From: Halobaculum magnesiiphilum
Lineage (GTDB): Archaea > Halobacteriota > Halobacteria > Halobacteriales > Haloferacaceae
Direction: 5' to 3'
Length of the DNA: 64,000 nucleotides
Assembly: GCF_019823105.1 (NCBI RefSeq)
Contig: NZ_CP081958.1
Coordinates: 1,240,001-1,304,000, forward strand
Part shown: piece after piece, positions 1-64,000 of the stretch
Position numbering within the stretch: the first letter of the stretch is position 1
Layout of the letters: every line of letters begins with the position of its first letter
Notes under the pieces: model-generated
What the model was told of the DNA's origin: nothing
What the model saw: only the letters and a program-made list of their open reading frames with translations
The model's database searches: none
Program-made: the position numbers and the translations under genes

Positions 1-22
1 GGCGACGAATAGCCTTCGCCGT

Positions 23-667
23 CTACTCGCGGGCGTCCTCGATCACCGCGCGGAACCGCTCGGCGCGCTCGGTGATGGCGTCGAAGTCGCCGGCGTCGAC
101 GAGGTCGCGGTCGACGAGCGCGGAGCCGGCGCCGACGCAGACGGCGCCCGCCTCGATATACTCGCCGGCGTTGTCGGGGGAGACGCCGCCGGTGGGCATG
201 ATCTCCAGCTGGCCGAGCGGCCCCTTCAGCGCGGCGACGTGGTCGGGGCCGACGGTCTTGGCGGGGAACACCTTCACCATCTCGGCGCCGGCCTCGGACG
301 CCTCGACGGCCTCCGTCGGCGTCATCACGCCCGGCGCGCACAGCACGCCGTAGCGGTTGCACGTCTCCACGACGCCCTCGTCGAAGGAGGGGGAGACGAC
401 GAACTCCGCGCCGGCGGCGACGGCCGCGCGGGCGGTCTCGCTGTCGAGGACGGTGCCCGCGCCGACGAGCGCGTCGTCGCCCAGTTCCGCCGAGAGCGTG
501 GCGATCATGTCGGTCGCGCCGGCGGTGTCGGCGGTGACCTCCAGGGCGGTGACGCCGCCGGCGACGAGCGCCTCGGCGGTGTCGACGACGGTTTCCGGCT
601 CCGCGCCGCGCAGCACCGCGACGACCCCCGACTCCCGCATCGTTGCGAACGCGTCCGTGGAACTCAT
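23..667 (-). CDS. KDPG aldolase family protein (Eda type)
   Basis: A 214-residue class I aldolase of the Eda/KHG-KDPG family, which splits 2-keto-3-deoxy-6-phosphogluconate (or a related 2-keto-3-deoxy acid) to pyruvate and an aldehyde in Entner-Doudoroff type sugar breakdown. Visible motifs: LEVT with Glu43 (general base in Eda), GAGTVLD at 69-75, and the Schiff-base Lys132 in MVKVFPA. The phosphate-binding segment PTGGVSPDN lies near 158-166. Where bacterial Eda has Arg after LEVTL, this protein has Ala-Asp, so substrate specificity may differ. The ATG at 667 lies about 27 bp from a TATA-like box, which supports this start. No sugar-catabolic neighbours are visible in the window. Confidence 0.9.
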   Translation of the reverse strand: MSSTDAFATMRESGVVAVLRGAEPETVVDTAEALVAGGVTALEVTADTAGATDMIATLSAELGDDALVGAGTVLDSETARAAVAAGAEFVVSPSFDEGVVETCNRYGVLCAPGVMTPTEAVEASEAGAEMVKVFPAKTVGPDHVAALKGPLGQLEIMPTGGVSPDNAGEYIEAGAVCVGAGSALVDRDLVDAGDFDAITERAERFRAVIEDARE

Positions 668-690
668 ACGCGAGTGAACTTCGCGGCGGA

Positions 691-698
691 GAATAAAG
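691..698 (-). promoter_or_regulatory. TATA-like box for the KDPG aldolase gene
   Basis: On the minus strand the sequence CTTTATTC is centred about 27 bp before the ATG at 667. This is the spacing of a haloarchaeal promoter giving a leaderless transcript. Confidence 0.55.
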
Positions 699-908
699 CC
701 GGGGGTTGCGGGACCGATCCCCGAACGAGGTGACCGTCCGCCGCGAGGGCGAGGTCGGCGAGCGTGCCGTCGAGGTCGAACTGGCCGAGCGCCCGGGAAC
801 CGAGAGAAGCGTGCCTGTCGGGTAGTCGGACGCGACCCATCGCCCTCGCCGAGTCGGTCGACCGGCCGTCGCCGGGTCGGATGCAGGTCCTGTCCTCACG
901 ACAATTCC

Positions 909-913
909 TTTAT
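909..913 (+). promoter_or_regulatory. TATA-like box for the zinc-ribbon winged-helix gene
   Basis: TTTAT centred about 25 bp before the GTG at 936 supports a leaderless transcript beginning at that GTG. Confidence 0.5.
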
Positions 914-935
914 CCCTCGGGGAACTCGTCGGAGC

Positions 936-1823
936 GTGGGTCGAGACGAGCACCCGTCGCGCCGCACGTTCGAGCTGTTGTCCGACGAGATCAGGTTGCG
1001 TATCATCACGGCCCTCGGCGACGCCAGCGGCGAGGACGGGTACGCGTCGCTCGCGTTCACCGACCTGCGGGAGCGGACGGGCGTCGAGGACAGCGGGAAG
1101 TTCACCTACCACCTCAAGCAGTTGCTCGGCGAGTTCGTCGAGGAGACCAAAACCGGGTACAGCCTGACGCTCGCGGGGATCCGGGCGTATCAGGCCGTCA
1201 TCGCCCATCAATCGGAGGGAAGCGTCACGGTCGAGCCGTTCGACGTCCCGGGTGAGTGCCGGACCTGCGGCGGCGACCGCAGGGCGTGGTACGAGGAGGG
1301 CCGGGGGCACGTCGGCTGTGCGGACTGCGGCGAGATCCAGTTCCGCTACCCGGTCGACGCGCGACACGTCGACCCCGCGGATCCGGAGTCGCTGCTCGAC
1401 GCGATGCACGAGCGGGCCCTCCGCGACTACGGCTCCATGCTCCGTGGCATCTGCCCGTACTGCGGCGGGACCGCCGTATCCGACCTCCGGTTCGAGGCCG
1501 ACCACTGGGAGGGGACCGGGATGATCGACGACGACGCGCTCGTCCACGTCGTCTGCGAGGCGTGTTCGTGGTTCGTCTACGCGAACCTCGCGGCCGCGCT
1601 GCGCATCGAGGAGCCGGTGCAGGCGTTCTTCGCGGCCCGCGGGGTCGACATCTGGTCGGAGTACCTGTGGACCGACCGGATCGACTGGGCCGTCGACTCG
1701 GTCGACGCCGACCCGATCCGAGTCCGCGGCCACTTCGCGTACGACGGCGACCACCTCTCTATCGTGGTCGACGGCGACGCGCGGATCGTCGAGGCGCGGA
1801 CGGTGGAGTCGGCCGAATCATGA
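936..1823 (+). CDS. ArsR-like winged-helix protein with zinc ribbons
   Basis: A 295-residue haloarchaeal protein. Residues 10-95 form an ArsR-type winged helix (FELLSDEIRLRIITAL, then TYHLKQL and ETKTGYSLT), so DNA binding is likely. The rest carries four Cys-x2-Cys pairs: CRTC near 108, CADC near 128, CPYC near 174 and CEAC near 208, most simply two zinc ribbons, followed by a C-terminal domain resembling the haloarchaeal DUF7351 type. The GTG at 936 is preferred because a TATA-like TTTAT lies 25 bp upstream. It stands alone between a divergent aldolase gene and a convergent ABC exporter. The regulatory target is unknown. Confidence 0.82.
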   Translation: MGRDEHPSRRTFELLSDEIRLRIITALGDASGEDGYASLAFTDLRERTGVEDSGKFTYHLKQLLGEFVEETKTGYSLTLAGIRAYQAVIAHQSEGSVTVEPFDVPGECRTCGGDRRAWYEEGRGHVGCADCGEIQFRYPVDARHVDPADPESLLDAMHERALRDYGSMLRGICPYCGGTAVSDLRFEADHWEGTGMIDDDALVHVVCEACSWFVYANLAAALRIEEPVQAFFAARGVDIWSEYLWTDRIDWAVDSVDADPIRVRGHFAYDGDHLSIVVDGDARIVEARTVESAES

Positions 1824-1877
1824 CCGACGGACCCGGCGCCTCCCTGTAACCGGCTCCTCTGCCCGCCACGAACACGA

Positions 1878-2657
1878 CTACTCCCCGCGCGGCACCGCGA
1901 CCGCGCCGACGGCGAACGCGACGAGGGCCAGCGCGGCGAGGATCGCGAGGTTCGCCGTCGCCCCCAGTCCCGACAGTCCGGCGCCGTCGGGCACCGCGAA
2001 CGTCACCGCGCGGACGCCCCGAGAGAAGTACGTGAGCGGCGAGAAGTTCACGACCGGGAGGAACCACTCCGGAAGCAACTCGGGGGAGACGAACGTGTCC
2101 GAGAGGAACAGTAGCGGCAACGCCACGGAGTTCGAGGCGGCGATGACGCCGTCCTGCGTGTCCGACACCCGCCCGAGCATCGCGCCGACGCCGCAGAACA
2201 GCACGACCCCGACGACGACGAACGGGACGAGCAGAAGCAGGTTCGCCGACACCGAGATCGCCGCGCCGGTCACGAGGACGACCAGCCCGAACACGAGCAG
2301 CGAGGCGGCGCCGATGACGCCGACGTTGACGAGCGTGTGCGCCAGCAGCCACTCGGCGCGCGTCAACGGCGTCGTCGCCAGCTTCTCGAAGCGGTGACCG
2401 TCGCGGTGGCGGGCGATCTCCGAGCCGACCCGCGACAGCGGCGTGAACAGCACCACGGTCGCGAGATACCCCGGGAGGTAGTACGCGTCCGGCCGGGAGA
2501 ACAGCCCGCCCCCGCCCGGCTGGGTGCGCACGAGGACGCCGAAGATGAGCACGAGCAACAGCGGGAAGAAGAACGTGAAGAACACCGCCGTCCGGCGGCG
2601 GAGGAACGACCGCGTCGCCGCCAGCGTCTCCGCGCGGACGCGCCCGACGCGGCTCAT
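1878..2657 (-). CDS. ABC-2 type transporter permease
   Basis: A 259-residue integral membrane protein with about six membrane segments. The first, FFTFFFPLLLVLIFGVLV near residue 26, is the hallmark start of ABC-2 permeases. The ATG at 2657 overlaps the stop of the ATPase gene by four bases (ATGA), so the two are translationally coupled and form one exporter. It lacks the large extracellular domain of some ABC-2 permeases. The exported substrate cannot be told; such pairs commonly move drugs, lipids or polysaccharides. Confidence 0.88.
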   Translation of the reverse strand: MSRVGRVRAETLAATRSFLRRRTAVFFTFFFPLLLVLIFGVLVRTQPGGGGLFSRPDAYYLPGYLATVVLFTPLSRVGSEIARHRDGHRFEKLATTPLTRAEWLLAHTLVNVGVIGAASLLVFGLVVLVTGAAISVSANLLLLVPFVVVGVVLFCGVGAMLGRVSDTQDGVIAASNSVALPLLFLSDTFVSPELLPEWFLPVVNFSPLTYFSRGVRAVTFAVPDGAGLSGLGATANLAILAALALVAFAVGAVAVPRGE

Positions 2658-3691
2658 CGGTCCGCCTCCGCGGTCGCTGCCGGGTCGGCGTCGCCGGCGG
2701 CGCCGCCCGCTGCCTCCTCTCCCGCGGCGGCCGCGTCGTCGGCGCCCGTCCCCTCGACCGCGCTGGCTCCGGGCGTGGCCGCCCCCTCGAACTCCTCGCC
2801 CGTGAGCCGCAGGTACACGTCCTCCAGCGTCGGTTCGGTCCACGTGAGCGACTCGTAGCCGACGCCGGCGTCGCCGAGCGCGGCCACCGCGTCCGCCAGG
2901 TCGGCGGGCGACACGTCGCCGAGGACGAGCTCGTCGGCGCCGACCTCGACCGTGAAGCCGGCCTCCCGAAGCGGGTCCGCGCCCGCCTCGACCACGGGGC
3001 CGGCGACGACGAGGCGCGCGGGCCCGCCGTGGTCGGCCACCAGCTCCGCGGGCGTGCCGACGGCGACGAGCTCCCCGTCGCGCAACAGCCCGACGCGATC
3101 CGCGAGTCGCTCGACCTCCTCCATGGAGTGGCTCGTCAGGAACACGGTGACGCCGCCGTCGGCGAGCGACTCGATGAGCCCCCACAGCGCGCGCCGCCCG
3201 GCCGGGTCGATGCCGGTCGTCGGCTCGTCGAGGAACAGCACGTCCGGGTCGTTCACCAGCGCCGTGGCGACGCACGCGCGGCGTTTCTGTCCCCCCGAGA
3301 GGTTCTCGTACCAGGTGTCGGCGTCGGCGTCGTCGGCCAGCCCCACGTCCGCGAGTACGTCGTCGACGGGGCGGGACTCGTCGTACAGGCCGGCGTAGTA
3401 GGCGACGAGCTCGCGGGCGGTGAGTCGCTCGGGCGGGCCGAACTCCTGCGGGAGCAGGCCGACGCGCGAGCGGTCGGAGTCGCCGGCGGGGTCGCCGAAC
3501 AGTTCGAGCGTTCCCTCGGCGCTCGCGGTGCCCGTGAGCGCGCGCACGAGCGTCGTCTTCCCCGCGCCGTTCGGGCCGATGAGCCCGAACACCTCGCCCT
3601 CGTGGACGTCGAGCGAGACGCCGTCGAGCGCGACCGTCCCGTCGTAGGACTTGCGGGCGTCGACGGCGCGGACGACCGTCGCGTCGTTCAT
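2654..3691 (-). CDS. ABC transporter ATP-binding protein
   Basis: A 345-residue ATPase of the DrrA/CcmA (ABC-2) type that powers the permease encoded immediately downstream. Walker A is GPNGAGKTT at 39-47, the signature is LSGGQKRR, Walker B is DVLFLDEP followed by TTGIDP, and the switch His is in TSHSMEEVERLADR. Residues from about 230 form a C-terminal domain usual in this subfamily, ending in a low-complexity Ala/Gly/Glu tail of some 40 residues that is probably disordered. The four-base overlap with the permease indicates one operon. Confidence 0.92.
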   Translation of the reverse strand: MNDATVVRAVDARKSYDGTVALDGVSLDVHEGEVFGLIGPNGAGKTTLVRALTGTASAEGTLELFGDPAGDSDRSRVGLLPQEFGPPERLTARELVAYYAGLYDESRPVDDVLADVGLADDADADTWYENLSGGQKRRACVATALVNDPDVLFLDEPTTGIDPAGRRALWGLIESLADGGVTVFLTSHSMEEVERLADRVGLLRDGELVAVGTPAELVADHGGPARLVVAGPVVEAGADPLREAGFTVEVGADELVLGDVSPADLADAVAALGDAGVGYESLTWTEPTLEDVYLRLTGEEFEGAATPGASAVEGTGADDAAAAGEEAAGGAAGDADPAATAEADR

Positions 3692-3766
3692 GTCTCCCGG
3701 TCCGGGCGTCGCGGAAGTAAGGGTGCCGAAGGCCGCCTCCGGGACGTCGGGCCCGTGGGTCGGGGG

Positions 3767-4027
3767 TTACCACTCGACGGTGCGCGTCGCGAACACCGAG
3801 ACGCCGACGGCCCAGCGCGCGACCGCGGCGGCGACGACGACCGCAGCGGCGCTCGCCGGGTCGACCCCGAGCGCGACGAGCCACTCGTGGCACACCCGGA
3901 GCACCTCGACCGGCGAGAGGGTCGCCCCGAGCGCGAGGAACCCGCCGGGTTCGCCCGCGAGCGCGTCGCGGACGGCGTCCCTCGGCGTCGACGCCGACGC
4001 CCACGGCTCGATCGGTCCCCCCGCCAT
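3767..4027 (-). CDS. small haloarchaeal protein, hydrophobic C-terminus
   Basis: An 86-residue product I do not recognise. The N-terminal half is acidic and soluble-looking. Residues about 55-80 form one hydrophobic, Ala/Val-rich stretch that may be a membrane helix. The ATG at 4027 is 27 bp from a clear minus-strand TATA sequence, supporting both a real gene and this start. It lies just upstream of the ABC exporter pair in the same direction, 75 bp away, but there is no evidence that they work together. Confidence 0.6.
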   Translation of the reverse strand: MAGGPIEPWASASTPRDAVRDALAGEPGGFLALGATLSPVEVLRVCHEWLVALGVDPASAAAVVVAAAVARWAVGVSVFATRTVEW

Positions 4028-4049
4028 ACCCGTTCGGTTGTCGATGCTC

Positions 4050-4060
4050 CGGATATAATT
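4050..4060 (-). promoter_or_regulatory. TATA box for the small protein at 3767-4027
   Basis: Minus-strand AATTATATCC centred about 28 bp before the ATG at 4027; one of the best TATA matches in this GC-rich window. Confidence 0.6.
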
Positions 4061-4216
4061 CCGTCGCCGAACGTATCGACCTCAATACCGGGGCCGATCG
4101 CCGCCGCCGAGCCGACGACCGGCCGCCGGACGCCCCGATCGTCGTCCCGTCGGTGGCGTGTCATCGAGTAGCACTGCGGGCACACGTTCTTGGGCGCGCT
4201 TGCCGAGCGAGTCGGT

Positions 4217-4897
4217 ATGACCGACGAGCCCTCCCCGCCGCCGGACCCGCACACACAGCGCGCGACGGTACGCGACGGATACGACGCGATGGCGGCGACG
4301 TATCGCGACGAGCGCGGCGACGACGGCGACGGCACCGAGGCCCCGGAGCGTCCGCTCGTCGACTCGTTCCTCGCCGACCTCTCGGCGGGCGACCGGCTCC
4401 TCGACGCCGGGTGCGGGCAGGGGACGCCGGTGTTGAACCGTCTTCCCGCCGGCGTGGAGGGCGTCGGCGTTGACCTCTCTGCGTCGATGCTCGATCTCGC
4501 CCGCGAGCGGACCGACGCCGCCCTCGTCCGTGGGGATCTCACGCGGCTCCCGGTCGCGTCGAACGTCGCGGACGCGGCGACGGCGCTTCACTCCGTGATC
4601 CACGTGCCGGTGTCCGAGCACCCGGCCGTGTTCGGGGAGTTCGCCCGGGTGCTCCGGCCCGGCGGCCGGCTCTACCTCACGGCGGCGACCGACGAGGACG
4701 GGTGGGCGGGCGCGAACGAGGACTGGCTCGGCTCGGGGGAGACGATGGCCTGGTCGTTCCCGGGGCTCGACGAGACGCACGCGCAGCTCCGGGAGGCCGG
4801 GTTCCGTGTGACCGACGAGCGCGTCCTCGGCGACACCGTCGCGGACGACGACGGCGGGTCGTGGACGCACCTGTTCGCGCGGCTCCGTGCCGACTGA
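4217..4897 (+). CDS. class I SAM-dependent methyltransferase
   Basis: A 226-residue protein with a Rossmann-type SAM-binding domain: motif I LLDAGCGQGTPV near 61-72, the acidic residue of motif II in VGVDLSASML, GDLTRLPVA (motif III region) and RVLRPGGRLYL (motif V). This is the Methyltransf_11/25 type, acting on small molecules or lipids; the substrate cannot be inferred. The ATG at 4217 is preferred to an upstream TTG at 4190 because homology begins after it. It is monocistronic, with convergent neighbours on the downstream side. Confidence 0.88.
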   Translation: MTDEPSPPPDPHTQRATVRDGYDAMAATYRDERGDDGDGTEAPERPLVDSFLADLSAGDRLLDAGCGQGTPVLNRLPAGVEGVGVDLSASMLDLARERTDAALVRGDLTRLPVASNVADAATALHSVIHVPVSEHPAVFGEFARVLRPGGRLYLTAATDEDGWAGANEDWLGSGETMAWSFPGLDETHAQLREAGFRVTDERVLGDTVADDDGGSWTHLFARLRAD

Positions 4898-4922
4898 GCG
4901 GGACGACTCCCCGTTTCCCGAC

Positions 4923-5165
4923 TTAGGCGGTCGCGCCGACGCGACTCCCCACCGACTCCACGATGGCGTCCACGTCGAACTCGTCGGATTCCTTATCGAA
5001 CACCACCTCGCCGTCGGCGCGTACCTCGAAGATCCCGCCGTCGCCGGTGACCAGCGACACCGCCTCGACGTCCAGCCCGAACTCCTCGAGGATCGCCGCC
5101 TGAACGCTCTGTGCACGCTCCAGCATCCCGCACGGTACGCAGTACTCGATCTCGACTCGTGTCAT
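4923..5165 (-). CDS. SelT/SelW/Rdx family thioredoxin-like protein
   Basis: An 80-residue protein of the Rdx (SelW-like) family. The redox motif is CVPCGM at 9-14, with two ordinary cysteines, no selenocysteine. The short thioredoxin-like fold continues through GDGGIFEVRADGEVVFDK, the usual Rdx core. The family is linked to thiol redox reactions in the cytosol, though substrates are mostly unknown. The ATG at 5165 gives the expected family length; a longer upstream reading lacks homology. A TTAC-rich box near 5188-5197 fits a promoter. Confidence 0.88.
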   Translation of the reverse strand: MTRVEIEYCVPCGMLERAQSVQAAILEEFGLDVEAVSLVTGDGGIFEVRADGEVVFDKESDEFDVDAIVESVGSRVGATA

Positions 5166-5250
5166 ACTCCCCTCGTAGGGACGCCCGCGAGGTAAGTCCG
5201 ACGGCAGCGACGCCGACGGTGACGGCGCCCATCGGCGGCGCCCGCGACCG

Positions 5251-5490
5251 TCACGCAGCCTCGACGACACCCCAGGAGATCCGGTCCCACAGCCGCTCGT
5301 AGGCGTAGTATGTCGCCGTCTTCACGACGTTCGCCACGATGCCGATGTTCACCGCGTCGCTCACGTCGCCGACGACCGCCCACGCGACGACCACCGTGAT
5401 CGTGACCATCACCGCCCGGTAGCACAGCGTCTTGACGATCGCCCGCCGCCTGTGCTGGAGCGGCGACCGCGGGAGCGAGAGACGCGCCAT
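5251..5490 (-). CDS. DUF2061 family membrane protein
   Basis: A 79-residue protein with two membrane helices (about 24-42 and 47-64). It shows the DUF2061 features KTLCYRAVMVTITVVVAWAV, an Asn-rich turn (NIGIVANVVKTATYYAYERLWD) and a final ISWG. Members are small integral membrane proteins of unknown biochemical role. The ATG at 5490 has a TATA-like box 25 bp upstream. Confidence 0.85.
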   Translation of the reverse strand: MARLSLPRSPLQHRRRAIVKTLCYRAVMVTITVVVAWAVVGDVSDAVNIGIVANVVKTATYYAYERLWDRISWGVVEAA

Positions 5491-5510
5491 GTGCGGACCA
5501 CGGACCGCCG

Positions 5511-5520
5511 GGGTATAACC
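5511..5520 (-). promoter_or_regulatory. TATA box for the DUF2061 gene
   Basis: Minus-strand GGTTATACCC centred about 25 bp before the ATG at 5490, consistent with a leaderless mRNA. Confidence 0.6.
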
Positions 5521-5581
5521 ACTAGTGCTTGCATCCCGACGGGAAGTAACCAGAGTAAGTTATTTCACGGGTGATCGGTCC

Positions 5582-6259
5582 CTACCGGAGCAGGTCGAAC
5601 CCCGGCCGCCACCACAGCAGCGCGACCGTGACGACGAACACGAACGTCGAGGGACCGTAGCCGATCCCCCCGACGGCCGCGACGACGAACCCCCCGCCGC
5701 CGACGACCGCGGTGGCCGCGCCGACGAGGATCGGCAGCGAGCAGGAGACACACGAGAACAGCCCGAGCACGCCCGCCACCCCCGCGCTCGCGGCGTCGAC
5801 GACGGTGCCGTACAGGAGATACACCAGCGCGGCGTAGCCGAGCACCTTCGCGGGCATCATCACCGCGGCGGCGACGCCGGCGTTGACGACGAGCGCCGGC
5901 CCCCACCCCGGCGGGAGCAACGCCAGTTCAACGCCCGGCGTCGTTCGCGGGGGCGCGACGCCGAGGACGCCGCCGAAGACGGCCAACAACAACGCGTAGC
6001 CGCCGGCGACGGCGAGCGCGCGGCGGCGGCTCCGGGCGTCGCCCGGAGGCGGGCGGTAGCGCGCGAACACGACGAGCGCGAGGTTCACCCAGATCAGGCC
6101 GTACAGCGTGAACAGCGGCGAGGAGAGGGACGCGTTCGTGAGCGCGAAGTACGCGACGACGGCCGCGAGCTCCGCGTTGAGGACCAGCGCCGCGATCAAC
6201 AGGTCGCGGCGGGTGACCGACGGGAGGACGCCGGCGAGCGAGGACGTATTCGTGCTCAT
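5582..6259 (-). CDS. polytopic membrane protein next to heme synthase
   Basis: A 225-residue protein with about six or seven hydrophobic helices. A conserved-looking CVSC pair (Cys170, Cys173) is followed by SLP between two helices, suggesting a metal- or redox-active site in the membrane. It resembles haloarchaeal proteins of the DUF7546 type encoded beside heme O synthase. It follows the ctaA/ctaB fusion gene on the same strand after about 30 bp, so they are probably one operon. A role in oxidase or heme assembly is an inference from context only. Confidence 0.75.
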   Translation of the reverse strand: MSTNTSSLAGVLPSVTRRDLLIAALVLNAELAAVVAYFALTNASLSSPLFTLYGLIWVNLALVVFARYRPPPGDARSRRRALAVAGGYALLLAVFGGVLGVAPPRTTPGVELALLPPGWGPALVVNAGVAAAVMMPAKVLGYAALVYLLYGTVVDAASAGVAGVLGLFSCVSCSLPILVGAATAVVGGGGFVVAAVGGIGYGPSTFVFVVTVALLWWRPGFDLLR

Positions 6260-6289
6260 GGATGAGAGTTCAGCGTGAAGTCCGCGCGG

Positions 6290-7726
6290 TCACACCGCGA
6301 GCGCGTCGACGACGACGGCGAGCAGGACGACGCCGAGATAGGCGTTCGACGCGTGGAACGCGCGGAACGCCGCGGACTCGTCGCGCTCGTAGTGGAGCCG
6401 GACGATCGCCCACAGGAACACGGCGCCGACGACGACGCCGGCGAGCGCGTACAGCCAGTCGAGGCGACCGAGGCTGACCATCCCTGCCGCGACCGCCAAC
6501 GTCGCGCCGAAGTACCAGACGATGTGGCGCCGGGTCGCGGTCTCGCCGCGCACGACCGGCATCATCGGGAAGCCGCCGCGCTCGTAGTCGTCCTTGTACG
6601 CGAGCGCGAGGTTGTAGAAGTGCGCCGGCGTCCACAGGAAGATCAGCGTCGCGAGCGCGAGCCCGCCGACGCCGATCTCGCCGGTCACGGCGGCCCAGCC
6701 GATGAGCGCGGGGAGCGCGCCGGCGGCGCCGCCGATGACGGTGTTCTGGACCGTGTTCGGCTTCAATACGAGCGTGTACACGACCGAGTAGAACACGATC
6801 GCGACGAACCCGAGGACGGCCGCGAGGGCGTTCACCCACGCGAACAGGCCGACCGAGACGACGGTGAGCAGCAGCCCGAAGGCGACGGCGTTGCGCACCG
6901 AGACGAGATCGACCGCCAGCGGCCGGTCGCTCGTGCGCTGCATCCGGCGGTCGATGTCGCGTTCGAACACGTGGTTGAACGTGCCGGAGGCGCCGATCGA
7001 GAGCGCCCCGCCGACGAGCGTCGCCGCGACGACCGGCACCGAAAGGCCCGGTCCGCCCGCCAGCGCCATCGCGGCGCTGGCGACCAGACACAGCAGCCAC
7101 ATCAGCCGCGGCTTCATGAGCCGGAAGTACGCCGCCGCCGTGAGACGGGCGCGCCGGACCGGGTCGTCCCGCCACGACGGGATCTCGGGGCGCGGCCCGG
7201 GGTCGAGGGGCTCGTCCGCGAGGGCCGGGCCGTCGGAGCCGATCGCGGGCTCGTCGTCCGGGTCGCCCGTGCGGTCCTCCAACTCCCACGCGAGCGCGGC
7301 GAGCAGCCCGAAGAACACGGCCAGCCCCCCCACGAGGTGGATCGCCGACAGCGTCACCGGAACTCCCGCGACGACCGCGAGCGTCTCGCGGCCGCCGGTG
7401 GCGACGTACGCCCCCAGCAGCGACTGGACGGGGTACAGGAGGAACGATGCCGCGACCGCCCCCGCGACGCGACGGCTCGGGCGGGCCCACCAGGCGGCGA
7501 CGCCGGTGGCGAGCACGAGCACGCCGACGACGGCCGCGACCGCGCGGTGGCCGAGCGCGACCCAGCCGGCCTCCGCCGTCGGCAGCGCGAACCCGTCACC
7601 GCAGGCCGGCCACGCCGTACAGGCCGTGGCGGCGTCGGTGACGGCCGTGGTTGCACCTACCACGAGCAGCAGGTACACCCCCATCGCGCCGGCCGCGAGC
7701 AGCGGCGGGAACCGCTTCGATATCAC
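6290..7726 (-). CDS. ctaB: CtaA-like domain fused to protoheme IX farnesyltransferase
   Basis: A 478-residue membrane fusion. Residues 1 to about 150 form a half-size CtaA/Cox15 (heme A synthase) domain with four helices and a cysteine pair in ACTAWPACGDG. Residues about 165-478 are CtaB, the UbiA-type prenyltransferase that makes heme O from protoheme and farnesyl diphosphate. CtaB motifs are NHVFERDIDRRM and TSDRPL (first Asp-rich site) and YKDDYERGGFPMMPVVRG (second). The GTG at 7726 is preferred: it puts Lys-Arg before the first helix and lies 26 bp from a TATA-like box. An ATG at 7684 would truncate helix 1. The gene is divergent from coxB, fitting oxidase cofactor supply. Confidence 0.9.
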   Translation of the reverse strand: MISKRFPPLLAAGAMGVYLLLVVGATTAVTDAATACTAWPACGDGFALPTAEAGWVALGHRAVAAVVGVLVLATGVAAWWARPSRRVAGAVAASFLLYPVQSLLGAYVATGGRETLAVVAGVPVTLSAIHLVGGLAVFFGLLAALAWELEDRTGDPDDEPAIGSDGPALADEPLDPGPRPEIPSWRDDPVRRARLTAAAYFRLMKPRLMWLLCLVASAAMALAGGPGLSVPVVAATLVGGALSIGASGTFNHVFERDIDRRMQRTSDRPLAVDLVSVRNAVAFGLLLTVVSVGLFAWVNALAAVLGFVAIVFYSVVYTLVLKPNTVQNTVIGGAAGALPALIGWAAVTGEIGVGGLALATLIFLWTPAHFYNLALAYKDDYERGGFPMMPVVRGETATRRHIVWYFGATLAVAAGMVSLGRLDWLYALAGVVVGAVFLWAIVRLHYERDESAAFRAFHASNAYLGVVLLAVVVDALAV

Positions 7727-7748
7727 TATCCGCCCTTGCGACCCGCCG

Positions 7749-7756
7749 CATATCAA
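7749..7756 (-). promoter_or_regulatory. TATA-like box for the ctaA/ctaB fusion
   Basis: Minus-strand TTGATATG centred 26 bp before the GTG at 7726. It supports the GTG as the start of a leaderless message. Confidence 0.45.
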
Positions 7757-7883
7757 CCCCGCGCTTTCCGGGCTCGATCTCCCCGGAATCGCCGCGGCGA
7801 GCGCGCGCTCACCGGGGGAAGATGTTCGGGTCGAGTCGCGGAACACGGTCCCGCCATCCGGTGTTTCGAGCGACAACAGTAGG

Positions 7884-7890
7884 TATTTAC
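7884..7890 (+). promoter_or_regulatory. TATA-like box for coxB
   Basis: TATTTAC centred about 29 bp before the ATG at 7916, in the 189-bp divergent region between ctaA/ctaB and coxB. Confidence 0.5.
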
Positions 7891-7915
7891 GTGGCCTGCG
7901 CCAACCGCGGTTGTA

Positions 7916-8731
7916 ATGACGCGTACGCGACTGGGGAGCCTGCTGGTCGGGCTCGCCGGGTTGATGCTGTTCGCGACGCCGGTCGCGGCACAGGCATCGA
8001 CGACGGCGGAGCTGATCAACGGGCTGAACGAGGACCTGTTGTACGTCGCGATCCCGATCACGTTGCTCGTCGAGGTCATTCTCATCTACACCGTCCTGAA
8101 GTTCAAGGACAACGACGAGCCGGCGCCGACCCGCGAGAACCGGCGCCTCGAGATCACGTGGACGGTCGCGACGGCGATCATCCTCCTGTTCGTCGGCGTC
8201 GCCTCCTACGGCGTGCTGGCGAACCCCGACGTGACCTACACGGGCGGCCCCGAGGAGATCGACGCCGCAGACGGCGACGTCCACGTCGAGGCCGTCGCCT
8301 ACCAGTGGAACTGGCGGATGAACTACCAGACGTCGAACATCAGCGAGTTGACCGCGAGCGACATCGACACGTCGGTGGTGCCGCAAGCCGAGGGGGTCGA
8401 GGGACCGGTGATAGTGGTCCCCGAGGGGCAGGACCTGTTCTTCACCACGGCCTCTGAGGACGTGATCCACGGCTTCAGCGTGCCCGCGCTCGGACTCAAG
8501 CAGGACGCCGTGCCCGGACAGGAGATCACGATCAAGACCGTCGCCAAGGAGACCGGGACCTACCAGGGGTACTGCACCGAGTTCTGCGGCGTCGCCCACT
8601 CCAACATGTACTTCACCGTCATCGTCGTCGACCAGGGCACCTACGACGAGTTCGTCGACAACCAGACCGGGTCGGACGACCCCGAGAGCGCCTCGCTGAG
8701 CGCGCCGGCACCGACCGGCCTCGGCGCGTAA
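7916..8731 (+). CDS. coxB: cytochrome c oxidase subunit II
   Basis: A 271-residue subunit II of a heme-copper oxidase, which passes electrons from a cytochrome c or blue copper donor to subunit I. A signal or first hydrophobic segment spans 7-26; membrane helices lie at about 41-62 and 82-101. The CuA site is complete: His185, then Cys220, Glu222, Cys224, His228 and Met231 in YCTEFCGVAHSNM. The aromatic electron-entry segment is YQWNW near 129-133. No subunit I or III gene lies in the window, so coxB is separated from them or followed by them elsewhere. It is divergent from the heme O/A synthesis gene. Confidence 0.96.
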   Translation: MTRTRLGSLLVGLAGLMLFATPVAAQASTTAELINGLNEDLLYVAIPITLLVEVILIYTVLKFKDNDEPAPTRENRRLEITWTVATAIILLFVGVASYGVLANPDVTYTGGPEEIDAADGDVHVEAVAYQWNWRMNYQTSNISELTASDIDTSVVPQAEGVEGPVIVVPEGQDLFFTTASEDVIHGFSVPALGLKQDAVPGQEITIKTVAKETGTYQGYCTEFCGVAHSNMYFTVIVVDQGTYDEFVDNQTGSDDPESASLSAPAPTGLGA

Positions 8732-8785
8732 TCGACACGCCTCCCGAAACGACCCTTCGCCCGGTTTCGTTGTTCGCTTCGCCGT

Positions 8786-8817
8786 TTCCTTCCTTCCTTC
8801 CGTCCGTCCGTCCTTCC
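8786..8817. repeat. tetranucleotide repeat (KTCC)8
   Basis: Eight tandem four-base units: TTCC four times, GTCC three times, TTCC once. It lies in the untranslated stretch after coxB. A simple-sequence tract like this may vary in length by slippage. Confidence 0.85.
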
Positions 8818-8919
8818 GGCACCCCATCCGTTGACGCCCGCCGCGGGTTCGACGCCGCCGGTCGCGCCGCCGGTCGCGCCGCCCCCGCGTTCAAGTCGCC
8901 GGTGACCGTACGGTCGGGC

Positions 8920-9066
8920 ATGCGCGACGAGGCGGAGATCAGAGAGCAGTACGAGTATCTCGCCGAGCAGTTGGACTCCGAGGAGATGCGCCACGAGGGC
9001 GTCAGGGAGCTGTTCACCCACTACAAACGCGCGCTCGGGTGGGTGCTCGAGGAGGAGCACATGTGA
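8920..9066 (+). CDS. small acidic haloarchaeal protein
   Basis: A 48-residue, highly charged helical protein, not assigned to a family by me. Its sequence is dominated by Glu and aromatic residues (REQYEYLAEQL, FTHYKRALGWVLEEEH), typical of short conserved haloarchaeal proteins. The ATG at 8920 is chosen because the longer upstream reading is low-complexity and runs through the tetranucleotide repeat. It lies 188 bp after coxB on the same strand. Confidence 0.6.
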   Translation: MRDEAEIREQYEYLAEQLDSEEMRHEGVRELFTHYKRALGWVLEEEHM

Positions 9067-9116
9067 GGGATCGATCCGCCCGGTAGTTTTATCGCCGTAC
9101 CGGCGGTATTGATCGG

Positions 9117-9146
9117 TGACGCTTCGTCTGGAGGGCCGAAGCGTCA
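9117..9146. other. perfect 10-bp inverted repeat (hairpin)
   Basis: Arms TGACGCTTCG (9117-9126) and CGAAGCGTCA (9137-9146) with a 10-base loop. A TATA-like TTTTAT at about 9087-9092 lies 28 bp before the hairpin. It could be the 5' end of a small RNA, a terminator for the preceding small gene, or an operator. Nothing in the sequence decides between these. Confidence 0.45.
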
Positions 9147-9270
9147 GCGGGGACCGATCCGGGCGGCGCGCCGCGGGTGTTTCCGCGGCGCGCCCCCGTT
9201 CGTTCTCGGAGCCCGCGGGACAACGCCGCGAGCCGTCGCCGTATCCGTCGGCCGATGACCGGGACCGGCC

Positions 9271-9552
9271 TCACTCGACGGAGAACCCCGAGTCGGCGGC
9301 GTCCCCGTCGGCGCCCTCGTCCCACTCGATCTCGAACTCGACGCTCAGCTCGTCCGGCCCCGACCCGGTCTCCCGTTCGGCTTTCACCTCGAACGTCGCG
9401 GTCGCGGGCACCACCATCGTGACCGACTCGCCGCCGCCGGCCAGCGTAAGCTCCCCGTCGGCGTCGAGCTTCCCGGCGACCTCGCGGAGGTGGGCGGCGA
9501 TCTCGCTGCGGTCCTGACGAGTCTCGGATTTGAACAGCACTTCTTCGGGCAT
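9271..9552 (-). CDS. amphi-Trp domain-containing protein
   Basis: A 93-residue acidic protein with the amphi-Trp arrangement: EEVLFKSE at the start, SEIAAHLREVAGKLDADGELTLAGGGESVTMVVP in pieces across 17-50, and a strand-rich second half ending EFEIEWDE. The family is named for an amphipathic pattern with conserved Trp and is of unknown function. The ATG at 9552 matches the usual start; the reading extending further upstream is not conserved-looking. The gene is monocistronic. Confidence 0.82.
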   Translation of the reverse strand: MPEEVLFKSETRQDRSEIAAHLREVAGKLDADGELTLAGGGESVTMVVPATATFEVKAERETGSGPDELSVEFEIEWDEGADGDAADSGFSVE

Positions 9553-9868
9553 GTCACGGTACTCGTCGGGAGCGGTGAAAAACCAGTCGACCGGGGGGTT
9601 CGCGTGGAGTGGACGCTCCGCGACGACGCGATCCAGCGACGGCGGCCGAGCGGTGGCGAGGCGGTGTGGATTCGCCCGGATCTCCGGGGGTGGTCCCGGA
9701 CACCATCCCGTCTTCGATCGCTGATAGAAGCAATGACGTATCCGTTCATCTACACTACCGCGGGGTCGCCCGAATGTGGAAGCGTCCCGCCTCACGAGCG
9801 GACACGACGGTTCCGGTCGTCGGCACGTTTATTTCGGTCCGACAATAACAGTTTCCCGGACATTACCG
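9553..9868. other. 316-bp gene-free divergent region
   Basis: Holds a weak minus-strand T-rich box near 9577-9583 for the amphi-Trp gene and the plus-strand TATA box of the PadR regulator at 9828-9833. No ORF here looks coding, and I see no other clear element. Confidence 0.6.
9828..9833 (+). promoter_or_regulatory. TATA box for the PadR-family gene
   Basis: TTTATT centred about 38 bp before the ATG at 9869, implying a leader of roughly 10-12 nt. Confidence 0.5.
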
Positions 9869-10147
9869 ATGTACGACCTGACCGGGTTCCAGCGTGACCT
9901 GTTGTACGTGATCGCTGGGCAAGAGGAGCCGCACGGGCTGGCGATCAAAGCGGAGCTCGAGGACTACTACGAGAAGGAGATCCACCACGGGCGCCTGTAC
10001 CCGAACCTCGACACGCTCGTCGAGAAGGGACTCGTCGAGAAGGGCCAACGCGACCAACGAACCAACTTCTACACGCTCACGCGACGCGGGCGCCGGGAGA
10101 TCGAGGCCCGCCGCGAGTGGGAGGGGCGCTACGTCGACCTCGAGTGA
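9869..10147 (+). CDS. PadR-family winged-helix regulator (RosR-like)
   Basis: A 92-residue winged-helix DNA-binding protein of the PadR family. The recognition region is PHGLAIKAELEDYY, then HHGRLYPNLDTLVEKGLVEKG and the wing NFYTLTRRGRREIEAR. It has no large C-terminal effector domain. The sequence closely recalls RosR, the PadR-like regulator of the oxidative-stress response in Halobacterium and Haloferax; that identity is from memory of the family and not proven here. The ATG at 9869 gives the compact family length. Confidence 0.85.
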   Translation: MYDLTGFQRDLLYVIAGQEEPHGLAIKAELEDYYEKEIHHGRLYPNLDTLVEKGLVEKGQRDQRTNFYTLTRRGRREIEARREWEGRYVDLE

Positions 10148-10253
10148 GGGCCGGCCCGGTCGCTCCTCGTCGAGCTCCCCGGTCGGGGTTCCCTTCGTCG
10201 AGTCTCCTGCCGGATTCTCCTCGCACGCTCTCTCCTCCCCGGCCGAAGCCGAG

Positions 10254-11483
10254 TCACTCCTCGTCGGACCCCTCCGCCGGCGGCTGTCGGTCCCGAGACG
10301 GAGCCTCCTCGGTTCCCCCGCCGTCCTCGACGGCGGCCGGGTCCGACTTCGTGGGAACGACTGACGGCCCCTCTGCGGTGAGGTGTGTGGGATCGACCGC
10401 GTACGGCCGGAGCGGCTCCCCGGCGAGCAGCTCCGGGAGGACGATCCGGACGAAGTGCACGACCAACACGAGGAGGATCGGCATGAGGAAGATCCCGTAC
10501 CACCCGAACAGCAGCGGCCCGAGCGTGTACGCGAGCATCACCGCCCCGACGTGCAGCGAGCGCCCGGAGACGTACGGCCGCAACACGAGGTCGGGGATCG
10601 TGTCGACGACGACCAGCGACGCGAGCGCGAACACGCCCACGAACGCCAGCCCTCCGGTGACGTCGTTCGCCACCGCTCGAACCGCCATGAACGCCGTGAC
10701 CGGAACGTACACGAGCTTCATCCCGACGATCGGGATCAGGCTCGCGACGCCCGCGATCAGTCCGACCAGCGCGGCCGCCGGGATGGCGCCGCCCTCGGGA
10801 GCGAACACGTTGAGCACCGAGTAGACGATCACGCCGATCGTGCCGGTGACGATCGCGTTGAGGATGTTCCCGAAGAAGATCGACTTCAGGTCGCGGTCGA
10901 CCGCGAGCCCGTAGGCGTCGACGATCCCCGCCTGATCGGTGAATCGGACGAGATACCGGCCGAGCCGTCCGCCGTCGCGAAGCAGATAGAACGCGATCGC
11001 GAGCATGACGAACAGGTGGACCGCGCCGGTCCCGACGAACGCGACGGTGTCGGCCGCCTGCGCCAGCGAGTTCAGCGCTCCGCCGATCGTCTCGAGCGTG
11101 ACGTACTGCTGCCAGTCGATCGCCGCGACCTGCGACGGGTCGGTCAGCATGTCGAGGGTGTCCTGCGTGAACGGGAGCTGTTCGAGGTAGCCGTTCCCGG
11201 CGATGTCGAGCTCCCGGATCTGGTTGGCGACGATCAGCAGCGCATAGCCCGCGAGCAGCAGTGCCGGCAGCACCATCGCGAAGATGGCGACCGCGGCGGC
11301 GACGCTCGGCTGCGGGATCCGCTTGCGGATCCGGTTGTAGACGGGGCGCGTCGCGTAGTAGATGAACACCCCGAACACGAACGTCCCGACGAACGAGTAC
11401 ACCACGAACGTGAGCGCCGCTCCCAGCACCGCGCCGATGCCCCACCACGCCGTCCGCGACCAGTCGACATCGGAGAGCGCCAT
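10254..11483 (-). CDS. AI-2E family transporter
   Basis: A 409-residue polytopic protein of the AI-2E/PerM/TqsA family with seven or eight helices. Family features are the N-terminal pair of helices with the YYATRPVYNRIRKRI loop, a soluble domain about 90-150, and the core GVASLIPIVGMKLVYVP followed by GPLLFGWYGIFLMPILLVL. Members export small molecules or act as Na+/H+ antiporters; in archaea the substrate is unknown. About 60 acidic, Pro/Ser-rich residues at the C-terminus are probably disordered. The ATG at 11483 is chosen because homology begins with the first helix shortly after it. Confidence 0.88.
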   Translation of the reverse strand: MALSDVDWSRTAWWGIGAVLGAALTFVVYSFVGTFVFGVFIYYATRPVYNRIRKRIPQPSVAAAVAIFAMVLPALLLAGYALLIVANQIRELDIAGNGYLEQLPFTQDTLDMLTDPSQVAAIDWQQYVTLETIGGALNSLAQAADTVAFVGTGAVHLFVMLAIAFYLLRDGGRLGRYLVRFTDQAGIVDAYGLAVDRDLKSIFFGNILNAIVTGTIGVIVYSVLNVFAPEGGAIPAAALVGLIAGVASLIPIVGMKLVYVPVTAFMAVRAVANDVTGGLAFVGVFALASLVVVDTIPDLVLRPYVSGRSLHVGAVMLAYTLGPLLFGWYGIFLMPILLVLVVHFVRIVLPELLAGEPLRPYAVDPTHLTAEGPSVVPTKSDPAAVEDGGGTEEAPSRDRQPPAEGSDEE

Positions 11484-11572
11484 ACCCTGTCCCCTCCGTC
11501 CGCCGACAAAAGCGTGTCGCGGGAGCGCACGTCTCGGGAGCGGCGGGCGCTCGCGGCCGGTCCGCCCGAAGA

Positions 11573-11580
11573 AGTATATA
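11573..11580 (+). promoter_or_regulatory. TATA box for the MgtC/DUF4010 gene
   Basis: AGTATATA centred about 28 bp before the ATG at 11605; a strong haloarchaeal TATA element. Confidence 0.6.
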
Positions 11581-11604
11581 CCGCTATAGAGTAATATTGA
11601 GGCC

Positions 11605-12891
11605 ATGATCGCGACGGGTGCGGAGGGCGTCGTCGGGGACCCGCTGTCGCTGCCGGTCGTCCGGCTGGCGCTGGCGGCGGCGCTGGGACTGTTCCTGGGG
11701 CTGGAGCGCGAGTGGTCCGAGAAGTCCGCGGGGATCCGGACGTTCTCGCTGACGAGCCTCGTCGCCGCGGTGTTCACGCACCTGGCGATCGAGACCGCCG
11801 TCGGCGGCGCGCTGCTGGCGGTCGGCGGGATCCTCGTCATCGTGCAGGGGGTGTTGCTGGCGGTCAGCGGGCTTCGGACCGGCGCCGACGGGTCGCTGTC
11901 GCTCACGACGTCGGTCTCGTTGCTGGCGGCGTACGGCGTCGGGGCACTCGTCGCCGTCGGCGCCGTCGTGGAGGGCGTAACGGTCGCGGTGGTGTCGGCC
12001 GCGCTGCTGGTGTTGAAGCGGGAGCTGCACTCGTTCGCGGGCGACCTCTCGCGTACGGAGCTGCGCTCGATGACCGAGTTCGCCGTCCTCGCGTTCGTCG
12101 TCTACCCGGTGTTGCCGGCGGGCGAGCGGGTCGTGCTCGGCGTCCCGCTGGAGCCGCGGGTCGCGTGGCTCATGGTCGTCACCGTCGCGGGCATCGGGAT
12201 GGTGAACTACGCGCTGGTGCGCACCTACGGCGGCCGCGGCATCGCCGTAACCGGGTTTCTGGGCGGGCTCGCCTCCTCGACGGCCGTCGTCGGGACGATG
12301 CTCGATCACGCGACCGACCGGGCGGAGTCGGTGTCGTACGCCGTCGCCGGTGTGCTGTTGGCGGACGCGGCGATGGCGCTGCGCAACCTCGCGATCGCCG
12401 TCGCGTTCACTGTCGGCGGCGACGCGCCCGTCCTGCTGGGCGTCGCGGCACCGCTGGGCGCGCTCGCGCTCGGGGCCGTCGCGGTGGCGGCGGCGACGGC
12501 CGACTGGCGTACCCGGGTCGACCTCGCCATCGAGTCGCCGTTCTCGCTCCGCAACGCGCTGGCGTTCGGCGCGGCGTTCCTCGTCATCCTCGCCGCCAGC
12601 AGCCTCGCGCAGGCCCGCTTCGGCACCGCCGGGCTGTACGCGTCGGCGGCCGTCTCGGGGCTGGTCTCCTCGGCCGGGGCGACCACCTCGGCGGTGCTGT
12701 TGTACCGCGGGGGGACCGTCGGCGCCGAGGCCGCGAGCGTCGCCGTCCTGCTCGCGACCGTCTCCAGCGTCGCGGTGAAGGCGGCGCTGGCGTTCGCCGG
12801 GCCGCGGGCGTTCGTGCGCCGCGTGGCCGCCTACAGCCTCGTGATCGTCGCCGGGGCCGCGGTCGTCGCGCTCGCGGCGACGATGGCGTGA
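11605..12891 (+). CDS. MgtC/SapB-DUF4010 membrane protein
   Basis: A 428-residue protein with about twelve hydrophobic helices. The N-terminal third is an MgtC/SapB-type domain (LGLFLGLEREWSEKSAGIRTF near 30-50). The remainder is DUF4010, with GGLASSTAVVGTML near the middle and a second GLVSSAGATTSAVL repeat near the end. The two related Gly-Ser segments suggest an internal duplication. Members are proposed transporters of unknown substrate; MgtC itself is tied to magnesium stress. The gene is monocistronic, with its own TATA box. Confidence 0.87.
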   Translation: MIATGAEGVVGDPLSLPVVRLALAAALGLFLGLEREWSEKSAGIRTFSLTSLVAAVFTHLAIETAVGGALLAVGGILVIVQGVLLAVSGLRTGADGSLSLTTSVSLLAAYGVGALVAVGAVVEGVTVAVVSAALLVLKRELHSFAGDLSRTELRSMTEFAVLAFVVYPVLPAGERVVLGVPLEPRVAWLMVVTVAGIGMVNYALVRTYGGRGIAVTGFLGGLASSTAVVGTMLDHATDRAESVSYAVAGVLLADAAMALRNLAIAVAFTVGGDAPVLLGVAAPLGALALGAVAVAAATADWRTRVDLAIESPFSLRNALAFGAAFLVILAASSLAQARFGTAGLYASAAVSGLVSSAGATTSAVLLYRGGTVGAEAASVAVLLATVSSVAVKAALAFAGPRAFVRRVAAYSLVIVAGAAVVALAATMA

Positions 12892-13006
12892 ACGACTCGC
12901 TGCCGCGCGTGCGACCGGCGACAGCGCGTGCCGCCCACGACCGCCCGGCATTGGATTTGCCACAAGATCTCCGTCCAGATCCGGACCAGTATCAAGTGAA
13001 CCACTG

Positions 13007-13012
13007 TTTTAT
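13007..13012 (+). promoter_or_regulatory. TATA box for the aminotransferase gene
   Basis: TTTTAT centred 27 bp before the ATG at 13037; fits a leaderless transcript. Confidence 0.6.
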
Positions 13013-13036
13013 CATCTACCGTCCGCATCCACCGGC

Positions 13037-14386
13037 ATGGACCGAGACACGGCCGAGGTGAGCGTCACCGAGATGCCTGGCGCTCGCGCCCGCGAGTGGG
13101 CCGCCTACCACCGGGACGTCGCCGCGACGACGACGTACGTGTACGACTTCGTGTGGGACATCACCGCCGAGGCCGAGGGCCCGTTATGCACAGACGTGGA
13201 CGGCAACGTCCTGCTGGATTTTACCTCCCACGTCGCCGCCGCGCCCCTCGGCTACAACAACCCGAAGATCACGGACCGGATGGCAGAGTTCGACATGGTC
13301 GACCCGACGAAGATCGCCGGACAGGACTTCTACGTCTCCGACGGCGCCGACCCCGGCGAGTCGGCGCTCCCCGGCCCCGCGGACCTGATGCACGAGCTCG
13401 TCGACCGCACGGACCACTACGGGCTCGACACCGTCTTCCTCTCGAACTCCGGCGCCGAGGCCGTCGAGAACGCGATCAAGATCTGCTACGACGCCTCCGG
13501 CGGCGGAAAGTACGGCGTCACCTTCGACGGCGCGTTCCACGGCCGGACGCTCGGTGCGCTCTCGCTCAACCGCTCGAAATCGGTGTACCGCCGGGACTTC
13601 CCCGAGGTTTCCGGGATCCACGACGTGCCCTTCTGTGACGACCGCGCGTGTTCGCCCGAGACGTGTTCGTGTGGCTTCTTCGTCGACGAGGGGGACACGT
13701 CGCTGCTGCGGGAGAAACTCGACCCGAAGACGGGGCACGTCGACCCCGAGGAGACTTCCTACATCATCATGGAGCCGATCCAGGGCGAGGGCGGCTACCG
13801 CTTCCCCTCCGAGCCGTTCATGGCGGAGGTCGCCGACCTCGCCGCCGAACACGACATCCCCCTCGTCGCCGACGAGATCCAGTCGGGGATGGGCCGCACC
13901 GGCGAGTTCTGGGGGGCGGACCACTACCCGATCGAGCCGGACGTGATCACCGGCGCGAAGGGGATGCGCGTCGGCGCCACGATCGCGAACGAGGACACCT
14001 TCCCCGAGGAGCGCGCGCGGCTCTCGTCGACGTGGGGCGCCGGCGACATCGTCGCCTCGGCACAGGGCGTGTTCACGCTGCGGGCCATCGACGAGTACGA
14101 CCTGCTCGACAACGCGGTCGTCCGCGGCGAGCAGTTCAAGGAGATCGTCCGCGACGCCGACCTCGACGGCGTGACCGACGTGCGCGGGAAGGGCCTGATG
14201 CTCGCCGTCGAGTTCGAGTCCCCGGACCTGCGCGACGACGTGCAGGAGGCGGCGCTGCGCCGGGGCCTGCTCACGCTCGCGTGCGGCTCGACGGTGATCC
14301 GGATCCTGCCGCCGCTGGACGTGACCGAACGGGAGATCGAGATGGGTGCGGACCTCCTGATCGATGCCGCCGGCGACGTGAACTGA
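13037..14386 (+). CDS. class III PLP-dependent aminotransferase
   Basis: A 449-residue fold-type I, class III transaminase. Motifs: SNSGAEAVENA at 136-146, FHGRT at 167-171, EPIQGEGG at 246-253, DEIQSGMGRTG at 279-289 with the pyridine-binding Asp279, and the Schiff-base Lys308 in TGAKGM. This is the GabT/ArgD/DavT type, moving an omega-amino group; the exact amine cannot be named from sequence. Residues 200-213 contain four cysteines (200, 205, 210, 212) that most class III enzymes lack, possibly a metal site. A TATA box lies 27 bp before the ATG. No pathway neighbours are present. Confidence 0.93.
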   Translation: MDRDTAEVSVTEMPGARAREWAAYHRDVAATTTYVYDFVWDITAEAEGPLCTDVDGNVLLDFTSHVAAAPLGYNNPKITDRMAEFDMVDPTKIAGQDFYVSDGADPGESALPGPADLMHELVDRTDHYGLDTVFLSNSGAEAVENAIKICYDASGGGKYGVTFDGAFHGRTLGALSLNRSKSVYRRDFPEVSGIHDVPFCDDRACSPETCSCGFFVDEGDTSLLREKLDPKTGHVDPEETSYIIMEPIQGEGGYRFPSEPFMAEVADLAAEHDIPLVADEIQSGMGRTGEFWGADHYPIEPDVITGAKGMRVGATIANEDTFPEERARLSSTWGAGDIVASAQGVFTLRAIDEYDLLDNAVVRGEQFKEIVRDADLDGVTDVRGKGLMLAVEFESPDLRDDVQEAALRRGLLTLACGSTVIRILPPLDVTEREIEMGADLLIDAAGDVN

Positions 14387-14490
14387 GACGGTCGAACCGT
14401 CCCGGCGCCCGCGCCGCCGCGTCTTTCTCGTCCGCCGCCGTTGCGTCCTCGCCCGCTCGCCGCCGTTCCGTCCGTCCCCTCCCGCCGTCG

Positions 14491-14826
14491 CTACTGCTGG
14501 TAGCGCCGCTCGTCGCTGCGTTCGGGGTAGCCGCCCGCGCCGCCGCCGGCGCCCCCGGCCATCTCGTCGTACGTCATCCCCGAGAGGTACTCGTCGTAGG
14601 TCACGTCGAACGCCTGCCGGAGGTGGAAGTCGAGGTCGCCGGTGTCGAGCGTCCGCCGGAACAGCGCGTGGATCCCCCGCCGGACGAGTTCGTCGCGGTC
14701 GGTGCCGAGCGCCGCCGCGAGCAGCGACAGCTCGTGTTTCGTCTCGCGGTCCAGTTCGACCCCGATCTCGTCGTCGAGGTCGCCGTACTCCGCGGTGATC
14801 GCGTCGTCGAGGTCGTCGAGGCTCAT
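14491..14826 (-). CDS. DUF5811 family haloarchaeal protein
   Basis: A 111-residue acidic protein. Residues 27-58 have the helical pattern of a ribbon-helix-helix or small helical bundle (TKHELSLLAAALGTDRDEL). A conserved second block follows (FHLRQAFDVTYDEYLSGMTYDEM), then a Gly-rich tail. It matches the DUF5811 type of unknown function. The ATG at 14826 is the first in a conserved-looking start (MSLDDLDDAI). Confidence 0.75.
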   Translation of the reverse strand: MSLDDLDDAITAEYGDLDDEIGVELDRETKHELSLLAAALGTDRDELVRRGIHALFRRTLDTGDLDFHLRQAFDVTYDEYLSGMTYDEMAGGAGGGAGGYPERSDERRYQQ

Positions 14827-14929
14827 GGTGGGTGGGTGTCGCGGCCGGCGGAAACCCGTTACGCTCCGGTTCGGTTCGCCCGGGTCGACCCGTCCGATTC
14901 GATCCGTCCGATCCGGGCCGACCGTCGGA

Positions 14930-15250
14930 TCACTCCGCGAGCGCGGCGCCGCAGTACTCGCACCCCGACCCGTCCGCGACGGCACGGGCGCCGCACTCGG
15001 GACAGTTCACCGTCGGGGGCGCCGGACCGTCCGCGTCGCCGTCGGCACCGTCGGTGTCGCCGTTGGCTCCGTCGGCGCCGTCCTCGCGTTCGTCGGCGGT
15101 GTAGGCGACCCCCATCCCGACCGCCGCGACGGCGGCGCCTGTCGCCAACCACACCAACGGCCCGGCAGCGAGGTAGAACGCGAGGACGCCCGGGAGGACG
15201 GCGACGGCCATTCCGGCCAGCAGCGAGGCGAGGACCAGGTCATGTCGCAT
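14930..15250 (-). CDS. membrane protein with C-terminal zinc ribbon
   Basis: A 106-residue protein with two membrane helices (about 8-28 and 31-50), an acidic Asp/Gly-rich linker, and a C-terminal CPEC...CEYC zinc ribbon near 81-100. It resembles haloarchaeal DUF7577-type proteins. The ribbon would face the cytosol. The start at 15250 is preferred over an ATG four codons upstream, though either is possible. It is divergent from mutY. Confidence 0.72.
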   Translation of the reverse strand: MRHDLVLASLLAGMAVAVLPGVLAFYLAAGPLVWLATGAAVAAVGMGVAYTADEREDGADGANGDTDGADGDADGPAPPTVNCPECGARAVADGSGCEYCGAALAE

Positions 15251-15367
15251 CGGCGGATGCACGCACGGATCGCCACAAAGGCGTTTCGGGGACCGACCGC
15301 GACCCCCTCCGCCGACCGACGCCCGGGACCGTCAGCGCTTTTCGCCCGGCGGTCCCCCGTTTCGGTA

Positions 15368-16282
15368 ATGAGCGCACACCTCCCCGACGACCGCGACCCG
15401 GTGCGGGAGGCGCTGATCGCGTGGTACGAGAACGACCACCGCGACTTCCCGTGGCGACGCACCGACGACCCCTACCGGATCCTCGTCTCGGAGGTGATGA
15501 GCCAGCAGACGCAACTCTCGCGGGTCGAGGAGGCGTATGCCGACTTCCTCGACCGGTGGCCCGCGGCCGAGGACCTCGCGGCCGCCGAGCGCGGCGAGGT
15601 GGTCTCCTTCTGGTCGAACCACTCGCTGGGCTACAACAACCGCGCCAAGTACCTCCACGAGGCGGCCACGCAGGTCCGGGACGAGTACGACGGGGAGTTC
15701 CCGACCGAGCCCGACGAGCTCCGGGAGCTGATGGGCGTCGGGCCCTACACCGCCAACGCGGTCGCGTCGTTCGCGTTCGACAACGGCGACGCGGTGGTCG
15801 ACACGAACGTGAAGCGGGTGCTCCACCGCGCGTTCGGCGTCCCCGACGACGACGCGGAGTTCGAGGGGGCCGCGTCCGCGCTGATGCCCGAGGGGGAATC
15901 GCGCGTCTGGAACAACGCGATCATGGAGCTGGGCGGCGTCGCCTGCGGACAGTCCCCGCGTTGTGACGAGGCGGGCTGCCCGTGGCGACGGTGGTGCCGC
16001 GCCTACGAGACGGGCGATTTCACCGCGCCGGACGTGCCCGAGCAGCCGAGCTTCGAGGGGAGCCGTCGGCAGTTCCGCGGGAAGATCGTACGCGCGCTCG
16101 GGAACCACGACGAGTTGACGCTCGGCGAACTCGGCCCGCGCATCCGGGTCGACTACAGCCCCGACGGCGACGGCGAGGGGAGCGAGGACTGGCTCCGTGG
16201 GCTCGTCGGCGACCTGGCCGAGGACGGGCTCGTCGAGGTCACCGACGACGAGGACGGGACGACCGTCCAACTGCGGCGATAG
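15368..16282 (+). CDS. mutY: A/G-specific adenine glycosylase
   Basis: A 304-residue HhH-GPD DNA glycosylase that removes adenine mispaired with guanine or 8-oxoguanine. The catalytic Glu42 is in SEVMSQQTQ, the helix-hairpin-helix is LMGVGPYTANAVASF at 121-135, and the conserved Asp145 is in VVDTNVKRVL. The iron-sulfur cysteines are 193, 199, 204 and 210, spaced C-x5-C-x4-C-x5-C rather than the usual x6-x2-x5. The NUDIX-like 8-oxoG recognition domain of bacterial MutY is absent, replaced by an ~80-residue acidic, winged-helix-like tail. The ATG at 15368 is the only reasonable start. Confidence 0.93.
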   Translation: MSAHLPDDRDPVREALIAWYENDHRDFPWRRTDDPYRILVSEVMSQQTQLSRVEEAYADFLDRWPAAEDLAAAERGEVVSFWSNHSLGYNNRAKYLHEAATQVRDEYDGEFPTEPDELRELMGVGPYTANAVASFAFDNGDAVVDTNVKRVLHRAFGVPDDDAEFEGAASALMPEGESRVWNNAIMELGGVACGQSPRCDEAGCPWRRWCRAYETGDFTAPDVPEQPSFEGSRRQFRGKIVRALGNHDELTLGELGPRIRVDYSPDGDGEGSEDWLRGLVGDLAEDGLVEVTDDEDGTTVQLRR

Positions 16283-16360
16283 CGTCCGTTCGGGGTCGGC
16301 GACCTCGCGGGCGCCCGGAACGTGCCACCGCGTGACCCGGGGCCCGTCGACCGTAATTCG

Positions 16361-16366
16361 TTTATT
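16361..16366 (+). promoter_or_regulatory. TATA box for the small zinc-finger gene
   Basis: TTTATT centred about 26 bp before the ATG at 16389. Confidence 0.6.
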
Positions 16367-16388
16367 CGAGGTGCCCCGCCGGGGTTGT

Positions 16389-16535
16389 ATGCCCACCTGC
16401 CAGAACTGCCAATCGTTCGTGACCGAACGGTACGTGAAAGTGTTCGAACCCGAGGGCGTCACCCAGCCGCGCGCGTGCCCCCACTGCGAGGACATGGTGC
16501 GCCGCGGGAAGACCGTCCGCGCGAAGAAGAACTGA
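16389..16535 (+). CDS. 48-residue zinc-finger micro-protein
   Basis: A basic 48-residue protein with two Cys-x2-Cys pairs, CQNC at 4-7 and CPHC near 30-33, spaced as a single zinc finger. It ends in a Lys/Arg-rich tail (RRGKTVRAKKN). Such CPxCG-type micro-proteins are frequent in haloarchaea, and several affect growth or biofilm, but the function of this one is unknown. The ATG at 16389 has a TATA box 26 bp upstream. It follows mutY by about 107 bp. Confidence 0.82.
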   Translation: MPTCQNCQSFVTERYVKVFEPEGVTQPRACPHCEDMVRRGKTVRAKKN

Positions 16536-16609
16536 CCGTTCGGGGAAGAGGCTCACGCTGCGGCCGCTTCTCTCGTCGTCGTTCTCCTCCGGCCGGTCGT
16601 TCCGTGTCC

Positions 16610-16951
16610 TTACGCGAGGAGCTCCCGTTCGTTCGGGTCGTACTCCACCACGCCGTGATCGTCCAGCAGCGGTAGGTGAACGTGGTGCAGCGAGATCACG
16701 GCGCGCTCGCGCGTCTCGTCGTCGGCCGGGTCGGCGTCCTCGCGGGCGACGACCGCCGCCGCGAGCGCCTCGAGGGGGATCGGCGCGGGTCGCGCGGACG
16801 CGATCGCCAGCACGTGTCGCCGCCGCTCGGACGCCAACACCCGGTGCCGGTCGTCCTCCGGAAGCGACGCCGTCGACGGGTACCGTCCGATCGGCTCCTC
16901 GAGACTCTCCGACTGGTCACTCGGGCCGCGGAGCACGTCGTCTGCGGGCAT
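16610..16951 (-). CDS. DUF7344-type winged-helix protein
   Basis: A 113-residue protein with the layout of haloarchaeal DUF7344 winged-helix proteins: LASERRRHVLAIAS (helix 1), a central acidic region, VISLHHVHLPLLDDHGVVEYD (recognition helix and wing). Probably a DNA-binding regulator, target unknown. A relative is encoded at 40550-40915. It is divergent from the large sensor-regulator gene 184 bp away. Confidence 0.78.
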   Translation of the reverse strand: MPADDVLRGPSDQSESLEEPIGRYPSTASLPEDDRHRVLASERRRHVLAIASARPAPIPLEALAAAVVAREDADPADDETRERAVISLHHVHLPLLDDHGVVEYDPNERELLA

Positions 16952-17135
16952 AGTCCGAGGGAGGGTCCCCCGGAGCGTAAGCGCCCGGGCAACACACGTC
17001 GGTCGTGGGCGAGCAGTTACCGGCCCGATAGTGTCCGTTTCGTACTCACGAGACGACGAGTACCCACGATTGGCTACCAGTTCACCGACCAGCGTGTTCC
17101 GCCGGCGGAACCTTGAGAGCCCTTCGGATCGAGGG

Positions 17136-19505
17136 ATGTGCGATATGGGACCGCAGCCGCTCTCGGAGGTCCAGCGCGAGACGTTGGCGTCGTTCCCGGG
17201 ACGGGGGCACCCGTTGACGGCGAGCGAGGTCGCGAACCGAACCGGCGTCGGGCGACGGGCGGCGTACGACCGGCTCCGCCGCCTCGCCGAGGCCGGTCAC
17301 CTCGAGACGAAGAAGGTCGGATCCGGCGGCCGCGTCTGGTGGCGCCCTCCGGCGTCCGAGCGTGGCGCCTCGGACGCCGACAGGGCGGCCGAGCGGTCGG
17401 GGGATCTCGAGGGTGTCGAGGCCGACCACGGGGAAACGCGCCACCAGTACCGGACGCTCGTCGAGCAGTTCCCGAACGGCGTGCTCGCGCTCGTCGACCG
17501 CGACATGCGCTACACGACCTTCGGCGGGACGCTCGAGGGCGAGACGGACGTGGCGGCCGACGCCCTCGTCGGCGAGCCGCTCCGGGAGGCGCTGCCGGAC
17601 GAGGTCGCCGACGCGGTGATCCCGGGGTACGAGCGGGCGCTCGACGGCGAGGCGTCCGAATACGAGGCCGCGATCGACGACCACGTGTACCGCTTTCACT
17701 TCTACCCCGTCCGCGACGACGACGGCGAGGTGTTCGAGGCGCTGGGGATGTCCCAGGCGGTGACCGAGCGCGTCGAGTACCAGCGGGAACTCGAGAAGCG
17801 CGTCCGCCAGCAGGAAGCCGTCGCCACCCTCGGCCGGCGCGCGCTCGAAGCCGACGACCTCGACGACCTGTTCGCGACGGCCGCGCGCGTCGTCGCGGAG
17901 ACCCTCGGCAACGACTACTGCGAGGTGCTGGATCTGGACGCCGACTCCGGGGAACTGCGCCTGCGACAGGGGGTCGGCTGGGACGACGGCGTCGTGGGGT
18001 CGGCGACGGTGTCGGCCCTCGAGGACGGCTCCCGGGCGGCGTACACGCTGTGCACCTCGGAGCCGGTCGTCGTGGAGGACCTCCGCGAGGAGCGCCGCTT
18101 CGACCCCCCCGAGCTGCTCACGTCCCACGGCGTTCGCAGCGGGATCTCCACGGTGATCGGGCCGCCGGAGTCGCCGTGGGGGATCCTCGGGACTCACGAC
18201 ACCGAGCCGGCGACCCGCTCGGACCACGACGCCGCGTTCGTGCGGGCGGTCGCGAACGTGCTCGCGTCGGCGATCGACCGGACGCGCCACGAGCGGGAGC
18301 TCGACCGGCAACACGATCAACTCGTCGCGCTCGACAGCGTCAGCCGGGTCGTCCGCGACATCACCGAGGCGGCGATCGACCGATCGACGCGCGCGGAGAT
18401 CGAGGCCGCCGTCTGTGAACGCCTCGCCGCCTCCGAGTCGTATCTGTTCGCGTGGATCGGCGACGCCGACGCCGCGAGCCGTGAGATAACTACCCGAGCG
18501 GAGGCCGGCGTCGAGAGGTATCTGGACGGAACCACGGTCTCGATCGACCCCGACGACGAGCACGGGCGGGGGCCGACCGGTCGGGCGTATCGCACGCGGA
18601 CGATCCAGACGACCGACCACGCCGCCGCCGACCCGCGCCAGGAGCCGTGGGCGGACCAGGTCGAGGCATACGGCTACCGCTCGTCGGCGGCGATCCCGAT
18701 CGTTCACGGCGGAACCGTCTACGGGGTGTTGAACGTGTACACCGAGCGTCGCGAGGCGTTCCTCGGGCGCGAACGGGAGGTGATCGGGAAGCTGGGCGAG
18801 GTGGTCGGCCACGCGATCGCGGCCGTCGAGCGCAAACGGGCGCTGTTGGGCGACGAGGTCGTCGAGCTGTCGTTCCTCGTCGAGGACGCGTTCGCCCCGG
18901 CCGGGGTCGACCCCGCACCCGACCCGATCCGGTTCGACGACGCGGTCCCGCTGGGGGACGACGAGTTCGTCGTCTTCGGCCGGACGACGGCCGCGGGCGT
19001 CGAAACGCTGGAGTCGCTCGTCGATTCGCATTCGCTGTATCAGGACCTCCGTGTCCGCTCCGCCGACGACGGCCGGCGGTTCGAACTCTCCGTCGCCGAC
19101 CTGCCGGTACTGTCGGCGATCGCGTCCCAGGGCGGGTCGATCGAGGACGCCGTCGTCGAGGACGGGGACTACCGGCTGACGGTCCGGCTCGCGCCGAGTA
19201 CGGACGCGCGTCGGGTGATCGACGCCATGCGCGAGACGTACCCCGATGTCCGGTTGGTGAAGCGTCGGCAGGTGACCCGGGCGGGGACCGACAGGTCGAC
19301 CACCGCGGTCGCGGCGATCGACTCCCTCAGTGACCGTCAGCGGGCGGCGCTGTCGGCGGCATACCACGCCGGCTACTTCGAGTGGCCCCGCGACGCGACC
19401 GCAGAGGAGGTGGCTTCCTCGCTCGACATCGCGCGGTCGACGCTTCACCGACATCTCCGGACGTGCCAGCGCACGGTGTTCGCGGCGGCGTTCGAGGGCG
19501 GGTGA
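17136..19505 (+). CDS. bacterioopsin-activator-like PAS/GAF/HTH-10 regulator
   Basis: A 789-residue sensor-regulator. In order: an N-terminal winged helix (LTASEVANRTGVGRRAAYDRL) at about 20-70, a PAS domain about 100-220, a GAF domain about 235-395, a second GAF about 410-565 (YRSSAAIPIVHGGTVYGVLNVY), a BAT-type domain about 575-720, and a C-terminal HTH_10 (LSDRQRAALSAAYHAGYFEWPRD) at 735-789. It probably senses small molecules or redox state and controls transcription. A DNA-binding domain at each end is unusual. The ATG at 17136 is chosen; one at 17145 is possible. Confidence 0.88.
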   Translation: MCDMGPQPLSEVQRETLASFPGRGHPLTASEVANRTGVGRRAAYDRLRRLAEAGHLETKKVGSGGRVWWRPPASERGASDADRAAERSGDLEGVEADHGETRHQYRTLVEQFPNGVLALVDRDMRYTTFGGTLEGETDVAADALVGEPLREALPDEVADAVIPGYERALDGEASEYEAAIDDHVYRFHFYPVRDDDGEVFEALGMSQAVTERVEYQRELEKRVRQQEAVATLGRRALEADDLDDLFATAARVVAETLGNDYCEVLDLDADSGELRLRQGVGWDDGVVGSATVSALEDGSRAAYTLCTSEPVVVEDLREERRFDPPELLTSHGVRSGISTVIGPPESPWGILGTHDTEPATRSDHDAAFVRAVANVLASAIDRTRHERELDRQHDQLVALDSVSRVVRDITEAAIDRSTRAEIEAAVCERLAASESYLFAWIGDADAASREITTRAEAGVERYLDGTTVSIDPDDEHGRGPTGRAYRTRTIQTTDHAAADPRQEPWADQVEAYGYRSSAAIPIVHGGTVYGVLNVYTERREAFLGREREVIGKLGEVVGHAIAAVERKRALLGDEVVELSFLVEDAFAPAGVDPAPDPIRFDDAVPLGDDEFVVFGRTTAAGVETLESLVDSHSLYQDLRVRSADDGRRFELSVADLPVLSAIASQGGSIEDAVVEDGDYRLTVRLAPSTDARRVIDAMRETYPDVRLVKRRQVTRAGTDRSTTAVAAIDSLSDRQRAALSAAYHAGYFEWPRDATAEEVASSLDIARSTLHRHLRTCQRTVFAAAFEGG

Positions 19506-19585
19506 GCGGCACGCCGCCGCGCGGACGGTCGAACGCTGGCGATCCGGCCGACCCCCCGAAGACGCCGAGAGCGCGGCGGCCTCCG

Positions 19586-20548
19586 TTACGGCTCGATCAC
19601 GAGCTTCCCGAGGAAGCTGTCCTCTAGCACGGCGCGCTGGGCCTCCGCGGCGCCCTCCAGGTCGTAGCTGTGGGCGACCCGAATCGCGATGTCATCGCCC
19701 CACAGCGACGCCACGTCCGCGAGCGCGTCCGCGAGGCTCGGCGTGTTGAACATCGACATGAGCTGCAGGGTCAGGTCCTTGCCGCGGGCCGCCGACGACT
19801 GGGGGAACCCGATCTCGGGATCGTTCTCGCCGATGCCGACGACGCGACAACCCTGGGCGGCGACCTCGGCGTCGAAGCCGAGGTACTGGTCGAGCCGGTG
19901 GTCTAAGATCACGTCGACCCCGTCGCCGTCGGCGGCGTCGACGACCGCCTCCGCGAGGTCGTCGCGGGTGTAGTCGAGCACCGCGTCGGCGCCGAGCGCC
20001 GTCACGTCGTCGTGGTACCCCTCGGCGGCGGTGGCGATCACGTGCGCGCCGGTGGCGGCGGCGACCTGCACCGCCGCGTGGCCGACGCCGCCGGAGCCGC
20101 CGTGGATCAGGACCGTCTCGGCCGGACGCAGGGTCGCGTGTTGGACGAGCGCGCGCCAGGCCGTGACGGCGGCGACGCCCGCCCCGCCGGCGGCGACGAG
20201 GTCGGCGCCGTCGGGCAGCACCGCGATGCGATCGTCCGGGACGGCGACGAACTCGGCGTAGCCGCCGGGCATCGCCCCCGACAGCCCGGTCGCGAACACC
20301 TCGTCGCCCTCCTCGATCCCCTCGACGGCGTCGCCGACTTCCACGGCCGTTCCGGCGGCGTCGACGCCGGGGATCGCTGGCAGGCCGTACGGCTCGTAGG
20401 ATCCCTCGCGGAAATACGTGTCAACGGGGTTGACGCCGGCGGCGGCGACCTCGACGAGCACCTCGTCGGGGGCCGGATCCGGCCGGTCGACCTCGTCCAC
20501 CTGGAGCACCGATTCGTCGCCGTGTTCGTGGTATCGGACCGCGCGCAT
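19586..20548 (-). CDS. NADPH:quinone oxidoreductase (MDR superfamily)
   Basis: A 320-residue zinc-independent medium-chain reductase. It has the GroES-like N-terminal domain (GVNPVDTYFREG near 38-49) and the Rossmann motif HGGSGGVGHAAVQVA near 148-162. It lacks the cysteines that bind structural zinc, as quinone-oxidoreductase (Qor) members do. It likely uses NADPH to reduce quinones or other carbonyl compounds. The ATG at 20548 has a TATA-like box 26 bp upstream. Confidence 0.9.
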   Translation of the reverse strand: MRAVRYHEHGDESVLQVDEVDRPDPAPDEVLVEVAAAGVNPVDTYFREGSYEPYGLPAIPGVDAAGTAVEVGDAVEGIEEGDEVFATGLSGAMPGGYAEFVAVPDDRIAVLPDGADLVAAGGAGVAAVTAWRALVQHATLRPAETVLIHGGSGGVGHAAVQVAAATGAHVIATAAEGYHDDVTALGADAVLDYTRDDLAEAVVDAADGDGVDVILDHRLDQYLGFDAEVAAQGCRVVGIGENDPEIGFPQSSAARGKDLTLQLMSMFNTPSLADALADVASLWGDDIAIRVAHSYDLEGAAEAQRAVLEDSFLGKLVIEP

Positions 20549-20569
20549 GGCGGTACGTCCCGCCGGGGC

Positions 20570-20580
20570 GACTTAACTCC
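20570..20580 (-). promoter_or_regulatory. TATA-like box for the quinone oxidoreductase
   Basis: Minus-strand GGAGTTAAGT centred 26 bp before the ATG at 20548. Confidence 0.5.
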
Positions 20581-20675
20581 GGGCGGCGGCGGAACCGTGC
20601 GCCGCCCGGCCACGGAGACGACCCGGCCGCCGGCGACCGGTGGAGTGAAACGATCCGCCGCGGTAGCGGTCGGGT

Positions 20676-20966
20676 ATGTCCCTCCGGCACGCCGGCGCGA
20701 CGCTGTTCGGGGCCGGGCTGCTCGTCTGCACGGTGCTGCTCGTGACGATCGGCCCCATCGCCGCCGCGACCGAGGCGTTCTGTCCGGGTCCGCGACGGCT
20801 CGCCGAGTTCGCCGTGACCGGGGTCCGAGCGTGGCCCCCGACGCTGACGTACACCGACGGCTGCAACGAGATCCTCCTGCGCCCGTCGGTGCTGTGGTCG
20901 GCCGTCGCCGCCGCCGGCGGGCTCCTCCTGGCCGGCGTCGGGCAGGCGCTCGTGCAGCGGGCGTGA
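20676..20966 (+). CDS. small two-helix membrane protein
   Basis: A 96-residue protein with helices at about 8-30 and 72-92 and a short loop holding two cysteines (in FCPGP and DGCNE) that could form a disulfide outside the cell. I do not recognise the family. It lies between the divergent quinone oxidoreductase and sucC. Confidence 0.6.
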   Translation: MSLRHAGATLFGAGLLVCTVLLVTIGPIAAATEAFCPGPRRLAEFAVTGVRAWPPTLTYTDGCNEILLRPSVLWSAVAAAGGLLLAGVGQALVQRA

Positions 20967-21086
20967 TCGGTCGAGTATGGCCGCGCCCGCCGACGGTGTA
21001 ACCGGGCGAGTCGCCCCCGCCCTCGCGACGCGAGTGCGACCGGAATCGGCGGGATTTAACCCCCCGAGTGGCTGCTATCCACACGC

Positions 21087-22232
21087 ATGAGACTTCACGA
21101 GTATCAGGCGAAGCAGGTCTTCGCCGACGCCGGGATCCCGACCCCGGACTCGCGGCTCGCGTCCACCGTCGAGGAGGTCATGGACGCGGTCGACGAGATC
21201 GGCTACCCGGCGGCCATCAAGGCGCAGGTCCACGTCGGCGGACGTGGGAAGGCTGGGGGAATCGAGATCGCCACGAGCGAGGCGGAGGCCCGCGAGGCGG
21301 CCGAGTCCATCCTCGGGATGGACCTCAAGGGCTACACCGTCGACACGGTCCTCGTCGAGGCCGGCGTCGACTTCGAGAACGAGCTGTACGTGGGCATCAC
21401 GATGGACCGCGGCGAGGGCGAGCCCGTCGCGATGGTCTCCACCGAGGGCGGCGTCGACATCGAGTCGGTCGCCGAGGAGACGCCCGAGAAGATCGCCCGC
21501 GAGCACATCGACCCCGCCTTCGGCCTGCACGCCTACCAGGCCCGCAAGGTCGTCTTCGAGGCCGGCATCCCGCGCGACGTGGCGATGGACGTGGCCTCCA
21601 TCCTCTCGACGCTGTACGACCTGTACGAGTCGAAGGACGCCTCCGAGGTCGAGATCAACCCCGTGATGATCACCTCGGACCGGGAGGTCGTCGCCGCCGA
21701 CGCCGTCATGAACATCGACGAGGACGCGCTGTTCCGCCAGCCCGACCTCGCGGAGATGGAGGACGAGGCCGCCGGCGACGAGCTGGAGGCGAAGGCCAAC
21801 GAGTACGGCTTCGACTACGTCCGCCTGTCGGGCAACGTCGGCATCATCGGCAACGGCGCCGGGCTCGTGATGACGACGCTCGACCTCGTGGACTACTACG
21901 GCGGCGCGCCCGCCAACTTCCTCGACATCGGCGGCGGCGCCAAGGCCGAGCGCGTCACGCAGGCGCTCGATATGGTGTTCTCCGACGAGAACGTCGACTC
22001 GGTCGTGTTCAACATCTTCGGCGGGATCACCCGCGGCGACGAGGTCGCCAAGGGGATCAACGAGGCGCTCGACGGGTTCGACGAGATCCCCAAGCCGGTC
22101 GTCGTCCGCCTCGCCGGGACGAACGCCGAGGAGGGAATGGAGATCCTCAACGAGGACCTCGTACAGGTCGAGGGGACCCTAGAGGAAGCGGTGCAGCGTG
22201 CGGTGAAGAACGCACAGGAGGTCCAAGCATGA
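21087..22232 (+). CDS. sucC: succinate-CoA ligase (ADP-forming) subunit beta
   Basis: A 381-residue ATP-grasp subunit of succinyl-CoA synthetase, the citric-acid-cycle enzyme that couples succinyl-CoA cleavage to nucleotide phosphorylation. Visible: [15 protein letters not shown] (nucleotide-binding loop) near 45-59, EINPVMI near 190 (Mg binding), and [12 protein letters not shown] and GGGAKAERV in the C-terminal CoA-ligase domain. The length is normal. Its stop overlaps the sucD start (ATGA). A TATA-like GATTTAACC at about 21052-21060 precedes it. Confidence 0.97.
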
Positions 22233-23098
22233 GTATCTTCGTCGACGACGACACTCGCGTCGTGGTGCAGGGCATCACGGGCGGGGAAGGTAAGTTCCAC
22301 ACCGAACAGATGCTGGAGTACGGCACGAACGTCGTCGCGGGCGCGGTGCCCGGCAAGGGCGGCCAGGAGGTCGCCGGCGTCCCCGTCTACGACACCGTCG
22401 ACGAGGCCGTCGACGCCGAGGACGCCGACGCCTCCGTCGTGTTCGTCCCGCCGGCGTTCGCCGGCGACGCCGTCTTCGAGGCGCTCGACACCGACCTCGA
22501 CCTCGTCGTCGCCATCACGGAGGGCATCCCGACCCAGGACATGGCGAAGGTGAACAAGCGCCTCTCGGAGGTCGACACGCGCCTGCTCGGCCCCAACTGC
22601 CCCGGGATCATCACCCCCGGCGAGGCGAAGCTGGGCATCCTCCCGGGCAACATCTTCGAGTCCGGCGACGTGGGCCTCGTCTCGCGCTCGGGCACCCTGA
22701 CCTACCAGGTCGTCTCGAACCTGACCGAGCGCGGCATCGGTCAGACGACCGCCATCGGCATCGGCGGCGACCCGATCATCGGGACCTCCTTCGTCGACGC
22801 CCTCGAGGCCTTCGAGGCCGACCAGGACACGAAGGCGGTCGTGATGTGCGGCGAGATCGGCGGCGAGGACGAGGAGCAGGCCGCCCGCTACATCGCCCAG
22901 AACATGGACACGCCCGTCGCCGGCTTCATCGCCGGCCGCACCGCCCCGCCGGGCAAGCGCATGGGCCACGCCGGCGCCATCGTCTCCGGCTCGGGCACCG
23001 GCACCGCCGAGTCGAAGATCGGCGCGCTCAACGACGCGGGCGTCCCCGTCGGCGACACGCCCAACGAGGTCGCCGACCACATCGAGGACTTCCTGTAA
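22229..23098 (+). CDS. sucD: succinate-CoA ligase subunit alpha
   Basis: A 289-residue CoA-binding subunit that is transiently phosphorylated on histidine. The N-terminal CoA-binding fold shows [17 protein letters not shown], then [15 protein letters not shown]. The phospho-acceptor His is in MGHAGAIV near residue 247. It is translationally coupled to sucC by a four-base overlap, guaranteeing balanced subunits. A T-run directly after the stop probably terminates the operon. Confidence 0.97.
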
Positions 23099-23117
23099 CG
23101 CCGCCGCCGTCGACCCG

Positions 23118-23122
23118 TTTTT
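23118..23122 (+). terminator. oligo-T terminator after sucCD
   Basis: TTTTT 20 bp after the sucD stop, in the short convergent gap before thrC. Archaeal termination commonly uses such T-runs without a hairpin. It overlaps the thrC stop codon. Confidence 0.5.
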
Positions 23123-24404
23123 ATTCGCCCGCGTCGCCGAGACCGAGCGCCGCCGCGAGCCCCGAGCGCGGCACCGTCTCGACGTCCAAGCTGCCGCTTC
23201 GCCCGTCGCCGCCGTCCGTTCCGCCGTAGCCGACGCCGGTGGCGACGAGGACGACGTGCTCGCCCGCGTCGACCGCGCCGCGCTCGCGGAGCCGCCGGAG
23301 TCCCGCCAGCGGCGTCGCCGACGCGGGCTCGACACGGATCCCGGCGGCGACCAGGTCGCGTCGGGCCGCGTGGATCGCGTCGTCGTCGACGGCGAGCGCC
23401 GCGCCGTCGGTGGCGCGGGCGGCCGCCAGCGCCCGCGTCCCGCTCGGCGGATCCGGGTTGGCGATGGAGTACGCGACCGTCTCGCCGACCTCCTCGCCCT
23501 CGAGACGGGTCACCGCGTCGTCGCCGCGCTCGAACGCCGCCGCGACCGGCGCGCACGCGGCCGCCTGCACGAAGTACAGCCGCGGCGGGTCGTCGACCAG
23601 GCCCGCCGCGGTCGCCTCGCGGACCGCCTTCCAGGCGGCGCTGGCGTGGCCGCCGCTGCTGATCGGCATGACGACGGCGTCGGGCACGTCGGGGGCGGCC
23701 TCGGTGGTCCCGCGCTCGCCCCCGCCGACGCCACCGCCGGCCTCGCCGGTTGCGAACGCCCGCAGGACCTCCAGGACGGTCGTCTTCTGGCCGGCGACGC
23801 GCAGCGGGGAGTCGGAGTTGACGAACTCGATCCCCGACTCGGGACCCAGATCGAGCGCGTCGTAGTAGAGCCGGCCGTAGTCGCCGTCGACGCGGACGAT
23901 CCGCGGGTCGTACGCGGCGATCCGTCGGAGCCGCGCCGCGGAGATGTCCGCGGGGACGAGCACGACGCACTCGAGGTCCGTGCTCGCGCCGTGGGCCGCC
24001 ATCGAGACGGCCATGTTCCCGTGGGAGACCGTCCCGACGGCGTCGGGGGCGCCATCGCCGGCGAACGTGGCGCCGCCTTCCCCGTCCGCGACCGCGGCGG
24101 CGACGCCGACGGCGCTGCCGCGGTCCTTGAACGAGCCGGTCGGGTTCGTTCCCTCGATCTTCACGTGGACGCGGGCGCCGCCCGCGTCGAGCCCCGACGC
24201 GCGAACCAGCGGCGTCGCGCCGGCGGCCGCCGCGAGCCCGCCCGGGGGCGGCTCGACCGGGAGGAGGTCGCCGAACGCCCACACGCCGTCGCGGTCGGGC
24301 CACGCGACCCCGTCGGGGTCGGTGTCGAACCACAGCGGCTCGCCGCAGTCGTCGCACCGTTGGCCCGACTCGGCGGTCCGACCACAGGCGTCGCAGGTGA
24401 GCAC
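23121..24404 (-). CDS. thrC: threonine synthase
   Basis: A 427-residue fold-type II PLP enzyme converting O-phosphohomoserine to threonine. An N-terminal zinc ribbon (Cys4, 7, 17, 20) precedes the catalytic domain; Lys94 in GSFKDRG forms the Schiff base. SHGNMAVSMAAHG and SSGGHASAAWKA are the PLP-phosphate and substrate loops. Two low-complexity Gly/Glu inserts are visible. The GTG at 24404 includes the whole zinc ribbon and has a T-rich box 27 bp upstream. It is convergent with sucD. A second, shorter homologue is encoded at 59528. Confidence 0.9.
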   Translation of the reverse strand: MLTCDACGRTAESGQRCDDCGEPLWFDTDPDGVAWPDRDGVWAFGDLLPVEPPPGGLAAAAGATPLVRASGLDAGGARVHVKIEGTNPTGSFKDRGSAVGVAAAVADGEGGATFAGDGAPDAVGTVSHGNMAVSMAAHGASTDLECVVLVPADISAARLRRIAAYDPRIVRVDGDYGRLYYDALDLGPESGIEFVNSDSPLRVAGQKTTVLEVLRAFATGEAGGGVGGGERGTTEAAPDVPDAVVMPISSGGHASAAWKAVREATAAGLVDDPPRLYFVQAAACAPVAAAFERGDDAVTRLEGEEVGETVAYSIANPDPPSGTRALAAARATDGAALAVDDDAIHAARRDLVAAGIRVEPASATPLAGLRRLRERGAVDAGEHVVLVATGVGYGGTDGGDGRSGSLDVETVPRSGLAAALGLGDAGE

Positions 24405-24639
24405 GTCCGAACGCGGGCGGGCGGGCGGGAAAAGCCCGACGCCCCCGGACCCGACGACGACCGGCCGGCTCGGGGGGCGGCGATCGACCGACGATCGCGC
24501 CCGCGCTCGTACCGAATATCGTCACCGATCCCCACGCCGTATGCCAACTTTTCGCGTTCGGGAGCGACGGACTCTTTCGTGTGAGCCGTGAATCGCGAGG
24601 CAGCTCCGGCGTCACCGACGCCGAGAGTCCTCCCTACAG

Positions 24640-25242
24640 ATGAACGCACGATCCACGATCCCCGCGCTCGTACTGCTCTCCGTGCTGGTCGGCGCCGTCG
24701 CCCTCGCGGGCGGCCTCGCCGCCGGCACCGCGACCGCACAGACGGCCAACGTCACCGCCGACGTGAGTGTCGACGACCAGACCGGCGCCGAGTCGGTGAC
24801 CGTCGCCGAGGCGACGCTGCCCGAGGGCGGCTACGTCGTCGTCTACAACGCCTCCGGCGGCATCGTCGGCGTCTCCGAGTACCTGGACAACGGCACCCAC
24901 GAGGACGTGACTCTCGAAGTCTCGCCCGAGTTCTCGCGCAGCCAGGTCGCCGTCGCCGAGGTCCGCGCCGACGACGGCGACGAGTCGTTCAACGCCTCCG
25001 CCGACACGCCGTACACGAACGACAACGGCCAGCCGATCGGCGACACCGCGTACGTGACCGTCGAGCAGACCGAGACGGCCACCGCGACGCCGACGGCGAC
25101 CGCCACCGCGACGGCGACCGAGTCGGGCGAGCCCGCGACGACCGCCGCGACCGACGAGCCCACCGAGACGAGCGGTCCCGGCTTCGGGATCGCCGCGGCC
25201 CTGGTCGCGCTGGTCGGCGCCGCGCTGCTCGCGCGCCGGTAA
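24640..25242 (+). CDS. secreted PGF-CTERM surface protein (DUF7282-like)
   Basis: A 200-residue exported protein: signal peptide about 1-33 ending ATA-QT, one domain about 35-140 (VVVYNASGGIVGVSEYLDN, probably DUF7282), a Thr/Ala/Glu-rich stalk 145-178 fit for O-glycosylation, then the sorting tag SGPGFG, one helix and ALLARR. The PGF-CTERM tag is processed by archaeosortase A and replaced by a lipid anchor on the cell surface. Several N-glycosylation sequons (NVT, NAS, NGT) are present. No operon partner. Confidence 0.88.
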   Translation: MNARSTIPALVLLSVLVGAVALAGGLAAGTATAQTANVTADVSVDDQTGAESVTVAEATLPEGGYVVVYNASGGIVGVSEYLDNGTHEDVTLEVSPEFSRSQVAVAEVRADDGDESFNASADTPYTNDNGQPIGDTAYVTVEQTETATATPTATATATATESGEPATTAATDEPTETSGPGFGIAAALVALVGAALLARR

Positions 25243-25378
25243 CGTCCGCGACCCCGTCGCCGGACCGACGCATCGACACCGAACGCGAACTCCCTTTGTG
25301 TACCCGGATCCGAGCGATCCGCGAGCCGCCCGGCCGCGGAACGCGGGATTGAACCCTCGTCGCCGGCTACCGACGGGT

Positions 25379-26044
25379 ATGACCGACGAGACTCCCGACG
25401 GATCCGGGGCGGCGACGGACGCCGAGCCCGCGGCCGACGCCGGAGACGGCGGCGACGGCGGCGACGGCGGCGACGGCGGCGGCGACGCGGACGACGAGTG
25501 GCTCGCGCGCCTCCGCGAGATGCGCGACGAGAAGGACGAGTTCCTCGCGAGCGACCCCCAGTCCCCCCTCGATCCGTCGCTGCGCGACGACTTCGACGGC
25601 CTCGACTACTTCGAGCCCGACCCCGCCTACCGCGTGACGGCGTCCCTGGAGGTGCACGACGACCCCGACGCGGTCGAGCTGACGGTTCGCAACGGCACCG
25701 CCGAGCGGTTCCACCGCGTCGCGACGCTGTCGTTCACGCTCCCGAGCGCCGGCGGCGGCGAGGTCGAGGAGACGCTCACGGCGCTGCGTGCGGACGGCTC
25801 GGCGGCGTTGTTCCTCCCGTTCCGCGACAAGACGACCGGCCAGCAGACGTACGACGGCGGCCGGTACATGGACCTCCACCCCGACGGCGACCTCGACGGG
25901 ATCGACGAGGTGACGCTGGATTTCAACCTCGCGTACACGCCCTTCTGCGCGTTCGCGGACGCGTTCGCCTGCCCGCTGCCGCCGACCGACAACTGGCTCG
26001 AGGTCGCGGTGCCCGCCGGCGAACGCGACCCGACGCTGGAGTGA
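25379..26044 (+). CDS. DUF1684 family protein
   Basis: A 221-residue protein. After a disordered Gly/Asp/Ala-rich head (1-40, with GGDGGDGGDGG repeats) come the DUF1684 blocks: MRDEKDEFLASDPQSPL, FDGLDYFEPDPAYRV, FRDKTTGQQTYDGGRYM, and LDFNLAYTPFCAFADAFACP with PLPPTDNWLEVAVPAGE. The family is widespread in bacteria and haloarchaea; its function is unproven. The C-terminal codons and stop lie in a 34-bp direct repeat. The ATG at 25379 is the first with an acidic haloarchaeal head. Confidence 0.85.
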   Translation: MTDETPDGSGAATDAEPAADAGDGGDGGDGGDGGGDADDEWLARLREMRDEKDEFLASDPQSPLDPSLRDDFDGLDYFEPDPAYRVTASLEVHDDPDAVELTVRNGTAERFHRVATLSFTLPSAGGGEVEETLTALRADGSAALFLPFRDKTTGQQTYDGGRYMDLHPDGDLDGIDEVTLDFNLAYTPFCAFADAFACPLPPTDNWLEVAVPAGERDPTLE

Positions 26045-26097
26045 GACGGCGCGCGCAGTCGGTACCCGACGCTGGAGTGAGACGGCGCGCGCAGTCG
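26028..26097. repeat. tandem 34-bp duplication over a stop codon
   Basis: Two identical 34-bp copies, 26028-26061 and 26064-26097, separated by two bases. The first copy contains the last codons and stop of the DUF1684 gene; the second is untranslated. It looks like a recent tandem duplication. Confidence 0.9.
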
Positions 26098-26147
26098 CGA
26101 CCGGCCGAAAAGTAACCCTTAGTACGGGCGAGATCCCATTGCCGCCC

Positions 26148-26324
26148 ATGCAACGAACGGTCGTCCTCGGCGCGGTTCTCATGCTCGTCGGCACCGTGCT
26201 GTTCTTCCCGAGCCTGGGCCCGCAGTCCGGGTCGCTCGCGAGTTGGGCGCTGGTCCCGGCGGCGGCACTGCTCACCTACGGAACCTACCTGATCGGCACG
26301 AGCGGCGGCGGCCGCGCCGTCTGA
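26148..26324 (+). CDS. 58-residue membrane protein
   Basis: A short protein with two hydrophobic helices (about 4-20 and 30-50), joined by a Ser/Gly-rich loop. The family is not recognised. The ATG at 26148 is preferred over a TTG three codons upstream. It starts 50 bp after the tandem duplication and may share transcription with the DUF1684 gene. Confidence 0.6.
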   Translation: MQRTVVLGAVLMLVGTVLFFPSLGPQSGSLASWALVPAAALLTYGTYLIGTSGGGRAV

Positions 26325-26336
26325 TCGGGCCCCGAC

Positions 26337-27206
26337 TCACTCCTCCTCGCCCGCAGCGTACCGCTCCAGCGCAGCCGCAGCGCCGGCGGCGACGTAGCCC
26401 GCGTCGACGCCGACGATCTGGTAGTCGTAGCCCAACTCCGCCCAGTGGTCGATCTCCGCGGGCGAGGTCGCGAGCGTGCCGACCGGCACCGAACTCTCCG
26501 CGAGCACCCGCTCGACGGCCCCGAGGAACCGCTCGGAGTCGTACTCGCCGAAGACGCCCAGGTCCGCCGAGAGGTCGGCCGGGCCGACGAGCAGCGCGTC
26601 CAGCCCGTCGACGGCGGCGATGTCGCCGGCGTTCGCGACCGCCGTTTCGGTCTCGATCTGGGCGATCGTCGCGACGCGGTCGTTCGCCCGCCCGTAGTAG
26701 TCGTCGAGGTCGCGACCGTACGCCGACGCGCGCGTTCCCGCGACGCCGCGGCGTCCCTCGGGCGGGTAGCGCGCGGCCGCGACGAACTCCGCGGCCTCCT
26801 CGCGGGTGTTCACCCGCGGCGACATCACGCCGGCGGCGCCGGTGTCGAGGACGCGCTTGATCCGGACGTGGTCGTTCCACGCGACCCGGACCACGGCCGC
26901 CGTGTCGCCGGCGGCGTTCGCGTCCCCCGTGTCGCCGGCGGCGGCCGCCCCGGCGTCGGCGTCGCGGTTGCCGCGGGCGTCGGTGCCGCCCGGACCGTCG
27001 CGGGCGTTCGCTGCGTCGACTGCGCGGACGGCCGCCTCCACGGATTCGATCCCCGTGGGCGCGTGTTCGGTGTCGATCACGACGAAGTCGGCGTCGGTGA
27101 GCGCGAGCTGTTCGGCGATCTGGGGCGACGGCGTCGACAGCCAGTGGCCGGCGGGACGCTCGCGAAGGGTCGCGCGCAGGCCCGCGAGGCCGGAGTCGTC
27201 GGTCAT
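26337..27206 (-). CDS. HpcH/HpaI family aldolase
   Basis: A 289-residue class II (metal-dependent) pyruvate aldolase-like TIM barrel. Motifs: FVVIDTEHAP near 31-40, GVMSPRVNTREEA, and metal ligands in QIETETA and LLVGPADLS. Members cleave or form 4-hydroxy-2-oxo acids; the substrate here is unknown. Residues about 75-112 are a Gly/Asp/Ala-rich insert absent from typical HpaI enzymes, probably a surface loop. The ATG at 27206 is favoured over a start ten codons upstream because the motif spacing then matches the family. Confidence 0.85.
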   Translation of the reverse strand: MTDDSGLAGLRATLRERPAGHWLSTPSPQIAEQLALTDADFVVIDTEHAPTGIESVEAAVRAVDAANARDGPGGTDARGNRDADAGAAAAGDTGDANAAGDTAAVVRVAWNDHVRIKRVLDTGAAGVMSPRVNTREEAAEFVAAARYPPEGRRGVAGTRASAYGRDLDDYYGRANDRVATIAQIETETAVANAGDIAAVDGLDALLVGPADLSADLGVFGEYDSERFLGAVERVLAESSVPVGTLATSPAEIDHWAELGYDYQIVGVDAGYVAAGAAAALERYAAGEEE

Positions 27207-27263
27207 GCGAACCGCTCCTCGCCGACGGGACATCAATCCGGCAGAACCCGCACTCCGCTGCCG

Positions 27264-27500
27264 CTATGCCGACGCCGACCGAACGATACCGGCCAGGAGT
27301 GCGCCGCCGGCGACGGCGACGACGACGACGGCGACCGCGATAACCTCGGCGGGCGACTGGTCGATCCACCGCTGGAGCCACCACGCCGCGTAGTGGATCT
27401 GCGTGTACACGAAGAAGCGGTACGGGAAGTGGACCCACGCGATCAGCGTCACGGCGGAGATTCCCAGGTAGTCGACGGCGTCGCGCTCCCGTACCCACAT
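27264..27500 (-). CDS. small membrane protein
   Basis: A 78-residue protein with a first amphipathic segment (DYLGISAVTLIAWVHFPYRFF) rich in aromatics and a C-terminal helix at about 52-72. I do not recognise it. The clear hydrophobic pattern and normal codon use favour a real gene. Confidence 0.6.
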   Translation of the reverse strand: MWVRERDAVDYLGISAVTLIAWVHFPYRFFVYTQIHYAAWWLQRWIDQSPAEVIAVAVVVVAVAGGALLAGIVRSASA

Positions 27501-27601
27501 GGGGGCGACTCGCCGTCGGGGTCACAAAAGCGTTCGTCCCCGGCTCTCGGGGGTGAGAACGCCGCGCGCGTCGACCGTTCGGCCCCGCACCGTCGGGACG
27601 G

Positions 27602-27889
27602 CTACTCGTCGCCCTGAGCCGCCTCGACGCGGGCTGCGTACTTCTCCAGTTCGCCCGCGAGCTCGCGCGCCTCGGCCGCCGAGAGGGTGACGCCCTCGGC
27701 GTGGGCCGGGAGCTCCGTCAGTCCGGTGTTGTCGAGTTCGAGTTCGAGCGTGACGTGGTCGGGGTCCTCGCGGGGCGCCGTCACGTTCAGCACGGCGACG
27801 GCCTCCTCCTCGAAGTCGTGGCCGCGGGCGAAGCCGTCGAGCAGGTCGAAGGTGGTGTAAGCGTTGACGCGGATGAGCCGGTCGGGCAT
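27602..27889 (-). CDS. DUF6360 family protein
   Basis: A 95-residue acidic protein of the haloarchaeal DUF6360 type: RLIRVNAYTTFDLLDGFARGHDFEEEAVAVLNV, then a beta-rich middle and a helical end (SAAEARELAGELEKYAARVE). Its function is unknown. It starts nine bases after the stop of the siroheme reductase gene on the same strand, so the two are almost certainly co-transcribed. A role linked to nitrite or sulfite reduction is only a contextual guess. Confidence 0.8.
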   Translation of the reverse strand: MPDRLIRVNAYTTFDLLDGFARGHDFEEEAVAVLNVTAPREDPDHVTLELELDNTGLTELPAHAEGVTLSAAEARELAGELEKYAARVEAAQGDE

Positions 27890-27898
27890 GGGCGCCCC

Positions 27899-29665
27899 TC
27901 AGTCGTCCGACGGGATAGGGCTGCCGTCGGCGCGCGCCGGCGCGGGCGAGGCGTCCATGTCGTCCTCGTCGGCGTACGGGTACCACGTCATCTTCGTGTT
28001 GTGCATGTACGGGTCCTCGTAGGCGGTCTCCTCGGGCTCGACGAGTTCGGCGAGCGTCTCCTCGTCTGTGCGCTCGACGAAGTCGCGGAAGCTCTCGTCG
28101 CCCTCGCGGCGCTCCTCGAAGTTGGCGAGGAGGTTCGCGATCGCGCCGGGAACCTCGTCGGCGGGCACGCGCTGTTCGACCCACTCGGCGAACCGCGGGT
28201 CCTCGCCGAGGCCGCCGCCGAGACCGATGTCGAGCGCCTCGACGGGCTCGCCGTCCTTGCGGGTCTTCATCCCGCGCAGGCTGATGTCGGCGATCTGCGG
28301 CTGCGCGCAGGAGGCGGTGCAGCCCGACAGGTGGATGTGGAAGTCCTCGACGCCGTCTGGCACCTCGACGTTCTCCTTGAGCCAGCGGGCGTACCGCACC
28401 TGCCGGTTCTTCGTCTCGACGATGGACAGCGAGCAGAACTCCGTCCCCGTGCAGGCGATGGAGCCGCGCATGAAGGGGTGCGGGTCCGGCTCGTAGGTGT
28501 CGAGCAGGTCCTCCGCGAGCAACCCGTCGAGGTCCTCCTCGGGCACGTCGGTGACGATGACGTTCTGGCGCTGGGTCACGCGGACCTCGCCGGAGCCGTA
28601 CTCGTCGGCGACGCGGGCGAGCTCTCGGGTGTCGTCGGCGCCCATCCGGCCGACCAGGACGTTCAGGCCGACGTAGTAGTTACCGTCGTTCTGCTCGTGG
28701 ACGCCGACGTGGTCGTGGTGGCCGGCGTCGTTGCGCCCGGAGTTGTACGTGTACTCGTCGCGCAGGTCCTCGCCGGCGGTCTGCAGCTCGAAGTCGACGA
28801 ACTCCTCCTGAAGCGTCTCGCGGATCTTCTCGGTGCCCCACTCGTCGGTGAGGAACTTCATCCGGGCGTTGTAGCGGTCCTCACGGTCGCCGTACTCGCG
28901 GAACAGCGCCGAGATGCCGCCCGCGACCGCGTCGGCGTCCTCCGGCGGGACGAACACGTCGATGCTCCGGGCGAGCCGCGGCTCGTTCCGGGAGAGGCCG
29001 CCGCCGACGCGGACGTTGAACCCCTTGACGCCGTCCTTCTCGGCCGGCTCGAACGCGAGGTCGTTGATGTCGCCCTGGCCGCAGCCCTCCGTACAGCCGG
29101 TGACGCTCACCTTCCACTTGCGCGGGAGGTTCGAGTGCTCGTCGTTGCCCTTGAACGTCTCGTTGAGGTCCATCGCGACCGGCAGCGCGTCGACGAACTC
29201 GTTGGAGTCCTTGCCGGCGACGGGGCAGCCGACGATGTTGCGCCAGGAGTCGCCACACGCCTGCTGTGTGGACAGCCCGTTCGCCTCCAGCTTCTCGAAG
29301 ATCTCGGGCACGTCCTCCAGTCGGATCCAGTGGAGCTGGATCGACTGGCGGGTCGTCCAGTCGACGTACGCGTCGCCGAACTCGGGGTTCTCGGCGGGGC
29401 CGCGGGCGTACTCGTCGGCGATATCGGCGACGACCTCGACTTGCCCCGGCTTCAGCACGCCGTTGGGCGTCCCGATCCGCATCATGAAGTAGCTCTCTTG
29501 GCCGTTCCGCTGGTGGTACAGCCCCCACCACTTGAAGCGCTCGAACCAGGCGTCGTGTTCGTCCTCCGGGATCGACTCCCACCCCTCCTCGGCGAACTCC
29601 ATCAGGTGCTCCCTGATCTCGTTGCCGTACACCTCCGATTTCCAGTTTTCGACGTCCGTGGGCAT
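27899..29665 (-). CDS. ferredoxin-type nitrite/sulfite reductase
   Basis: A 588-residue siroheme and [4Fe-4S] enzyme reducing nitrite to ammonia or sulfite to sulfide with six electrons. Two ferredoxin-like half-domains (YVDWTTRQSIQLHWI and EVRVTQRQNVIVTDV) flank the cluster-binding cysteines at about 405, 411, 449 and 453 (C-x5-C, then C-x3-C in GCTASCAQPQ). The length equals haloarchaeal NasD-like proteins, but assimilatory sulfite reductases look alike, so the substrate stays open. The ATG at 29665 is the first with homology. It is followed by the DUF6360 gene in an apparent operon. Confidence 0.92.
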   Translation of the reverse strand: MPTDVENWKSEVYGNEIREHLMEFAEEGWESIPEDEHDAWFERFKWWGLYHQRNGQESYFMMRIGTPNGVLKPGQVEVVADIADEYARGPAENPEFGDAYVDWTTRQSIQLHWIRLEDVPEIFEKLEANGLSTQQACGDSWRNIVGCPVAGKDSNEFVDALPVAMDLNETFKGNDEHSNLPRKWKVSVTGCTEGCGQGDINDLAFEPAEKDGVKGFNVRVGGGLSRNEPRLARSIDVFVPPEDADAVAGGISALFREYGDREDRYNARMKFLTDEWGTEKIRETLQEEFVDFELQTAGEDLRDEYTYNSGRNDAGHHDHVGVHEQNDGNYYVGLNVLVGRMGADDTRELARVADEYGSGEVRVTQRQNVIVTDVPEEDLDGLLAEDLLDTYEPDPHPFMRGSIACTGTEFCSLSIVETKNRQVRYARWLKENVEVPDGVEDFHIHLSGCTASCAQPQIADISLRGMKTRKDGEPVEALDIGLGGGLGEDPRFAEWVEQRVPADEVPGAIANLLANFEERREGDESFRDFVERTDEETLAELVEPEETAYEDPYMHNTKMTWYPYADEDDMDASPAPARADGSPIPSDD

Positions 29666-29712
29666 TCGTGGGCGAACACAGTCGCCCGACGACCCTAAAG
29701 CGCGCCTCCGCG

Positions 29713-30045
29713 TCAATCCTCCCCGACGCTGCCGGGAACCGGCAACGCTTGCGAGCCCGCCGGCGCGCCGAGGGCACCGTCCGGGAACCGGACCGCCTCG
29801 CCCGCGACGGAACGGAACTCGCCGTCGACGATCCGCCCGACAGGGAGCCCCCGGACGGTCGCCGCCTGCCCACACCGAATGCACTGCCCGTACACGTCGG
29901 CCGTCACGGTGCGGCCGTCGACGCCCACGTCGGTGAAGCCCTCGACGACGTAGTCGGCGCACTCGCAGGCGCACACCGGGTCGTCGCCGCCGGCGACGCG
30001 CCACAGTTCGCTGACGCTGACCCGGCGTTCGTCGTTCACGGACAC
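29713..30045 (-). CDS. cysteine-containing small protein
   Basis: A 110-residue protein with CACEC at 25-29 and CIRC near 55-58, enough to bind one zinc ion, in an otherwise beta-rich acidic domain. The C-terminal third is Pro/Gly/Ala-rich. It has no family I recognise. The start is a GTG at 30045. It lies 47 bp upstream of the siroheme reductase gene on the same strand and might be co-transcribed. Confidence 0.62.
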   Translation of the reverse strand: MSVNDERRVSVSELWRVAGGDDPVCACECADYVVEGFTDVGVDGRTVTADVYGQCIRCGQAATVRGLPVGRIVDGEFRSVAGEAVRFPDGALGAPAGSQALPVPGSVGED

Positions 30046-30268
30046 CCACGCGCCGTCGCTCGAGCACGCGGAGGGCGACGCTCATACCGTATCGAGGCGG
30101 TGGACGGACATACCCCCGTCGCCGGACGCAACGGCCGACGGTTCCGGTGACGCCGACGGCGACGAGGATCGCCAGCCTTCGCCCGGATCGCCGCGATCTT
30201 CTCGTCCCGGATAGCGGCAACAACATCCTCGACCGGGGAGCGTCGGTCACGCTTGACCGTGCGACGTG

Positions 30269-30275
30269 GCTTATG
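30269..30275 (+). promoter_or_regulatory. TATA box for the 48-residue acidic protein
   Basis: GCTTATG centred about 28 bp before the ATG at 30301. Confidence 0.55.
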
Positions 30276-30300
30276 GTAGTGGGGTATCTGTAGTGTAGTG

Positions 30301-30447
30301 ATGGCAGAACAGACGACCGACGACCGATACGGCGACGAAGAAGTCGACACCTCCCATCTCGACGATCTCGAGGACGGGTGCGGCTGCGCGGAGGTGTGGG
30401 AGCACCTCTCCGAGGACGAGGACGAGGACGCCGACGAGGCCGAGTAA
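30301..30447 (+). CDS. 48-residue acidic Cys-containing protein
   Basis: A very acidic micro-protein with a CGC motif (DGCGCAEVWEHLSEDEDED) near residues 27-29 and no other cysteines. The ATG at 30301 is supported by a TATA box 28 bp upstream. Short acidic proteins of this kind are conserved in haloarchaea; function unknown. It lies between the divergent small zinc protein gene and the tRNA-Met gene. Confidence 0.72.
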   Translation: MAEQTTDDRYGDEEVDTSHLDDLEDGCGCAEVWEHLSEDEDEDADEAE

Positions 30448-30631
30448 CGCGACCACGATCTTCTGTTGTCCGCGCCGTGGAGCGGCGAGCCGACGGCTCG
30501 TGGCACCGATCACACGACCCCGTAGACGAGCGTCGCCGTCGAACTCCGCGACACTGGGTCCGCCGGTCGGATCTCGGGAAACGAGTCCGCCGGCAGCGAC
30601 CGCTCGACGGTCGAGGCATCCGCGAGAAGCA

Positions 30632-30780
30632 TGCCGGGGGTGGGCTCCGAACCCACGATCTCCGCATGGCCCAGGTACGAGGCTCGGCGGGCCCCGTTGG
30701 GGCGGAGGCTTCCAAGGCGTTCCGCACCGAATCTCGAAACCCTATGAGTGCGGCGCTATGTCCAGCTAAGCCACCCCGGC
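30632..30780 (-). tRNA. elongator tRNA-Met (CAT) with a 75-nt intron
   Basis: On the minus strand the acceptor GCCGGGG begins at 30780 and pairs with CCCCGGC, followed by discriminator A at 30632. The anticodon stem CCGCA/TGCGG holds loop CTCATAA, with anticodon CAT at 30746-30744. The T-arm GTGGG-TTCGGAG-CCCAC is complete; CCA is not encoded. An intron of exactly 75 nt (30742-30668) lies between positions 37 and 38, the canonical archaeal site. A 75-nt intron is known from elongator tRNA-Met of Haloferax volcanii, which separates this gene from initiator tRNA. Confidence 0.93.
30668..30742 (-). other. tRNA-Met intron (75 nt)
   Basis: Interrupts the anticodon loop after position 37. It is GC-rich and self-complementary, as needed for the bulge-helix-bulge structure cut by the archaeal splicing endonuclease. 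Confidence 0.85.
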
Positions 30781-30920
30781 TCACGTGGTCGTCGGGCGGT
30801 CGCACTCTTGAAGCTTCCCATCGCGAACCGGTGCGACACGCCGAACCACACGGCGGCGCCGCCCCGCGGATGCGACACCTCCGGCCGACGGCGTTCCGCC
30901 GCGCGACCGGCGTACCCGCC

Positions 30921-30930
30921 GGGTTTAAGC
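30921..30930 (+). promoter_or_regulatory. TATA-like box for the DUF7115-type gene
   Basis: GGGTTTAAGC centred about 28 bp before the ATG at 30954. Confidence 0.55.
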
Positions 30931-30953
30931 CACGGGGCGGGCGAAACGCTGGT

Positions 30954-32060
30954 ATGAGTCTGCCGGAACTGGTCCGGGGAGAGCTGGGCGATGAGGACCC
31001 CGTCGCCCGCGTCCACCTCGGCGGGGACGACGAACTGTTCGTCACCCCGACCCGCACGCTGATCTACCGCGCGGAAGGGCTGCTCTCCGACGAGTCCACC
31101 GATGAGTTCCCCCACGACGCCGAGCGCGTCGCCGTCTCCGAGTCGCGTCGGAAGGCGAAGTTCACCCTCGAGTACGGGCTCGACGGCGAGCGCACGTTCT
31201 CGGTGCCGCGCGGCTCCCTCGACGAGGTCCTCCACCCCGTGCTCGCGGGCGTCCTCTCGGCGTCCGGGATCACCGACCCGGGCGAGACCGTCGAGCGCAC
31301 CTTCCGCTTCTCGGAGCTCACGCTCGTCGTCACCTCCGCACGGCTTGTCAAGCACATCGGCGCGGCCGTCTGGGACGACGACTACGAGGAGTTCCACTAC
31401 GACGACGTGACCGACCTCACCTTCGAGGAGGGGAGCGTCGCCACCACCCTGGTGCTCACCGTCGACGGGCGCCAGGAGCGGTTCAAGGCGCCCAGCGACA
31501 GCGCCCGGGCGATCAAAGAGCGCCTCACGAACGCGCTGTTGGCCCACTACGACGTGGACTCGCTGGAGGAGTTCCGCGCCCTCGCGGCGGCTGCCGACGG
31601 CGAGGACGACGCCGACGAGTCGGTCGACCGGACCGACTTCGGCGGCGGTCCCGACCCGCTGTCGGCAGAGCCCGCGGAGGTCGACACCGACGCCGGCACC
31701 CGCGAGGAGCCGCTCGCCGACGAGGAGGCCGCCGAGCCGCGCGCGGACGCCGCGGCCGGGGCGAGCGAGCAGTCGGGGACGGCCGGCACCGCGGGGACCG
31801 CGGCCGCGACGGGGATGCACAGGGACGCCGACGCGGTCGACGCGGCCGATCAGGAGACCGTCGACGCCGACGCCGCCGGAGCCGAGGCGGCCGAGCGCGA
31901 CGGCTTCGGCGACTCCGGGTTCGAGCCTGCCGAACCAACCGACGACGTGGCCGAGGAGGTGGCCGCCCTCAGGGAACTCGTCGAGCGCCAGGGCGAGCAG
32001 ATCGAACGCCAGACGGAACTGGTCGAACAGTTGATCGAGGAGCTGCGCCGCGGTCGCTGA
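30954..32060 (+). CDS. DUF7115-type protein with C-terminal coiled coil
   Basis: A 368-residue acidic protein. Residues 1-205 form two beta-rich repeats reminiscent of PH-like or lipid-binding folds (VTPTRTLIYRAEGLLSDES; TLVVTSARLVKHIGAAVWDD). A disordered Ala/Asp/Glu linker spans 210-325. The last 40 residues are a coiled coil with heptad Glu/Leu (REDxx pattern in ALRELVERQGEQIERQTELV). Similar proteins are restricted to haloarchaea; function unknown. The ATG at 30954 has a TATA-like box 28 bp upstream. It may oligomerise through the coiled coil. Confidence 0.75.
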   Translation: MSLPELVRGELGDEDPVARVHLGGDDELFVTPTRTLIYRAEGLLSDESTDEFPHDAERVAVSESRRKAKFTLEYGLDGERTFSVPRGSLDEVLHPVLAGVLSASGITDPGETVERTFRFSELTLVVTSARLVKHIGAAVWDDDYEEFHYDDVTDLTFEEGSVATTLVLTVDGRQERFKAPSDSARAIKERLTNALLAHYDVDSLEEFRALAAAADGEDDADESVDRTDFGGGPDPLSAEPAEVDTDAGTREEPLADEEAAEPRADAAAGASEQSGTAGTAGTAAATGMHRDADAVDAADQETVDADAAGAEAAERDGFGDSGFEPAEPTDDVAEEVAALRELVERQGEQIERQTELVEQLIEELRRGR

Positions 32061-32079
32061 CCGCCGTCGTCCCGGACCT

Positions 32080-32469
32080 TCACTCCTCGCGCCCGGTCAC
32101 CTTCCGGATACACGAGGAGCCGAACGGCCCGAGTTCCCCCGCGTCGAGCCGGACGAAGTGGCCGGTCGTGATCCCCGCCCCGCAGCGGCGACACGAGAAG
32201 TCGCCCTCCCGGCGGATCACCTGCGAGTCGAACCGGACGAACCCGGAGCCGTGGACCCGAACCACCGCGTCCTCGCGGTCGATGACTCCGCGGCGTTCCG
32301 CCTCATCGAGCACCTCACGGGTGACCGCGGGGCTCGTCGTTACGGTCTCCAGCCGGTCGATCAGTTCGGGGAGCGGGAGCTCGTCGTCCTCGAGGTGCTC
32401 CAGCAGCTCCACGCCGAGTGCGACCGTCTCCTCGCGAGTTCGGGCGGGCGTGTCGTCGTCCGAGGGCAC
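32080..32469 (-). CDS. DUF5830 family protein
   Basis: A 129-residue protein with a winged-helix-like first half (LPLPELIDRLETVTTSPAVTREVLDEAERRGVIDREDAVV in sequence across 31-70) and a C-terminal CRRCG...SSC segment that may bind metal. It matches the haloarchaeal DUF5830 type of unknown function. It is convergent with the DUF7115-type gene, 19 bp apart. Confidence 0.75.
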   Translation of the reverse strand: MPSDDDTPARTREETVALGVELLEHLEDDELPLPELIDRLETVTTSPAVTREVLDEAERRGVIDREDAVVRVHGSGFVRFDSQVIRREGDFSCRRCGAGITTGHFVRLDAGELGPFGSSCIRKVTGREE

Positions 32470-32582
32470 GTCGGCCGCGGTTCGCCGCGGGCGCTGTTAA
32501 GCGTCTCGGGTGTCCCGGTGTCGAAGCGTCGCCCGGGGGCGCCGTCGGGACCTCGTCGGCGGCCGTGAGCCGCGACCGCGGG

Positions 32583-32590
32583 TCTTATTC
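32583..32590 (+). promoter_or_regulatory. TATA box for the TVP38-like gene
   Basis: TCTTATTC centred 26 bp before the GTG at 32613; it decides that start. Confidence 0.55.
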
Positions 32591-32612
32591 GCGTGACGGC
32601 CCCAGTAGGGCC

Positions 32613-33296
32613 GTGAATCGTCGCGCGCTCGTCGGCGGCCTCGTCGCCGGCGCGGTGGTGGTCGCCGCCGTCCTCTCGTCCCCGAACGCCGTGTTCGACC
32701 GGATCGCGTGGGTCACCGCCGAGCCGTGGCGGCTCGTCGCAGTGCTGGCCGCGCTCGCGGTCGTTCGCCCGTTGCTCGCGTGGCCGGTGACGCTGTTGGC
32801 GGTCGTCGCCGGCTACGGCCTGGGCCTGTCGGCGATCCCGCTGTCGCTCGCCGCGATGGTGACGACCTCGGTCCCGCCGTACCTGTTCGCCAGACGCGGG
32901 CGCGACGCGGGCGACGCCCTCGCCGGCGGCGACAGGGTCTCGACGGCCGTCAACGGCCTCCTCGATCGCGCCGTCGGCGCCGGCGAGCGCGCCGTCTCCG
33001 TCGCCGGGGGCACCCGGTCGGTCGCCGCCTCCCGGCTCCTCCCGTTCCCCTCCGACGCCGTGTCCGTCGCCGCCGGGCTCGCCGGCGTCCGCGCCGGGCC
33101 GTTCGTTCTCGGGAGCGCCGTGGGGGAGCTCCCGTGGGCGATCGCCGGCACCGTCGCGGGCGCCTCCGCCGGGCGTGTCGCCGAGGTCGGACTCGACGGG
33201 GTGATCGACCCGTGGTTGATCGGGACGGCGGCGCTGGGCGGGCTCCTCCTGCTCGCGGGGCCGGCCTACCGGCACTACCGCTCGGCGTCGATCTGA
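32613..33296 (+). CDS. TVP38/TMEM64 (DedA-like) membrane protein
   Basis: A 227-residue protein with about five helices. The SNARE-associated (VTT/DedA) core is visible: LLAVVAGYGLGLSAIPLSLAA, then SRLLPFPSDAVSVAAGLAGVRAGPFVLGSAVGELPW spread over 133-170, the family-defining re-entrant segment. Members are linked to lipid scrambling or undecaprenyl carrier recycling. The GTG at 32613 is chosen because of its TATA box. It is convergent with the acetyltransferase gene. Confidence 0.82.
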   Translation: MNRRALVGGLVAGAVVVAAVLSSPNAVFDRIAWVTAEPWRLVAVLAALAVVRPLLAWPVTLLAVVAGYGLGLSAIPLSLAAMVTTSVPPYLFARRGRDAGDALAGGDRVSTAVNGLLDRAVGAGERAVSVAGGTRSVAASRLLPFPSDAVSVAAGLAGVRAGPFVLGSAVGELPWAIAGTVAGASAGRVAEVGLDGVIDPWLIGTAALGGLLLLAGPAYRHYRSASI

Positions 33297-33308
33297 TCTG
33301 CGCTTGCG

Positions 33309-33722
33309 CTAGTCCGCCGGCTCGCGAGCCAGCAGTATCGCGTCCGTCCCGTCGTCGTAGAAGCCCGGGCGCCGTGCGGTGGGGCGAAACCCGAGAGACT
33401 CGTACAGGCGCCTCGCGCCGTCGTTGTCGGCGGCGACGAGGAGCGTGACGCTGCCGTCGGCGCGGGCGATGAGTTCCCGGAGGAGCCGGGTCGCTCGCCC
33501 CTCCCGCCTGTGGGCGGGATGGACGGCGAGCTCGGCGACGTGAACGCCGTCGCCGGCGACCGGGAGCAGGTACCCGACGACGGCGCCGTCGGCCGTCTCC
33601 TCGACGAGCGCGTCGCCGGTTCGCAGGGCGTGCGAGCGCAGCGTCGGGCTCGGCTCGCGGAGCAGTCGCTGCAGCGTTCGAATCGCCGGCTCGTCGGGCG
33701 GCCGCCCGGATCGAACCGTCAC
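33309..33722 (-). CDS. GNAT-family N-acetyltransferase
   Basis: A 137-residue GNAT domain with the acetyl-CoA loop HPAHRREGRATRLLRELI at about 74-91 and the C-terminal ADNDGARRLYESLGFR motif. Length and order resemble RimI-type protein N-terminal acetylases, but the acceptor cannot be told. The start GTG at 33722 overlaps the stop of the DUF92 gene by four bases (GTGA), so the two are translationally coupled. Confidence 0.85.
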   Translation of the reverse strand: MTVRSGRPPDEPAIRTLQRLLREPSPTLRSHALRTGDALVEETADGAVVGYLLPVAGDGVHVAELAVHPAHRREGRATRLLRELIARADGSVTLLVAADNDGARRLYESLGFRPTARRPGFYDDGTDAILLAREPAD

Positions 33723-35227
33723 AGCGGCGAGAGCGGCGAGCACGCCGGGAACGGCGGCGCCTGGAGGACGATCGTCGCGACCGACGCGAGGGCGTCCACG
33801 ACCGACGCGAGCGCCGCCGGCGACGGCGCCGCGGCGGCGCCGGTGGCGACCGAGAGGGCGACGGCCGCGAGCGCGCCCGACAGCGTCGCGAGCGTGTTCA
33901 CCCCCTGGTTCCCGATCCGGTCGCCCTCGACGGTCGCGCCGAGCAGGCTGTCGACGGTCATGCCGACGAACCCGGCGCCGGTGACGGCGGCGGCCACGGG
34001 GACCGCGACCGTCGCGCTCGCGGCCGCCGGGACCGCGAGGCCGCCCGGCGTCGCGGACCCGCCCAGCGGCATCGCCAGCGCCGCGAGCGCGGCGACCAGC
34101 CCGGCCCCGGCGATCCCCGCGACCTCGCCCTGCCAGGTGACCGCCCCGTCGGTGCCGGGGTCGACCGGCCGCAGCGTCGTCACCAGCCGCGGCGCGTCGA
34201 ACAGCCCGCCGAACTCCGAGGAGAGCGTGTCGGCCATCGCCGCCGCGACCGAGCCGGCGAACGCGAACGCGATCAGCGTCGGCACGGCGGTGTCCGGGAG
34301 GACCGCCCTGGCGGCCGCGAACGCCAGCACCGCACACAGCGCGACCCCGGCGTTGCCGAGGACGTTGCCGGCGCCGCGGGCGCCGTCGTTGCCCTCGGCG
34401 ACGCCGCGGCTGTCCTTCTCCTCGAAGCGGAACTTCGCGGCGAGCCCGCCGATGGCGAAAAACGAGATGAGCACGAGGAACCAACCGAGCCCGCCGAGCA
34501 CGACCGTCGCGAAGCTCAGCAATACGCCCGTCAACATCCCCGAGACGGACGCGGTCTCGAGCACGTACGAGACGACGCCGAGCCCGACGGTCAGCGCGAG
34601 CCCGACGGCCACGAGCGCCGGCGTGACGACGACCCCGCCGGCGGCGACGAGCGCCGACAGCAGCCACAGGAGGAACCCGACCGACACGACCACGATCGGG
34701 TCGTCCCGAGGGAACAGCACCGAGCGGAGGAGCGCGGCGACCAGCGCGGCCGTCGCCGCGAGGAAGACGTACGTCGGGAGCGCCCCGACGGCGAAGGACC
34801 CGGCGGCGACCGCGACGGCGGCTTGGCCGACCGTCGCGGCCGCGAACGCCGTGACGGTGAACGCGGTCGTCGTGGCGAACTCGTCGCTCGTGGACTCGCG
34901 GACGAACTCGCGGCCGAGGACGCCGTACGCCAGCGAGAGGACGCTCGCGGCGTACACGGTGACCGGCATCGGCGACTGCGGGAGCGCCGTCAACACGCCG
35001 AGGGCGGTCGCCGCGAGCGCGAACCCGGCGAGCCCGTTGAGGCGGCGGTCCTCGTAGTCGCCCGGCCGGGCGAACAGCTCGAAGAACCGACCCTCCTCGA
35101 CGACGAACGCAGCGAGGACGGCGACGGCGGCGAAGGGCGCGGCGGCGGCCGGCCCCAGCGCCGGCGCGGCCAACACCGCGGAGGCGACGACGGCGAATCC
35201 CCCCGCACGCCGGAGTCGGTGTCTCAC
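33719..35227 (-). CDS. DUF92 family integral membrane protein
   Basis: A 502-residue protein with twelve or more hydrophobic helices. The C-terminal half is the DUF92/TMEM19 domain: GNVLGNAGVALC, AMADTLSSEFGG, TVDSLLGATVEGDR and QGVNTLATLSGAL. The family is related to phytol/dolichol kinases (CDP-alcohol lipid enzymes), and DUF92 members include phytyl-phosphate kinases in plants, so a lipid kinase role is possible. The N-terminal half is an extra set of helices. It sits next to cis-prenyltransferase genes, which fits polyprenol metabolism by inference. Confidence 0.85.
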   Translation of the reverse strand: MRHRLRRAGGFAVVASAVLAAPALGPAAAAPFAAVAVLAAFVVEEGRFFELFARPGDYEDRRLNGLAGFALAATALGVLTALPQSPMPVTVYAASVLSLAYGVLGREFVRESTSDEFATTTAFTVTAFAAATVGQAAVAVAAGSFAVGALPTYVFLAATAALVAALLRSVLFPRDDPIVVVSVGFLLWLLSALVAAGGVVVTPALVAVGLALTVGLGVVSYVLETASVSGMLTGVLLSFATVVLGGLGWFLVLISFFAIGGLAAKFRFEEKDSRGVAEGNDGARGAGNVLGNAGVALCAVLAFAAARAVLPDTAVPTLIAFAFAGSVAAAMADTLSSEFGGLFDAPRLVTTLRPVDPGTDGAVTWQGEVAGIAGAGLVAALAALAMPLGGSATPGGLAVPAAASATVAVPVAAAVTGAGFVGMTVDSLLGATVEGDRIGNQGVNTLATLSGALAAVALSVATGAAAAPSPAALASVVDALASVATIVLQAPPFPACSPLSPL

Positions 35228-35339
35228 GCCGGGAGCTATCCCCGACGCACACTTAACGGTCCCGGGACGGCCGCTTCCCCCTGGAACGAAGGGCGAACGG
35301 TAACGCTTTCGGGCGCCCGGTCGAACGCTCGGGTCAGCA

Positions 35340-35948
35340 GTGGGACTCTACGACGCGTACCTCGGCGTACGCCACCGGCGCAACCCGGGCGACCCGCCCG
35401 CCCACGTCGCGCTCGTCATCACCGAGCGCGACCTGCTCGAACAGGGCGCCTACGACACGCTGGAGTCGTTCCTCGGCTGGGCGTTCGAGTACGGCGCCGA
35501 GCGCGTCACCGTCTCCGTCTCCGTGCTCGACGAGGCGGTCGTCGACACCCTCGCTCGCGAGCTGGCGGACGTTACCGCCCCCCGTTCGATCGCGGTTCGC
35601 ACGCCCGACGACACCGCCCGCGCGGACGCGCCGATCCGGGTGAACATCGGCCTCGGCGGCAAGCGGGAGTTCGCCGCCGCCGTCCGCGACATCGCCGAGG
35701 CCGTCGAGGCCGGCGAGCTCGCCCCTGACGAGATCGCCGAGGCCGACATCGAGGACCGCCTGATCTTCCCCGAGGAGCCGGATCTGGTGATCAAGACGGG
35801 CGCCGAACGGCTCTCCGATTTCCTCATCTGGCAGTCCGTCTACTCGGAGCTGTACTTCACCGACGTGAACTGGCGGGACTTCCGGAAACGGGACTACCTG
35901 CGGGCGGTGCTGGACTACCAGAACCGCCAGCGGCGGTTCGGGAAATAA
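35340..35948 (+). CDS. cis-prenyltransferase-like protein lacking catalytic Asp
   Basis: A 202-residue member of the undecaprenyl diphosphate synthase family, shorter than the usual 250 or more. The C-terminal half is well conserved: DLVIKTGAERLSDFLIW, YSELYFTDVNW near 163-173, and RRFG at 198-201. The N-terminal catalytic motif is gone: HVAIIMDGN is replaced by HVALVITERD near 22-31, and the SxENxxRP motif is also missing. It probably cannot catalyse chain elongation alone. It faces the full-length uppS gene tail to tail, 14 bp apart. A non-catalytic partner role, as NgBR has in eukaryotes, is inferred. The start is a GTG. Confidence 0.85.
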   Translation: MGLYDAYLGVRHRRNPGDPPAHVALVITERDLLEQGAYDTLESFLGWAFEYGAERVTVSVSVLDEAVVDTLARELADVTAPRSIAVRTPDDTARADAPIRVNIGLGGKREFAAAVRDIAEAVEAGELAPDEIAEADIEDRLIFPEEPDLVIKTGAERLSDFLIWQSVYSELYFTDVNWRDFRKRDYLRAVLDYQNRQRRFGK

Positions 35949-35962
35949 CGGGAATTCTCCTA

Positions 35963-36910
35963 TCAGTCCGCCGTCTCGCGGGTCCCCGCGCCGTCGACCT
36001 CCAGCGCCTCGGTCAACTCCTCGTCGGTCGCCTCGCCGGGCAGCCGCTCGCGCAGCCGCCCCGCGACCGTCCGCGCCTCGTCCAGCTCGACGGCCGCGAG
36101 CGACCGAACGAGCGCGGCCGCCCGCTTCGCGCGGGTGCGGCGCCACGACTCCTCGCGGGCCTCATACGTTCGAATGGAGCGCAGGAAGTCGACCTTCGAG
36201 AACTCCGGCCAGTACGGCGAGCAGAAGTACGCCGCCGCCTCGTTGCCGTTGGCGTGCCACGGGAGGAAGTTCGAGGTGCGCTCGTCGCCGCCCGTCCTGA
36301 TGATGAGGTCCACGTCGCGGACGGGCCGGCGGTACAGCCGCGACTCCACCTCGGCGACGCCCACGTCGTCGGCCGCCAGATCGCCGTCGGCCACGTCGCG
36401 GGCGACCGCGCGAACCGCCCCGAGCAGTTCGTTGCGGCCGCCGTACGCCAGCGCGATGTTGAGCGTGAACTCGTCGTAGCCGGCGGTCCGGCCCTCGGCG
36501 TACTCGACCGCGTCGCGAACGCGGGAGGGCAGCCGTTCCACGTCCCCGAGCGCGCGGATGCACACGCCCTGCTCGTGGACGCGGTCGGCGTCGGCGAACT
36601 CGCGGAGCTTGTCCTCCAGCAGGTCGAACAGCGTCTCCCGCTGTTCGGCCGGTCGGTCGAAGTTCTCCGTCGAGAAGGCGTACAGCGTGAGCTCCTCGAT
36701 TCCGAGGTCCGCACACCAGTCGAGCACCCGCTCGGTCGTGTCGGCCCCGGCGTGGTAGCCGTCGTGCGCGTCGTCGCCGCGGCTGCGGGCGTACCGGCGG
36801 TTCCCGTCCTGGATGATGGCGACGTGGTCGGGCCCCTCGCCGATCTCCCGGCGCAGCACGCGCTCGTAGGTACTGTCGAACAGGGTCGCGAGACGCGAGC
36901 GCAGGGTCAC
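35963..36910 (-). CDS. uppS: cis-prenyltransferase (UPP/dolichyl-PP synthase)
   Basis: A 315-residue cis-prenyltransferase building the polyprenyl carrier lipid (dolichol in archaea) from farnesyl- or geranylgeranyl-PP and IPP. Catalytic Asp35 lies in HVAIIQDGNRRYA; YAFSTENFDRP, LNIALAYGGRNE and IIRTGGDERTSNFLPW are intact. The C-terminus departs from the norm: the YSELYFTD segment is replaced by GNEAAAYFCSPYW and RRFG is missing, followed by an extra helical tail of about 60 residues. The GTG at 36910 is chosen over an upstream start because a TATA box lies 26 bp before it. Confidence 0.9.
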   Translation of the reverse strand: MTLRSRLATLFDSTYERVLRREIGEGPDHVAIIQDGNRRYARSRGDDAHDGYHAGADTTERVLDWCADLGIEELTLYAFSTENFDRPAEQRETLFDLLEDKLREFADADRVHEQGVCIRALGDVERLPSRVRDAVEYAEGRTAGYDEFTLNIALAYGGRNELLGAVRAVARDVADGDLAADDVGVAEVESRLYRRPVRDVDLIIRTGGDERTSNFLPWHANGNEAAAYFCSPYWPEFSKVDFLRSIRTYEAREESWRRTRAKRAAALVRSLAAVELDEARTVAGRLRERLPGEATDEELTEALEVDGAGTRETAD

Positions 36911-36930
36911 TACCGATAGTGTGTCGGCCA

Positions 36931-36940
36931 GGGAATATGT
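36931..36940 (-). promoter_or_regulatory. TATA box for uppS
   Basis: Minus-strand ACATATTCCC centred 26 bp before the GTG at 36910; it decides that start. Confidence 0.55.
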
Positions 36941-37003
36941 GTCTTGTGAGAGCCCGGACGACACGCGAATGACGCGCGGACGGTACGCGACCGACGCACA
37001 GCG

Positions 37004-37885
37004 TCAGTCGGCGCCCCCGGCGTCGTCGCCGGCGACCGATTCCAGCACCTCCACCTCGCCGGTGAGCTGCCGGTGGACGTACGGCATGTCGATGCCCTCC
37101 TCGTCGAAGCGCTCCTTCACCGCCTGCACGTACTCCGAGCGGACGCGCACGAAGTCGCTGCGGTCGGGCTCGTCGATCCAGAAGCGGCTCTGCAGCCCGA
37201 CCGCCGAGTCGCCCAGTTCGGTGACCCGCACCGACGGCGCCGGGTCGTCGAGGATCCCGTCGATCCCCTCGGCCTCCTCGAGGATGCAGTCGGTCGCGTG
37301 GTCGATGTCGTCGCCGTAGCCGATGCCGAAGACGAACTTCTGGCGGAGCGTGTCGTAGGCGACGGGGTTGGTGATCGCGTTGTTCGCGAGCTCGCCGTTC
37401 GGAACGGTGACGCGCTCGTTGTCGAAGGTGCGGACGCGCGAGACGCGCAGGTCGATGTCCTCGACGCGCCCGGCGTTGTCGTTCCACTCGATCCAGTCGC
37501 CCACCTCGAAGGGCTTGTCCTTGATGATGAACACGCCGGCGACGAAGTTGCCGACGAGGTCCTGCGCGGCGAAGCCGACCGCGAGCGCGAGCGCGCCCCC
37601 GAGCGTCGCCGCCGCGGTCAGGAACCGGGGGAAGCCGGCGCTCATGAAGCCGATCGACAGCGCGAGGACGACGACGATCACACCCATGAGGCTGTCGACG
37701 AGGCTCAACACCGTCCGGTCGAACCCCCGCCGGTCCAACACCCGACGAACGAGCGGGATCAGCACGAACCGACCGACGAGGTACGTCACGACGAAGCCGA
37801 CGAGGAACCCGATCACGTTCGTCAGGTAGCCGGAGAACGTGTCGACCAGGCCATCGAGGGTCGTCTGCAACACGACGGAATGCAT
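37004..37885 (-). CDS. MscS-family mechanosensitive channel
   Basis: A 293-residue small-conductance mechanosensitive channel protecting against osmotic downshock. Three membrane helices lie at about 20-45, 62-82 and 90-115; the pore helix is Gly/Ala-rich (GGALALAVGFAAQDLVGNFVAGVFII). The cytosolic beta domain follows: FEVGDWIEW and VTVPNGELANNAITN. The length is close to E. coli MscS. The ATG at 37885 is chosen since upstream codons are Arg-rich and unlike the family. Neighbour cofG is upstream on the same strand. Confidence 0.92.
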   Translation of the reverse strand: MHSVVLQTTLDGLVDTFSGYLTNVIGFLVGFVVTYLVGRFVLIPLVRRVLDRRGFDRTVLSLVDSLMGVIVVVLALSIGFMSAGFPRFLTAAATLGGALALAVGFAAQDLVGNFVAGVFIIKDKPFEVGDWIEWNDNAGRVEDIDLRVSRVRTFDNERVTVPNGELANNAITNPVAYDTLRQKFVFGIGYGDDIDHATDCILEEAEGIDGILDDPAPSVRVTELGDSAVGLQSRFWIDEPDRSDFVRVRSEYVQAVKERFDEEGIDMPYVHRQLTGEVEVLESVAGDDAGGAD

Positions 37886-38002
37886 CAGTCGGGCCAGCGT
37901 TGGGCGGTATCTGGTAAGAACCTGCCGGCCACCCGAATACGACGCTCGACGCCTGCGGGCGGTCGGTCGCGCACCGACGCCGGCGGCCAATTCCTCGCTC
38001 GC

Positions 38003-39148
38003 CTACGCCGACAGCGGCCCCTCGCGACGGGCGACCGCGCGGAAGCGCTCGCCGTGGACGCCCCCGTCGGCGAGGGCCTCCGGGATCCGCTCGTGAAGCC
38101 ACGACCCCGGCGCGGGCTCGCCGTCGAAGCCGTCGCGGCGATGCTCGGCGGGGAGGTAGCGCTCGTGGGTCGGGAGCCGCTCGTACAGCGGGACGCCGCC
38201 CGCCTCCGCGACCGCGCGGAGTTCCTCCAGCGCGGGCCACGCGTAGTCGGGATTGACGTAGTCGTCCGTCACCGGCGAGACGCCGCCCAGGTCGTCGACG
38301 CCGCAGTCGAGCAGGTCGCCGACGGGTGCGAGGTTCGGCGGCGACTGCACCGACACCGCCGCGGGCAACGCGGCGCGGGCCATCGCGGTCACCCGCCGCA
38401 TCGTGTCGGTCGAGGGCGCGTCGTAGTCGGAGCGCTCGTTGGGCACGACGGGCTGAATTATCACCTCCTGCACGTGGCCGTACCGCTCGTGGAGGTCGCG
38501 GATCGCCAGCAGCGACTCCGCCCGGTCGCGCCAGTCCTCGCCGATACCGACGAGGATCCCCGTCGTGAACGGCACCCGGGCCTCCCCCGCTGCGCGGATC
38601 GTGTTGAGCCGCTGGCCCGGCGTCTTTCGCCGGCCGCCGGCGTGGGCGGCCACGTCCGCGGTCGTCTCCAGCATCACGCCCATCGAGGCGTTCACCTCGC
38701 GCAGGCGACGGAACTCCGATTCCGTCAGGTCGCCGGGGTTCGAGTGCGGGAGCAGCCCCTCCTCCAGGGCGATCTCGCAGGCGCGCTCGTGGTAACCGAC
38801 GATCGAGTCGTAGCCCCACTCGGCCAACTGGTCGTGGATCGCGGTGTAGCGCGCGTCCGGCTTGTCGCCGAAGGTGAACAGCGCCTCCGTGCAGCCGGCG
38901 TCGGCGCCGACGCGACACCGCTCTCGTACCTCCTCGGCCGACAGGAGGCTCGCCTCGCCGGGCACGTCGTAGTAGGTGCAGTACGTGCAGGTGTAGCGGC
39001 AGGCGGTCGTCAGCGGGACGAACACGTTCCGGGCGAACGTCAACTCGGAGGCGGCGGAGACGTCCGCGGGGCCGACGGACAGCAGGCGCTCGACGTCCTC
39101 GTCGGCGACCGTCACGTCGAGGTCGTACTCCGCGGCGCCCGGGAACAC
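38003..39148 (-). CDS. cofG: 7,8-didemethyl-8-hydroxy-5-deazariboflavin synthase subunit
   Basis: A 381-residue radical-SAM enzyme of coenzyme F420 synthesis that works with CofH to build the deazaflavin ring (Fo). The cluster motif C-x3-C-x2-C is Cys50, 54 and 57 in CRYTCTYC. Other CofG features: FTFGDKPDARY, LPHSNPGDLTESE, PPNLAP. The start GTG at 39148 fits the family length and has a T-rich box 27 bp upstream; a longer reading to 39292 is Arg-rich noise. cofC, usually adjacent in haloarchaea, is 2.5 kb upstream on the same strand. Confidence 0.93.
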   Translation of the reverse strand: MFPGAAEYDLDVTVADEDVERLLSVGPADVSAASELTFARNVFVPLTTACRYTCTYCTYYDVPGEASLLSAEEVRERCRVGADAGCTEALFTFGDKPDARYTAIHDQLAEWGYDSIVGYHERACEIALEEGLLPHSNPGDLTESEFRRLREVNASMGVMLETTADVAAHAGGRRKTPGQRLNTIRAAGEARVPFTTGILVGIGEDWRDRAESLLAIRDLHERYGHVQEVIIQPVVPNERSDYDAPSTDTMRRVTAMARAALPAAVSVQSPPNLAPVGDLLDCGVDDLGGVSPVTDDYVNPDYAWPALEELRAVAEAGGVPLYERLPTHERYLPAEHRRDGFDGEPAPGSWLHERIPEALADGGVHGERFRAVARREGPLSA

Positions 39149-39170
39149 GCCGTGAGGTCGCCGACCGAGG

Positions 39171-39180
39171 GGCAAAAGCG
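39171..39180 (-). promoter_or_regulatory. T-rich promoter box for cofG
   Basis: Minus-strand CGCTTTTGCC centred 27 bp before the GTG at 39148. Confidence 0.4.
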
Positions 39181-39435
39181 AGTCGGTCGCGGGGAAGGCG
39201 TCGGGGATCAGGCGAGGAAAATGGAGGGAGGGGGCGAACCGCCGCGGCGACGACCCGAACCGGGCGTGGCGACGGCGACGCGTCCGAGCCACGGCGGTGG
39301 CGCGCGGCGGTCGCGCTCCGTCGCGACCGCGAGCGCGCGAGGGACGAGTACCGCAGCGACCGCAGGGAGCGAGGAACGCAGTCGGCTGGGGAGGAAGTGG
39401 CTGTCACGTGACGGTGCCTGTACCCGATCGGCCGG

Positions 39436-39690
39436 CTCGAACCGAACCTCCCCGTCGACTCGAACCGAACCTCCCCGTCGACTCGAACCGAACCTCCCCG
39501 TCGACTCGAACCGAACCTCCCCGTCGACTCGAACCGAACCTCCCCGTCGACTCGAACCGAACCTCCCCGTCGACTCGAACCGAACCTCCCCGTCGACTCG
39601 AACCGAACCTCCCCGTCGACTCGAACCGAACCTCCACGCCGACTCGAACCGTAACTCGGCGCCGACTCGTACCAGAACTCCACGCGGTCG
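39436..39690. repeat. 23-bp tandem repeat (minisatellite), ~11 units
   Basis: Eight identical 23-bp units run head to tail from 39436 to 39619, followed by three increasingly diverged units starting at 39620, 39643 and 39666. Each unit contains the palindrome GTCGAC at its junction and the segment TCGAACCGAACC. There are no spacers, so it is not a CRISPR. The period is not a multiple of three and the unit has no stops, so every frame reads through with a 23-residue periodic peptide. Confidence 0.97.
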
Positions 39691-39772
39691 CCGACAGTCA
39701 CGACTCGACTCGATCCACGACACGGATCCGCCACCACAACCGATACCCGGCGCGCGGCCGAGTGAAAGAGCG

Positions 39773-40441
39773 ATGACCGACATCGACACCACCGACGTCG
39801 AGGGCCCCCACGGCGGACAGCCCGTCCGCCACGCCGGCGCCGACCTCGCCGACGCGAACGCGGCGGTCGTGATGGTCCACGGCCGCGGCGCGACCGCCCG
39901 CAGCATCCTCGGGATGGCCGGGGAGTTCGGCACCGACTCGGTCGCCTACCTCGCGCCCGCGGCCGCCCGCAACACCTGGTACCCCCACTCGTTCATGGAG
40001 GAGACGACGAGGAACCAGCCGTACCTCGACTCCGCGCTCGCGTTCGTCGGGCGCGTCGTCGACGCCGCCGCCGACGCCGTCGGCCGCGAGAAGGTGCTCC
40101 TGCTTGGTTTCTCGCAGGGCGCCTGCCTCTCCTCGGAGTGGCTCGCGCGCAACGCCGACCGCTTCGGCGGCCTCGTCGCCTTCTCCGGCGGACTCATCGG
40201 CCCGGAGGGCACCCCCCGCGAGTACGACGGCGACCTCGACGGCACGCCCGCGTTCCTCGGCTGCTCGGACGTGGACCCGCACATCCCGCTGGAGCGCGTG
40301 AAGGAGACCACCGAGGTGCTGGAAGGGTTGGGCGCCGACGTGGACGAGCGCATCTACGAGGGCATGGGCCACGGCGTCAACGAGGACGAGCTGAACGCCG
40401 CGAAGGGGATGGTGACGAGCCTCGAACTCGCCGGCGAGTAG
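39773..40441 (+). CDS. phospholipase/carboxylesterase, alpha/beta hydrolase
   Basis: A 222-residue serine hydrolase of the phospholipase/carboxylesterase (YpfH-like) family. The nucleophile is Ser114 in LGFSQGACLS; the acid is Asp near 170 in CSDVDPHIP and the His is near 203 in GMGHGVN. The oxyanion-hole loop is VMVHGRGATA at 33-42. It probably cleaves short-chain or lysophospholipid esters in the cytosol; no signal peptide. The ATG at 39773 follows directly after the repeat region, so its promoter may lie within or beside the minisatellite. Confidence 0.9.
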   Translation: MTDIDTTDVEGPHGGQPVRHAGADLADANAAVVMVHGRGATARSILGMAGEFGTDSVAYLAPAAARNTWYPHSFMEETTRNQPYLDSALAFVGRVVDAAADAVGREKVLLLGFSQGACLSSEWLARNADRFGGLVAFSGGLIGPEGTPREYDGDLDGTPAFLGCSDVDPHIPLERVKETTEVLEGLGADVDERIYEGMGHGVNEDELNAAKGMVTSLELAGE

Positions 40442-40549
40442 GCGAACGCGGGCGTCGTCTCCCGCTTCGTCGGGGTCCTCGATCGGGGTCGGCTGGCGCC
40501 TCGGATCGTGCGGGAGTTGATTCCACGGCGACGGATACGGACGAACGAT

Positions 40550-40915
40550 TCAACATTCCGTTCCGCGCTCGCCGGCCGGCTTTCCCTGGAGGAACGGGGG
40601 GAGATCGCATAGATGAGAGTGAACGAGTTCGAGGAGCGGTTCGACCTCTTTCCATCGAGGACCGTTCCGTATCGTCCGCTCGGCTTCGTTCCACTCGATG
40701 TACCCGACCGTTTCCAGTTTGGGGAGATGGACATGATACAGTTCGATACTCCGCTTCGCTGTCTCGTCCGGATCGAGACGGGAGTAGTTGATCGAGTTTC
40801 CTTCCCCGGAGGTCACTTCCTCGTAGAGTTCGAAGAGCAACCGACGGCGATATGAATGAGCCAGTACACGTAGCGCACGGTCCGTTTCTTCTGCACAAGG
40901 CCTGTGCCCCAGCAT
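40550..40915 (-). CDS. DUF7344-type winged-helix protein
   Basis: A 121-residue protein with the same plan as the gene at 16610: LAHSYRRRLLFELYEEV (helix 1), then ELYHVHLPKLETVGYIEWNEAER (recognition helix and wing) and a helical end with HSHLCDLPP. Probably a DNA-binding regulator. It lies in a stretch of visibly lower GC than its neighbours (40.55-41.3 kb), as does the small membrane protein gene upstream, suggesting later arrival. The ATG at 40915 has a strong TATA box 28 bp upstream. Confidence 0.78.
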   Translation of the reverse strand: MLGHRPCAEETDRALRVLAHSYRRRLLFELYEEVTSGEGNSINYSRLDPDETAKRSIELYHVHLPKLETVGYIEWNEAERTIRNGPRWKEVEPLLELVHSHLCDLPPFLQGKPAGERGTEC

Positions 40916-40937
40916 ATTCAGAGTGTTAGTAGAGAAT

Positions 40938-40948
40938 CATAATATTCT
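40938..40948 (-). promoter_or_regulatory. TATA box for the DUF7344-type gene
   Basis: Minus-strand GAATATTATG centred about 28 bp before the ATG at 40915, in an AT-rich stretch. Confidence 0.6.
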
Positions 40949-40996
40949 TTGGTGTATTTTTCAGCTATCGGCGGGTGAACGGCAGAGGTCTCCCAA

Positions 40997-41206
40997 CTAC
41001 GTCCATCGGTCACCGATCAGGATAGCTATCGAGGAGAGGATCGCAGCGACCACCGCAACGATCCCGAAGAGATAGTATGGATTTGCGAAGTCGGGACCGG
41101 TGAGGAAGAGAACCAGTACGAACGACGAACCGAGCAAAACGATCTGCGCCGCCCGGATGCTGGGGTCGTACTGACTGAGGACGTAGGTCCGGAGATCACT
41201 CAGCAT
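40997..41206 (-). CDS. 69-residue two-helix membrane protein
   Basis: A small protein with helices at about 20-38 and 45-65 separated by a short DFANPYY turn; the N-terminus (DLRTYVLSQYDPSIRAAQ) is amphipathic. I do not recognise a family. It precedes the DUF7344 gene on the same strand by 81 bp. Small membrane proteins are common partners of DUF7344 genes in haloarchaea, in my recollection. A TATA-like AT-rich box at 41228-41236 precedes the ATG. Confidence 0.7.
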   Translation of the reverse strand: MLSDLRTYVLSQYDPSIRAAQIVLLGSSFVLVLFLTGPDFANPYYLFGIVAVVAAILSSIAILIGDRWT

Positions 41207-41269
41207 ACCAAGGTATTGCGCCCATCATTTCATAGTCCTTTGGGGTTCGCGAAATCAACAGGAACAGAC

Positions 41270-41317
41270 GTTCTACTCGGGGGCATTCTGGAAGGAGACC
41301 GGGCACGATAGATACAG
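41270..41317. repeat. ~50-bp conserved block, copy 1
   Basis: Shares GTTCTACTYG, then TCTGGAAGGAG, then CGATARATACAG, in the same order and near-identical spacing, with 59367-59416. Both copies lie close to a hairpin cluster and an AT-richer gene. Confidence 0.75.
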
Positions 41318-41373
41318 CAGACAAGCCCCCCGCGAGCGAGCGCGGCGAGCGAGCGGGCCGACGACCGAGCGGA

Positions 41374-41568
41374 AGGCGGCTCCGCCGCCTGAAGTCGTTC
41401 GAAAGGCGCGAAGCGCCTTTCGTGATGCTGCCGGAACGCTCCGCGTTCCGGCCGCCGACCAGACGCCGCCGGCGTCTGGTAATGACGAGAGACGGCTTCG
41501 CCGTCTCTCGAACCACGAGGAGGAGTGCGTTTGCTCCGGCGTTTGCCGAGGACCGGCGAAGCCGGAGC
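41374..41568. repeat. modular hairpin cluster A
   Basis: A run of perfect inverted repeats with 3-nt loops: 41374-41390 (7-bp arms), 41400-41422 (10-bp arms, loop GAA), 41430-41452 (10, TCC), 41458-41480 (10, GCC), 41486-41510 (11, TTC), then an imperfect set to about 41568 including CCGGC-GAA-GCCGG. Linkers TGATGCT, AATGA and AACCACG recur in clusters B or C. It begins about 90 bp after the cofC stop when read on the minus strand. Confidence 0.92.
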
Positions 41569-41655
41569 GCAGCGCAAAAGTGGGTGACAGTAGCCATCTA
41601 CCCCTTCCATCGCCTCACGTCCGTCGAACCGAGACAGTCGAGGCTCCCGCCCCGT

Positions 41656-42291
41656 CTACACCTCCCGCACGACCGTCACCCGGCCGTCCCCCGTTGCCAG
41701 CCGGAACCCCGCCTCGACCAGCCAGTCACGTGCGGCGCCGTCGCCCGCGAGCAACACTTCCGCCAGGTCCTCGCGCTCGTCGATGTCGGTCGCGAGCCGC
41801 CGCGAGTCGACCTCGCGAACGCTCGCGCCGAGATCGCGAGCCGCCCGGAGGTGATCGAGGACCGAGGCGCCGTGGTAGTCGACCCGGAACTCCGGATGGC
41901 GGACGAGCAGCGCGTTCGTCCCGCCGCCGCGACCCGGCGCGATGACAACGTCGGCGGAGCCGCGGAGTCTCGCGAGCGCCCGCGGCGTCGCCAGCGCGAG
42001 ATCCGCCATCACGATCGCCAGCGGCGACTCCGGGCCGGGGTCGTGCGCGTCGAGGGCGGCGTTGACCGCCTCGGTGAGCGGGCGGTCGTCGACCGTCTCG
42101 GGCACGTCGCGGCCCGTCGGCTCGGTCGTGAGCACGCGCGGCGCGAAGCCCGCCACCTCCAGCGCCGCGAGCACGTCGGTCACCATCGCGTCGGCGAAGT
42201 CGCGTCGCTCCGCGGGCGAGAGCGTGTCCGACAGCCGCGTCTTCGGGCGGTCGGGCGAGAACGGAACGAGCGCGTCGACGTGGTCGGTCAC
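41656..42291 (-). CDS. cofC: 2-phospho-L-lactate guanylyltransferase
   Basis: A 211-residue nucleotidyltransferase of F420 synthesis that activates 2-phospholactate (or phosphoenolpyruvate) with GTP before CofD. Family features: ALVPFSPDRPKTRLSDTLSP near the start (nucleotide-binding, Lys in PKTRL), IVMADLALATPRAL, and APGRGGGTNALLVRHP. The start is a GTG at 42291, 21 bp after the stop of the upstream gene. The hairpin cluster lies immediately 3'. cofG, its usual neighbour, is displaced 2.5 kb downstream. Confidence 0.9.
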   Translation of the reverse strand: MTDHVDALVPFSPDRPKTRLSDTLSPAERRDFADAMVTDVLAALEVAGFAPRVLTTEPTGRDVPETVDDRPLTEAVNAALDAHDPGPESPLAIVMADLALATPRALARLRGSADVVIAPGRGGGTNALLVRHPEFRVDYHGASVLDHLRAARDLGASVREVDSRRLATDIDEREDLAEVLLAGDGAARDWLVEAGFRLATGDGRVTVVREV

Positions 42292-42312
42292 GAAAAGCGG
42301 TCGCCGGCCGGG

Positions 42313-43104
42313 TCAGCCGAGCTTGTCGTAGCCGTCCCCGCGATTGCGCAGGAACAGCACGACGCCGCCGGCGACGACGCCGAGCACGACCAGTCCGACG
42401 ACGCCGTACATGATCAGCTGGGTGCGCTGTTGGCTGCTCTCGGCCTGGTTGGCCTCGCTTTCGGCGCGCTCGGCCAGCGAGGCGGCGTTGTCGAAGTTAC
42501 CCGCCTCGTAGGCGTCGACCGCGCTGTCGAACGACTCCTCGGCGGTCTCGGGGTTGCCCGCGGCGTCGATCGCCTCGCGTGCGGAGTCCATCGCCTCACG
42601 GGCCTCCCGGCTGTCGGCGGTGTAGTGGGTCGCCGACCGGTTCGTCAGCTCGTTCGAGGTGCCGCCCTCCCGGGTCTGGTCCAGCGCGAGCAGCGTGAAC
42701 GACTGCTGCGGGTCGTAGCTGTACGCCTCGACGGCCGGCACGGTCCCCGTCACGCGGACGCGGACCTCGGAGGTCCCCTCGTCGATGTCGACGGTCGCGC
42801 CCGAGAAGTTCTGCCCGTCGTACGACTCCTGGCGCACCTGGTTGCCCGCCTGGTTCAGGAACGTCACCGTCCAGGTCACGTTCCGGAGCTCGGTCTGGCC
42901 GGCGAGCTGCCACGTCTCGTAGGTGTCGTACAGCTCGGTCAGCGTCACCGTCGCCGTCACCTGCGAGTCCACCTCGCCGCTGTCGGGCACGTCGGTCTCC
43001 TGGACGGACACCGCCGCCGCCGGAGCGACCGCCGCGATCAGGAGGGCGAGAACCGCGAGGACCGCAGTGAGCTCAGAACAGCGATTCAAGCTCGTCCTCG
43101 TCAT
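42313..43104 (-). CDS. exported membrane-anchored protein beside cetZ1
   Basis: A 263-residue protein: signal peptide about 12-35, an extracellular beta-rich domain about 40-140 with several N-glycosylation sequons (NVT, NFS, NRS), an Ala/Glu-rich helical hairpin about 160-225, and a C-terminal membrane helix about 230-252. The product would be outside the cell with a short cytosolic tail. It overlaps the end of cetZ1 by 32 bp and is followed by cofC, so it is part of the cetZ1 transcript. Its role is unknown; an envelope or cell-shape function is inferred from context. Confidence 0.8.
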   Translation of the reverse strand: MTRTSLNRCSELTAVLAVLALLIAAVAPAAAVSVQETDVPDSGEVDSQVTATVTLTELYDTYETWQLAGQTELRNVTWTVTFLNQAGNQVRQESYDGQNFSGATVDIDEGTSEVRVRVTGTVPAVEAYSYDPQQSFTLLALDQTREGGTSNELTNRSATHYTADSREAREAMDSAREAIDAAGNPETAEESFDSAVDAYEAGNFDNAASLAERAESEANQAESSQQRTQLIMYGVVGLVVLGVVAGGVVLFLRNRGDGYDKLG

Positions 43105-44254
43105 CGCTGATGAGGCTGTCGAGGTTGTCCTGACTCTCCTGTTGGATGTCGTCGATGTTGTCCTGGGCCTCGATGGCGACCTGCTGGAGCTCCTTGATCC
43201 GCGGGACGTTCGTGACGCCCGACAGCAGGATCACACTCGCGACGAAGCCGGAGCCGCTGACGGGGTAGTCGCCGCCGCGGACCTCCATCGAGCCGGTCTG
43301 CTCCTCGAGCCACTTGCGGCCGCGCTCGATCCCCTTGCGGTTGAGGTGCTCGGGCGGACCGGCCATGACCAGCAGCGCGCGCTCGGTGCCCTCGATCTCA
43401 CACGGGAGCGTGAGACGACCCAGCGCCGCCTTGCGCACGAGCGAGGTGATCCGGTTGGTCGTGTGGGCCGTGTCCAGGTCCTCGTCGCCCGCGTCGCCGG
43501 TGAGCCGCGAGAGCAGCCCGCCGCCGCCGGCGGTCTCCTCGACCTCCTCGCTGGCGTAGCCGACCGTCGAGACGCCGCCCCCGGACAGCGTGTTGATGAT
43601 CTCGCTGGAGTCGACGACGGATTCGGCGACCTCCTGGCCCTGGTCGATCTCGCCGGCGCCGAACAGGATGCCGAACCGCTTGACGATCTCCTCGTTGATC
43701 TCGTCGTAGCCGCCGGAGACCGACTCCCCGGTCTTGCGCCACGCGTCGTTGTCGAACACCATGAGGTTGTCCACCTCACGGACGAACGTCTGGAACGAGC
43801 GCGCGGCGTTGAGCGTGTAGATACCTCCCTCGTCCGAGCCCGGCAGGACGCCGAGTCCGTAGACGGGTTCGGTGTAGATGCGCTTCAGGTGCTTCGCGAG
43901 CACCGGCGCGCCGCCGGAGCCGGTCCCCCCGCCGAGCCCGGCGATGACGAGGAACGCGTCGACCTCGTGAACCGGGATCGAGTCGATGGCCCCCTGCACC
44001 TCGTCGATGTCCTCCTCGGCGACCTCCGCGCCGAGCTCGTTGTCCGCGCCGACGCCGTGTCCCTTGACACGGGACTGCCCGATGAGCACCCGCTGATCCT
44101 GCGGGATCTCCTCGAGCCCCATGAGGTCCGCCTTGGCCGTGTTGACCGCGACCGCCGCACGCACGATGTCGCTGCCCGTGCGCTGGTCGTATTGGACGAA
44201 CTTGTCGACGATCTTCCCCCCCGCCTGACCGAATCCGATGAGTGCCAGTTTCAT
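43073..44254 (-). CDS. cetZ1: tubulin/FtsZ-superfamily protein CetZ1
   Basis: A 393-residue CetZ GTPase that controls cell shape and motile rod formation in haloarchaea. The tubulin signature is GLGGGTGSGGAP at 107-118; FGQAGGKIVDKF at 8-19 and ANxx-type N-terminal loops bind GTP. The end DDEDELESLF matches the characteristic CetZ1 tail. Unusually for this window it has a Shine-Dalgarno (GGAGG, 8 nt before the ATG) and a TATA box about 47 bp upstream, so it has a true leader. The upstream gene encodes a Rossmann protein; downstream are the exported protein and cofC. Confidence 0.95.
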   Translation of the reverse strand: MKLALIGFGQAGGKIVDKFVQYDQRTGSDIVRAAVAVNTAKADLMGLEEIPQDQRVLIGQSRVKGHGVGADNELGAEVAEEDIDEVQGAIDSIPVHEVDAFLVIAGLGGGTGSGGAPVLAKHLKRIYTEPVYGLGVLPGSDEGGIYTLNAARSFQTFVREVDNLMVFDNDAWRKTGESVSGGYDEINEEIVKRFGILFGAGEIDQGQEVAESVVDSSEIINTLSGGGVSTVGYASEEVEETAGGGGLLSRLTGDAGDEDLDTAHTTNRITSLVRKAALGRLTLPCEIEGTERALLVMAGPPEHLNRKGIERGRKWLEEQTGSMEVRGGDYPVSGSGFVASVILLSGVTNVPRIKELQQVAIEAQDNIDDIQQESQDNLDSLISDDEDELESLF

Positions 44255-44262
44255 ACGTCTCC

Positions 44263-44270
44263 CCTCCTCA
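44263..44270 (-). promoter_or_regulatory. Shine-Dalgarno of cetZ1
   Basis: Minus-strand TGAGGAGG ends about 8 nt before the ATG at 44254. A clear SD is rare among genes here, most of which look leaderless. Confidence 0.65.
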
Positions 44271-44296
44271 TTACGCCAGATTCAGAGAGAGAACGG

Positions 44297-44305
44297 TGAT
44301 AAACC
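44297..44305 (-). promoter_or_regulatory. TATA box for cetZ1
   Basis: Minus-strand GGTTTATCA centred about 47 bp before the ATG, predicting a leader of about 20 nt carrying the SD. Confidence 0.55.
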
Positions 44306-44521
44306 TTCTGATGGGGCTATCAGTGACGAGACCCCGAGCGCGTCGCGAACTGCGGAAAATCGCAAGCAAGCGCCGGTGTTGAGTTCATGTAAATCCGTTT
44401 ATATTGTAGCGAACCGGACGAGTGTATGACACATTTATCCCTTGCGGTCGGCCGGTTCAACGTGGAGACCCTTTCGGCCGAACGACGGTCCCCGCGGCGT
44501 TCGGGCGCGCCACGCGCCCGT

Positions 44522-47338
<2,817 letters not shown>

Positions 47339-47339
<1 letters not shown>

Positions 47340-48256
47340 TGGTGAACGTCGAGGAGTTCATCGACGAGGCGACCGACGAGATCAGCGAGGCCGTCGGCGA
47401 CGCGAACGCGATCATCGCCCTCTCGGGCGGCGTCGACTCGTCGGTCGCGGCCGCGCTCGCCTACCGCGCCATCGGCGAGCAGCTCACCCCGGTGTACGTC
47501 GACACCGGACTGATGCGCAAGGGCGAGACCGACCAGATCCGCGAGACGTTCTCCTTCATGGAGTCGCTGGAGGTCGTGGAGGCGCAGGACCGCTTCCTCG
47601 ACGCCCTCGCGGGCGTCACCGACCCCGAGGAGAAGCGCCACGTCATCGGCGAGCAGTTCATCCGCGAGTTCGAGCGCGAGGCGACGGAGACGGACGCCCA
47701 GTACCTCGTCCAGGGGACCATCTACCCCGACCGCATCGAGAGCGAGGGCAACATCAAGTCCCACCACAACGTCGGGGGCCTGCCCGACGTGGTCGACTTC
47801 GAGGGCATCGTCGAGCCCGTCCGCGACCTCTACAAGGACGAGGTTCGCGAGGTCGCCCGCGCGCTCGACCTGGAGGCCGTCATCTCCGAGCGCATGCCGT
47901 TCCCCGGTCCGGGGCTCGCCGTCCGGATCATCGGCGAGATCACCGAGGAGAAGCTGGAGGTGGCTCGCGACGCGTGCCACATCGTCGAGGAGGAGGTCGC
48001 GGAGCACGACCCGTGGCAGGCGTTCGCCGCCGTCATCGGGAAGGCCACGGGCGTGAAGGGCGACAACCGGGTTCACGGCTGGGTCGTGTCGGTGCGCTCG
48101 GTCGAGAGCCGGGACGGCATGACCGCGCGGGCGCAGAACCTCCCGTGGGAGACGCTCCAGCGGATCCAGTCGCGGATCACCGGCGAGAACGACGACGTCG
48201 CGCGCGTCGTGTACGACGTGACCCACAAGCCGCCGGCGACCATCGAGTACGAGTAA
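47339..48256 (+). CDS. guaAB: GMP synthase ATP-pyrophosphatase subunit B
   Basis: A 305-residue synthetase subunit that adenylates and aminates XMP to GMP using ammonia from a separate glutaminase (GuaAA), the split form typical of archaea. The PP-loop is SGGVDSS at 29-35; [24 protein letters not shown] and the C-terminal dimerisation domain ending KPPATIEYE are intact. Translationally coupled to pyrG, linking two purine/pyrimidine amidations. The glutaminase gene is not in the window. Confidence 0.95.
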
Positions 48257-48353
48257 CTCGGTTCGGCCGTCCACCGTTTCTGGTCTTGCCGGCGGCGACT
48301 ACCACGGATCGGAGACACGAAGCTTATCCCCGCCACCCGACTCACATCCGGTA

Positions 48354-48689
48354 ATGACCGACATTTCCGCCGTCGTCGCCGGTCCCGACGCCGAGAACCT
48401 GGCCGAGGAACTCGAATCCCACGACGTTGCCGTCTCGCGCATCGACGGCGCCGTCACCGGCGGCACCCTCGAGGACGCCGGCATCGACGACGCGGCGCTG
48501 TTCGTCCTCACCGACCTCTCGGAGGCGACGGGCATCGCCGTCGCGAAGGAGCGCAACCCCGACGTGCGCGCGGTCGTCTACGCGACCGACTCGCTGCCGG
48601 AGTTCGTGCGGGGGCAAACCGATCTGGCGGTCGACCCGGACCTGCTCTCGGCGTCGGTCGTCGCCGACGAACTCGTCGCCGGCGCGTGA
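48354..48689 (+). CDS. DUF7126-type protein after pyrG-guaAB
   Basis: A 111-residue protein with a Rossmann-like alternation (ISAVVAGPDAENLAEEL, ALFVLTDLSEATGIAVAKE, AVVYATDSLPEFVRGQTDL). It resembles the haloarchaeal DUF7126 group, sometimes mislabelled CTP synthetase because of its position. It has no catalytic site I can name. It is 97 bp after guaAB, probably in the same transcript. Confidence 0.75.
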   Translation: MTDISAVVAGPDAENLAEELESHDVAVSRIDGAVTGGTLEDAGIDDAALFVLTDLSEATGIAVAKERNPDVRAVVYATDSLPEFVRGQTDLAVDPDLLSASVVADELVAGA

Positions 48690-48903
48690 GCCGCGCCCCC
48701 GGTCGCGCGTGTCCCAGCCGCGGTCGATCCGCGCGTGAGCCGTCGCACCCCAAAGCGTTCGCTCCGTCCCGCGCCGCCGCGGCCGGCCGTCGGTGGTCCG
48801 ACGGTTAATCGGGCTTAATTCGGGTTCACAGCGCTTCAAAACCCGGAACTCGAGTTCGTCGTTTACCCCCTTCTTTAGGTCGGGACGACAGGCGACGGTC
48901 GTG

Positions 48904-49737
48904 ATGAACGCGACGAAGCTGCTCGCGGTCGCCCTGGCGACGCTCCTCGTGAGCGCCGGCGTGGGCGCGGCCGCGACGAGTACCGGAACAGGGGCGACGA
49001 CCGCCGCGACCGACGCGTCCGTCGACGAGTACGAGGCCGACGCCTCCTACGAGAACGGGACGGCCACGCTCACCGTGAGCGCCAACGGAAGCGGCGTCGA
49101 GGGGCTGTCCGTCGTCCGTGACGACGAGTCGCTCGGCACCACCGACGACGACGGCTCGGTCGCGTTCGACGTGAACGCCTCCGAGACCGAGGAGGTCGAG
49201 CTCGACGTGACCGGCGAGAACGTCTCCGGCGAGGTCGAGCTCACCTTCGAGAACGGCTCGGTGACCGTCGAGGAGGCCGAGTTCGAGTCCGAGATCGACG
49301 AGGAGGAGGCGAACGAAACCGACGAGAACGTGACCGACCGTCGCGGTCCCGCGATCGGCCTGCCCGAGGACGCCTCGGACAACGCGAAGGCCGTGCTCTC
49401 GGCCATCAACGCGTACCTGAACGGCGAGTCGAACGCCAGCACGCTCGGCGAGGCCGTCAGCTCGGTCGCCGGGAACGGCCCCGACGGCGAGCGCGGCCCG
49501 CCCGCCGACGTGGGTCCCGACAGTGACGACGGGAACGAGAGCGACGACGGTGACGACCGCCGTGGTCCGCCCGAGGACGTCGGTCCCGACAGCGACGACG
49601 AGAACGAGACCGACGACGACGACCGCCGCGGTCCCCCCGAGGACGTCGGTCCCAACGGCGACGACGACGAGGACGACGACGAGGACGACGACGACGCCCG
49701 CGGTAACAACGGCACCGGGAACGGCAACGGTCGATAA
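48904..49737 (+). CDS. secreted acidic protein with RRGPPEDVGP repeats
   Basis: A 277-residue exported protein. A signal peptide covers about 1-25 (Ala-rich). Residues 40-135 form an Ig-like beta domain (ENGTATLTVSANGSGVEGLSVV). From about 185 three Asp-rich repeats follow, each with RGPPxDVGP and then an acidic spacer; the protein ends in a poly-Asp tract and GNNGTGNGNGR. There is no membrane anchor, so it may be released. The ATG at 48904 fits a TATA-like TTCTTTA about 28 bp upstream; a GTG at 48901 is possible. Confidence 0.78.
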   Translation: MNATKLLAVALATLLVSAGVGAAATSTGTGATTAATDASVDEYEADASYENGTATLTVSANGSGVEGLSVVRDDESLGTTDDDGSVAFDVNASETEEVELDVTGENVSGEVELTFENGSVTVEEAEFESEIDEEEANETDENVTDRRGPAIGLPEDASDNAKAVLSAINAYLNGESNASTLGEAVSSVAGNGPDGERGPPADVGPDSDDGNESDDGDDRRGPPEDVGPDSDDENETDDDDRRGPPEDVGPNGDDDEDDDEDDDDARGNNGTGNGNGR

Positions 49738-50087
49738 CCGGTAACGACCGGTCACGCCGGACGCACGCACCGACCGCGCGGACACGTTCCTTCGGGGACC
49801 AACCGCCGCGCGGTCGCGACCGAACGCCGGCCCATGTGCCGGCACACCACACTGACACACGCGACTGGGGGTCCCCGTACCCCCGGACCAGGGGTGAGAG
49901 AGGCACGACGGGACGGCCGACGACCGGGTCGACTCCACCGGGTCGACCGCGGTCGGATTGCCGATGGACGGCGGCGCCGCGCCACCACCGAACGGGACGG
50001 TTCTCTCGAGCGCGGCGTCGCCTGCGGAAGCGATCTCCCGGCAGCACACGCCGGGTCGCTTTTACTCCTCGACGGCGAGGGCCTCCC
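49738..50087. other. 350-bp gene-free region
   Basis: Between the secreted protein and the cupin. It contains a GC-rich inverted repeat near 49867-49884 (GGGGGT/ACCCCC) and the cupin TATA box near 50059-50066. I see no coding sequence. Confidence 0.6.
50059..50066 (+). promoter_or_regulatory. TATA-like box for the cupin gene
   Basis: CTTTTACT centred 26 bp before the ATG at 50088. Confidence 0.5.
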
Positions 50088-50423
50088 ATGGCACTCGAAC
50101 TCCTCGCGGACGCGCTGGAGGACCTCGATCCCGACGAGGGCGAGGTCGACACCGCCGAACTCGTCGTCACCGACGACGTGCTCGTGAAGCTGTTCGCGCT
50201 CGGGCCCGACGCCGAACTCGACACCCACGAACACGCCGACAGCACGAACGTCTTCCACGTGCTCGACGGCGAGGTGACCGTCCTCTGCGACGACGAGACG
50301 GAGGCGGTGGCGGCGCCTGGCGTGGTTCTCCACGAGCGGGGCGACGTGCACGGCGCGCGAAACGAGACGGACGAGGTGGTCGCCTTCACCGCGAGCCTCT
50401 GTCCGCTGCCGGGGAGCGGCTGA
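50088..50423 (+). CDS. cupin domain protein
   Basis: A 111-residue single-domain cupin. The two cupin motifs are visible: DAELDTHEHADSTNVFHVLDGEVTV (metal-binding His residues in HEH and Glu) at about 42-66, and PGVVLHERGDVHGARNETDE with a His at about 77-95. Small cupins of this kind bind a metal and serve as isomerases, oxygenases or sensors; the substrate is unknown. The ATG at 50088 is supported by its promoter box. Confidence 0.85.
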   Translation: MALELLADALEDLDPDEGEVDTAELVVTDDVLVKLFALGPDAELDTHEHADSTNVFHVLDGEVTVLCDDETEAVAAPGVVLHERGDVHGARNETDEVVAFTASLCPLPGSG

Positions 50424-50500
50424 GACGACCGCGCCGGGCTGACGGCGCCGTCGCTACGCCGACGGAGCGACCGGCGAGAACGGAGAAGTCGCGAGCGACG

Positions 50501-50875
50501 TTACTCGATGAGGACGGCGTTGACCTGGCCCGTCTGGCCGGGTCGGGAGGTGACGCGTGCCTCGCCCTCGCTGGTGGCGATGACGGCGCCCTTCGTGATG
50601 ATGTTCCGGCGGACGTAGTTCACGTTCGAGGGGTTCTCCTCGACGCCCTCGATCTCGGCCTCGACGGTCTCCTCGCCGGTGGCGACCTGCGCGACGTTCG
50701 TCGAGAGCGCGCGGGTCTTCTCCTCGGTGCCGCGCGAGTCGATGACGCGGAACCGGGGCTCGCCGACGGTCGTCTCGGCGGGCTCGCGGCCGAGCTCGTG
50801 TCGCTTCTTGTTGCTGGAGGGTCGTCGGAGGCCGCCGGTCCGCTTGCGCTTCCTGCGTCCGCTCTGGTCTTTCAT
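50501..50875 (-). CDS. rps8e: 30S ribosomal protein S8e
   Basis: A 124-residue archaeal/eukaryotic-type small-subunit protein. The N-terminus SGRRKRKRTGGLRRPSSNKKRHELGRE is the basic rRNA-binding tail, followed by the beta core with NPSNVNYVRRNIITKGAVI and the end GQTGQVNAVLIE. The length is normal. It is less acidic than the surrounding proteins, as expected for an RNA-bound protein. It is monocistronic, downstream of radB on the same strand. Confidence 0.97.
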   Translation of the reverse strand: MKDQSGRRKRKRTGGLRRPSSNKKRHELGREPAETTVGEPRFRVIDSRGTEEKTRALSTNVAQVATGEETVEAEIEGVEENPSNVNYVRRNIITKGAVIATSEGEARVTSRPGQTGQVNAVLIE

Positions 50876-50929
50876 AGCGGGTAAAACCCCGTGCGGCTAC
50901 TTGAATCGCTCGAATCGGATCTCGCCGTC

Positions 50930-51622
50930 CTACCGCTCGTCGGCGTCCTCGACGCCGGCGTCGGTGATCCGGAACCGGGCGGACTCGCCGGCGGCCTGCG
51001 AACGGTGTTTCTCCAGCGTCGCCCGTCGGTTGCCGCCGCGGAACCGCTCCAGCCGGAGGATCACGCCCGTCCAGTGCTCCAGCGTGTTGCCGCCGAGCGG
51101 CCGGTCGCGGTCGGCGTCGGGGTCGGTGAACACCTGGTTCGTCACGAGCGCCGCCAGGTCGTGTTTGCGCGACAGCGACAGCAGATGGGTGACGTGACGC
51201 GCGACCTCGCGGACGGACTCGCCGCCGCGTGAGTCCTCGGTGCGCTCCAGCCGGTAGAACCCCGTCGCGGAGTCGAGGACGATCAGGTCGACACCGTCGG
51301 CCAGCTCCGAGGCGTCTTTCACCGCCTCGCCCTGCTCGGCGAAGCTCATCGCCTCGCTCACGACGAGCCGGCCGGCGACCTGCTCGACCGGCTCGTCGGA
51401 GCGCGCCTCCGCGATGTCGCGAAAGCGGGTCATCGAGAGGTCCTCGGTGTCGATATAGAGGACCGAGCCGCCGTCGGCGGCGACCTCGACGGCCGCCGTC
51501 AGCGCGAGGTTCGTCTTCCCCGACGCCGGCGGGCCGTACAGTTGGGTGACGACGCCGCGCTCGATGCCGCCCCCGAGGAGGTCGTCGACGGCGTCACTGC
51601 CGGTCGTGAGGAACTCGGACAC
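50930..51622 (-). CDS. radB: DNA repair and recombination protein RadB
   Basis: A 230-residue archaeal RadA paralogue lacking the N-terminal HhH domain. Walker A is GPPASGKT at 30-37 and Walker B is VDLIVLDS. RadB assists RadA in homologous recombination and has weak ATPase activity. The end of the protein keeps the RILLERFRGGNRRATL-like L2/C-terminal region (LRLERFRGGNRRATLEKHRS). The GTG at 51622 fits the family length; a start nine codons upstream is Pro-rich. It precedes rps8e on the same strand by 54 bp. Confidence 0.94.
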   Translation of the reverse strand: MSEFLTTGSDAVDDLLGGGIERGVVTQLYGPPASGKTNLALTAAVEVAADGGSVLYIDTEDLSMTRFRDIAEARSDEPVEQVAGRLVVSEAMSFAEQGEAVKDASELADGVDLIVLDSATGFYRLERTEDSRGGESVREVARHVTHLLSLSRKHDLAALVTNQVFTDPDADRDRPLGGNTLEHWTGVILRLERFRGGNRRATLEKHRSQAAGESARFRITDAGVEDADER

Positions 51623-51708
51623 GGGCGGTGGTGGGTCGGCACCACGCAAAAACCTCCCGAGTGCGGGGCGAGCGATGGCGGGCCCCCGCCCGGGCGAAGT
51701 GGCCGCGC

Positions 51709-54204
51709 TCAGTCGTCGCCGCTGGCGGGACCGCCGCGCTCGTCGACGTACTCGAAGCCGTCGCCGTCGGTCATCGCCACGCCGGAGTCGCCGGCGCCGC
51801 CCCCGCCGACGGTTCCGTCGTCGGCGACGTTCGCGTCGCTGCCACTGGGATCGGTGCCGACCGCCGCATCGTCGTCGACTCCGACATCGTTGTCAACTCC
51901 GGCATCGTCGCCGACCGCGGCATCGTCGCCGTCGACAGCGCCGCCGCCCGCATCGCCGGACACGTCGAACCGGGCGACGAGTTCGCGCAGTTCCTCGACC
52001 CGCGCCGAGAGCGTCTCGGCGGACGCGCTCACCTCCGTGACTGCGGCGGTCTGCTCCTGGGCGGACGCGGCGGCGCTGTCGACGTCGGCGCTGGTGCGCT
52101 CACCGATCTCGGCCACCTCCTCGGCCATCGTCACGACCTCCTCGGTGGTCGCCGCCTGGTCGTCGGTGGCCGCGTCGATCGACGCGACGCCGTCGTTGGC
52201 GTCGTCGATCCGCTCGCCCACCGTCTCCACGGCGTCGAGCGCCTCCTCGACCACCTCGACGCCGTCGTCGACGACCTCCTCGGTCGCGGCCATGTCGTCG
52301 GCCGCCGTCGTCGACGCCTCCCGCAGCGCCTCGATCCGGGCGGCGATCTCGTCGGTCGCGTCGCTCGTCTCCTCGGCGAGGTTCTTCACCTCGTCGGCGA
52401 CGACGGCGAACCCGTCGCCCTCCTCGCCGGCGCGGGCGGCCTCGATCGAGGCGTTGAGCGCGAGCAGGTTCGTCTGCTCGGCGATCCCGTCGATCATGTC
52501 GACGACCTCGGTGATCTCGGCCATCTCGTCGGCGACCCGGTCCACCTCGTCGGCGGTCCGGTCCGTTCGGTCCGCGACGGCGGTGAACGCCTCCAGCGCG
52601 TCCTCGGCGGCGTCGCCGGCGTCGTCGGCGCTGTCGGCGGCCTCCGCCGAGAGGGTGGACACGTCCGCGGCGGTCGCGGCGATCTCCTCGACGGTGGCCG
52701 AGAGGCCGCTCATCTCGCCGCTGACCTCGCTCAGTCGCTCGGCCTGCTCGTCGCTCGCGCCGGCGACGTCGGACATCGCGCGGCTGACCGAGGCGCTGGC
52801 GTCCTCGATCTGGTCGGCGCCGGCGGCGACGGCCGCGGCGCGCTCGTCGGCCTCGTCGGCGAACGTGCGGACGGTGCCGACGGTGTCCTCGAGGTCGTCG
52901 ACCATCCGGTTGAACGAGGCGGCGATCTCCTCGAGCGCCTCGATGTCGGCGTTCTCGTCGAGCCTGACGGTGAGGTCGCCGTCGGCGGCCCGCTCCATCG
53001 CGTCGCCGTACTCGGTCGCGCGGCGCTCCAGCGAGTCGGCCAGCGCCTCGGCCTCCGCTTTCGCGTCCGCGGCCCGCTCGCGTTCCGTCTGCGCCTGCTC
53101 GATCCGGTCGGACAGATCGTCGCGCATGTTCCCGAAGGAGCCGTACAGCGTGCCGATCTCGTCGATCCGGTCCGTCGACACGGACACGTCGAGGTCGCCC
53201 GAGCCGAGCGCCCGGGCGCGGTCGCTGAGGTCGTCGAGCGCGTCGCCGGTCGGCTTGGCGATGACCACACCCGCGAACAGGAACCCCGCGAGGGCGGTGG
53301 CGACGAGCAGGAGGATGTTCTGTCGGACGCCGGCGGCGACCGCGTACGCGCCCTCCGCCGGGACGTGCACCGACATCACCCACGTGGTCCCCGGAACGCG
53401 GGCGTACGAGACGACGAGATCGCGGTTCAGCGAGTCCTCGATCGCGGCGTCCTCGGTGACCACCTCGTTTCCGTCGAGCGCTCGCTGGAACTCGGTGCCG
53501 GTGGCGCCGAGGTACGACCGGCTGATCGCGTCGGGATCGTCGGCCATCACCACGATGCCGTTGTCGTCGACGACGCGAACGAACCCGCCGTCGACGGGCG
53601 TGGAGAAGCCCTCACCGACCGCTCGCGTGTCGGCGACCAGCACCACCGCGCGGTCGGGCGCGGAGGGGACCGCGCTGACGAAGCCGATCAACGGTCCGTC
53701 GTTCGTCCGGTACACCGACGACGTGGCCGTTCGGTCGGCGGAGGCGGGGACCACCGCCGGCGCCCACGCGAGCGATCCCTCCGCGAGGGACGCGCCCTCG
53801 AGGTCCGAGTCGCTGGACGCGAGCACGGTCTCCTCGTCGGTGTCGATGTAGTGGATCGCGTGTACGTCGTTCGGAAGGGCCCGAAGCTCCGTGGTGAACA
53901 CCGGCCGGAGCTTCGCGGTGTTGCCCTCGCGAACGTCCTGATACTCGGAGATCATCCGCACCGCCGTGCTCCGCTGGCTCATCCACTCGGAGAGCCCGTC
54001 GGCCTCGGATGTCGTCACCGTCGTCAGGTCGTTCCTGACGTTCTCCTGGAGGTCCGCGGTCGTCGACGAGACGGCGTACGCGCCGACGCCCCCCGTCGCG
54101 AGGATCAACACCAACAGCACCGTCGCGAACTTGCGAACGATCCCGCGACGTATCACGTCCGGGACCAGTCGGGCACCTACCGAACGCTCGGAACGATCCG
54201 TCAT
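51709..54204 (-). CDS. methyl-accepting chemotaxis transducer
   Basis: An 831-residue haloarchaeal transducer (Htr). A helix at about 27-47 leads into an extracellular dCache-type sensor (about 48-295) binding small ligands, a second helix at 297-316, a HAMP domain to about 368, and the cytosolic signalling coiled coil whose tip ([20 protein letters not shown]) near 560-600 contacts CheA/CheW. Methylation helices lie on either side. The last 75 residues are an Asp/Gly-rich disordered tail. No che genes are near. Ligand unknown. Confidence 0.93.
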
Positions 54205-54321
54205 CTTATTTCGACCTTCTCCATCCCACGCTTAACAGTAGCCCCGCAGGTATCACACCGGAGAATCAGTGGCGGCGGCCGGCGTCACCGTCAAGCCGAC
54301 GAGCGCCGTACGTGCGGGCGA

Positions 54322-55062
54322 GTGATCGTAGTCGTCACCGACGATTTCGCCCTGTATCACGCCGCGGTCGCCGAGCTACGCGAGCGCGGCGCGACGTTCA
54401 CCACCCGCGAGCCCGGCGGGGATCTGCCCGAGCGCGCGGCGGTCGTCATCTCCGCACCCCACGACGACCTCGGCCTCCGCGACGACTCGATCGAGCACGT
54501 CACCACGACCCCCGACCGCGTCCGCGACGGCGTCGAGGAGGCGCTCGGCGGGCTCCGCGAGACCGACGGCCGGACCGTCGTCGGCGTCGACCCGGGCGAG
54601 CAGCCGGGGATCGCCGTCCTCTCGGGCGACACGGTGGTCGCCGCGTACCACGTCCCGTTGGGCGAGGCCGTCGACACCGTGCTCGCGGCGGTCGACGAGG
54701 AGCCGGACGCGCTGGTGCGCGTGGGCGACGGGGACCGCCTCCGGAGCGCACGGGTCGTGAACGGACTGGAGGACGTGTCCGTCGAACTCGTCGACGAGTC
54801 GGGGACGACGCCGACGCTCGGCCGCGGCGCCGGCGGGAAGGGGATGGCCGACGTGCTCGCGGCCGTCAACATCGCCCGGATGGAGGGAGACCCGGTCGAG
54901 ACGCGCGCGGTCGAGCCGACCGCCGGCGAGATCCAACGGATCAAAAACGAGTCGCGCGACCGGTCGAGCGGCGATCTCACCGTGAGCGAGGAGCTGGCCC
55001 GCGAGGTCGCCCTCGGCGAGCTGACGCTCGCGGAGGCCATCGCCGAACAGCGCGACGGCTGA
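54322..55062 (+). CDS. RNase H-like fold haloarchaeal protein
   Basis: A 246-residue protein. A first receiver-like segment (VVVTDDFALYHAAVAELRERGATFTT) at 3-28 is followed by an RNase H/RuvC-like core beginning TVVGVDPGEQPGIAVLSGD near 92-110, where the Asp of VDPG would be the first catalytic residue. A helical end follows (EELAREVALGELTLAEAIAEQ). Nuclease activity is possible but untested; other acidic catalytic residues are not certain. The start is a GTG at 54322. It is divergent from the chemotaxis gene. Confidence 0.72.
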   Translation: MIVVVTDDFALYHAAVAELRERGATFTTREPGGDLPERAAVVISAPHDDLGLRDDSIEHVTTTPDRVRDGVEEALGGLRETDGRTVVGVDPGEQPGIAVLSGDTVVAAYHVPLGEAVDTVLAAVDEEPDALVRVGDGDRLRSARVVNGLEDVSVELVDESGTTPTLGRGAGGKGMADVLAAVNIARMEGDPVETRAVEPTAGEIQRIKNESRDRSSGDLTVSEELAREVALGELTLAEAIAEQRDG

Positions 55063-55119
55063 CCGTCGTCGGACGGCGTGTCGGCCGACCCTCGCCGACG
55101 GACGGAGAGCGGACGCGGC

Positions 55120-55287
55120 TCAGTCCCGACCGACGAACACCGTCTTCACCCGCGCGCCACACGTCGGACAGCACAGCGTCTGCCACGCGTCGGCATCGAG
55201 GCCGCCCATCGTCTCGGTTCGGGTCGCCTCGGCCGATGTGAACTCGGCCCCGCAGTTGTCGCAGGTGTAGTCCGCCCCCTCGGTCAT
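55120..55287 (-). CDS. 55-residue zinc-ribbon protein
   Basis: A micro-protein with two Cys-x2-Cys pairs (CDNC at 9-12 and CPTC near 40-43), the second preceded by an extra Cys (LCCPTC), a single zinc ribbon, probably DUF7128 type. The start overlaps the larC stop by four bases (ATGA), so both are translated together. Function unknown; possibly nickel or cofactor metabolism through its partner. Confidence 0.82.
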   Translation of the reverse strand: MTEGADYTCDNCGAEFTSAEATRTETMGGLDADAWQTLCCPTCGARVKTVFVGRD

Positions 55288-56660
55288 CGATCGTCGGCAG
55301 TCGGATCCGCCAGTCGCTCGCGGGCGAGCGCCTCCGCGCGGCGGAGCACCTCCCGAACGGGGACGCCCGCCTCGCGCGCGGCCGCCGCGGCGTCGTCGTA
55401 CTCGGCGCTCACGTCGTACACGTCGCCGTCGGCGTCGCTGGCGACCTTGACCGGGATCTCGTGGGGGGCGCCGTCCTCCGCAAGCGCGAGTTCGACGGTC
55501 TCGAAGCGACGCTCGGCGATCCAGCGGTGGCTCGCGCCGCCCTCGCGAACGCCGAGCGTGCCGGTCTCCTCGGCGAGCCGGCGGGCGACGCGGTCGGCGT
55601 CCTCGGGCCGGCAGATCACCTTCACGAGATGGCCCGGACGCGACTTCTTCATCGTCGCCGGGAGGATCGACACGTCGCGGGCGCCCGCGTCGGCGAGGGT
55701 GTCCTGGAGGCCGCCGAGCACCTCCGGGGCCGCGTCGTCGAGGTTCGTCTCCAGCACGGCCACGTCGTCGCGGACGAGCCCCGAGCGCTCGGCCTCGCCG
55801 ACGACCGCCCGGAGCACGTTCGGGCGGTCGGGGAACGTCCAGCCGCCGGCGCCGTACCCCGACTCCTCGACCCGAAGCGAGGGGAGCCGCTCGACGCCCT
55901 CGGCGTACTGGGCGAGGATCGCCGCGCCCGTCGGCGTGAGCAGCTCGGCGTCGACGGGACCGCCGCGCAGCGACCAGTCGGCGCGCTCGGCGATCTCGAC
56001 GACCGCGGGCACCGGGACCGGGTAGACGCCGTGGCTGAAGTCGACCTCGCCGTCGCCCGTCGCGAGCGGCGTCGTCACCACGCGGTCGGGGTCGAGGTCG
56101 TCGAACAGCAGGCACGCGCCGACCACGTCCGCGATCGCGTCGTCGGCGCCGACCTCGTGGAAGTGCGTTCCCTCCAGATCGGTTCCGTGAACCGACGACT
56201 CCGCCTCGCCGAGGATCTCGAACGTCGCGAGCGCGTCCGCCCGGACCGACGCCTGGAGGTCCATCCCCTCGACGACCTCGACGACCTCGGCGTACGTGCG
56301 CTGGGGGCCCTGGCCCTCCGCGTTGTGGTCGTGATCATGGTCGTGGCTGTGGTCGTGGCTGTGGTCGTGGTTGTGATCGTGGTCGTGACTGTGATCGTGG
56401 CTGTGGTCGGAATCGTCGCCGTGGGTGTGATCGTGAACCGGTTCGTCGCCGTGGGCGGGATCGTCGTCGGCACCGAGGTGTCGCACCCGAGCGCGGGTGC
56501 TCGCGATGCCGTTCCGCTCGGTCGGTTCGAACTCGTAGCGCACCGGGAGCGCGTCCCCCACGGGCGCGAGCACGTCGGGCTCGGCGCCGGCGGCGACGAG
56601 CGCGCCGAGGATCATGTCGCCGGCGGCGCCCATCCGGCCGTCGAAGGCGATCGTTCGCAT
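55284..56660 (-). CDS. larC: nickel insertion protein LarC
   Basis: A 458-residue member of the LarC family, which inserts nickel into the pyridinium-based nickel-pincer cofactor for lactate racemase and related enzymes. The start FDGRMGAAGDMILGAL and HFHEVGADDAIADVVG plus TTPLATGDGEV are family motifs. Residues 70-112 form a His/Asp-rich tract with over fifteen His, a probable nickel store or sensor. larB and larE are not in the window. The downstream zinc-ribbon gene is coupled. Confidence 0.92.
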   Translation of the reverse strand: MRTIAFDGRMGAAGDMILGALVAAGAEPDVLAPVGDALPVRYEFEPTERNGIASTRARVRHLGADDDPAHGDEPVHDHTHGDDSDHSHDHSHDHDHNHDHSHDHSHDHDHDHNAEGQGPQRTYAEVVEVVEGMDLQASVRADALATFEILGEAESSVHGTDLEGTHFHEVGADDAIADVVGACLLFDDLDPDRVVTTPLATGDGEVDFSHGVYPVPVPAVVEIAERADWSLRGGPVDAELLTPTGAAILAQYAEGVERLPSLRVEESGYGAGGWTFPDRPNVLRAVVGEAERSGLVRDDVAVLETNLDDAAPEVLGGLQDTLADAGARDVSILPATMKKSRPGHLVKVICRPEDADRVARRLAEETGTLGVREGGASHRWIAERRFETVELALAEDGAPHEIPVKVASDADGDVYDVSAEYDDAAAAAREAGVPVREVLRRAEALARERLADPTADDR

Positions 56661-56879
56661 GGTCGTCCGATCGCCCCGGGTCGTGAAGTCGCTACCGCCA
56701 CGGCGCCGCGGTCGTCGGGCCGACCGGATCCCGACGCGGTCGCCGTCGGCGGTGGTGTTTTCAGTCCGGGCCCCGTATCGTGCGAGTGATTAGCACGTCT
56801 TGCGTCCCCGCCGCCGACCCGGGATTTCCACGTTCCGGCCCCACGGTGCGCAACGGAGGGCTTAACAGCCGTCCGGACG

Positions 56880-56887
56880 GACGTATT
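56880..56887 (+). promoter_or_regulatory. TATA-like box for cdc48
   Basis: ACGTATTT centred about 30 bp before the ATG at 56914; AT-rich island in the 253-bp gap from larC. Confidence 0.45.
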
Positions 56888-56913
56888 TCGAACGAACACC
56901 AGTCAACCCCATC

Positions 56914-59139
56914 ATGAATGAAGTCCAACTCGAAGTCGCGAAGGCGTACCCGAACGACTCCGGCCGGGGGATCGCCCGCCTCGACCCGGACACCCTGCTG
57001 CACCTGAAGCTCTCTCCGGGCGACATCATCGAGATCGAGGGGGCGGAAACCACCGCCGCGAAGGTGTGGCGCGCCGACCGGCAGGACTGGAACACGGACA
57101 CCGTCCGCATCGACGGGTTCACGCGCCAGAACGCCGACGTCGGCATCGGCGAACGCGTCACGATCCGCAAGGCCGAGGCCAAGAAGGCGGAGAAGCTGAC
57201 GCTCGCGCCGCCCGAAGAGGCGTCGGTACAGTTCGGCTCCGACGCCGCCGGGATGGTGAAACGGCAGATCCTCAAGCGCCCGGTCGTCGAGCGCGACATC
57301 GTCCCCGTGATGTCGAGCACGAACCACCCGTTCATGCGCTCGCCGGGGCAGGCGATCCCGCTCATCGCCGTCGACACCGAGCCCGAGGGCGTCTGTCTCA
57401 TCACCGAGGACACCGAGGTCGAACTGCGCGAGGAGCCCATCTCCGGGTTCGAGAAGACCGGCGGCGGCATCACCTACGAGGACATCGGGGGCCTCCAACA
57501 GGAGATCCAGCGCGTCCGCGAGATGGTCGAGCTGCCGATGAAACACCCCCAGATCTTCAAGAAGCTGGGGATCGAGCCGCCACAGGGCGTCCTCCTGCAC
57601 GGCCCGCCCGGCACCGGGAAGACGCTGCTGGCGAAGGCCGTCGCCAACGAGACGAGCGCGTCGTTCTTCTCCATCGCCGGTCCCGAGATCATCTCGAAGT
57701 ACTACGGCGAGTCCGAGCAACAGCTCCGCGAGATCTTCGAGGACGCGAAAGACGAGTCGCCCTCGATCATCTTTATCGACGAACTGGACTCGATCGCGCC
57801 CAAGCGCGAGGACGTGACCGGCGAGGTCGAGCGCCGCGTCGTCGCCCAGCTCCTGACGATGATGGACGGGCTGGAGACGCGCGGGCAGGTGATCGTCATC
57901 GCGGCGACCAACCGCGTCGACTCCGTCGACCCCGCGCTCCGCCGCCCCGGCCGCTTCGACCGCGAGATCGAGATCGGCGTCCCCGACGAGGTCGGCCGCA
58001 AGGAGATCCTCCAGATCCACACCCGCGGCATGCCGCTGTCGGACGACGTCGGCCTCGACCGCCTGGCCGACGAGACCCACGGCTTCGTCGGCGCCGACAT
58101 CGAGAGCCTCACGAAGGAGGCGGCGATGAAGGCGCTCCGGCGGTACCTCCCGGAGATCGACCTCGACGAGGAGGACATCCCGCCGAGCCTCATCGACCGG
58201 ATGATCGTCAAGCGTGAGGACTTCCAGGGCGCGCTCGCGGAGGTCGAGCCCTCGGCGATGCGGGAGGTGCTCGTCGAGCTCCCGAAGGTCACCTGGGAGG
58301 ATGTGGGCGGCCTGGACGACGCCCAACAGCAGGTGAAGGAGGCCGTCGAGTGGCCGCTCCGGACGCCCGAGAAGTTCGAGCGGATGGGCATCCAGGCGCC
58401 CAAGGGCGTGCTGCTGTACGGCCCGCCCGGCACCGGCAAGACGCTGATGGCGAAGGCCGTCGCCAACGAGACGAACGCGAACTTCATCTCCGTGCGCGGC
58501 CCGCAGCTGCTCTCGAAGTGGGTCGGCGAGTCCGAGAAGGCGATCCGGCAGACGTTCCGGAAGGCCCGGCAGGTGTCGCCGACGGTCATCTTCTTCGACG
58601 AGCTCGACAGCCTCGCGCCCAGCCGCGGGCAGGAGATGGGGAACAACGTCTCCGAGCGCGTCGTCAACCAGCTCCTGACCGAGCTCGACGGGCTGGAGGA
58701 GATGGAGAACGTGATGGTCATCGGCGCGACGAACCGCCCGGACATGATCGACCCCGCGCTCATCCGCTCGGGTCGGTTCGACCGGCTCGTGATGATCGGC
58801 CAGCCCGACGAGGAGGGGCGCGAGCAGATCTTCAAGATCCATACCGGCGACACGCCCCTCGCGACGGACGTGAGCCTCCGGGAGCTCGCCGAGCGCACCG
58901 ACGGCTACGTCGGTTCGGACCTCGAATCGATCGCCCGCGAGGCCGCCATCCAGGCGCTTCGCGAGGACGACGACGCCGAGGACGTGCACATGCGCCACTT
59001 CGAGCAGGCGATGGAGGCGGTCCGGCCGACCATCTCCGAGGAGATCATGAGCTACTACGCGGACATCGAGGAGCAATTCAAGGGCGGCGGCACCGACAGC
59101 CTCCGCGCCGACCGCGGCGGGCGGATCGGCTTTCAGTAA
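56914..59139 (+). CDS. cdc48: AAA+ ATPase Cdc48/VCP (VAT)
   Basis: A 741-residue double-AAA unfoldase that extracts and unfolds proteins for degradation or remodelling. The N-domain (1 to about 185) has the double-psi barrel start [22 protein letters not shown]1 Walker A is GPPGTGKT at 230-237 with Walker [11 protein letters not shown]2 has a second GPPGTGKT at about 503-510 and [14 protein letters not shown], with arginine fingers and sensor motifs. The length is normal. The C-terminal helices lack a strong proteasome-binding HbYX tail. Hairpin cluster B follows the stop. Confidence 0.96.
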
Positions 59140-59169
59140 ACACGACCTCTTTTCGCCTCGGGTTTCCTC

Positions 59170-59312
59170 GGCCGCCTCCGGCGGCCTGCGGGAACCGCTC
59201 GGCGAAAACCCGTCGATGCTGCAGGAACGCGAAGCGTTCCTGCTGCTAACCAGAATCGCTCCGCGATTCTGGTAATGCCAAAAGGCCGGACCCTCCCTTC
59301 GGTCGGGTCCGG
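59170..59312. repeat. modular hairpin cluster B
   Basis: Perfect inverted repeats with 3-nt loops at 59170-59186 (7-bp arms, loop TCC), 59221-59243 (10-bp arms, GAA) and 59249-59273 (11-bp arms, TCC), then 59286-59312 (8-bp arms, 11-nt loop). The order GATGCT - hairpin with GGAACGC arms - hairpin with ACCAGA arms - AATG is shared with cluster A. Confidence 0.92.
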
Positions 59313-59366
59313 TGAACCGCTCGCTCCGCTCGCGGATGCTACTCCCGCAGTCCCGACCTACGATTT

Positions 59367-59416
59367 GTTCTACTTGCGATCGCTCTGGAAGGAGGAGCGG
59401 TCAGCGATAAATACAG
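59367..59416. repeat. ~50-bp conserved block, copy 2
   Basis: Second copy of the block at 41270-41317: GTTCTACTTG, TCTGGAAGGAG and CGATAAATACAG at nearly the same spacing, upstream of the PLP-enzyme gene. Confidence 0.75.
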
Positions 59417-59527
59417 AGAATGTATTCAGCAATCAGTAACTACAGGGCATTTATCGACTGTCGCGTAGTGAGAGATGTGTTGCCACACACCGAAACATTC
59501 CTCTATACCTCTTGACTAGAAGAGTCC

Positions 59528-60607
59528 ATGAGTACTCCCGAACTTGTCTGTTCTTCGTGTGGCCGGACATACACCAATCAGTGGCGGTGTGAGTGTGGCG
59601 GCGTCCTTGACTTCACTCACGAACCGCTTCCGGCATCCGACCGGCCAGACCCAAGTCAATTCGATACCCGAGACGGACTCTGGTCGTTCGATATGTTCAT
59701 TCCAGTTGAGAAAAGGTCATCTCTCGGCGAAGGAATGACACCGCTGGTTTCGTCATCAATATGGGATGCTCAGTTTAAACTCGAATACGTCTCGCCAACG
59801 GGGAGCTTCAAGGATAGGGGTGCAACCACAACTATCAGCCATGCCATTGCGTGTGGCGCAGAACGAGTCGTCGAAGATTCATCAGGGAACGGCGGGGCTG
59901 CCATCGCAACGTACGCGGCTCGCGCTGGCCTCGACGCGGAGATTTACGTTCCGGCCTCCGTAAGAGACGGGAAGCTCCGCGGGATCGAACGGGTCGGTGC
60001 GACACCCGTTCGAATCGAAGGCGGACGCCAAGCCGCGACCGATGCATGCATCGAGGCCGTCGAGTCGGGCGACGGCTGGTACGCGAGTCACTCGTGGAGT
60101 CCGGCGTTCTCCGCTGGGACGGCGACGTTCGCGTACGAACTCGCGCTCCAACGCGACTGGAACGTCCCTGACGCGATCGTGATGCCCCTCGGCCACGGAA
60201 CGCTGTTCCTGGGCGCGTACCGTGGATTCAAGGCGTTGTCCGAAGCAGGGTGGATCGAGACGGTGCCACGTCTGCTCGGCGCGCAAGCCGCAGGATATGC
60301 CCCGATTGCGAGCGAACTCAACGCAGTCCCCGAGAGCGAGAACGATGTCGCAGATGGCGTCCATATACGGGAGCCAACACGAAAACAACAACTCTTGAAT
60401 GCGATTGCTGAGACCGATGGTGACGCGATTGCGATTACGGAAGATGCGGTGCAAACGGAGCTAGACCGGCTCCACTCACACGGGTTCTACGTGGAACCGA
60501 CCTCAGCGATCGCGCCTGCGGCACTTGCGGCGTATCGAGAACGCGGGACGCTTGGGCCAGATGCAGACGTGGTGATGCCACTTACGGGACATGGATTAAA
60601 GACGTAA
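59528..60607 (+). CDS. threonine synthase-like PLP enzyme
   Basis: A 359-residue fold-type II PLP enzyme. A short zinc ribbon (Cys8, 11, 21, 23) precedes the PLP lysine, Lys96 in TGSFKDRGATT; SSGNGGAAIATYAARAG is the phosphate-binding loop. It is shorter than the thrC product at 23121 and lacks its Gly-rich inserts. It may make threonine or use another substrate, such as a beta-replacement reaction. GC content is lower than in neighbouring genes and hairpin clusters lie on both sides, so it was probably acquired later. The ATG at 59528 is preceded by an AT-rich promoter. Confidence 0.88.
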   Translation: MSTPELVCSSCGRTYTNQWRCECGGVLDFTHEPLPASDRPDPSQFDTRDGLWSFDMFIPVEKRSSLGEGMTPLVSSSIWDAQFKLEYVSPTGSFKDRGATTTISHAIACGAERVVEDSSGNGGAAIATYAARAGLDAEIYVPASVRDGKLRGIERVGATPVRIEGGRQAATDACIEAVESGDGWYASHSWSPAFSAGTATFAYELALQRDWNVPDAIVMPLGHGTLFLGAYRGFKALSEAGWIETVPRLLGAQAAGYAPIASELNAVPESENDVADGVHIREPTRKQQLLNAIAETDGDAIAITEDAVQTELDRLHSHGFYVEPTSAIAPAALAAYRERGTLGPDADVVMPLTGHGLKT

Positions 60608-60936
60608 CCAGACGGGACGCTCGCCGATACGTTCGCAGCCCTTATTGAGCAGTTATTTCATCCAGGACTACCCGAAATAGAGTTCTGATAACATTCTCGC
60701 GAGACACAATTAGTTGGCCGCCTGCGGTTGCGGTTCGCACTAGCGATTGTTCCGCGAGCGAGGGCTGTCAGGCCCGAGCGAGCGGCTTTTTGGCATGAAC
60801 GGGTTTTGCGGGGGGTCTGGCCGCAGTCGTTCGAGAGGCGCGAAGCGCCTCTCGTGATGACGAGAGACGGCGGAGCCGTCTCTCGAACCACGGGCGGCGA
60901 AGCCGCCCGCGAGGACATGCCCCCCGCAAAAGAGGT
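60608..60936. other. 329-bp gene-free region with hairpin cluster C
   Basis: Between the PLP-enzyme gene and the phoU stop. It holds hairpin cluster C inside a 12-bp inverted repeat, which ends five bases before the phoU stop codon. The first 120 bp are AT-richer with no recognisable feature. Confidence 0.75.
60804..60931. repeat. modular hairpin cluster C with 12-bp flanking inverted repeat
   Basis: Outer arms TTTTGCGGGGGG (60804-60815) and CCCCCCGCAAAA (60920-60931) enclose three perfect hairpins: 60832-60854 (10-bp arms, loop GAA), 60861-60885 (11-bp arms, loop GGA) and 60891-60909 (8-bp arms, loop GAA). The first differs from its cluster A counterpart by a compensatory pair change; the second has identical arms to cluster A but another loop. 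Confidence 0.92.
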
Positions 60937-61608
60937 TCAGTAGATAAGCTCGTCGTCGTTCTCGACCATGTACAGCGTCCGGGCGGCGATGTTGACCGCG
61001 TGGTCGCCGACGCGTTCGAGGTCGCGGACCGTGAGCAGGAGCCGCGAGACGTCCGTCATCAGCTCGTCGACGTCCTCGGCGTCGACCCCCTCGCGTTCGA
61101 GCAGCTCCCGCACGACGGCGCTGGAGGCGTCCTCACACAGCGCGTCGACGGCGTCGTCCGCCTCCGCGACCGCGTAGCAGGCGTCGGCGTCCTCCTCGGC
61201 GTAGGCGGTCATGGCGTCGTCGAGCATCTCCAGGGTCGCCTCGCCGATGCGCTGGACGTCCACGTCGGGGAACACGTCGCGCTCGGCCTGCAGGGTGTAC
61301 CCCCCGAGGTTGGTTGCGAGGTCGCCGATCCGTTCGAGGTCGGTGATGATCTTGAACGACGCCGCGATGAACCGCAGGTCCCCGGCGACCGGCTGCTGGA
61401 GCGCGAGCAGGTCGACGCAGTCCTGCTCCAGATCGAGGTACAGCTGGTTCACCTCCGCGTCCTCGTCGATGACGCGCTGGGCGAGCTCCTCGTCTTTGGC
61501 CTCCAGGGCGTCCATCCCCATCCGGAGGCGCTCGGCGACGATCTCGCTCATGTAGAGCACGTCCTCGCGGAGTTCCTCGAGGCGTTCCTGATACTGTTTC
61601 CGTGGCAT
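60937..61608 (-). CDS. phoU: phosphate signalling/uptake protein PhoU
   Basis: A 223-residue helical-bundle protein with two PhoU repeats, each with the metal-binding motif: DLERIGDLATN at 90-100 and DLERVGDHAVN near 196-206. PhoU lowers phosphate uptake through Pst and affects phosphate signalling. The ATG at 61608 is preferred; a GTG two codons upstream is also possible. It lies on the same strand as pstB but is separated from it by a lipoprotein gene on the other strand, so it has its own promoter. Confidence 0.95.
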   Translation of the reverse strand: MPRKQYQERLEELREDVLYMSEIVAERLRMGMDALEAKDEELAQRVIDEDAEVNQLYLDLEQDCVDLLALQQPVAGDLRFIAASFKIITDLERIGDLATNLGGYTLQAERDVFPDVDVQRIGEATLEMLDDAMTAYAEEDADACYAVAEADDAVDALCEDASSAVVRELLEREGVDAEDVDELMTDVSRLLLTVRDLERVGDHAVNIAARTLYMVENDDELIY

Positions 61609-61763
61609 ACTCACGACTCCCTCGGCGCGCGTCGTAAGGGTTTGTGTTCGCGCGCTCGTTCGTGTATGGAGCCCATCCCAACGCTCCCGAGCGGTCCCGA
61701 GCGACCACGAGCGACCACGAGCGCGGCTCGTGCCGTCCCGCCCGTCCCGTTCGGTCGCCGCCG

Positions 61764-61773
61764 ACGTTATGTC
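61764..61773 (+). promoter_or_regulatory. TATA-like box for the lipoprotein gene
   Basis: ACGTTATGTC centred 26 bp before the GTG at 61795; it decides that start. Confidence 0.5.
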
Positions 61774-61794
61774 GGCGTCGCCCCTACGATCGGC

Positions 61795-62868
61795 GTGTTT
61801 CGTCGGTCGTTCCTGCTCGCGGGGGTCGCGGCGCTGGCCGGCTGTTCGTCCACGGGGAGCGACGCCGGCGGCCGGACGGTCAACCCCGCCCTGCGGGCGA
61901 CGCCGACGGCCTCGCCTACCCCGACGCCCGAGCCGACCGCCTACGGCGCCGGCGACGCGGACGCGCTCGACCGTCCGCGGTCGGTGATCCTCTCGAACCG
62001 GCTCGTCAGGTCCGAGTGGGTCACGCTCCGGATCGAGGCGAACGGGACGGGGGTGCGCTCCCGGACGGTCCGTGTTCCGCGGGCGGGCCGGACCACCCTC
62101 GCGGACGTGTTCGGGGCCGCGCGTCCGTACACCGTGTCCGTTCGGACCGCCGACAACCGCCGGCGGACGGTCAAGTGGGCGCCCGGTCCGGGCGGCGACG
62201 ACCTGGGGATCGACCTCGACGGGGGCGTGAGCGTCCGGGACGTGTACCCGCCGTCGGCCGCCCCGGCGTTCGTCGAGGGCTCGACCGGCGGACTCCTCGC
62301 GTCGACGACGGCGGACGGGACGACCCTCGCCGTCGACGCCCCCGGCGCGGGCGGCCGCGTCAGGATCGCCGCCTCGGGCGGCGGGGGATCTGCGGCGGTC
62401 GACCTCCGGGTCCCGGCGGGCTCGCGCGTGCCCGTGCCGCTGTCGGTGTCACGGGGACGGATCTCCGTCCGTGTCGAAACCGACGAGGGGGAAGACCGCC
62501 ACGGGTGGCGGCCGTTCGAGGACGGCACACTGTACTGCTTGTTGGGTCCGACGCCGCGGCTCGTCTGCGACCTCCTCGTTCGGGACCTCCTCGTGGAGAA
62601 CGCGACCGACGACGAGGGGCCCGTCGACGTGCGCGTCCGGGCCGACGGGGAGCGGGTGCTCGACCGGACCGTCTACCCGGCCGCGGGCGCGACGGTTCGG
62701 CTGCCGACGGCCGTTCCCCCCGCGGGTTCGTTCTCCGTCTCGGCGACACGCGACGGCGAGGGGACGCGGCGGTCGTTCACACGGTGTCCGGCCCGCGGGC
62801 CGCTCGTGGTTCGGCTGACGGACGGAACGGTCGAGATCGAGTCGAGAGCCGTCGATAGCGGTCGCTGA
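61795..62868 (+). CDS. Tat-exported lipoprotein
   Basis: A 357-residue exported protein. The N-terminus starts FRRSFLLAGVAALAGC: a twin-arginine motif directly before a lipobox with Cys17, so it is folded, exported through Tat and lipid-anchored outside the cell. A Thr/Pro-rich stalk (about 30-50) leads to a beta-rich domain of roughly 290 residues that I cannot assign. The GTG at 61795 is supported by its TATA-like box. It lies inside the pho/pst cluster on the opposite strand; a phosphate link is only positional. Confidence 0.82.
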   Translation: MFRRSFLLAGVAALAGCSSTGSDAGGRTVNPALRATPTASPTPTPEPTAYGAGDADALDRPRSVILSNRLVRSEWVTLRIEANGTGVRSRTVRVPRAGRTTLADVFGAARPYTVSVRTADNRRRTVKWAPGPGGDDLGIDLDGGVSVRDVYPPSAAPAFVEGSTGGLLASTTADGTTLAVDAPGAGGRVRIAASGGGGSAAVDLRVPAGSRVPVPLSVSRGRISVRVETDEGEDRHGWRPFEDGTLYCLLGPTPRLVCDLLVRDLLVENATDDEGPVDVRVRADGERVLDRTVYPAAGATVRLPTAVPPAGSFSVSATRDGEGTRRSFTRCPARGPLVVRLTDGTVEIESRAVDSGR

Positions 62869-62962
62869 AGGGGGAAAGGAACCGGGAGGGTGAGGAACCG
62901 GACAGCGCGAGGACCGAGACTGACGACGGCGCGCGGCGGGCGGGGCTGCAGAACGCGGGGCG

Positions 62963-63853
62963 TTACCCGAACTTGCCGGTGATGTAGTCCTCGACGCGCT
63001 GGGAGTCGGGGTTCTCGAACACCTTGTCGGTGTCGTCGAACTCGACGAGCTCGCCGCCGGTGAGGAACACCGCCGTCTTGTCGGAGATACGCGCGGCCTG
63101 CTGCATGTTGTGGGTGACGATGACGACCGTGTACTCCTCGGCGAGGTCGTCGATGAGGTCCTCGATCTTCGAGGTCGCCACGGGGTCCAGCGCCGAGGCG
63201 GGCTCGTCCATCAGGATGACCTCGGGGTCCGGCGCGATGGCCCGCGCGATGCAGAGGCGCTGCTGTTGGCCGCCCGAGAGGTCCAGCCCCGAGGTGTGGA
63301 GCTGGTCTTTGACCTCGTCCCACAGCGCCGCGCGCTTGAGCGACTCCTCGACGATCTGATCGTAGTCGCCCTCCTTCCCCTGGATCTCCAGGCCGTAGGC
63401 GACGTTGTCGTAGATCGACTTGGGGAACGGGTTCGGCTTCTGGAAGACCATCCCGACGCGCCGTCGAAGCGCGACCGGGTCCACGTCGGCGTCGTACACG
63501 TTCTTCCCGCGGAGGAACAGGTCGCCCTCGACGCGGGCGGCGTCGATCATGTCGTTCATCCGGTTGATACACCGGAGGAACGTCGACTTGCCGCAGCCCG
63601 AGGGGCCGATCATCGCGGTGACGCGTTTCTCGGGGATCTCCATCGAGATGTCGTTGAGCGCACGGTCGTCGTTGTAGTAGACGCTCACGTCGCGCGCCTC
63701 GACGAGCGTCTCCGCCTCGCCGTCGGTGTCGCTGGCGGTCACGCTCTCGCTGACGTCCGTCGTGATCGACATCTCGGTCGCCGGGTCGCTCGTGGTCGTT
63801 TCGCCGCCGTCGGGCTCGATTCCGTCGTCCGTCGGTCCGTGTCCGTCAGTCAT
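62963..63853 (-). CDS. pstB: phosphate ABC transporter ATP-binding protein
   Basis: A 296-residue ATPase driving high-affinity phosphate uptake with PstA/PstC and PstS. Walker A is GPSGCGKST at 83-91, [18 protein letters not shown] is a PstB hallmark, the signature is LSGGQQQR near 193 and Walker B VILMDEP near 215. About 48 acidic residues precede the usual PstB start, a haloarchaeal extension. It begins 11 bp after the pstA stop, so pstA and pstB are one operon. PstB lies upstream of phoU on the same strand. Confidence 0.96.
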
Positions 63854-63864
63854 GGTTGGTGATT

Positions 63865-64000
63865 ACTGGTCGCTTTGATACCTGTTTCGCAGGACGATCG
63901 CGATCGAGTTCATCGCCAGCAGGACGCTCACGAGCACCACGACGCCCGCGGGGACTGCCTTCGTGTAGAAGTCCTCGCTGGCGAACAGGCTCGACCACGC
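63865..64000 (-). CDS. pstA: phosphate ABC transporter permease PstA (3' end)
   Basis: Partial gene running off the window. The last 44 residues read TKAVPAGVVVLVSVLLAMN and then SIAIVLRNRYQSDQ before the TAA at 63865. The final helix and the IAIVLRNRYQ end are typical of PstA, and the stop lies 11 bp before the pstB start. It forms the membrane channel with PstC. Confidence 0.88.

Follow-up and report, generated by a model that had tools for sequence, protein, structure and literature searches.

A 23-bp tandem array lies in a Halobaculum chromosome between the divergent genes cofG and an alpha/beta-hydrolase ("esterase") gene, and its length differs by exactly eight units between two species. 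With a probability of roughly 0.8 we consider it to be a non-coding minisatellite, which goes back to an ancestral short repeat, was recently expanded in one lineage and most likely serves no function under selection. Neutrality of the array, and replication slippage or unequal exchange as its mechanism, are what we infer. Unless a genome or locus is named, coordinates refer to the window, the whole stretch of 64,000 nucleotides that was analysed.

Structure and setting of the array

The following features were assigned in and around the spacer:

38003..39148, minus strand: cofG, 7,8-didemethyl-8-hydroxy-5-deazariboflavin synthase subunit (TIGR03550, 5.9e-126), GTG start at 39148
39170..39189, minus strand: promoter-like block of cofG, genus-conserved (AAAA..GAGTCGGTC, present in 10 of the 11 genomes)
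39294..39432, plus strand: dispersed structured element, truncated copy with the usual 3' domain missing; adjoins the array on the left (aligned copies)
39436..39619, plus strand: eight identical 23-bp units CTCGAACCGAACCTCCCCGTCGA (TRF and in-register reading)
39620..39688, plus strand: three diverged units with 2, 5 and 8 mismatches, of which the last is identical in the sister genome G006
39730..39748, plus strand: promoter-like block of the hydrolase gene, genus-conserved (core CACCACAACCGATACC)
39773..40441, plus strand: alpha/beta hydrolase of the phospholipase/carboxylesterase family, the "esterase" (PF02230, 3.5e-17)

Reading in register gave eleven head-to-tail units of 23 bp at 39436-39688. 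Units 1 to 8 are identical, unit 9 carries two mismatches, unit 10 five and unit 11 eight. TRF called the array at 39436-39678 (period 23, 10.5 copies, 95% matches, without indels) with a score of 421, the highest in the window. Eight identical and three diverged units had been described in an earlier note on this DNA and are confirmed. The right end given there, 39690, lies two bases too far, as unit 11 ends at 39688; the 23 bases that follow differ from the unit at 13 positions. The palindrome GTCGAC, which had been proposed for each junction, is present at eight of the ten, and the other two, both among diverged units, read GCCGAC.

A search of the whole own genome for the unit with up to three mismatches yielded nine matches inside the array and two single sites elsewhere, whereas the reversed pattern gave none. 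Thus, the array is far beyond chance. Across 20 sampled stretches of 20 kb, corresponding to 0.4 Mb of the 2.97-Mb chromosome, the highest score of any other tandem array was 218. Two further arrays were called within the window, at 49492-49692 (period 69, 3.0 copies) and at 56325-56409 (period 42, 2.0 copies); they are probably coding repeats, because their periods are multiples of three.

Several simple explanations were rejected. Long frames do cross the array, but its period of 23 is not divisible by three and the genus shares the hydrolase start, which argues against a coding function. A structured single strand is not indicated either, since six units, folded as DNA, were no better than shuffles on the two strands (z −0.32 and −0.10). 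A plasmid-borne or widespread repeat was discarded as well: there was no plasmid match, and among 170 family genomes the unit plus nine bases is confined to the one from which the window comes. That the number of identical units is wrong in the assembly is a practically negligible explanation. Eight identical units (184 bp) exceed the span of some short reads, but the chromosome was assembled as a single contig, and the diverged right-hand units together with three units in G006 (see below) show a tandem repeat at this place regardless.

For cofG the GTG start at 39148 was chosen because the N-terminal codons and the upstream block are alike across the genus; conservation of this block over the 11 genomes was read by eye. 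The core of the hydrolase block is exact in seven of the 11 genus genomes and altered in four. On account of their distance to the gene starts, and by likeness to haloarchaeal promoters, both blocks are presumed to be BRE/TATA core promoters of leaderless transcripts. About 245 bp separate the array from the cofG block on one side and 41 bp from the hydrolase block on the other; at these distances the array is part of neither, and it overlaps neither gene.

The repeat in related genomes

All 11 genus genomes examined retain the divergent cofG/hydrolase pair. The spacer between the two genes measures 624 bp in the window and 438 bp in G006. In the remaining nine genomes it spans 110-260 bp and contains no array, no unit start CTCGAACC and no GTCGAC. 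Among these genomes the array is lineage-specific: the gene pair and the promoter-like blocks are conserved, the array and its palindromes are not.

The nearest relative is G006, the hydrolase of which is 98% identical. Its spacer harbours three diverged units with seven, four and eight mismatches to the window consensus, none of them containing GTCGAC, and the last one corresponds letter for letter to unit 11 of the window. Identity at a lag of 23 within this stretch amounts to 30 of 46 positions, compared to a mean of 14.0 for shuffled sequences, and none of 5000 shuffles was as high. Thus, the tandem structure in G006 is not due to chance. When the two spacers are aligned, the array carries 184 gap positions, which equals 8 x 23, and all gap positions between 39290 and 39772 fall inside it. 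The flanks align gap-free, with 142 of 146 identical positions on the left and 80 of 84 on the right. It follows that a short 23-bp tandem repeat is older than the split of the two lineages, and today they are eight units apart.

If the eight identical units had been present before the split, 2.5 substitutions would be expected among them in the window lineage from the divergence of the hydrolase gene at all positions, 4.6 from its third positions and 13.4 from the cofG-side spacer. The probabilities of finding no change at all are 0.08, 0.01 and 1.5e-6, respectively. A recent expansion, as suggested in the earlier note, is thus supported by eight identical units here versus three diverged ones in G006, exactly eight units apart. 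We regard it as likely rather than proven, because identity between the window genome and G006 is patchy, and the eight identical units are less telling of recency if local divergence is low. Furthermore, part of the difference may be due to units lost in G006 instead of all being gained in the window lineage.

The common ancestor of the window lineage and G006 would have possessed a short 23-bp tandem repeat that had already diverged, and replication slippage or unequal exchange in the window lineage would have brought this repeat to eleven units. The identical units would be the youngest, with the old ones at the right edge. Since the last unit is identical in both species, the right-hand units are better seen as old, already diverged seeds than as decayed new copies, the view taken before. 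The proposed growth from the left holds only insofar as the rightmost unit is shared with G006 and therefore old; units may have been added anywhere within the identical block.

Multi-site operators consist of short sites repeated near a promoter, and it had been suggested that the array is one, with a regulator binding each unit, for example at the junctional GTCGAC, and controlling the hydrolase gene and/or cofG. This would fit the location between two divergent promoters, close to the hydrolase block, and the identity of eight units. Nevertheless, such a role is very unlikely. The sites of an operator should be conserved together with the promoter, but the array is missing from nine of the 11 genus genomes, in which the gene pair and the promoter blocks are present, and the palindrome is lacking in the three units of G006. 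GTCGAC is also short and common, with 152 occurrences in the window versus 117 expected from a first-order Markov model. In B-DNA 23 bp correspond to about 2.2 helix turns, so sites at this spacing would not face one side.

A variable tract (contingency locus) was the other function suggested, in which cells differ in unit number and one or both promoters are thereby tuned via their spacing. It is unlikely, if somewhat less so than an operator. Two close species with otherwise alignable flanks do differ by eight units, and strains of a haloarchaeon differ in the copy number of short tandem repeats, as described for the "polyrepeats" of Haloquadratum (PMC3119063). However, the array lies outside both promoter-like blocks, and nine genomes of the genus manage without it.

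The dispersed element beside the array

To the left of the array lies the 139-bp truncated copy of a dispersed element. A query with 39290-39435 had 44 matches in the own genome. A 15-base core with up to two mismatches was found 49 times, versus five times for the reversed control, and an 18-base core under the same conditions 40 times, versus none for the control. Among 60 relatives, 38 had one or more matches to the latter core, with a maximum of 108 in G101 (controls 0 or 1 per strand). Fuller copies are located around position 1500 of the fetched loci L189, L191, L195 and L199. The usual 3' domain consists of GGGTGGGACTGAAAGGGGC, a helix strand, a variable middle, the second helix strand and GGGGCTTTC, and is absent at 39294-39432.

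The 3' end is present in 29 of the 30 copies that were fetched from the own genome. All 12 tested helix positions pair in 25 of these, eleven in two and fewer in two, although the 5' strands of the helix, which is 12-14 bp long, comprise 25 distinct sequences across the own copies. When strands of different copies were mixed, at least eleven pairs were reached in 0.1% of the trials; G-T pairs were allowed, and the control is somewhat strict, as a shift of up to two bases was permitted for true partners and none for mixed ones. Eleven or twelve pairs were likewise counted in 23 of 24 copies of G006 and in 14 of 20 copies of G101 having a 3' end, with six and ten of 30 copies, respectively, left out because they had no readable 3' end or exact core. 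The hypervariable helix therefore shows strong covariation, be it in RNA or as a DNA cruciform.

By a crude gene finder based on codon bias, 21 of the 27 copies with a left neighbour sit after a gene on the same strand. Flanks are shared with one of 30 fetched G006 copies for at least 22 of 30 own copies, a minimum because further copies exist beyond those fetched. One copy of the own genome, L192 (G000:C1:1847212), is missing from the corresponding site of G006 (G006:C1:1800349-1801063), so copies are gained or lost. This empty site was also considered for defining the element boundaries, but the spacer is too diverged to read the insertion point. Head-to-head pairs of elements, a few hundred bases apart, were observed near 1363000 and 2737200 of G000:C1 (L183/L184 and L202/L203), where one side carries a different, second type of 5' part (GTTCGTGCACACC...).

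In two own copies, at 39397-39432 and at G000:C1:1375149-1375184 (L116), an alternative tail GTGGCTGTCACGTGACGGTGCCTGT...CGATCGGC replaces the usual 3' domain. The same tail occurs twice in G006, once in G005 and in none of the eight other genus genomes. In both species the array begins 3 bp past the end of the truncated copy, as if the element's broken 3' end had been the starting point of tandem growth. This origin is highly improbable, because among 30 fetched loci (L115-L144), some of which are partial or chance matches to the element, only the copy of the window precedes such an array, and L116, which carries the same tail, has none.

A run of 141 bp at 39281-39421 is identical between the window and G006, whereas 20 of 137 aligned positions differ in the rest of the cofG-side spacer. 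Conservation of element copies was tried as proof of function and rejected: over 19 orthologous pairs, those of 22 linked copies for which the partner in G006 contains the 15-base core without mismatch, element identity was 0.919, compared to 0.905 for upstream and 0.920 for downstream flanks. In the absence of a general excess of conservation over these pairs, the identical run may reflect patchy divergence or exchange.

Rfam gave no match for eight element loci at E values up to 1 and none for the window at gathering scores. The element might represent an RNA family that has not been described so far, or a mobile element of the palindrome-associated type. By description, it is possibly related in kind to the PATEs of Haloquadratum, which are palindrome-associated elements without terminal inverted repeats (PMC3119063). 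Without an Rfam family, this element merits separate study more than the array does.

Possible roles and known systems

A neutral minisatellite growing by slippage or unequal exchange probably accounts for everything seen, and there is no sign so far of the array acting as a switch. Situated in the spacer between two divergent core promoters, the array would most likely only add spacer length, without selected function. It is conceivable, if decidedly doubtful, that the array serves as a tunable spacer, in which a unit number differing between cells shifts the balance between the promoters of cofG, a gene for the F420 cofactor, and of the hydrolase gene, possibly together with the adjacent element copy, the 141-bp stretch of which is unchanged in G006.

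A literature search, with most subscription papers beyond reach, revealed no published account of the 23-bp array or of the neighbouring element. The array represents a clean case of non-coding minisatellite growth in archaea, with old diverged seeds followed by local expansion in one lineage, and could serve as a typing marker if it is also variable among strains.

Unlike what would be expected of multi-site operators, the array is not conserved along with the promoter and its palindrome is missing in G006. With CRISPR arrays the array shares short repeated units in an archaeal chromosome, but CRISPR repeats are separated by unique spacers, whereas the 23-bp units directly abut each other. 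The "polyrepeats" of Haloquadratum are likewise short tandem repeats of haloarchaea whose copy number differs between close genomes; there, the example unit is a 6-mer and strains are compared (PMC3119063), as opposed to a 23-bp unit and a comparison of species here. The array fits prokaryotic satellites or minisatellites, defined as a minimum of four tandem repeats of 10-200 nt each (PMC6749651), a definition covering eleven units of 23 bp. According to that study, repeat lengths in multiples of three, i.e. coding repeats, predominate in Halobacteria, in contrast to the non-coding array with its period of 23. Like the satellites described there, the array is short overall, species-specific and not spread over the genome (PMC6749651), and its length changes between related genomes, with eleven units in the window, three in G006 and none in nine others.

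Follow-up and report, generated by a model that had tools for sequence, protein, structure and literature searches.

Tandem hairpin clusters of Halobaculum magnesiiphilum as probable non-autonomous mobile elements of the haloarchaea

Three Hairpin Clusters in One Window

Three intergenic sites in a 64,000-nt stretch of the Halobaculum magnesiiphilum genome (contig NZ_CP081958.1, positions 1,240,001 to 1,304,000; hereafter the window, numbered from its first letter) carry clusters of short hairpins, and the question they raise is whether such clusters are structures maintained for their pairing or copies of something that moves. An earlier note on this DNA had described perfect stems of 10–11 bp closed by 3-nt loops, and all eight of these were recovered: perfect stems of at least 10 bp with a 3-nt loop occur exactly eight times in the 64 kb, all of them in the three clusters, versus 0.8 expected in first-order Markov sequences. 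The stems, each 10–11 bp long and without mismatch, lie at 41.4 kb (41400-41422, 41430-41452, 41458-41480, and 41486-41510), 59.2 kb (59221-59243 and 59249-59273), and 60.85 kb (60832-60854 and 60861-60885). DNA folding gave z-scores of −9.4 (41.4 kb), −9.7 (59.2 kb), and −6.2 (60.8 kb), and for each cluster 0 of 200 shuffles matched its stability.

The recurrence of the linkers TGATG, AATG, and AACCAC(G) was confirmed as well, and the compensatory differences reported between copies proved real, with CGAAAGGCGC versus CGAGAGGCGC for the stems at 41400 and 60832, and GCCGGAACGC versus GCAGGAACGC for those at 41430 and 59221. The clusters had also been called modular and shared, and modular they are, but they are not copies of one thing. 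Instead, the 60.83-kb cluster is one unit A, the 59.2-kb cluster is one unit B, and the 41.4-kb cluster is a B within the linker of an A, as laid out in the following features.

41394..41516, plus strand: composite A+B of 123 nt, unit B inserted in the TGATGA linker of unit A
41394..41399, plus strand: left unpaired motif of A, GTCGTT, its G being the left base of the target GC
41400..41422, plus strand: hairpin 1 of A, 10 bp, loop GAA, from the stem search
41423..41427, plus strand: TGATG, the B target, being the left piece of the interrupted A linker
41428..41484, plus strand: unit B, made of CT, hairpin 41430-41452, CGCCG, hairpin 41458-41480, and AATG
41486..41510, plus strand: hairpin 2 of A, 11 bp, loop TTC, from the stem search
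41511..41516, plus strand: right unpaired motif of A, AACCAC, its C being the right base of the target GC
59219..59277, plus strand: unit B, made of CT, hairpins 59221-59243 and 59249-59273 with linker TGCTA, and AATG
60826..60891, plus strand: unit A, made of GTCGTT, hairpin 60832-60854, TGATGA, hairpin 60861-60885, and AACCAC
60804..60815, plus strand: left arm, TTTTGCGGGGGG, of a perfect 12-bp outer palindrome that encloses the A at 60826..60891
60920..60931, plus strand: right arm of the same palindrome, CCCCCCGCAAAA
60792..60807, minus strand: unoccupied target framework of B, AAAACCCGTTCATGCC

A second copy of the composite, 95% identical, lies at G000:C1:563879-564070, and in the sister genome G007 a B fills the place that matches 60792..60807. 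The surrounding DNA (59140-60936), flanked by a CDC48-type ATPase gene and a PhoU gene in convergent orientation, is an intergenic hotspot: its cargo differs or is almost lacking in the other 10 genomes of the genus, and in G007 the PALP (threonine-synthase-like) cargo is inverted. A further motif, TTCTACT...TCTGGAAGGAG...CGATARATACAG, is common to 41272-41318 and 59369-59420, near both clusters, and recurs at the hotspot in relatives; possible identities are a promoter and the end of an island.

Anatomy and Distribution of Units A and B

Searches of the organism's own genome and of its relatives gave a consistent plan for each unit. Unit A, of 54–66 nt, consists of GTCGTT, a hairpin that opens with CGA and ends with TCG around a stem and 3-nt loop, the linker TGATGA, a second hairpin of the same design, and AACCAC, with stems that vary between copies. 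Its inverted terminal repeats are GTCGTTCGA and TCGAACCAC, with one mismatch. Among 80 A copies retrieved with the linker CGTGATGACG as sole anchor, the outer motifs were kept in 72 (GTCGTT) and 70 (AACCAC) despite differing flanks. Unit B follows (N)ATG and consists of CT, a hairpin, TGCTR, a second hairpin, and AATG, with copies ending in AATG, GATG, or ACTG. In Halorubrum coriense (L207 and L267), A occurs in a tandem duplication with a unit of 84 bp. A dispersed larger frame, GAAAGCCCC...variable stem...GGGGCCTTTCAGTCCCACC, is long-range paired, occurs across families (L036, L066, L083, and L097-L108), and often surrounds A in either orientation.

The earlier note had proposed a search for homologues, and the family extends genome-wide and order-wide, with many further sites. 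The A core was found in 110 of 146 Halobacteriales genomes, a count that includes a few chance matches in coding DNA, versus almost none for the reversed control, and a stricter pattern for the right half of A matched 35 of 53 Halobacteriales genomes versus none of 242 from the rest of the phylum. When 84,980 species were scanned, at least 120 stretches were obtained, and the 80 loci listed were all from haloarchaea, including Haloquadratum. Haloarchaeal plasmids also possess A, with 26 records covering at least 80% of the query, while A had no match in a phage collection.

Insertion of Unit A

Empty sites of A were sought by joining the two flanks of a copy with 0 to 6 unspecified bases and matching them against all retrieved stretches, the DNA compared being these selected stretches; the patterns used here and in the covariation analysis demand the hairpin foot bases and outer motifs. 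Gap-free empty counterparts with a pre-insertion length of 2 nt were found for 42 A copies, 36 of them reading GC; a length of 4 added a single case, and the remaining lengths (0, 1, 3, 5, and 6) added no case. Because many of these empty sites are homologous repeat frameworks rather than strict orthologues, single insertion events are not exactly countable from them. The 2-nt sites, mostly GC, indicate that the inserted stretch is TCGTT...AACCA, placed between G and C as G[TCGTT...AACCA]C, with no duplication of the target. That the clusters are precisely inserted mobile elements is what the earlier note had missed.

Individual loci illustrate the event. At the 60.8-kb site, a member of the same genus (L146; genome G006) is without A and reads CCCGCA, GC, GGGCGGCGAAGCCGCCCGC (CCCGCA GC GGGCGGC). 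Just four orthologous pairs were present among all retrieved loci, two of them identical. At 2673.6 kb, A is present in G000 and missing from its sister G007, where GC stands instead; at 978.6 kb, G007 is without a larger 113-bp segment that contains A in G000.

Copies of A also occur inside or beside TnpA or TnpB genes of several genomes, and some interrupt IS605-type transposase genes. Since the interrupted genes predate A, the direction is insertion and not loss. In four such insertions the net length was divisible by three in every case, with three keeping the frame open through the element and one gaining two stop codons. In L211 and L265, from different genomes, A is inserted at roughly the same spot of the TnpB zinc ribbon.

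Some copies lie at the apices of hairpins. At 7.8% of the unique A sites, compared with 0.4% after shuffling, a hairpin with a 3-nt loop and a stem of 5 bp or longer has a 3' arm that begins with the target GC, and flank complementarity of at least 8 bp was modestly enriched (14% versus 4%); this placement applies to part of the copies only. In one case, the IS605-type element L363, a four-hairpin insert containing A sits in the left-end palindrome, and most A copies lie outside such near-terminal palindromes. L363 also has, by eye, a 51-bp in-frame hairpin pair of another type inside its tnpA (1708-1760); the tnpA homologue in the organism's own genome (L139) has no such pair.

Insertion and Nesting of Unit B

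For B, gap-free empty sites were found at a pre-insertion length of 0 for 17 of 20 copies, and at lengths 1 to 5 the numbers were 2, 6, 1, 0, and 0. These empty sites include plain A copies, in the case of nested B, and L147 for the 59.2-kb copy, which lies directly after GATG (59215-59218) and whose empty site reads gtcgatg/ccaaaaggcc. The target is NATG, with insertion directly after it, and nested copies always split the A linker as TGATG/A. As read from these sequences, the AATG of B may be its own end, as in IS605-type elements, or its ATG may be a 3-nt target duplication; both fit. The sister genomes G000 and G007 differ in B at 1171 kb, and in the island that lies between the CDC48-type ATPase and PhoU genes, B is at one end in G000 and at the other end in G007.

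Candidate Transposases

Taken from sequence comparison, A and B are very likely mobile. The best-surviving alternative to elements in their own right is that both are terminal-only palindrome-associated elements (PATEs) of the IS200/IS605 family, i.e., fused end hairpins moved by the TnpA (Y1) of full-length elements. The hairpins near both ends, the absence of target duplication, and the position of B after the short motif NATG are all consistent with this, 52-bp terminal-only PATEs exist in Haloquadratum (PMC3119063), and 14 of 122 A copies lie inside TnpA/TnpB genes or within 1 kb of them, compared with 4.6% for randomly chosen positions. The possible ATG duplication of B would depart from the IS200/IS605 pattern. 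Moreover, the two Y1 elements of the organism's own genome have unrelated ends and were rejected as parents of A and B, no parent transposon with the ends of A was found, and the Y1 elements beside A (L363 and L364) show A inserted in or next to them and not as their ends. The target of A is a G/C dinucleotide, and presence of Y1 (PF01797) does not follow A across genomes: as read off presence tables without formal correlation, G025, G078, and G067 have 17, 10, and 6 A copies and zero Y1, while G014 has 10 Y1 and zero A. On balance, we regard the PATE origin as unlikely.

Stems, Loops, and Probable Template Switching

The covariation test that the earlier note had suggested gave values far above chance. 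Across 194 elements, pairing beyond the fixed foot was 97.8% and 98.2%, versus 60–61% after arm shuffling. The stems do not drift freely; they come from a small pool, and CGAGAGAGC, CGAAAGGCGC, CGAGACGCC, and CGAAAATC are each used in either hairpin. The loop triplets occur in both orientations (GAA 74 and TTC 65, GGA 37 and TCC 35, AAA 14 and TTT 21), with a reverse-complement symmetry statistic of 138 versus a null mean of 22 and maximum of 116; for complement and for reverse the statistic was 28 and 7. At 400.7 kb, where G000 and G007 have orthologous A+B clusters, the stems are identical and two of four loops are exactly inverted. Aligned sister sequence amounting to 390 kb and 598 hairpins contained no further exact loop inversion, so that direct evidence comes from two hairpins at one locus, with the triplet symmetry being broader.

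Template switching between inverted repeats is known to homogenize arms and invert spacers (PMC8794818, PMC8604942). Loop inversion with unchanged stems, together with triplet symmetry, points to such switching between the arms, and the hairpins have probably been shaped by it. This process accounts for the stems and loops of A and B and not for their insertion; it is a mutational process, whereas A and B are elements. As template switching yields paired changes by mutation alone, covariation by itself does not prove selection for RNA structure. The earlier note had concluded that selection or copying of structure was implied, and copying stands, while selection may not be needed given the loop inversions and triplet symmetry.

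These results bear on the reading that the hairpins function as RNA or DNA structures, such as terminators, mRNA stabilizers, small RNAs, or protein-binding sites, under selection for pairing. Strong covariation, fixed unpaired motifs, and a mainly intergenic location would be expected of such structures, yet loop inversion gives paired change without selection, and an Rfam scan of the 64-kb window returned nothing. The genes flanking A are convergent, tandem, or divergent as at random intergenic places, by a comparison that used crude gene calls, and for this reason a terminator role was rejected. A furthermore occurs in one and not the other of two sisters that are 97% identical, is found in transposase genes, and is nested in other repeats. 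We consider a maintained structure improbable. Also rejected was one large structured RNA, an idea prompted by the frame GAAAGCCCC...GGGGCTTTC that commonly surrounds A, since A takes either orientation within this frame and the majority of A copies lie elsewhere.

Weaker still, and most improbable, is the suggestion that nothing moves, with palindromes made in place by template switching, which can produce perfect stems (PMC8794818) and is in keeping with the loop inversions here, and motifs shared from one ancient repeat, since this is already contradicted by the 42 A copies whose gap-free empty site is exactly 2 nt long and leaves unexplained the identical two-hairpin unit at unrelated loci and the interrupted transposase genes.

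A Model for the Double-Hairpin Elements

The overall explanation that we favor, with good confidence, is that the clusters are non-autonomous mobile double-hairpin elements, i.e., two hairpins in tandem. An enzyme acting in trans would recognize GTCGTT, TGATGA, and AACCAC plus the two adjacent hairpins and, probably on single-stranded DNA, would join the unit into its target. The transposases of IS200/IS605 and of REP elements act on single-stranded DNA. Given fixed unpaired motifs, two hairpins, and no duplication, the simplest guess is an enzyme that recognizes folded single strands, and movement of A and B by single-strand transposition is plausible, if a little short of probable. Following insertion, template switching between the arms would keep the hairpins perfect and flip the loops, while recombination among copies would reshuffle the hairpins and swap stem cassettes, as the loop inversions and stem sharing suggest; B inserting into the A linker would generate nested clusters. 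There is no need for a host function to account for the pattern. More tentatively, these elements could represent an order-wide archaeal class that transposes by a chemistry of its own. Its unit would have three unpaired motifs and two interchangeable hairpins, would be inserted between G and C without duplication by a non-Y1 enzyme, and would be able to nest and to reshuffle its hairpins through loop inversion.

Comparison with Known Elements

The earlier note knew of no named haloarchaeal element like this, which is nearly right, except that the small mobile repeats (SMRs) of Haloquadratum constitute the closest named class (PMC3119063), as compared by description. SMR-A and SMR-B of Haloquadratum walsbyi are transposase-free, possess inverted ends, and generate no target duplication, with SMR-A being ~110 bp in length, its copies commonly >95% identical, and the three SMR families lacking sequence similarity (PMC3119063). 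SMRs insert into palindromes of IS605-type elements or PATEs, and their mobilization has been called enigmatic (PMC3119063). A shares with SMR-A its haloarchaeal host, lack of a transposase, inverted ends, and absence of target duplication. It differs in its length of 54–66 nt (~110 bp is approached only by the 123-nt composite A+B), in its variable stems and fixed unpaired motifs, and in its order-wide occurrence. As to targets, one A lies in an IS605 left-end palindrome and 14 of 122 copies are in or near tnpA/tnpB genes, with most located elsewhere.

REP and REPIN elements, with their GTAG and CGTC repeats, resemble A and B as dispersed, mainly intergenic, inverted hairpin pairs (PMC3733652, PMC3116915). 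However, A is without the GTAG/CGTC tag, having GTCGTT/GTGGTT instead, and it has few copies per genome and no link to a RAYT (Y1) transposase, whereas REP/REPIN elements have a dedicated one (PMC3733652). The haloarchaeal lineage is not among the phyla named in the survey of these elements (PMC3733652, PMC3116915). Finally, fungal mitochondria have double-hairpin elements and GC clusters that are likewise mobile, non-coding, and built from two tandem GC-rich hairpins; those of Allomyces are without flanking duplication, and the GC clusters of yeast merge (PMC2800124, PMC4478555). The fungal elements are mitochondrial, and those of yeast have AG or ACT repeats at their flanks. The likeness to A and B is one of form; sequence similarity would not be expected, and no descent is claimed.

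Significance

Elements of ~60 bases that lack a gene, occur across an order, and insert with single-base precision imply a recombination activity, and we found no description of such an activity for haloarchaea, much-used model organisms. The family is also a natural data set demonstrating that strong stem covariation can come from copying between hairpin arms, a caution for RNA-structure searches. In practical terms, annotation could mask A and B, and their presence or absence would be usable as strain markers.
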